From positions 1 to 20,433 of the IMG/VR virus record IMGVR_UViG_3300047564_001140: a stretch of DNA of 20,433 bases. One strand, 5' to 3'. Origin of the DNA: a virus. Position 1 is the stretch's first letter. Each line of letters begins with the position of its first letter. The notes beneath the pieces are model-generated. The model was not told the DNA's origin. It did not search any database and was given only the letters and a program-made list of their open reading frames with translations. This document shows, one piece after another, positions 1 through 20,433 of this stretch. The position numbers were made by a program, and so were the translations under genes.

Positions 1-2
1 CC

Positions 3-82
3 TAACAGGCAATAGTCTGTTAAAATACGTTCACTAGACGGGAGTGTCTAGTGATCCAGGCAACAAAACTTTTTAACCCTGG
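3..82 (+). promoter_or_regulatory. Structured 5' leader of gp32 (three inverted repeats)
   Basis: Three inverted repeats lie just upstream of gp32. TAACAG (3-8) pairs with CTGTTA (17-22). TCACTAGAC (31-39) pairs with GTCTAGTGA (46-54) as a perfect 9-bp stem with a 6-nt loop. CCAGG (56-60) pairs with CCTGG (78-82) across an A-rich 17-nt loop. In T4, gp32 represses its own translation by binding a leader pseudoknot and the unstructured stretch after it. A similar role here is inferred from position and structure. A TAAAAT hexamer at 21-26 could be a -10 element, but its -35 would be too near the window edge to judge. Confidence 0.5.
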
Positions 83-102
83 CTTAACTTTGGAGAAAAA
101 CT

Positions 103-1101
103 ATGGCTACACTAGCAGAAATTCGCGCTCGACTACTTGAGCAAGAAAACAAAATGAGCGGTAATAAGACCGCAGGCGGCGACAACGCAATCTTCCCTTT
201 CTGGAACATCCCAGAAAATTCCACAGCAGTTCTACGTTTCCTTCCTGATGGAGACGATACCAATACTTTCCCTTGGCGTGAGCGTCAAATGATTCGTTTG
301 GAATTTGCCGGCGTTAAAGGCGGCGATGAAAGCAAGCGAGTTACAGTAACCGTTCCTTGTATGGAAATGTGGAAAGAAACTTGCCCAATCCATGCAGAGA
401 TTCGTCCTTGGTTTAAGGATAAGAGTCTAGAGGATCTAGGCCGCAAGTATTGGAAAAAGAAAAGCTATATCTTCCAAGGCTTTGTTGTCAGTAGCAGCCT
501 GCAGGAAGAAAACATTCCAGAAAATCCAATCCGTAGGTTGATTATCAACCCTAGCATCTTTAACATTGTTAAAGGCGCCTTAATGGATCCTGAAATGGAA
601 AGTCTATTTACAGACTACGAAAACGGCACAGACTTCCGTTTGACAAAGACCACCAAAGGTCAATATGCTGACTACAGCACCAGTAGCTTTGCTCGTCGTG
701 AGCGTGGCCTAACTGAAGTTGAGCTACAAGCAGTTGCCACACACGGCCTGTTTAATCTTAACGACTTTATGCCTAAGAAGCCTACTAAGGAAGAAGTCGA
801 TGTCATTTATGACATGTTCAAGGCCAGTGTTGATGGCGAGTTGTATGATCCTCAACGTTGGGGTCAATATTTCCGTCCCGCAGGCGTTAGCGTAGGTAAT
901 GCCCCCGCTGCCAGCGATGACGACACTCCTGCTCCGGTGAAGGCTCCTGCGGCAGTTAAGCCCGCAATGGTAGCCAAGCCCGCAGTAGTTGATACTGAAG
1001 ATGACGATCCTCCTTTCGAAGCTGATAGTGCTCCAGCACCAGAAGGCAAAAAGAATGTCAACGACATTCTTGCAATGATTCGCAATCGTCAGCAAAAGTA
1101 A
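103..1101 (+). CDS. gp32: Single-stranded DNA-binding protein gp32
   Basis: T4-type single-stranded DNA-binding protein that coats ssDNA during replication, recombination and repair and contacts other replisome proteins through its acidic tail. The 332-aa product starts with a basic N-terminal segment (cooperativity domain). It has a core with a Cys/His cluster near residues 86-97 (VPCMEMWKETCPIH) that fits the zinc-binding region of T4 gp32. A Pro/Ala-rich linker follows (about 265-295), then an acidic stretch (EDDDPPFEAD) and a short lysine-containing end. Length is close to T4 gp32 (301 aa). A GGAG ribosome site at 92-95 supports the start. The gene sits behind a structured leader and ends at a strong hairpin terminator, so it may form its own transcription unit ahead of the uvsX-uvsY run. 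Confidence 0.93.
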   Translation: MATLAEIRARLLEQENKMSGNKTAGGDNAIFPFWNIPENSTAVLRFLPDGDDTNTFPWRERQMIRLEFAGVKGGDESKRVTVTVPCMEMWKETCPIHAEIRPWFKDKSLEDLGRKYWKKKSYIFQGFVVSSSLQEENIPENPIRRLIINPSIFNIVKGALMDPEMESLFTDYENGTDFRLTKTTKGQYADYSTSSFARRERGLTEVELQAVATHGLFNLNDFMPKKPTKEEVDVIYDMFKASVDGELYDPQRWGQYFRPAGVSVGNAPAASDDDTPAPVKAPAAVKPAMVAKPAVVDTEDDDPPFEADSAPAPEGKKNVNDILAMIRNRQQK

Positions 1102-1103
1102 AG

Positions 1104-1126
1104 ACAAGGGCTTCGGCCCTTGTTTA
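1104..1126 (+). terminator. Intrinsic terminator after gp32
   Basis: An 8-bp perfect stem, ACAAGGGC (1104-1111) with GCCCTTGT (1116-1123), closes on a TTCG tetraloop, three bases after the gp32 stop. The following T-run is short (TTTAAT). The UUCG-capped GC stem is typical of T4-like phage terminators. Confidence 0.85.
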
Positions 1127-1169
1127 ATCGATGCTTAAAAAACGTAGACTCTCACAGAGTAGAGAAGAT

Positions 1170-1439
1170 ATGACACTACCAGACGAACGATACCGTAGTC
1201 TTGTGCAGACAAAGAAATTTCTTATGGAACTGCTAAGTCCGCACATGACGCCAAGAGTGCCAAAAATTGTTAGACAACGTGCCCATGGACTGCTACGTCA
1301 TTGGCCAGATGATTATCATTTGGAATTAATGTGCAGAGACATGCCGGATCACTTTGCTAAACAAATGGAACCGTTGACTAGGATGATTATGGTCTACGAC
1401 CGAGAACAAAAGGAAGAACAAAATGACAAAACCGTTTGA
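1170..1439 (+). CDS. BPSL0761-like small protein
   Basis: Small basic protein of 89 aa from the preferred ATG; an in-frame ATG at 1131 would give 102 aa. The segment MTLPDERYRSLVQTKKFL, followed later by RQRAHGLLRHWP, resembles from memory the bacterial BPSL0761 family (pattern MT.PDERTRAV.QTREFL...R..AR.LLRHYP). That family is best known from Burkholderiales and has no established function. The family begins at the MT.P motif, and a purine-rich AGAGAAGA precedes 1170, so the shorter start is preferred. It overlaps uvsX by 17 bases, implying joint transcription. Finding a host-type gene between gp32 and uvsX suggests transfer from the host. Function unknown. Confidence 0.65.
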   Translation: MTLPDERYRSLVQTKKFLMELLSPHMTPRVPKIVRQRAHGLLRHWPDDYHLELMCRDMPDHFAKQMEPLTRMIMVYDREQKEEQNDKTV

Positions 1440-2481
1440 TGTCAGTAAATTTAGAAAAGAAATCACTAAGAGTATTGATGGACTCAGTATTGGTTTCAAT
1501 GATCCTACAGATTGGATCAGCACAGGTAACTATACACTTAACTATTTGATTAGTGGAGACTTCTTTAAAGGAGTTCCAATGGGCAAGGTTACTGTGTTCG
1601 CCGGCGAATCCGGTGCAGGTAAGAGTTACATTTGCTCAGGTAACTTGGTGCGTCACGCACAAGAGCAGGGCATCTATGTTGTCTTAATTGACAGCGAAAA
1701 CGCCCTAGACGAAGCATGGCTCCATGCACTAGGAGTTGATACCAGCGAAAGCAAATTGCTCAAGCTAAACATGGCTATGATTGATGACGTAGCCAAAACT
1801 GTTACTAAGTTTGTAACAGATTACAAGGCATTAGCTGAAGAAGACCGCCCTAAGGTTTTGTTCGTTGTTGACAGTTTGGGTATGTTGTTAACACCCACAG
1901 ACGTTAACCAATTCGAAGCAGGCGACCTTAAAGGCGACATGGGTCGTAAACCTAAGGCACTAACGGCATTAGTCCGTAACTGCGTAAACATGTTTGGTAA
2001 TTTAAACATTGGTTTAGTTGCTACCAATCACACCTATGCAAGCCAGGACATGTTTGATCCGGATGATAAAATTAGCGGCGGACAGGGCTTTATCTATGCG
2101 AGTTCTATCGTGGTTGCTATGCGTAAGTTGAAACTTAAAGAAGACGAAGACGGTAACAAGACTGGTAGTCAAGTAATGGGTATTCGTGCTGCCTGTAAAG
2201 TTATGAAGACTCGTTACTCCAAGCCATTTGAATCAGTATATGTTAAGATTCCTTATGCAACAGGTATGAGTCCTTACAGCGGTTTGTTTGACATGCTGGA
2301 AGAAAAAGGCCTGCTCAAGCGTGAAGGCAACAGTTATCTTTATACAACTAAAGATGGCGAAGTATTTAAAGCCATGCGTAAAGGTTGGACTAACGAACTC
2401 TTAGATAAAGTAATGGCAGACATAATGCTAAGAGATTTGACTAAAGAAGTAAATACAGCGACTGGAACCGATGGAGAATAA
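1423..2481 (+). CDS. uvsX: UvsX, RecA-like recombinase
   Basis: T4-type RecA/Rad51-family strand-exchange ATPase. It forms filaments on ssDNA coated by gp32, with help from UvsY, and drives recombination-dependent replication and repair. The 352-aa product has Walker A GESGAGKS at residues 61-68 and a Walker B-like strand VLFVVDSLGML around Asp150. A GGQGFIYASS segment near 219-228 fits the RecA L2 region. The acidic or threonine-rich C-terminal tail is also seen in this family. Length is near T4 UvsX (about 390 aa). Ribosome site AGGAAG (1411-1416) lies 6 bases before the ATG. The start overlaps the preceding small gene, and the end overlaps the next gene by 11 bases. Confidence 0.95.
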   Translation: MTKPFDVSKFRKEITKSIDGLSIGFNDPTDWISTGNYTLNYLISGDFFKGVPMGKVTVFAGESGAGKSYICSGNLVRHAQEQGIYVVLIDSENALDEAWLHALGVDTSESKLLKLNMAMIDDVAKTVTKFVTDYKALAEEDRPKVLFVVDSLGMLLTPTDVNQFEAGDLKGDMGRKPKALTALVRNCVNMFGNLNIGLVATNHTYASQDMFDPDDKISGGQGFIYASSIVVAMRKLKLKEDEDGNKTGSQVMGIRAACKVMKTRYSKPFESVYVKIPYATGMSPYSGLFDMLEEKGLLKREGNSYLYTTKDGEVFKAMRKGWTNELLDKVMADIMLRDLTKEVNTATGTDGE

Positions 2482-2755
2482 AAGAACCATGCTGCACGAA
2501 GATGAAGTAAATCTTATAGTAGATGTCTGGACAAGTGTAAAGACCTACATTGACAAAAAAGAACGATATGACGCCGCCAGCGCATTATTGCGTAGCTTAG
2601 AAAATCACTATGACATGGACAGTGTCAGTGGAGAATTGCTAGGCAACGACAGCGTTCTTGATACTGTAATTGCTGACATTTATGGCACTTCTGACTATGA
2701 TGAAGATGACGGCTATGAAGAAGACAATTACGATGCTGACTACGATGACGAATGA
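2471..2755 (+). CDS. Acidic hypothetical protein between uvsX and uvsY
   Basis: A 94-aa protein with no recognised domain. Residues 1-70 look helical. The last 20 or so residues are almost all Asp, Glu and Tyr (for example DEDDGYEEDNYDADYDDE), which makes the tail strongly acidic. It starts inside the uvsX 3' end (11-base overlap) and its TGA overlaps the next ATG (ATGA at 2752-2755). It is therefore probably translationally coupled to both recombination genes. The acidic tail could imitate DNA or bind a basic surface such as UvsX or UvsY, much as the gp32 tail recruits partners; this is inference only. Confidence 0.75.
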   Translation: MENKRTMLHEDEVNLIVDVWTSVKTYIDKKERYDAASALLRSLENHYDMDSVSGELLGNDSVLDTVIADIYGTSDYDEDDGYEEDNYDADYDDE

Positions 2756-3213
2756 TTAATTGGTACAGAAGGGTATCGGATGATGTTTCGGCATTGCCCG
2801 ATGCCATTTCGCATTTTGAATCCGAATTACAAGGGGCCAGGATAGAAACTAGCCTTAAAGGTAATTTAGAAATGAATGCTAGGCTCATGCCTGGCATTGT
2901 TGAACACAGATTCAATCAACTGCAAGAAATAGAAGCCATATTAGAATATCTAAATATTCAGTTACGTAAAAAGCGTAGCGAAGTCTTTAAGAAGTTTATT
3001 GAAAACTACAACAGAGCACTGAGTAGTCGTGATGCTGAAAAGTATGTAGACGGCGATGCCGAAGTGTATCAGTGGCAGTTATTGATTAACGAGTTTGCTA
3101 TGATACGTAACAAGTATCTTGGTTTGATGAAAGCAGTTGATGCCAAGCAATTTCAAATCAACAATATTACCAAGCTCAGGGTTGCTGGTATGGAAGACAC
3201 CACTTTGGGTTAA
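2752..3213 (+). CDS. uvsY: UvsY-like recombination mediator
   Basis: Probable recombination mediator that loads UvsX onto gp32-coated ssDNA. The 153-aa product is almost entirely helical and charged. It has a long helix region LEMNARLMPGIVEHRFNQLQ (about 43-62), then RKKRSEVFKKF, a YVDGDAEVYQWQ motif (about 98-109) and a C-terminal hydrophobic helix. This matches the organisation of T4 UvsY (137 aa), where a D-containing loop precedes the 'YWG' region. Direct sequence identity to T4 looks low, so position right after uvsX is important evidence. The stop codon TAA (3211-3213) is immediately followed by the -35 element of the next promoter. Confidence 0.82.
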   Translation: MINWYRRVSDDVSALPDAISHFESELQGARIETSLKGNLEMNARLMPGIVEHRFNQLQEIEAILEYLNIQLRKKRSEVFKKFIENYNRALSSRDAEKYVDGDAEVYQWQLLINEFAMIRNKYLGLMKAVDAKQFQINNITKLRVAGMEDTTLG

Positions 3214-3249
3214 TTGACATAAATTGGTTTTGGCTATACAATATATGCA
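3210..3249 (+). promoter_or_regulatory. Repeat promoter P1 (sigma70 type)
   Basis: TTGACA (3214-3219), 17-bp spacer, TACAAT (3237-3242). It belongs to a four-copy repeat beginning TTAATTGACA; the TAA is the uvsY stop. It drives the 87-aa gene at 3273, whose ribosome site AGGA is at 3264-3267. Confidence 0.85.
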
Positions 3250-3272
3250 TAGCGTAACAAAACAGGATTTAT

Positions 3273-3536
3273 ATGAAGGAAATCAAAATAAAAGTGTTCG
3301 CAGACCCTGGTCATGCTTGGGCACGTTTCCCTAAAGCTCGTCTAGTCAAACTTGGCATCGCTGACAAGATCACTCCCTACAGTTATCAAAATGGCGCCAA
3401 TGCCTTTTTGGAAGAAGACTGCGATTTGTCAACTTTGATGACAGCTCTTAAGGAAAAAGGCTATACTGTCAAGTTCGACGAAAGTCACACTAATAAGCAA
3501 AGCAAGATTCGCGGCTATAACACTTATCGGGCTTAA
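3273..3536 (+). CDS. Conserved hypothetical protein (PGHAW / SKIRGY type)
   Basis: An 87-aa protein with motifs ADPGHAWARFPKARLVKLGI near the N-terminus, a central SYQNGANAFLEEDCDLSTLM and a C-terminal HTNKQSKIRGYNTY. From memory, similar small proteins of unknown function occur on bacterial accessory elements and phages; this could not be checked here. Ribosome site AGGA lies 5 bases before the ATG. The gene lies alone between two copies of the promoter repeat, as a single-gene cassette, and its TAA is part of the next repeat. Early expression by host RNA polymerase is inferred. Confidence 0.8.
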   Translation: MKEIKIKVFADPGHAWARFPKARLVKLGIADKITPYSYQNGANAFLEEDCDLSTLMTALKEKGYTVKFDESHTNKQSKIRGYNTYRA

Positions 3537-3572
3537 TTGACACAAATTGGTTTTGGCTATACAATACATACA
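3533..3572 (+). promoter_or_regulatory. Repeat promoter P2 (sigma70 type)
   Basis: TTGACA (3537-3542), 17-bp spacer, TACAAT (3560-3565). It is almost identical to P1 over about 40 bases, including the spacer text AAATTGGTTTTGGCTA. It begins at the stop codon of the preceding gene and drives the 55-aa ORF at 3596. Confidence 0.87.
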
Positions 3573-3595
3573 TAGTAAACAAAACGGAGCAAGAA

Positions 3596-3763
3596 ATGAA
3601 AATTTCCACAGCAATCTCAGTATTACAAAAAGACGCAGATTTTTTGGGCATGGGCTTTCTGGAATTTTTGAAGTTCGTTAAAACGAACCCTATGGCTCAA
3701 ACTCAAAAAACTTTAGAAGCCTTTCGTGTGTTTGAAGCAGAAGCTACGGCGTTTTTTGCTTAA
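3596..3763 (+). CDS. Small ORF, 55 aa, promoter-cassette gene
   Basis: An ATG at 3596 opens a 55-codon frame to TAA at 3761-3763. It starts MKISTAISVLQKDADFLG and ends EAFRVFEAEATAFFA. Support comes from a GGAG ribosome site (3586-3589), a near-perfect promoter upstream, and a stop codon that coincides with the start of the next promoter repeat, as for its neighbours. The product is helical and rich in Phe and Ala, with no known domain. Likely an early accessory peptide; function unknown. Confidence 0.7.
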   Translation: MKISTAISVLQKDADFLGMGFLEFLKFVKTNPMAQTQKTLEAFRVFEAEATAFFA

Positions 3764-3799
3764 TTGACACAAATTGGGTTTGGGCATATAATACATATA
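3760..3799 (+). promoter_or_regulatory. Repeat promoter P3, perfect sigma70 consensus
   Basis: TTGACA (3764-3769), 17-bp spacer, TATAAT (3787-3792): full consensus in both hexamers with ideal spacing. It starts at the TAA of the 55-aa ORF. The expected start of transcription, about 7 bases after the -10, is at 3799, the A of the next ATG. Confidence 0.9.
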
Positions 3800-3858
3800 T
3801 GCTGAAAAACAAGCAAAAAATCGTTCAAATTGTGCTAGTTAGCGGCAATGCTCGTTAA
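3799..3858 (+). CDS. Possible 19-codon leaderless peptide
   Basis: ATG at 3799 to TAA at 3856-3858 gives MLKNKQKIVQIVLVSGNAR. There is no ribosome site, and the predicted transcription start of P3 falls on its first base, so it could only be read as a leaderless message. It follows the local rule that the stop codon is joined to the next promoter repeat. It may be a real tiny peptide, the remnant of a former cassette gene, or simply spacer. Confidence 0.35.
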   Translation: MLKNKQKIVQIVLVSGNAR

Positions 3859-3894
3859 TTGACACAAATTGGACAAGACAGTATAATAGACTTA
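3855..3894 (+). promoter_or_regulatory. Repeat promoter P4, perfect sigma70 consensus
   Basis: TTGACA (3859-3864), 17-bp spacer, TATAAT (3882-3887). It shares TTAATTGACACAAATTGG with P2 and P3 and then diverges in the spacer. It drives the AAA+ ATPase gene at 3921. Confidence 0.9.
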
Positions 3895-3920
3895 TCGTAA
3901 ACGAAACAGGAGTTTCCTAA

Positions 3921-5000
3921 ATGGCTCAAGTAACTATTCTGCGTGGCGAGTATCGTGGCAACAAAGTTAAGAACCAAACGTTCCGACTTGTTGCAGATCT
4001 CAAGCAGGGTGCTAAGGGTTCTTATGTGACTGTTGAAGACGATGGCTCTTTGGGCTATCCCGGCAAGTCTATTCGTGTTAAAGTTCGTTCAATGGAGGAT
4101 ATTACAGTGGCAGGTTCAAGTGTAGCAGATATGACAGACAGCCAGCGACGCAAGGCTGCTAAAGATGACGGTAGTGTGTTCAGCATTGTTAAGCCTGCTG
4201 AACCTGAAGTTTATACTGAAAGCGAAGAAGCCGCTATTGAGCGTATTCGTGAGCGTTTTGACATCCTTGACGAGATGGCAGAAGGCACTACCACTGGTGC
4301 TGTTCGTGCAATGATTGTCAGCGGCCCTCCCGGCGTAGGTAAATCCTTTGGTGTTGAGAAGAAGCTAGAAGAAGCTAGTCTCTTTGACAAGATGGCTCAA
4401 CGCAAGAACCGTTTTGAAGTTGTTAAGGGTGCGATGAGTGCCATTGGTTTGTATGCTAAACTGTTCAAGTTTAGTGACGCTGGCAATGTCTTGGTGTTCG
4501 ATGACTGCGACAGCATTCTGCTTGACGACTTGAGCCTGAACATTCTCAAGGCCGCTTTGGACTCTAGCAAGAAGCGTTACATTTCTTGGAACACTGACTC
4601 TAGCATGTTGCGTCGTGAAGGTGTACCGGATCGTTTCGAATTTAAAGGTAGTGTGATTTTCATCACTAACATTAAGTTTGAGCACGTTCGCTCCAAGAAG
4701 CTCAAGGATCACTTGGATGCATTGGAAAGCCGTTGCCACTACTTGGACCTGACTTTGGATACCCAGCGTGACAAGTTCCTGCGTATCAAGCAGATTGTGC
4801 GTGATGGTATGCTTGACAGCTATGACTTCGAAGACGGTGCTGCCGAAGAAGTTGTTGACTATGTATGGCAACAACGTAGTCGTCTGCGTGAACTGAGCTT
4901 GCGTACCGTGCTCAAGATTGCAGACCTGCGTAAGATGAGTGCTCACAACTGGAAGCGTCTTGCAGAGACAACTATCCTGAAGCGAGCAGAAGTGTGCTAA
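3921..5000 (+). CDS. AAA+ family ATPase
   Basis: A 359-aa ATP-dependent protein remodeller or motor with unknown substrate. The N-terminal part (1-65) looks like a small beta domain with alternating strands, resembling an OB/KOW-type fold. The AAA+ core shows Walker A GPPGVGKS (135-142), Walker B VLVFDDCD (190-197) and a sensor-1-like VIFITN strand with Asn. The stretch LDALESRC may hold an arginine finger. The C-terminal helical part (about 285-359) fits an AAA+ lid. Ribosome site AGGAG (3908-3912) supports the start. It is preceded by the last of four strong promoters, so abundant early expression is likely. It is not the T4 clamp loader gp44, as the architecture differs. It could act on host proteins or on DNA-bound complexes. 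Confidence 0.85.
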   Translation: MAQVTILRGEYRGNKVKNQTFRLVADLKQGAKGSYVTVEDDGSLGYPGKSIRVKVRSMEDITVAGSSVADMTDSQRRKAAKDDGSVFSIVKPAEPEVYTESEEAAIERIRERFDILDEMAEGTTTGAVRAMIVSGPPGVGKSFGVEKKLEEASLFDKMAQRKNRFEVVKGAMSAIGLYAKLFKFSDAGNVLVFDDCDSILLDDLSLNILKAALDSSKKRYISWNTDSSMLRREGVPDRFEFKGSVIFITNIKFEHVRSKKLKDHLDALESRCHYLDLTLDTQRDKFLRIKQIVRDGMLDSYDFEDGAAEEVVDYVWQQRSRLRELSLRTVLKIADLRKMSAHNWKRLAETTILKRAEVC

Positions 5001-5005
5001 ATCCA

Positions 5006-5025
5006 AAGGAGGAGAAATCCTCCTT
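5006..5025 (+). terminator. Hairpin after the AAA+ gene
   Basis: Perfect 8-bp stem, AAGGAGGA (5006-5013) with TCCTCCTT (5018-5025), with a GAAA loop, five bases after the stop. The tail ATTCATTATATT is only moderately T-rich, so termination may be partial. The left arm is also a perfect anti-16S sequence, but it lies 28 bases before the next likely start and is locked in the stem. Confidence 0.6.
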
Positions 5026-5041
5026 ATTCATTATATTCAAT

Positions 5042-5815
5042 ATGAAATTCAAATCTACCTTTATTGCATTGGTTTGTGGAAGTGTGTTTAGTTCTGGTTG
5101 TGCCAGCATACAAACAAAATCTGCAGATTATATCGTTATTAAACCGTACGGACAAACTACACCGGTACCCACAGTAATTCTTGCTCATGGATGCGATGGG
5201 TTTAGCGATAATAACGGTCAAGGCTATAAGAATAGAGCTCAATTGATCGCCCAGCGTTTTAACTATAACGTAGTTCTTTATGATGCGTTTAAACCTCGAG
5301 GCTGGATGGCAGATGAAGTATGCACCGGCGCACGTGGAGCAAATGCAAATGCAGTGCCTCCGGTCCAACGAGTCGAAGACACCAAGCAAATCGCTCGATG
5401 GGTTCAAGGGCAATCTTGGCATAAAGGTAAAATTTCTTTTATCGGATACAGTCATGGCGGAAGTGTGGCAATGGCCGTGGCGAACGATCCTGAAGCTAGT
5501 AAACTAATTTCTTCTGCGGTTGCATATTATCCTAATTGCGAAGAATGGTATATAGGATCTCGAATCAATCGTCCATTTATTCCTACTCTTGTGCATTTAG
5601 GAGAAGCTGATCAATGGACTCCTATGCAATTCTGTTTAACGCATAAAAATCATTCTAATTATTCTATGTATGTCTACAAGAATGCTACTCATGCATGGGA
5701 ATCAGGAGTCAATACAACTGCTATTGGTAAGTGGCCAATTCGTTTTAATCTAGATGCTACTCAACTAGCAGAAGATCGCACCCGTGAATTTTTTGACAAA
5801 ACTCTTAAGGATTAA
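5042..5815 (+). CDS. Dienelactone-hydrolase-like lipoprotein
   Basis: Predicted exported alpha/beta hydrolase of 257 aa. A signal peptide MKFKSTFIALVCGSVFSSGC carries a lipobox-like site with Cys20, so the mature protein may be a lipoprotein. Catalytic candidates are Ser137 in GYSHGG, Asp190 in GEAD and His217 in THAW, which is the nucleophile-acid-histidine order of the dienelactone hydrolase family. The ILAHGCDGF segment (46-54) fits an oxyanion region. An upstream in-frame GTG at 4994 would put 16 extra residues before the signal peptide, so ATG 5042 is preferred although it has no ribosome site. Such an enzyme is unusual among phage replication genes and suggests a host-derived gene acting on the envelope or on small esters. 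Substrate unknown. Confidence 0.8.
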   Translation: MKFKSTFIALVCGSVFSSGCASIQTKSADYIVIKPYGQTTPVPTVILAHGCDGFSDNNGQGYKNRAQLIAQRFNYNVVLYDAFKPRGWMADEVCTGARGANANAVPPVQRVEDTKQIARWVQGQSWHKGKISFIGYSHGGSVAMAVANDPEASKLISSAVAYYPNCEEWYIGSRINRPFIPTLVHLGEADQWTPMQFCLTHKNHSNYSMYVYKNATHAWESGVNTTAIGKWPIRFNLDATQLAEDRTREFFDKTLKD

Positions 5816-5817
5816 GT

Positions 5818-6975
5818 ATGAGCACAAAAGTAAAAAACAATAAATCTTCTTTTGCAAAGGCCCCTGTTGTGAAAACCAAAGTTACAAAACTCAGCAAAAC
5901 CAAACAGAAAGAACAACGCATTAAGGCGTTCCTTTCAAAGTATTCCATTCAATTTGATATGGAAGATGCGGCCATCGATCTACGCACAATGGCACGTAAT
6001 TACACAAATGGTATCATCCCTAGCGATGATATTGGCGATGCAGTTTCGGCCGTGCTAGGAGCCAGTGCTATTCCACGTGGTAGTGTTGATCCACGTAAGC
6101 TAAAGGTTCCGCAGTTTGATTGGGCACCAATGACCGATACCGGTATTGATCCTCGCTTTCAACGAGATGTAGCACCCAATCACGTGGAAAAGATTGAAGT
6201 AGATTTCCAACCAGATATGATTATTGTTCCTTGTGCTATCAAGGATCCCAAGACTGGCAAGTTTTTGCTGTGGGACGGCCACCACACTACTCGTGTATGT
6301 GATCGCATGGGTTGGTCACATATTCCAGTGTGGTACACAGAAGCTGACATTGATGATGAACACAGTCTAGTAGAAGCAGAGAAGATCCTTATCCTCAAGG
6401 CAGGTCGTAGCTTCTTGACTATCAATAAAAAGAACAAGCGTCCGGTTAGCAATTATGATGCACATATGATTAGTGTGGAGTGCGGCGAATCTGAAGCAGT
6501 TACCGTTCAAAGCATTGTTGATGCTAATAACTGCCAAGTGAAGCGAGCCAGCAACAAAGCAGGTGACATTAGTCACATTGAACACCTTTATGGTGCTTAT
6601 GATCTTGTGCAGGCGAGTTCGGGCATCAAAGGCATTTATCTTGCACGTAGTCTAAAGTTCCATCGTGATACTTGGCCCAAGGAAGAAGTGCGTGGCATTA
6701 TGATGTTGGCTATGGCTCGACTGTATCAGCAAACCGAATTGCAAACAGGAAAGATGTTGCCTTCTACCTTTGACGTAGAGTTTGGTAACATTCTTAAGAA
6801 AGTCTACGGGCAAAGCGAGAAGGTTCATACTCGTCTTAAGGAGCAGTTTGAAAACCATTTTGGTAGCCTGGGTGCTCACCCTGTTGTAGTTACCAGCGGT
6901 CTTGTGCTGACTTATATGAAGCATGGTACTAAGCACAAGCTCAGTCAACCAGAATCTTCATATCCTGTAAAATGA
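5818..6975 (+). CDS. ParB/Srx-like domain protein
   Basis: A 385-aa protein. A Lys-rich N-terminus (1-35) leads into a helical segment, then a ParB/sulfiredoxin-like domain. The domain shows a conserved loop around ID..FQRD (110-116) and the sequence FLLWDGHHTTRVCDRMGW (149-166), which carries the family's DGHHR-like signature (here DGHHTTR, 153-159), followed by IPVWYTEADID. In this superfamily the motif binds nucleotides (CTP in ParB, ATP in sulfiredoxin) or supports nuclease activity. The C-terminal two hundred residues are helical and unrecognised. Ribosome site AAGGA (5807-5811) supports the start, and the gene ends in an ATGA overlap with the next gene. Role could be DNA binding, nuclease or nucleotide-dependent switch; the first two are more usual in phages. 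Confidence 0.72.
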   Translation: MSTKVKNNKSSFAKAPVVKTKVTKLSKTKQKEQRIKAFLSKYSIQFDMEDAAIDLRTMARNYTNGIIPSDDIGDAVSAVLGASAIPRGSVDPRKLKVPQFDWAPMTDTGIDPRFQRDVAPNHVEKIEVDFQPDMIIVPCAIKDPKTGKFLLWDGHHTTRVCDRMGWSHIPVWYTEADIDDEHSLVEAEKILILKAGRSFLTINKKNKRPVSNYDAHMISVECGESEAVTVQSIVDANNCQVKRASNKAGDISHIEHLYGAYDLVQASSGIKGIYLARSLKFHRDTWPKEEVRGIMMLAMARLYQQTELQTGKMLPSTFDVEFGNILKKVYGQSEKVHTRLKEQFENHFGSLGAHPVVVTSGLVLTYMKHGTKHKLSQPESSYPVK

Positions 6976-7379
6976 GACCGTATACTCTGTATCTCCGAAA
7001 GTGCCCGGGTGTTAAAAATCCCCGGGACTTCAAGATTGGTATTGCCGCATTAGACAAAGTTCGCACTCGTCTTGCGGCATACCAACAGGCAGTTGGCCCG
7101 GTATATACTGAAGAGTTCACGGATCTTTGGATTGGCGAAGACATTGACGTCAAAGAAGCAGAGAAGAAAATCAAACAGCAGTTCAAATATAAGATTGCCA
7201 GTGCAGAAGCAGGTCTGAGCGAATGGATCAGCGACATTGATAAACAAGATATTCTAGACTTCATAGAAGAACTAAAGTCAGATTACTTCATTAAATTGGA
7301 AGAGGCTCCTAAAGAGTTTGTCCCGTTGACTATGAATAACGTTCAAGACTTTTTAGAATGGTTCGAAGAAATTAGTTGA
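6972..7379 (+). CDS. GIY-YIG-like (T5orf172/MUG113 type) protein
   Basis: A 135-aa protein, translationally coupled to the ParB-like gene by an ATGA overlap. The N-terminal YTLYLRK and FKIG (residues 4-23) fit the two strands of the GIY-YIG nuclease fold in its T5orf172 form. They are followed by an Arg-rich helix (VRTRLAAYQ), then an acidic helix DVKEAEKKIKQQFKYKI with the possible catalytic Glu, and GLSEWI, like the family's G.EWF. The rest is helical and acidic. In this family the proteins are predicted nucleases. The match is by motif only and the GIY motif is degenerate, so activity is uncertain. The TGA stop is part of the next promoter's -35 element. Confidence 0.55.
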   Translation: MRPYTLYLRKCPGVKNPRDFKIGIAALDKVRTRLAAYQQAVGPVYTEEFTDLWIGEDIDVKEAEKKIKQQFKYKIASAEAGLSEWISDIDKQDILDFIEELKSDYFIKLEEAPKEFVPLTMNNVQDFLEWFEEIS

Positions 7380-7423
7380 CTTAATTCAGAGTTGGTTCTA
7401 TAATTAAACTAAAGGAACCAACT
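7376..7423 (+). promoter_or_regulatory. Sigma70 promoter with operator-like inverted repeat
   Basis: TTGACT (7376-7381), 17-bp spacer, TATAAT (7399-7404). A perfect 9-bp inverted repeat brackets the -10: AGTTGGTTC (7390-7398) and GAACCAACT (7415-7423). The predicted start of transcription is about 7411, so the left arm is not in the message from this promoter; the repeat therefore looks like a DNA operator. The right arm also overlaps the ribosome site AAAGGA (7411-7416). Confidence 0.75.
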
Positions 7424-7993
7424 ATGCAAGAACTGTTTTCGACTATTAAACAGATACTACCTGAACTTTGTAAAGAGTGGAATGAAAAGAAACTTCCACA
7501 GTTTGAATCTCTAGTAGAACAAAGTTTTAAAGAATATTTCGAAGGTAGAAAAACACAAGAAAAAACCAAAATGGTTGCACCTATACTTGATGTAATATTT
7601 GCAAGGATGGTGCATTCTTTATTGCCGGGCTTTGAAAAAGACGAAGGCGTTGGCAGAGACTATGACTACAATGGGACGCCAATAGAGTGCAAGATTACTT
7701 TTTGCACAGGCAATACGTGGACAGGCAATGGTTTCTTTAAAACCCCCGTTTATATTCTTTTACGATTTGATATATCTGAAGACGGGCATTTAACAGACAT
7801 GTTTGCCTGTATAGTTGATTTGTCTACTTGTAAGAGTGCTTGGAAACTTCCCGAAGAATCAACAGATAAAAAGAGAACGCATAACTTCTCTGCTCTTGCT
7901 TTATTAGCAGAAGACCTGCCTAAGATAAGTCAGATCATAGGCACATTTAAGCCTAATAAAAAATTCTTACGTCCGCAATTAGTTAAACTATAA
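7424..7993 (+). CDS. Putative PD-(D/E)XK-type endonuclease
   Basis: A 189-aa protein with a pattern typical of restriction-endonuclease-like nucleases. Asp81 in GRDYDYNG is followed by the strand TPIECKITF containing the E-x-K pair (Glu88, Lys90), and an acidic EKDEG sits just before. Length fits a small type II enzyme or a nicking nuclease. No methyltransferase gene is adjacent, so it is unlikely to be half of a normal restriction-modification pair unless phage DNA is modified in another way. It could degrade host DNA. It has its own promoter with a palindromic operator-like element, suggesting tight control, and a terminator right after the stop. Confidence 0.6.
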   Translation: MQELFSTIKQILPELCKEWNEKKLPQFESLVEQSFKEYFEGRKTQEKTKMVAPILDVIFARMVHSLLPGFEKDEGVGRDYDYNGTPIECKITFCTGNTWTGNGFFKTPVYILLRFDISEDGHLTDMFACIVDLSTCKSAWKLPEESTDKKRTHNFSALALLAEDLPKISQIIGTFKPNKKFLRPQLVKL

Positions 7994-8016
7994 AAGCAAC
8001 CTTAGGGTTGTTTTTT
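7994..8016 (+). terminator. Intrinsic terminator after the nuclease gene
   Basis: Stem CAACC (7997-8001) with GGTTG (8006-8010), loop TTAG, followed by TTTTTT (8011-8016). Outer A-T pairs extend the stem. It separates the nuclease unit from the following late-promoter unit. Confidence 0.8.
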
Positions 8017-8032
8017 ATTGCCGATATGTCAC

Positions 8033-8040
8033 TATAAATA
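8033..8040 (+). promoter_or_regulatory. T4-type late promoter, perfect TATAAATA
   Basis: The exact T4 late consensus TATAAATA lies 5 bases before the ATG at 8046. In T4 the last A of this box is near -6, which puts +1 on the start codon. The box sits inside an inverted repeat, CACTAT (8030-8035) and ATAGTG (8038-8043). Confidence 0.8.
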
Positions 8041-8045
8041 GTGGC

Positions 8046-9206
8046 ATGATAATCGACAAGCGATTAGGATATTACACTTGTGCTGGTATAGAATTTGAAT
8101 CTAAAATTCAAGCCTCCTTTCATTCTATTAAGACCAGTCAGCCGGTTGAATGGCATTTCAATGATGAAGTATTTTCAAGACATCATTGGCGAGAACCAAT
8201 AGAAACACTGGATCAACTCTATGATCGCAGATGTAAAGAAATCAGAGAAAAATATGATTATGTAATACTGAGCTACAGCGGTGGAGCAGATAGTCATAAT
8301 ATATTAGCTAGTTTTGTTAGACAAGGTCTGCGTATTGACGAAATTATCGTCAATACAATGGAAAAAGCAAACAGTAAATTTACCGTTATTGATCGAAGAG
8401 ATTTAAGATCAGAAAATGCTGCCGCCGAATACCATCTGCAGACATTGCCCAGATTAAAAGAGTTAGCAGATAAAATACCTGGAACTAAAATAACAGTATG
8501 TGATTTAAGTGATCATTTATTTGATTATATGAATAGTGCCAAAGATGCTAGCTGGGTTCTGGCACGCAAAGAAGGATTAAATCCAGCAAACGTTACTAGG
8601 TTTAACTATCTACATATTAGTGATGTTAGAAAACAGTTTGATAAAAGTAAATCTTTGGTATTGATAGTAGGAGTAGATAAGCCGAGAATTTTTATCAAAG
8701 ATAATTATATTCATACAAGGTTTGGGGATAGAGCAGCAAATATTGTACCGGTACCGGAACATTTAACTGAATATACTAACACCACGGTGGATTTGTTTTA
8801 CTGGAGCCCTTATAGCTTGGATATTATTACTAAACAGGCGTATGTGGTTAGAGCATGGCTATTGATGAATCCTCAGTATATAAATCTATTTCAACATGAT
8901 GTAATGCATCGAGATCCTAAAATTTATAGACTATGTCATGAGAAACTATTAAGGACTATAATTTATACAACATGGGACGCCAATTGGTATCAAGCTGATA
9001 AGGCAGTAAAAGATTGGACTAGTGAATTTGATAGCTGGTTCATTGAAAATTATAGTGATACATCTGCTCATAAAATATGGACAGCTGGAATCAATTATGT
9101 TAAAAACAATCTTAGACCTTTGGTCAAAGAAACAGACGGCGAATTGGATGGCTTGACTTTGTTTGGAAAAAACTATCAGGTCTGCAAATTTAAAGATAAT
9201 CCTTAG
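8046..9206 (+). CDS. PP-loop ATPase (AANH superfamily), paralogue A
   Basis: A 386-aa predicted enzyme that adenylates a substrate with ATP (releasing pyrophosphate). Its signature is the PP-loop SGGADS at residues 78-83, after the strand YDYVILSY. This superfamily includes asparagine synthetase, PAPS reductase, QueC, TilS and DndC; the substrate here is unknown. A 70-residue N-terminal domain (LGYYTCAGIEFESKIQ...EWHFND) precedes the loop and is shared with the paralogue at 10123. Later blocks shared with it are RKEGLNP.NVTRFNY, VRKQFDK, and a Trp-rich C-terminal TTWDANWYQADKAVKDW. It has a perfect late promoter with no room for a ribosome site. Frequent ATA and AGA codons set it apart from gp32 and uvsX. 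Annotations such as asparagine-synthase-like or PAPS-reductase-like would be guesses. Confidence 0.8.
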   Translation: MIIDKRLGYYTCAGIEFESKIQASFHSIKTSQPVEWHFNDEVFSRHHWREPIETLDQLYDRRCKEIREKYDYVILSYSGGADSHNILASFVRQGLRIDEIIVNTMEKANSKFTVIDRRDLRSENAAAEYHLQTLPRLKELADKIPGTKITVCDLSDHLFDYMNSAKDASWVLARKEGLNPANVTRFNYLHISDVRKQFDKSKSLVLIVGVDKPRIFIKDNYIHTRFGDRAANIVPVPEHLTEYTNTTVDLFYWSPYSLDIITKQAYVVRAWLLMNPQYINLFQHDVMHRDPKIYRLCHEKLLRTIIYTTWDANWYQADKAVKDWTSEFDSWFIENYSDTSAHKIWTAGINYVKNNLRPLVKETDGELDGLTLFGKNYQVCKFKDNP

Positions 9207-9212
9207 TAAATA
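9205..9212 (+). promoter_or_regulatory. Possible degenerate late promoter
   Basis: AGTAAATA matches TATAAATA at 6 of 8 positions and lies exactly 5 bases before the ATG at 9218, the same spacing as the perfect late boxes at 8033 and 17537. No ribosome site precedes this gene. Confidence 0.4.
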
Positions 9213-9217
9213 TCTTT

Positions 9218-10126
9218 ATGCTAAAATCTACATATCCAATATTGTGTGTGACCATGAATAAGGTCAGTGATTTAAAGTTAGCACTGGCTTGTCATGCCGC
9301 TGGCATTGTGCCCAGTCTGAGCGTTTACAGTAATACAGAGTTTGTTGAAAATTCAGAGAATTACTACAACAACGAGGCTATCAATGAACTTGATGAGTTC
9401 ATTGAGAAAACTTCTAGCAATGAAATTTCTTTTGCGTTTCAAGCCAACTTATTGCACAATGATTCGTTCTTTAATCAAATTTTAAAAAGTAAAAACAGAC
9501 TAATTGAAATTATTGATTGGAGGAAGGAAGATATAAAAGACAATAAGATATTGGATAGAATTATCAGCTTACAATCACAAAATAAAAAAGTAGGATTAAA
9601 AATTAACACCAACAAGTTAATGCTACTTAGAAATGCAGATCCAAGAAATTTAATTTTGTTAGTTGATTATTATCTGCTCAAAGGGTCAGAGGGTGCTGGA
9701 CAAGTCGGCTTAGAAACTATCGACGACTTAACTGCTGGAATTAGAAAAGAATCATCCAAAGATTTAATAGCTACCGGTGGAGTTTCAACATCAGCTGATA
9801 TCAATCGTTTGATCTCTATAGGGGCCAATGCTGTTGGTATAGGCACTTTGTTTGCAATGAGTGAAGAATCAAGAATACCAAAAGAAGTTAAATTGTCGCT
9901 GTTAGAAAAAACTAAAAATGATATCATTAAAGTCAATGGCACACACCGCGGTATTATGTTTAGTCACGTAGAAGAACACAGTAACGACAATCTTGATAAG
10001 AGTCTCGTGAGAGGAATTGAAACAGGAAAAGAAGGTCACATCAATATGGGAAATGCCATATTAAACATCAATAAAGTTCTTCCTTTAAAAGATATAGTTT
10101 CACTTTTAGTAAAAGATTTAAAATGA
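9218..10126 (+). CDS. Nitronate-monooxygenase-like TIM-barrel flavoprotein
   Basis: A 302-aa predicted FMN-binding (beta/alpha)8 protein. The N-terminal PILCVTMNKVSDLKLALACH followed by AAGIVPSL fits the first strand and helix of nitronate monooxygenases and FabK-type enoyl reductases. KGSEGAGQVG (155-164) fits the family's QG.EAGGH.G loop. IATGGVST (184-191) and GANAVGIGTLFAMSEES (202-218) fit the two FMN-phosphate loops near the C-terminus. Family members oxidise nitronates or reduce enoyl groups with flavin; some related barrels are IMP dehydrogenases. The gene lies between two PP-loop paralogues, 11 bases after one and with a 4-base ATGA overlap with the next, so it probably works with them. 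Specific substrate unknown. Confidence 0.72.
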   Translation: MLKSTYPILCVTMNKVSDLKLALACHAAGIVPSLSVYSNTEFVENSENYYNNEAINELDEFIEKTSSNEISFAFQANLLHNDSFFNQILKSKNRLIEIIDWRKEDIKDNKILDRIISLQSQNKKVGLKINTNKLMLLRNADPRNLILLVDYYLLKGSEGAGQVGLETIDDLTAGIRKESSKDLIATGGVSTSADINRLISIGANAVGIGTLFAMSEESRIPKEVKLSLLEKTKNDIIKVNGTHRGIMFSHVEEHSNDNLDKSLVRGIETGKEGHINMGNAILNINKVLPLKDIVSLLVKDLK

Positions 10127-11286
10127 ATAAAAAATTAGGTTATTACACTGTAAACGGTATTGAGTTTGAATCTAAGATTCACGCTTGCCTATATGTTACT
10201 AAAAACAATTTGCCTGAAAGTGCGCTACAATGGCATTTCAATGATTTTGAATTTAATTCATTCGATTGGACAGTTGAACCAACAGAAACACTAGACGAAC
10301 TGTATAATGCCAGAGCACGTCAGCTACGAGAATCATATGATTATATCATATTAAGTTATAGCGGTGGCGCCGACAGCCATAATGCATTAATGAGTTTTCT
10401 GAGACAAGGTTTGCACGTAGATGAATTGTTAATTAATACCTTCGACGAAGCGTTAAAAAATGTTAAAATAGATCCTGCAAATAAAGCAGCAACAACCGCG
10501 CCGCAGTTGGAACATCATTTGCAGACGGTGCCGAGACTTAAAGAAATTGCGACGATGTCGCCTAAAACTAAGATAACAATCTTAGATATGTCTAATCACC
10601 TCTTTAACTTTCATGACTATTACAAAGATGAAAGTTGGGTCTTGACAAGAAAAGAAGGATTGAATCCTTTGAATGTCACCCGGTTTAATTACATTTACAT
10701 TGATCAGGTACGAAAACAGTTTGATAAAACTAAATCAATTGCCATTGTTGCTGGAGTAGAAAAACCTAGGATAGCTGTGCGATCCGACGATGTCATGTAT
10801 ACATACTTCAATGACAAGTCGGCAAATATATCTTCAATCGCAGATAATACTAAAGAATATGCCAACGCCACTGTTGAGCTGTTTTATTGGGCACCTGAGT
10901 CTCTTAAAATGATTTCTAAGCAACTTCATACCGTTAAAAAATTAATTGAATTTAATCCTACATATAGAAGTTTTTTCAAAGGCAGCACATTCCACACAGT
11001 TAGATTAATAATTGAACCATTTTTAAGAAGTGTGTTATATCCTACTACTTGGAACAATGATTGGTATCAGGGGGAAAAGGCTCTGTCAGATTGGTTTAGT
11101 GAATTTGATTATTGGTTTATTTTTGGTCAAAAAGGTACCAAGGCTCATGACTTATGGTATTCTGGTGTAAAATACATTGGGGAAAATGCCGGCAGTTTTG
11201 TTAAGAGAGACGAAGCCGGACGAGCCATTGGTACTAAGCCAATTTTTAAATATTACAAAATCGGCAGTCTAAACATTAGAAATTAA
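10123..11286 (+). CDS. PP-loop ATPase (AANH superfamily), paralogue B
   Basis: A 387-aa paralogue of the gene at 8046, colinear over its whole length. Shared blocks are LGYYTVNGIEFESKIH at the N-terminus, the PP-loop SGGADS (80-85), RQGL..DELLINT, RKEGLNPLNVTRFNY, VRKQFDKTKS, and TTWNNDWYQGEKALSDW near the C-terminus. The start overlaps the flavoprotein stop (ATGA). The two copies have diverged strongly outside these blocks, so the duplication is old or the two act on different substrates or as a heteromer. The 3' end overlaps the opposing gene by 18 bases, tail to tail. Function inferred only as ATP-dependent activation of an unknown acid, amide or base. Confidence 0.8.
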   Translation: MNKKLGYYTVNGIEFESKIHACLYVTKNNLPESALQWHFNDFEFNSFDWTVEPTETLDELYNARARQLRESYDYIILSYSGGADSHNALMSFLRQGLHVDELLINTFDEALKNVKIDPANKAATTAPQLEHHLQTVPRLKEIATMSPKTKITILDMSNHLFNFHDYYKDESWVLTRKEGLNPLNVTRFNYIYIDQVRKQFDKTKSIAIVAGVEKPRIAVRSDDVMYTYFNDKSANISSIADNTKEYANATVELFYWAPESLKMISKQLHTVKKLIEFNPTYRSFFKGSTFHTVRLIIEPFLRSVLYPTTWNNDWYQGEKALSDWFSEFDYWFIFGQKGTKAHDLWYSGVKYIGENAGSFVKRDEAGRAIGTKPIFKYYKIGSLNIRN

Positions 11287-12252
11287 TTCAGCTTTTCGCC
11301 TGAATTCGTGCGCTATAAATCTTTGATTCTTTATATTTTGATAGTAGCGTCTGGTTTCGCCTGAACAGGATTCTAAAAATTTTAGGAAAGAACCAAGGGG
11401 TAGAGCAACGGCAATAGTGCTAAGAATACCCGGTCCTTCTTTGTGCTGCCTTACTACATTGATCCAATCTATAGATTTAAACCCTTGGTTCTTAGTAAAA
11501 AACATCAGCTCGGTGTTAGACCAATACTTTCCGTAAATTAAAGGTTTGATATAGTAATCCCATCTGTCAGGCCCATTTAACTTGACACCGGGTTTTGTTA
11601 AACCGTTGTCTTTAAAGTAATCCCATGCATTGATACATGCTTGATAAACATCATCATTTAAAATGCTGTATAAAAATTCCGAAGTATCGCCGTAAGAAAT
11701 AATTTGGCCAGATCTATTTAAAGTTTTAGCAGCCCGGTCTTTATAAATTTCCGGAGAATAGTAGCCCATATACCAAAAAACTTTTGGGCCAGAATCTTCC
11801 AAGATGAATACAAAGGGATCGTGTACCATCGAAACTATATTGGCATTTTCTGGCAGTTTAGATACAAAAATATTTTGTAAGATACAGTTTGGATGAATGT
11901 CGAATTCTTCTGCCTTGGCTAAAATTTCTTCTTTGTAATCTTCGGGGTTTAGTTCAATGATATGAGTTTTGATTTTATTTTTTGCGTCTACTAATTTAAC
12001 TTGTTCCAATTCATTATCATTGTGGCCAGGATGCCACATAAACACAGATTCAAAAGGAACCCCGGCCTTTAAAAAACTAAGTATCATGGCTTGACTATCT
12101 ATGCCACCGCTGTTGCTAACCCATATATTAGAATACTTTGATCCGATGTCAATTGCTCGTTTCTCTGTTTCTTGTCGCATATTCCCTGGTCGATATAAAC
12201 AGGACTGGTAATCGACGTAGAACAATCCGTCATCGGCAAAACCATAATTCAT
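11269..12252 (-). CDS. Third PP-loop ATPase (asparagine-synthase-like)
   Basis: A 327-aa protein on the minus strand with the PP-loop SGGIDS at residues 48-53, preceded by the strand NIWVSN. The helix QAMILSFLKAG and the strand SVFMWHPGHND follow, as in asparagine-synthetase and ATP-sulfurylase/PAPS-reductase-type domains. It shares little with the two plus-strand paralogues beyond the loop, and its N-terminal part is shorter (about 47 residues before the loop). It follows the GNAT-like gene with a 4-base ATGA overlap, so the two are probably translated together. It converges on the plus-strand PP-loop operon, giving three PP-loop enzymes within 4.2 kb. Ribosome-like AAAGGA lies 10-15 bases upstream of the start. 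Confidence 0.78.
   Translation of the reverse strand: MNYGFADDGLFYVDYQSCLYRPGNMRQETEKRAIDIGSKYSNIWVSNSGGIDSQAMILSFLKAGVPFESVFMWHPGHNDNELEQVKLVDAKNKIKTHIIELNPEDYKEEILAKAEEFDIHPNCILQNIFVSKLPENANIVSMVHDPFVFILEDSGPKVFWYMGYYSPEIYKDRAAKTLNRSGQIISYGDTSEFLYSILNDDVYQACINAWDYFKDNGLTKPGVKLNGPDRWDYYIKPLIYGKYWSNTELMFFTKNQGFKSIDWINVVRQHKEGPGILSTIAVALPLGSFLKFLESCSGETRRYYQNIKNQRFIAHEFRRKAELISNV
11285..11306. repeat. Inverted repeat at the convergent gene ends
   Basis: AATTCAG (11285-11291) pairs with CTGAATT (11300-11306) across an 8-base loop, in the 3' coding end of the minus-strand PP-loop gene and right at the stop of the plus-strand one. There is no T-run on either side, so intrinsic termination is doubtful. 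Confidence 0.3.
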
Positions 12253-12884
12253 AGTATAGTTCCTTTATAATCCATATGATTTTCCTTTTGCAGATAATTT
12301 ACACGTTCATGTTGATTTAACACAAACAGTCTTGCAACCATGTCAGTCCAATCTACAGTTTTTGTTCCCCTAAAAGAATTAAAAATTTTAGTCGGAGACA
12401 GAGTACCTCGTTTGATAACTTCTTCATCAAACCACTGATAGCGTCCCAGGGTGCTGCTGTGACGTTTCATAATTTTATTTCTTATGTTATGATGTTGCTC
12501 CGGCGAAATCATCCAAAATTTATAATACCCGTCTTTTTCCATTTCTGTTATTAACAAGTCTAAGGCCGGCGCCATAATTTCTGCAGACTTATTGAAATGA
12601 TTATGTTGCCCGCCAATTTTTGTTAGACCCACAATCCAACCTTTTAAAGTTGGAAACTTATAGCCAACATACATAGCTATGGGACGATTATCATCATCAG
12701 AATCAACAATGGAAGTCATCACCGCGATACCATCAACTAGTAAACGCTTGATCATATCAACAATTAAAATTTGTTCTTCTGTGTCTTTTTCTATTCGAAA
12801 TATTTTGTTATCTTCTTCGAACAGTGTGTTGACACAACGCTCAACTTGATCGAGCGTGACCAGCACAGCATTAAAATTTGGCAT
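12249..12884 (-). CDS. Possible GNAT-family acetyltransferase
   Basis: A 211-aa protein. Residues 70-130 (RPIAMYVGYKFPTLKGWIVGLTKIGG, then a helix APALDLLITEMEKDGYYKFWMISP) are consistent with the central strands and helix of an N-acetyltransferase fold, which would use acetyl-CoA to acylate an amine. The classical acetyl-CoA P-loop (Q/R-x-x-G-x-G/A) is not clear, so this is tentative. The C-terminal part (WTDMVARLFVLNQHER) is unrecognised. Ribosome site AAAGGA lies 6 bases before the ATG. It is the first gene of a two-gene minus-strand operon with the third PP-loop ATPase. Confidence 0.5.
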   Translation of the reverse strand: MPNFNAVLVTLDQVERCVNTLFEEDNKIFRIEKDTEEQILIVDMIKRLLVDGIAVMTSIVDSDDDNRPIAMYVGYKFPTLKGWIVGLTKIGGQHNHFNKSAEIMAPALDLLITEMEKDGYYKFWMISPEQHHNIRNKIMKRHSSTLGRYQWFDEEVIKRGTLSPTKIFNSFRGTKTVDWTDMVARLFVLNQHERVNYLQKENHMDYKGTIL

Positions 12885-12912
12885 AATCTATCCTTTATGT
12901 AGCTATTGACAG

Positions 12913-12920
12913 TATTTAAA
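12913..12920 (-). promoter_or_regulatory. Possible late promoter for the minus-strand pair
   Basis: TTTAAATA on the minus strand matches TATAAATA at 7 of 8 positions. The predicted start would be near 12907, giving a 22-base leader that contains the AAAGGA ribosome site. Confidence 0.35.
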
Positions 12921-12952
12921 TCATCGATCCGGAATGTCCGCTGAAAATTTCC

Positions 12953-13009
12953 AAGTCAATTTTATCATTATGACTTGATCTTTAAGTCAAATAGTAGTAT
13001 AATTATCTT
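12953..13009 (+). promoter_or_regulatory. uvsW promoter with AAGTCA repeats
   Basis: TTGATC (12975-12980), 17-bp spacer, TATAAT (12998-13003). The predicted start is near 13010, the A of the uvsW ATG, so the message may lack a leader. AAGTCAA occurs at 12953-12959 and 12984-12990 (31 bases apart), with the inverse TGACTT at 12971-12976 between them. They could bind a regulator. Confidence 0.6.
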
Positions 13010-14458
13010 ATGAATTGTACCATTCAAATTAAAGATGAAGTTAATATAAAAATTGCAGGCTTGGAAGTCGGCACCAGGCGAAAGCTGGAAAAGCAATTCA
13101 AATATTTTCAGCCCTGGGCCTATCATAGTCCTGCATATAAACTGGGTCGATGGGACGGGTGTATTAGTTTCTTTAGTCTAGGCGGCGCCAGTTACTTCAA
13201 CTTGTTAGATCAAATACTGCCTGTCTTAGTAGACGAGGGCTATCACATAGATATTGATGATCATCGACTTATACATGATTTTAAGTTTGTAGAAGTAAAC
13301 GAAGAAACTCATGCACAAACTCATTGGCCCAATGGCCACCCAGCTGCTGGGCAACCTGTTATGCTAAGAGACTATCAGGTAAATGCAGTAAATGAGTTTT
13401 TAAAAAATCTACAGTGTGTGCAAGAAATTGCCACTGGCGCTGGCAAGACTGTAATGACTGCCTCCCTTTCCAAGAGCGTAGAGGACTATGGGCGCAGTGT
13501 GGTTATTGTCCCCAATAAAGACTTGGTTAGACAAACTGCGGAAGACTACGAACTACTAGGACTTGATGTAGGAGTTTACTTTGGCGACAAAAAAGAACTA
13601 GGAAAAACTCATACTATCTGCACGTGGCAAAGTCTTAACAGTCTGCAAAAACGTTTTAAAGAAGGCGAGAGTCCTGTTAGTTTAGAAGACTTTGCTGATG
13701 GCGTAGTAGCAATGATTGTTGATGAAGTCCATCAGGCCAAAGCCGATGTGCTTAAACAACTTTTAACTGGTCCTTTTGCTAAAGTTCCTATTCGTTGGGG
13801 ACTAACAGGCACGATACCTAAAGAAGATTCTGACCGCGTAACTTTAATCTCAACACTGGGTCCTGTCATAAATAAGATTGCAGCCAAAGATCTGCAGGAT
13901 CTGGGCGTGTTAGCCAACTGCCAAGTAAACATAATGCAGTTTCAAGATACCGTAGAGTATCGAAATTACCAGGAAGAGCTAACATACCTGACAACCAACA
14001 AAAACAGAATCGATCATATTGCCGAGTTTATTAAACGCCTGGCCGATACAGGCAACACTCTGGTATTAGTAGACAGGGTCAAGTGTGGAGAAATGCTGAT
14101 CGAGCGTTTACCTGACAGCACATTTGTCAGCGGAGCAATGAAAACGACAGATAGAAAAGAGCAATATGACGAAGTTAAAACGGCTACAAACAAGATTATT
14201 GTTGCGACTTATGGCGTCGCCGCTGTTGGTATCAACATACCTCGTATTTTTAATCTGGTTCTCATTGAACCTGGAAAATCCTTCGTCCGTGTTATCCAAA
14301 GCATCGGTCGAGGAATTCGTAAAGCAGAAGACAAAGACCATGTGGAAATTTGGGATGTAACTAGCAGTGCTAAATTTAGCAAACGACATCTTACCACACG
14401 TAAGAAATATTATGAGGAAGCGGGCTATCCGTTTCAAGTCCAGAAAGTAAAATACTAA
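13010..14458 (+). CDS. uvsW: UvsW, ATP-dependent DNA helicase
   Basis: Superfamily 2 helicase of 482 aa. In T4, UvsW unwinds branched DNA and R-loops, regresses forks and shifts replication from origin-dependent to recombination-dependent mode. Visible motifs in order are RDYQ (120-123), Walker A ATGAGKT (141-147), DEVH box (238-241), LTGT (265-268), GVAAVGINIP (motif V) and QSIGRGIRK (motif VI). The N-terminal 110 residues form the small DNA-binding domain seen in the T4 protein. It starts a long operon and its TAA overlaps the next ATG (TAATG at 14456-14460). No ribosome site is visible before the start. Confidence 0.93.
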   Translation: MNCTIQIKDEVNIKIAGLEVGTRRKLEKQFKYFQPWAYHSPAYKLGRWDGCISFFSLGGASYFNLLDQILPVLVDEGYHIDIDDHRLIHDFKFVEVNEETHAQTHWPNGHPAAGQPVMLRDYQVNAVNEFLKNLQCVQEIATGAGKTVMTASLSKSVEDYGRSVVIVPNKDLVRQTAEDYELLGLDVGVYFGDKKELGKTHTICTWQSLNSLQKRFKEGESPVSLEDFADGVVAMIVDEVHQAKADVLKQLLTGPFAKVPIRWGLTGTIPKEDSDRVTLISTLGPVINKIAAKDLQDLGVLANCQVNIMQFQDTVEYRNYQEELTYLTTNKNRIDHIAEFIKRLADTGNTLVLVDRVKCGEMLIERLPDSTFVSGAMKTTDRKEQYDEVKTATNKIIVATYGVAAVGINIPRIFNLVLIEPGKSFVRVIQSIGRGIRKAEDKDHVEIWDVTSSAKFSKRHLTTRKKYYEEAGYPFQVQKVKY

Positions 14459-14958
14459 TGAATATATTAACAGTAGACAATACAGCTTTTGAGCTGAACC
14501 AATTACCTGAAGAAGTTGATGATCTAAGATATTTTGTTCTAGACTGGAATGATCCTAAGAACGTAGACTATCATGCTGTGCCGTTGATCTTCATGGAAAC
14601 ATTTCATGCACCAGCAGCAGTGTTAAAGATAGGCAATCATATCATTCAAGTACCATTAGATTGGTATATTGTAATAGGTGAAAAAGAACATGGCGACCCA
14701 GAAATTGTGCCAATAATGAATATCAACGACAGGGGTTTTAGTGCATTTGTTTTGAATCCTATTAGCAGTTTTAGAGCAGATTTTTTACCTTTAGAAATTA
14801 TTAATGTCTACCAAGACGTGCGTTGGTTTACTCCTAAACTTAAACACGGACATATATTATCTGTTCCTTTAGAAAACAAACATAAACCCCTATGTGCTTA
14901 TTTTGTTAAAGAAACGAACAAATTACCGGAAGTTCTTTCAATTGAAAAGATGTTATAA
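14458..14958 (+). CDS. Hypothetical protein downstream of uvsW
   Basis: A 166-aa protein of unknown function. The sequence alternates short strands and turns, with segments such as VPLDWYIVIGEKEHGDPEIVPIMNINDRGFSAF (about residues 61-93) and WFTPKLKHGH. This suggests a mainly beta protein; no catalytic motif is obvious. It overlaps the uvsW stop by one base and ends 6 bases before the gp62-like gene, so it is part of the replication operon. Confidence 0.78.
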   Translation: MNILTVDNTAFELNQLPEEVDDLRYFVLDWNDPKNVDYHAVPLIFMETFHAPAAVLKIGNHIIQVPLDWYIVIGEKEHGDPEIVPIMNINDRGFSAFVLNPISSFRADFLPLEIINVYQDVRWFTPKLKHGHILSVPLENKHKPLCAYFVKETNKLPEVLSIEKML

Positions 14959-14964
14959 TAAGCT

Positions 14965-15450
14965 ATGAGCAAAGTTCCAATGCTAGATATGTTTAAGCGA
15001 GTGTTGCCATCCATTGACAGTCGCAATAAACAGTTTTACGAACGGTTAACCGAAGAAGAACAAAAAGGATTTGCTGCCTGGCTAGTTATGCGATACCTTA
15101 GTAGTGCCGAAAGTGCTACCTCAGAGATCATCGAACATTATTTGATTATGACTAATGAGTTAGTAAACACAAATTTCAGCGAATTAAAAAATCACCCCGA
15201 ACTGTTGTGGAAACTAATGTCAGTAGTGGGCATAGGTAAAAGTGTTAAGCATCCTTACGTTGCACCCGGCAAAGGAAAAAAGAAAAAGTCTAACGCTTTT
15301 AAAGCATGGCTACACGAACAATACAATCATTTAAGCGAGCAAGAAATTGACCTTTGGTTCAGCAACATTACACGAGAACAAGCCCGAGACATGCTCGAGC
15401 AATATCAAATCAAAGATAAAGATATTATCTCAGCAGCCAATGACCTTTAA
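14965..15450 (+). CDS. gp62: gp62-like clamp-loader small subunit
   Basis: A 161-aa helical protein. The blocks FAAWLVMRYLSSAES (about 36-50), TNELVNTNFSELKNHPELLWKLMSVVGIGK (about 68-97) and the basic PGKGKKKKS (about 107-115) resemble the clamp-loader A subunit family of T4-like phages. In T4 the equivalent region reads as helix, 'NLIGSG', then a basic stretch. With gp44, this subunit loads the gp45 clamp; gp44 and gp45 are not in this window. Sequence match is from remembered family features and is moderate. It is separated from the previous gene by 6 bases and overlaps the next start by 11 bases. No clear ribosome site. Confidence 0.65.
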   Translation: MSKVPMLDMFKRVLPSIDSRNKQFYERLTEEEQKGFAAWLVMRYLSSAESATSEIIEHYLIMTNELVNTNFSELKNHPELLWKLMSVVGIGKSVKHPYVAPGKGKKKKSNAFKAWLHEQYNHLSEQEIDLWFSNITREQARDMLEQYQIKDKDIISAANDL

Positions 15451-16120
15451 GTGCAGGTATTGTCAAAAAGACTTTGCTAGGGAGACTACTCTGGCTAGTC
15501 ACATGTGCGAGCCTAAGCGCAGAGTCCTGGCCCAAAATGACAAGCAAAATAGAATTGCCTATCAGAGTTGGCTGTTGTTTAGACGCCTGAGTATTGCCAA
15601 TATTAAGACTGATAAAAATTATGAAGAATTCGCTGTCAACAAATACTACATTGGCTTCATGAAGTTGGCCAAGCATATTATTGATTTAGGAATTGAAGAC
15701 CCCGAAGGATTTGTTAGGTATATCGTAATGAATAGTGTTCCCATGCATAAGTGGCAGGCTGCTATAGTGTATGAGAGTTATGTAAAAGATCGTACCAAAA
15801 AGGAAACAGTAGAACGTGCGATTGAGCGTAGTGTGTTAAATATGAAAGACTGGGCAGAACGCACAGGCCAGAATTGGGAAGAATACTTTCAAAAAGTTAG
15901 CACACCCGACGCAGTTCAAGATATTAGAATGGGTCGTATCAGTCCATGGTGCACCTTTGCAACTGATCAAGGCAGCAGGCTAATAGATAGGCTTGAGCCG
16001 GGACAAATTCAACAGTTAGTTGAATATATAGAACCACAAAGTTGGCGAGCTAAAGTCAAACGACATCAGCAAGATGCTACTTGGGTTCAGCATGTTTTTA
16101 ATGAGGCTAAAATCAAATGA
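15440..16120 (+). CDS. C2H2-type zinc-finger protein
   Basis: A 226-aa protein. The N-terminus FKCRYCQKDFARETTLASHMC follows the classical zinc-finger spacing C-x2-C-x3-F-x5-L-x2-H (Cys5, Cys8, His21). The fourth ligand would have to be Cys23 or a later residue, which is unusual. A basic KRR follows. The remainder is helical and ends with a conserved-looking GRISPWCTFATDQGSRL and a C-terminal EYIEPQSWRAKV. From memory, similar proteins of unknown role occur in T4-like cyanophages. ATG 15440 is chosen over the upstream in-frame ATG at 15347 because it sits at the finger and overlaps the gp62-like stop by only 11 bases. DNA or RNA binding in replication or transcription is inferred. Confidence 0.75.
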   Translation: MTFKCRYCQKDFARETTLASHMCEPKRRVLAQNDKQNRIAYQSWLLFRRLSIANIKTDKNYEEFAVNKYYIGFMKLAKHIIDLGIEDPEGFVRYIVMNSVPMHKWQAAIVYESYVKDRTKKETVERAIERSVLNMKDWAERTGQNWEEYFQKVSTPDAVQDIRMGRISPWCTFATDQGSRLIDRLEPGQIQQLVEYIEPQSWRAKVKRHQQDATWVQHVFNEAKIK

Positions 16121-16350
16121 ATCAATACACTGAGCGCAAGGTTCCGATGTTGTTAAAAAATACTAAAACAGAATCTGGTAATTTTAAGATCTTAAATGGC
16201 ATGGTAGAGTTCACTATGGACGGTGAGCGAGTAGTTGTTCCTACGGCTGAAGCATTTCAACGTCTTGTGAAAAAAGTTGCCGTATTAGAACAACGACTAG
16301 CCAGCACAGATAATAAAGCATCAAGAGCAGCAAGGTCGAATCGTGACTGA
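16117..16350 (+). CDS. Small hypothetical protein with coiled coil
   Basis: A 77-aa protein. The first half has short strands (FKILNGMVEFTMDGERVVVP), followed by a leucine/valine heptad-like helix FQRLVKKVAVLEQRLAS (about 47-63) and a basic, disordered end. Coupled by an ATGA overlap to the zinc-finger gene; its end overlaps the next gene by 8 bases. Function unknown. Confidence 0.72.
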   Translation: MNQYTERKVPMLLKNTKTESGNFKILNGMVEFTMDGERVVVPTAEAFQRLVKKVAVLEQRLASTDNKASRAARSNRD

Positions 16351-16570
16351 TCGTAGTAGCGAAGTTCATGAAGTTTACTACGCCATATTAGATATAGTAA
16401 ATGACCTAATAGGTGATCATGATCCACTTGTAATCGCCGGCTGCTTGGTAGCTCAAGGCTTAGGCATTTACAGGACTGCTCTTTCCGAAGAAGATTTTTC
16501 CAGAATCGTCGAAGGAATAGTAGCTAAAAAAGATGAAGTAAAAACTTTTGGCAGGAGTAATTTACATTGA
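16343..16570 (+). CDS. Small conserved phage hypothetical protein
   Basis: A 75-aa protein with a GTG start at 16343. The central region reads DHDPLVIAGCLVAQGLGIYRTALSEEDF (about residues 25-52), a helical hydrophobic core. From memory, short proteins with this pattern (PL.IAG.LVAQGL..YRT.L) are found in T4-like cyanophages. It overlaps the previous gene by 8 bases and its TGA overlaps the TTG start of the next. Function unknown. Confidence 0.75.
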   Translation: MTDRSSEVHEVYYAILDIVNDLIGDHDPLVIAGCLVAQGLGIYRTALSEEDFSRIVEGIVAKKDEVKTFGRSNLH

Positions 16571-17127
16571 GCACAGACGTCGACATTGACTTTGCTGATA
16601 GAGAGCAAGCACTAAAATTGTTGGAGCATACACCAGCAATGATTAAAGATGGTCTAAAAGAAAAGAAGCATAACACAGGAGTTTATTTCCATACTGTGCC
16701 CGTTAATCCTTTTACTGGATTAGCTACTTTAGATTATAAGTCTGCAGAACAACAAGGCTGGTTCAAGATTGATTGCTTGAATGTTGGTATCTACAATGAC
16801 TTTAAGAGTAACGATGAAATTGACGAACTTTTAGATAGAAAGCCGCAATGGGAATTACTAGAGCATCGGGAAATCATTCAACAGTTATTTCATATTCATA
16901 ATCATGCTGACACTGTGATTAAAATGCAGCCGCGCAGTGTAGATCAATTGGCTATGGTCCTAGCAGTCATTCGTCCAGGAAAGAAGCATTTAGTTGGACA
17001 AAACTGGGATAAAATTGCCGCAGAAGTATGGACAAAGACCGATGATGTTTACAGTTTCAAACGTAGTCACGCTATTGGCTATGCTATGGCCATTGTGTTA
17101 CAAATGAATAAAATGACCTATGGTTAA
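16567..17127 (+). CDS. Miniature DnaE-like (Pol III alpha motif) protein
   Basis: A 186-aa protein carrying in order motifs of the bacterial replicative polymerase alpha subunit. DVDIDFADR (4-12) is like PDFDVDF...R with the two catalytic aspartates. GWFKIDCLNVGIY (64-76) is like GL.KFDFLGL with the third. PRSVDQLAMVLAVIRPG (122-138) is like KP.S.EDL.A..AL.RPG. YSFKRSHAIGYAMAIVLQMN (162-181) is like FNKSHA.AYA..AYQ. E. coli DnaE is 1160 aa, so most of the polymerase is missing, including the PHP domain and most of palm and fingers. Start is TTG at 16567, supported by AGGAG at 16553-16557 and a TTGA overlap. It may bind DNA or nucleotides without polymerising; the phage's own polymerase is expected elsewhere. 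Confidence 0.68.
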   Translation: MSTDVDIDFADREQALKLLEHTPAMIKDGLKEKKHNTGVYFHTVPVNPFTGLATLDYKSAEQQGWFKIDCLNVGIYNDFKSNDEIDELLDRKPQWELLEHREIIQQLFHIHNHADTVIKMQPRSVDQLAMVLAVIRPGKKHLVGQNWDKIAAEVWTKTDDVYSFKRSHAIGYAMAIVLQMNKMTYG

Positions 17128-17130
17128 AAT

Positions 17131-17150
17131 ATTCTACCATTAGAATTTTT
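17131..17150. terminator. Bidirectional terminator between convergent genes
   Basis: ATTCTA (17131-17136) pairs with TAGAAT (17141-17146) across CCAT, with TTTT following on the plus strand and ATTTT on the minus strand. It lies between the 3' ends of two convergent genes only 12 bases apart and overlaps the last codons of the minus-strand one. Confidence 0.6.
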
Positions 17151-17508
17151 GAACCAGTTGAATTTGCCTGCGTTTAATTCTTTTAGTAATTATGTTTTGC
17201 AGACTTATTGGTTCTCCGTGTAAAATTTCGAAATCTTTTACATTATAAGTTCGTAGACAGTAGCTGAATTTTTTAAATTTAGGGCCAATGACCAGGTTAA
17301 TGGGCAACTGTCTATTACTTTGCCACCACCATTCTTCTCCGTATTCTAAGAATTCTTGTTTGTCTTCGGTGCAATTTAGCACATTGTAGACATACATACT
17401 GGCGATGGTAGAAGTATAATTTTGAATTATACCAACTATTTCATCCTCGCCAGCCATGCAAAGGCTTAGAAAAGGGAACTGTTCTAAAATATCTCTATGA
17501 ATCTTCAT
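17140..17508 (-). CDS. Conserved T4-like phage hypothetical protein
   Basis: A 122-aa protein starting MKIHRDILEQFPFLSLCMAGEDE. A hallmark segment EEWWWQSNRQLPINLVIGPKF (about 58-78) and a basic end ITKRIKRRQIQLVQKF follow. From memory, a family with the WWW.SNR..PIN pattern is common in T4-like marine phages; no function is known. The lone minus-strand gene has a late-like box upstream in the 41-base gap it shares with the plus-strand structural gene, so late expression is likely. Confidence 0.78.
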   Translation of the reverse strand: MKIHRDILEQFPFLSLCMAGEDEIVGIIQNYTSTIASMYVYNVLNCTEDKQEFLEYGEEWWWQSNRQLPINLVIGPKFKKFSYCLRTYNVKDFEILHGEPISLQNIITKRIKRRQIQLVQKF

Positions 17509-17514
17509 TCGCTT

Positions 17515-17522
17515 TATTTATT
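17515..17522 (-). promoter_or_regulatory. Late-like promoter, minus strand
   Basis: AATAAATA on the minus strand matches TATAAATA at 7 of 8 positions and ends 6 bases before the ATG at 17508. No ribosome site is seen in the short gap. Confidence 0.5.
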
Positions 17523-17536
17523 ACCAAATAATCAAA

Positions 17537-17544
17537 TATAAATA
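17537..17544 (+). promoter_or_regulatory. T4-type late promoter, perfect TATAAATA
   Basis: Exact late consensus, 5 bases before the ATG at 17550. This is the same spacing as at 8033, so +1 again falls on the start codon. It is back-to-back with the minus-strand late-like box. Confidence 0.8.
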
Positions 17545-17549
17545 TAACT

Positions 17550-18332
17550 ATGAGCGATACATTCACATTTCTAAACTATCCGCAAAGAAGTATTTTACTT
17601 TATGCTGAAGGATTCAGTAGGACGCAAAACATGCCATTTAACACCACACGAAAAACAATTTATAAAGGTGTAGACAGCACCTTGGGTTTTGATGTAAAAA
17701 ATCAAGACCGCAAACCCCTTAACCTATTAGGTCGAGACATAATGGTCAACATTATGCAGGTCCGAACTGGAGAATTGATCTTACAGCGTAGAGCTAAATT
17801 AGTAGAACCCGAAAGCGGGTTTTGTGAGTTTACTGTTTTCAGCAGTGATATTGTAGATTTAGATCCAGGCATTTATCAGCTCAGTGCAGTGATATACGAC
17901 GTGGATGGCATGTCCAAGAGTTTATATACTGATAATAATCGTCGAGCCACAATGGAATTGGAAGTCAGTGACGGCGCATATCCGAAGTTTATTCCAAGTG
18001 TTCCGTTATCATTTAGTCAGTTAGGAACCAGTTGGATTAGTCAACCGGTAGCTAGTAATCTGCAGAAAAATGACAGCAGCAATTTCCATACCATTCAAAT
18101 CAAAGTAACTAATTTCAAAGGCACAGTGGAAGCCTTGGTTAGTCTAGAATACGACAGTATGGGCAACTATTTTCCAGTAAAATTTGTTCACGATAAGTTT
18201 TTGGTTGAGTTTAACAATGCCACAGACGTTCAGGGTTGGAACTTTATTGCCGATGCTCGTTGGGTAAAGATTCTTTATACTCCTGCTCCAGATAACACAG
18301 GAACTGTTGACAAAATCATATACAGAAGTTAA
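17550..18332 (+). CDS. Probable virion structural protein (BppU-like N-terminus)
   Basis: A 260-aa, mostly beta-strand protein. Residues 25-105 (TTRKTIYKGVDSTLGFDVKNQDRKPLNLLG, then a strand-rich stretch ending DPGIYQLSAVIYD) look like an immunoglobulin-like domain of the kind at the N-terminus of baseplate upper proteins. A second beta region follows (residues 180-255). No enzymatic motif is seen. The perfect late promoter just upstream fits a virion component such as a baseplate or tail-fibre adaptor. Its place between replication genes is not unusual in T4-like phages. Confidence 0.62.
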   Translation: MSDTFTFLNYPQRSILLYAEGFSRTQNMPFNTTRKTIYKGVDSTLGFDVKNQDRKPLNLLGRDIMVNIMQVRTGELILQRRAKLVEPESGFCEFTVFSSDIVDLDPGIYQLSAVIYDVDGMSKSLYTDNNRRATMELEVSDGAYPKFIPSVPLSFSQLGTSWISQPVASNLQKNDSSNFHTIQIKVTNFKGTVEALVSLEYDSMGNYFPVKFVHDKFLVEFNNATDVQGWNFIADARWVKILYTPAPDNTGTVDKIIYRS

Positions 18333-18347
18333 AATACTAAGGCAATG

Positions 18348-19316
18348 ATGGCCTTACAAACTTTACTTCGAAGTCGTATACACGGACGCCCTAGTCCTAA
18401 AGGCTGGGTCAGTTTCAATTGTCCCATGTGTGTGGTTAATGGTCAAAGTAGACCTGATACTAAACGTCGGGGCGGCCTTCTTTATAATCCCGACGGTGCA
18501 GTTAGCTATCATTGTTTTAACTGCCAATTTAAGACTAGTTGGACACAAGGAAGAACACTTAGCTTTAAGATGCGTAAACTGCTCAAGCAGTTAAACTTCG
18601 ACGAAGCTGAAATACAAAGACTAAACCTAGAACTGTTGAGTCAAGCAGACATCGAAACGCTGACTCTAAGAGAACCCGAGCCAGTGTGGACACCTAATTG
18701 GCCCGACTTTGATTTTGGTTTTGATGTTAAACAATTATCCGACCATACTAAAATTGATTATTTGCAATCTAGGCAAATATATGACTTGGCAGTATGGCTA
18801 GAAACAGACGAAACTTATGCAGGCCTAAACAATAGAGTTATACTACCCTTTACTTACGAAAATAGGATAGTAGGCTTTCAAAGCAGATATGTAGGAGATG
18901 TTCCTGCTAAACTTGGCAAGTATTATAAAAAGTCTCCAGCAGACTATGTCTATGGCTTAGACCATCAAAGAGAAACACGACAGTATGTAATTGTCACCGA
19001 AGGCGAGTTTGATGCATTACTAACAGGCGGACTAGCAGTGGGCAGTAATAACATCAGCGATCGACAGATACAACTGATAGAAGACTTAAATATAGAACCT
19101 ATACTACTACCTGACTCTGATAAACCTGGTCGAGATCTAGTAGAGCGTGCCGCAGACTATGGATGGAGTGTTAGCTTCCCGGAGTGGGAAGGATGCAAAG
19201 ACGCCAGCGATGCAGTTATGAAATATGGTAGGCTATTCACAGTCTATAGCATACTGCAAGCCGCAGAACACAGTCCAACAAAAATTAGATTAATGGGAAA
19301 GAAATATTGTCAATGA
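18348..19316 (+). CDS. gp61: DNA primase gp61
   Basis: DnaG-type primase (322 aa) that makes RNA primers for lagging-strand synthesis together with the gp41 helicase. It has an N-terminal zinc-binding pair CPMC and CFNC (cysteines near residues 25, 28, 56 and 59) and a Toprim domain with EGEFDA (about 217-222) and DSDKPGRD (about 255-262), which supply the metal-binding acidic residues. Length is close to T4 gp61 (342 aa). Two adjacent ATGs exist at 18345 and 18348. The second is preferred because AAGG at 18339-18342 lies 5 bases upstream of it. The stop overlaps the gp41 start (ATGA). Confidence 0.92.
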   Translation: MALQTLLRSRIHGRPSPKGWVSFNCPMCVVNGQSRPDTKRRGGLLYNPDGAVSYHCFNCQFKTSWTQGRTLSFKMRKLLKQLNFDEAEIQRLNLELLSQADIETLTLREPEPVWTPNWPDFDFGFDVKQLSDHTKIDYLQSRQIYDLAVWLETDETYAGLNNRVILPFTYENRIVGFQSRYVGDVPAKLGKYYKKSPADYVYGLDHQRETRQYVIVTEGEFDALLTGGLAVGSNNISDRQIQLIEDLNIEPILLPDSDKPGRDLVERAADYGWSVSFPEWEGCKDASDAVMKYGRLFTVYSILQAAEHSPTKIRLMGKKYCQ

Positions 19317-20433
19317 GCGAAGAAATTAAAGAATACAGCACAGATTTACAAAAACTATTTTTGGAGTTTTTGATCAGCGATAAAGAATTACTTGCACGTT
19401 GCCAAAACGTTCTTGATGATACTCACTTTAGTAGAGGGTTGCAGGAAACGGCTAAGTTTATCAAAGACTATGCTGGTAAGTATAGTGATTGTCCTACGGT
19501 AGATCAAATACAAGCAGTCACAGGTACAGAACTTAAACAAGTGCCAGGAGAAGCCAGTGCTCATAAAGATTGGTTCTTAACAGAGTTTGAAACTTTTGCC
19601 AGACACAAGGCGTTAGAGAAGGCTATTCTTAAAAGTGCCGACTTGCTGGACAAGCAACGCTATGGCGAAGTAGAAAGATTAATCAAGGATGCCAGTAGCA
19701 TAGGCTTGCCTAAGAGTTTTGGTACCAGTTACTATGCTGATCCTATGGAGCGATTGACTCGATTAAAAAATCAAAACGGCGGAACCAGCACAGGATGGAA
19801 GAGCATCGACGACAAGCTATATGGTGGATTTAACAGAGGTGAGCTGAATATCTTTGCAGGTGGTTCTGGTGCAGGTAAGAGTTTGTTCTTACAAAACCTA
19901 GCACTAAATTGGAGTCAACAAGGACACAACGGAGTTTATTTCAGTCTAGAACTTAGTGAAGGTCTCTGTAGTATGCGTATGGATGCTATGCTTATGGGTA
20001 TTGCTACCAAAGAGATTTATCGCAACTTGGAAGAAGTTGACCTGCAGATTCGAATGAAGGGCAAAAAGGCCGGCCAGTTACAGATTGTTCAACTGACTGC
20101 CGGAGTTACTGTCAATGACCTTAAGAGTTGGTTAAAAGAGTTTCAGATCCAACACAACAAGAAAGTTGACTTTGTGGTTGTTGACTATTTGGATCTTATG
20201 ATGCCAGCCAGTCAAAAGATCAGTGTAGCTGACTTGTTTATTAAAGATAAACTAGTATCAGAAGAACTTAGAGCAATGGCCACGCAGGGCAACTATTTGT
20301 TCTGCACAGCCAGTCAGCTGAATCGCGGCGCTGTCGAAAGTGTTGAATTTGACCACAGTCATATCAGTGGCGGTTTAAGTAAGATTCAGACAGCAGATAA
20401 TGTTATTGGTATCTTCAATAGCATTACTATGCG
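19313..20433 (+). CDS. gp41: Replicative DNA helicase gp41 (partial, runs off window)
   Basis: DnaB-family hexameric helicase that unwinds the fork 5' to 3' and works with gp61 primase. The 373 codons visible have no stop, so the gene continues past the window end. An N-terminal helical domain (about 1-130) leads to a RecA-like core. The core has Walker A GGSGAGKS (183-190), the H1a-like SLELSE (211-216), Walker B VVVDYLDLMMP (288-298) and the DnaB-type ASQLNRGA, and ends at SKIQTADNVIGI. It overlaps the primase stop by 4 bases, so the two primosome subunits are probably translated in a fixed ratio. T4 gp41 is 475 aa, so about 100 residues are missing. Confidence 0.93.
   Translation, partial: MSEEIKEYSTDLQKLFLEFLISDKELLARCQNVLDDTHFSRGLQETAKFIKDYAGKYSDCPTVDQIQAVTGTELKQVPGEASAHKDWFLTEFETFARHKALEKAILKSADLLDKQRYGEVERLIKDASSIGLPKSFGTSYYADPMERLTRLKNQNGGTSTGWKSIDDKLYGGFNRGELNIFAGGSGAGKSLFLQNLALNWSQQGHNGVYFSLELSEGLCSMRMDAMLMGIATKEIYRNLEEVDLQIRMKGKKAGQLQIVQLTAGVTVNDLKSWLKEFQIQHNKKVDFVVVDYLDLMMPASQKISVADLFIKDKLVSEELRAMATQGNYLFCTASQLNRGAVESVEFDHSHISGGLSKIQTADNVIGIFNSITM

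Follow-up and report, generated by a model that had tools for sequence, protein, structure and literature searches.

Enzymes of the asparagine synthetase superfamily adenylate a carboxylate and then transfer it to ammonia or an amine. In the clavam and carbapenem pathways, a ligase derived from AsnB and without glutaminase activity is encoded beside an iron oxygenase. The β-lactam and carbapenam synthetases of those pathways keep a degenerate glutaminase domain, and the oxygenase is 2OG-dependent. The phage locus described here bears a resemblance to that arrangement, and we make no claim of membership. Metabolic genes reported earlier from phages include tctA of SUP05 phages and fatty-acid desaturases (PMC4164917, PMC11480375, PMC7678222); they belong to the same families as partners found at relatives of the present locus, but were described without the ligases. 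We found no description of a set of ligase, FabK-like protein, oxygenase and receptor in the literature searched. An earlier, sequence-only reading of this DNA knew of no named system with the composition of the window's own gene set.

The window, that is, the whole stretch of DNA analysed, is a 20,433-base record of an uncultured virus, and represents only a 20-kb fragment. The proposal that it comes from a phage is supported, and elsewhere it encodes a T4-like replication and recombination set, with single-strand binding protein, UvsX, UvsY, helicase and primase. By helicase, the closest cultivated phages are the jumbo phages Phosso and the Pseudomonas phage group that includes Callisto (Wroclawvirus), at 51-55% identity. 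The five open reading frames originally placed between 8046 and 12884 were all confirmed, coordinates included. On the plus strand lie PPA1 (8046-9206, 386 aa), a TIM-barrel protein of the FabK/nitronate-monooxygenase superfamily (9218-10126, 302 aa) and PPA2 (10123-11286, 387 aa), a PPA1 paralogue with 48% identity. The second and third genes share an ATGA at 10123-10126, so that the four-base overlap read there earlier is real. On the minus strand, convergent with PPA2, are PPB (11269-12252, 327 aa) and a GNAT-like gene (12249-12884, 211 aa), which likewise overlap by four bases (12249-12252) and are translationally coupled. The 3' ends of PPA2 and PPB themselves overlap by 18 nt.

What kind of enzymes are PPA and PPB? 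The sequence-only reading had recognized three SGGxDS PP-loop proteins, and the motif is indeed present in all three and conserved across their families: S, G and D are found in 81, 82 and 82 of 82 PPA sequences, and in 52, 54 and 50 of 54 PPB sequences. AlphaFold models built on alignments of 82 PPA and 54 PPB relatives have mean pLDDT values of 95.6 and 89.5, respectively. With Foldseek and VIA-align both models group with the asparagine, β-lactam and carbapenam synthetases, which outrank NAD synthetase, GMP synthetase, LarE and QueC. For PPA the VIA-align match to AsnB has Z 11.5 and rmsd 5.0 Å over 281 aligned residues, that to β-lactam synthetase has Z 10.4, and other PP-loop enzymes score lower, at 7-8; the Foldseek match is weak, with a best E of 1.8e-4. 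PPB matches human asparagine synthetase (Z 12.7, rmsd 4.4 Å, 248 residues) and β-lactam synthetase (Z 12.6). At the sequence level, the PPB profile finds AsnB with a probability of 94, and some PPB members match Asn_synthase (PF00733, 3.9e-11). PPA is undetectable with the AsnB profile (probability 6), so its assignment rests on fold and on PPB, to which it is related by profile comparison (probability 96.9). Structural models without an ATP pocket would have counted against the sequence-only reading; the ATP loop is intact across the families and falls within synthetase folds modelled with confidence. The description of these proteins as PP-loop ATPases thus stands, and the fold comparison points to carboxylate ligases of asparagine synthetase type rather than to generic base-modifying enzymes.

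The two families differ from AsnB in several respects. The part of AsnB covered by the structural alignment begins with residue 72 in the case of PPA and near residue 140 in that of PPB, and therefore the glutaminase domain is missing; the N-terminal Ntn glutaminase with its Cys2 is absent, PPA1, PPA2 and PPB starting with MIID, MNKK and MNYG. By the models, the domain appears to have been lost in PPB and nearly lost in PPA, whose first 45 residues may be what is left of the domain's end. PPA and PPB are thus best modelled as synthetase domains of the asparagine-synthetase/β-lactam-synthetase type that have no glutaminase domain. Apart from the possible relic in PPA, this also sets them apart from the β-lactam and carbapenam synthetases, with their degenerate domain. 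Among conserved lysines, K212 and K319 are present in 82 and 81 of the 82 PPA sequences, and K254 in 51 of the 54 PPB sequences, with R at -2 in 20 members and G at +3 in 43. The near-invariant lysine pair of PPB would lie in the region of the AsnB lysines, if the match of positions is right; PPA K319 is not alignable by sequence to the R-x-K-x-G/F lysine region of AsnB. PPA and PPB are also separate families that occur in phages, with several paralogues per genome. In Pfam, PHROG, NCBIfam and PADLOC there is no family for PPA, and the PPB of the window has sub-threshold matches only.

The protein between the two PPA genes had been called a nitronate-monooxygenase-like flavoprotein. It does score above the cut-off of the nitronate monooxygenase model PF03060 (35.4 bits against 28), and shares with FabK and nitronate monooxygenase a full-length TIM barrel and the GG phosphate-binding motif. 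It would probably bind FMN. FabK, however, is closer: a profile made from 28 phage relatives aligns with FabK from end to end (E 2e-19), and the nitronate monooxygenases come slightly lower. Moreover, the histidine of the GGH motif, as located through the FabK alignment, is replaced by Arg in 23 of the 28 family members and by Gln in the window, and Glu97, Lys128 and Lys155 are invariant in the phage branch. It is unlikely that this protein is a plain nitronate monooxygenase. Within the collections searched, the branch is phage-specific.

For the 211-aa protein whose gene overlaps that of PPB, the suggestion of an acetyltransferase is the weak point of the earlier reading: 3 of 11 aligned relatives match GNAT models weakly (best E 0.0013), and the window protein itself has no match in Pfam, nor in PHROG, NCBIfam or PADLOC. 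It is related to two families, f66 and f22, recovered in the neighbourhood survey. In other phages a member of f66 is the next gene downstream of PPB, and in one of these (locus L041) the PPB and f66 genes again overlap by four bases.

The plus-strand genes are preceded by a perfect T4-type late promoter octamer, TATAAATA, at 8033-8040 on the plus strand, with exactly 5 nt between it and the PPA1 ATG; the late promoter noted at the outset is supported. The octamer itself is not unusual in the window, with two occurrences against 1.66 by chance. Its offset to the ATG, in contrast, is strongly over-represented in related phages, where 23 of 1,270 ORFs have an octamer whose end lies 4-7 nt ahead of the first start codon, about 0.05 being expected per offset; PPA, PPB and TctC genes are among the 23. 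The T4-type late octamer spans -13 to -6 (PMC1524935), which would put the transcription start at the ATG. The PPA1 mRNA is predicted to be leaderless, and the placement of the octamer supports late expression. We considered the spacing as a signature of the module and rejected it: it is enriched, yet it is also seen outside the module.

How widespread are these genes? In a search of 2.9 million viral contigs (IMG/VR), PPA was found at 293 loci, all of uncultured phages, of which 80 were retrieved. The search also gave 14 FabK-like and 20 PPB loci, and clustering of the neighbourhoods of the retrieved loci raised these to 45 and 73. Single-protein queries for PPB and the FabK-like protein gave no loci in viral contigs, and alignment queries found some. 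Among 50,697 cultivated-phage records there was no match for the PP-loop proteins (PPA1, PPB and relatives), for TctC or for a FabK-like relative, and the FabK-like protein of the window gave only partial matches, of 27-32%, to four Listeria phage records. Two of the cultivated phages most closely related to that of the window gave no hit to a PPA profile, in a run that had no positive control. A pattern scan, of limited sensitivity, found the PPA and FabK-like motifs absent from 84,980 genomes of bacteria and archaea. In a collection of structure predictions for viral proteins, relatives of PPA appear only as uncharacterised proteins of uncultured Caudovirales. Within the collections searched, then, PPA is restricted to uncultured phages.

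The sequence-only reading would have been undermined if homologues of these genes never occurred together; they co-occur in many other phages. Over a survey of 75 non-redundant loci, the commonest cluster members are PPA, PPB, TctC and the FabK-like gene; next come the families FA_desaturase, DUF2061, radical SAM, GNAT, Rieske and FA_hydroxylase. Measured over whole contigs, 20 of 21 FabK-like genes have a PPA no more than 5 kb away (4.1 by random placement), TctC is near PPA in 36 of 44 (random 7.4), PPB near PPA in 42 of 64 (random 12.3) and a desaturase near PPA or PPB in 31 of 52 (random 10.7), while within 1.7 kb of PPB are found 10 of 10 Rieske oxygenases and 9 of 12 FA_hydroxylase-type enzymes (random about 1 in each case); these figures are descriptive, and the controls overstate independence, since core genes served to recruit the loci and some of the contigs are relatives of one another. 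On other contigs, too, PPA and PPB lie close to each other, which supports the link once drawn between the two convergent operons of the window. TctC/DctP carboxylate receptors, acyl desaturases and GNATs are gathered into the island as well, often as overlapping operons. Locus L020, for example, has one such operon with the order PPA-TctC-FabK-TctC-PPA-PPA-TctC and a second with the order desaturase-GNAT-desaturase-hydroxylase-PPB. No TctC, desaturase or oxygenase lies beside the block in the 20-kb fragment that is the window. The make-up of the island also varies widely among phages, with a clear FabK-like gene on only 23 of 50 contigs, and one 41-kb contig where the FabK-like gene is present and PPA absent. 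Both points, like the weak Foldseek match of PPA and the weak GNAT assignment, speak against the pathway proposed below. We do not claim that Rieske and FA_hydroxylase enzymes replace one another: present on 10 and 12 contigs, they occur together on one, and the expected overlap is only about 2. Other neighbours associated with small-molecule metabolism are an enolase-superfamily enzyme, an amidohydrolase and a TauD dioxygenase.

What might such a set of enzymes do? We judge the case to be evenly poised that the block forms the centre of a small-molecule pathway, dedicated to the phage and expressed late, in which an amide-containing compound would be made or modified. The TctC/DctP/TctA proteins of related phages would import a carboxylate precursor, which PPA and PPB would adenylate with ATP and couple to an amine or to free ammonia, given the modelled loss or near loss of the glutaminase domain. 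The coupling would be inter- or intramolecular, as in the β-lactam and carbapenam synthetases. The FabK-like protein would carry out a reduction, or a similar step, on an acyl chain or an intermediate, and acylation of an amine would fall to the GNAT-like protein. Acyl desaturases and oxygenases of the related phages would tailor the product. Amide formation, the order of the steps and the role given to each partner are inferred. The likeness to the clavam and carbapenem pathways, an AsnB-type ligase without glutaminase activity beside an iron oxygenase, is one of analogy; the phage oxygenase is of Rieske or fatty-acid-hydroxylase type in place of the 2OG-dependent enzyme.

The main rival is that the island remodels membranes, the lipids of the host being altered in infection: desaturase, hydroxylase and FabK-like protein would alter acyl chains, and the ligases and GNAT would make acyl-amide or aminolipids. 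Such remodelling, which we think rather unlikely, would suit the presence of FA_desaturase on 26 of 49 contigs and of FA_hydroxylase, above cut-off, on 12, and the position of FabK as the nearest solved relative of the FabK-like protein; fatty-acid desaturases have also been reported in aquatic phage sequences (PMC11480375, PMC7678222). It fits less well with a window block that is without a desaturase, with receptors of the TctC/DctP type, which are known for small carboxylates and not for acyl chains, or with the Rieske alternative, atypical for lipid hydroxylation, and the annotated recurrent neighbours include no glycerolipid acyltransferase. Or might the island be a hot spot of independent host-takeover genes, whose proximity reflects insertion sites and no single pathway? 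Island composition does vary, with radical SAM enzymes, 2OG oxygenases, GNATs and others also present; in addition the G+C content of the block, 34-36%, is below the 40-42% of its flanks. Unlinked cargo is nevertheless an unlikely account, as the same pairs recur in overlapping operons of differing arrangement (L020, L018, L041 and the window), and an iron oxygenase of either type adjoins PPB in nearly all cases.

The sequence-only reading had also allowed for modification of DNA or of surface glycans. PP-loop enzymes like QueC, TilS, MnmA or DndC might modify phage DNA or tRNA, with the GNAT and flavoprotein taking later steps, and the window PPB has weak, sub-cut-off matches to ThiI and to QueC (11.8 bits, cut-off 22), its profile matches in the PDB including MnmA, QueC and Cap9. 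We consider this quite improbable: asparagine and β-lactam synthetases top the fold comparison for both families, what recurs beside the ligases are exported receptors and membrane enzymes, and the annotated neighbours include nothing resembling a tRNA-guanine transglycosylase. Amidation of a surface glycan in the manner of WbuX or PseA, suggested by a sub-threshold match of PPA1 to the WbuX N-acetyl sugar amidotransferase model (TIGR03573; 13 bits against a cut-off of 203.2), is highly improbable, as the annotated recurrent neighbours include neither a HisF2/HisH2-type partner, nor a glycosyltransferase, nor an enzyme of sugar-nucleotide metabolism. Of the earlier proposal, then, it is the late small-molecule pathway that we retain, and not DNA or glycan modification, the partners being membrane desaturases, oxygenases and exported carboxylate receptors.

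Each enzyme of the proposed late small-molecule pathway comes from a known superfamily, but both families of ligases, like the FabK-like branch, are functionally undescribed. One tentative possibility, and a somewhat doubtful one, is that we are dealing with a phage-exclusive biosynthesis of a dedicated late small molecule, diversified within phages and not recently borrowed from bacteria, whose product could be, for example, an amide, a β-lactam-like ring or an acyl-amide. The gene pairs offer enzyme combinations that are directly testable. Should the proposal hold, many environmental phages would possess amide-forming biosynthetic machinery of their own, for which no bacterial counterpart is known, and what it makes could serve as a signal, act on membranes, be directed at competitors or affect host metabolism.

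The T4-type late promoter octamer TATAAATA occurs in the window at 8033-8040 and again at 17537-17544. Across related loci of environmental phages (L004-L116), the octamer ends 4-7 nt 5' of the first start codon in 23 of 1,270 non-redundant ORFs, with counts of 10, 8, 3 and 2 at the successive offsets, against a chance expectation of 0.05 per offset; among the same ORFs, none has an octamer ending 8-15 nt before the first start codon. This spacing is also found outside the module of PPA and PPB, the asparagine-synthetase-type PP-loop ligases. For an octamer at -13 to -6 (PMC1524935), transcription would start at or adjacent to the ATG, which suggests that the late mRNAs of these genes are leaderless.

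The PPA/PPB islands of related phages house further enzymes, of the enolase-superfamily (L014 13465-14544), amidohydrolase (L041 5467-6576) and TauD types (L041 14703-15587). An additional QueC-type PP-loop family, f48 (L013 13169-13801 and related loci; PF06508 above cut-off), shares islands with the ligases in several phages. Genes for a TctA permease (L072 4152-5465) and a DctP receptor (L018 4830-5771) are likewise phage-encoded close to the ligases; a SUP05 phage contig with tctA was reported earlier (PMC4164917).

Within the window's replication gene cluster lies a dienelactone-hydrolase-like gene (4994-5815; PF01738, E 4.6e-9), whose product carries a lipoprotein-like signal and whose true start is probably downstream of the listed GTG.

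The block at 8046-12884 has a G+C content of 34-36%, versus 40-42% in its flanks, a difference consistent with imported cargo.
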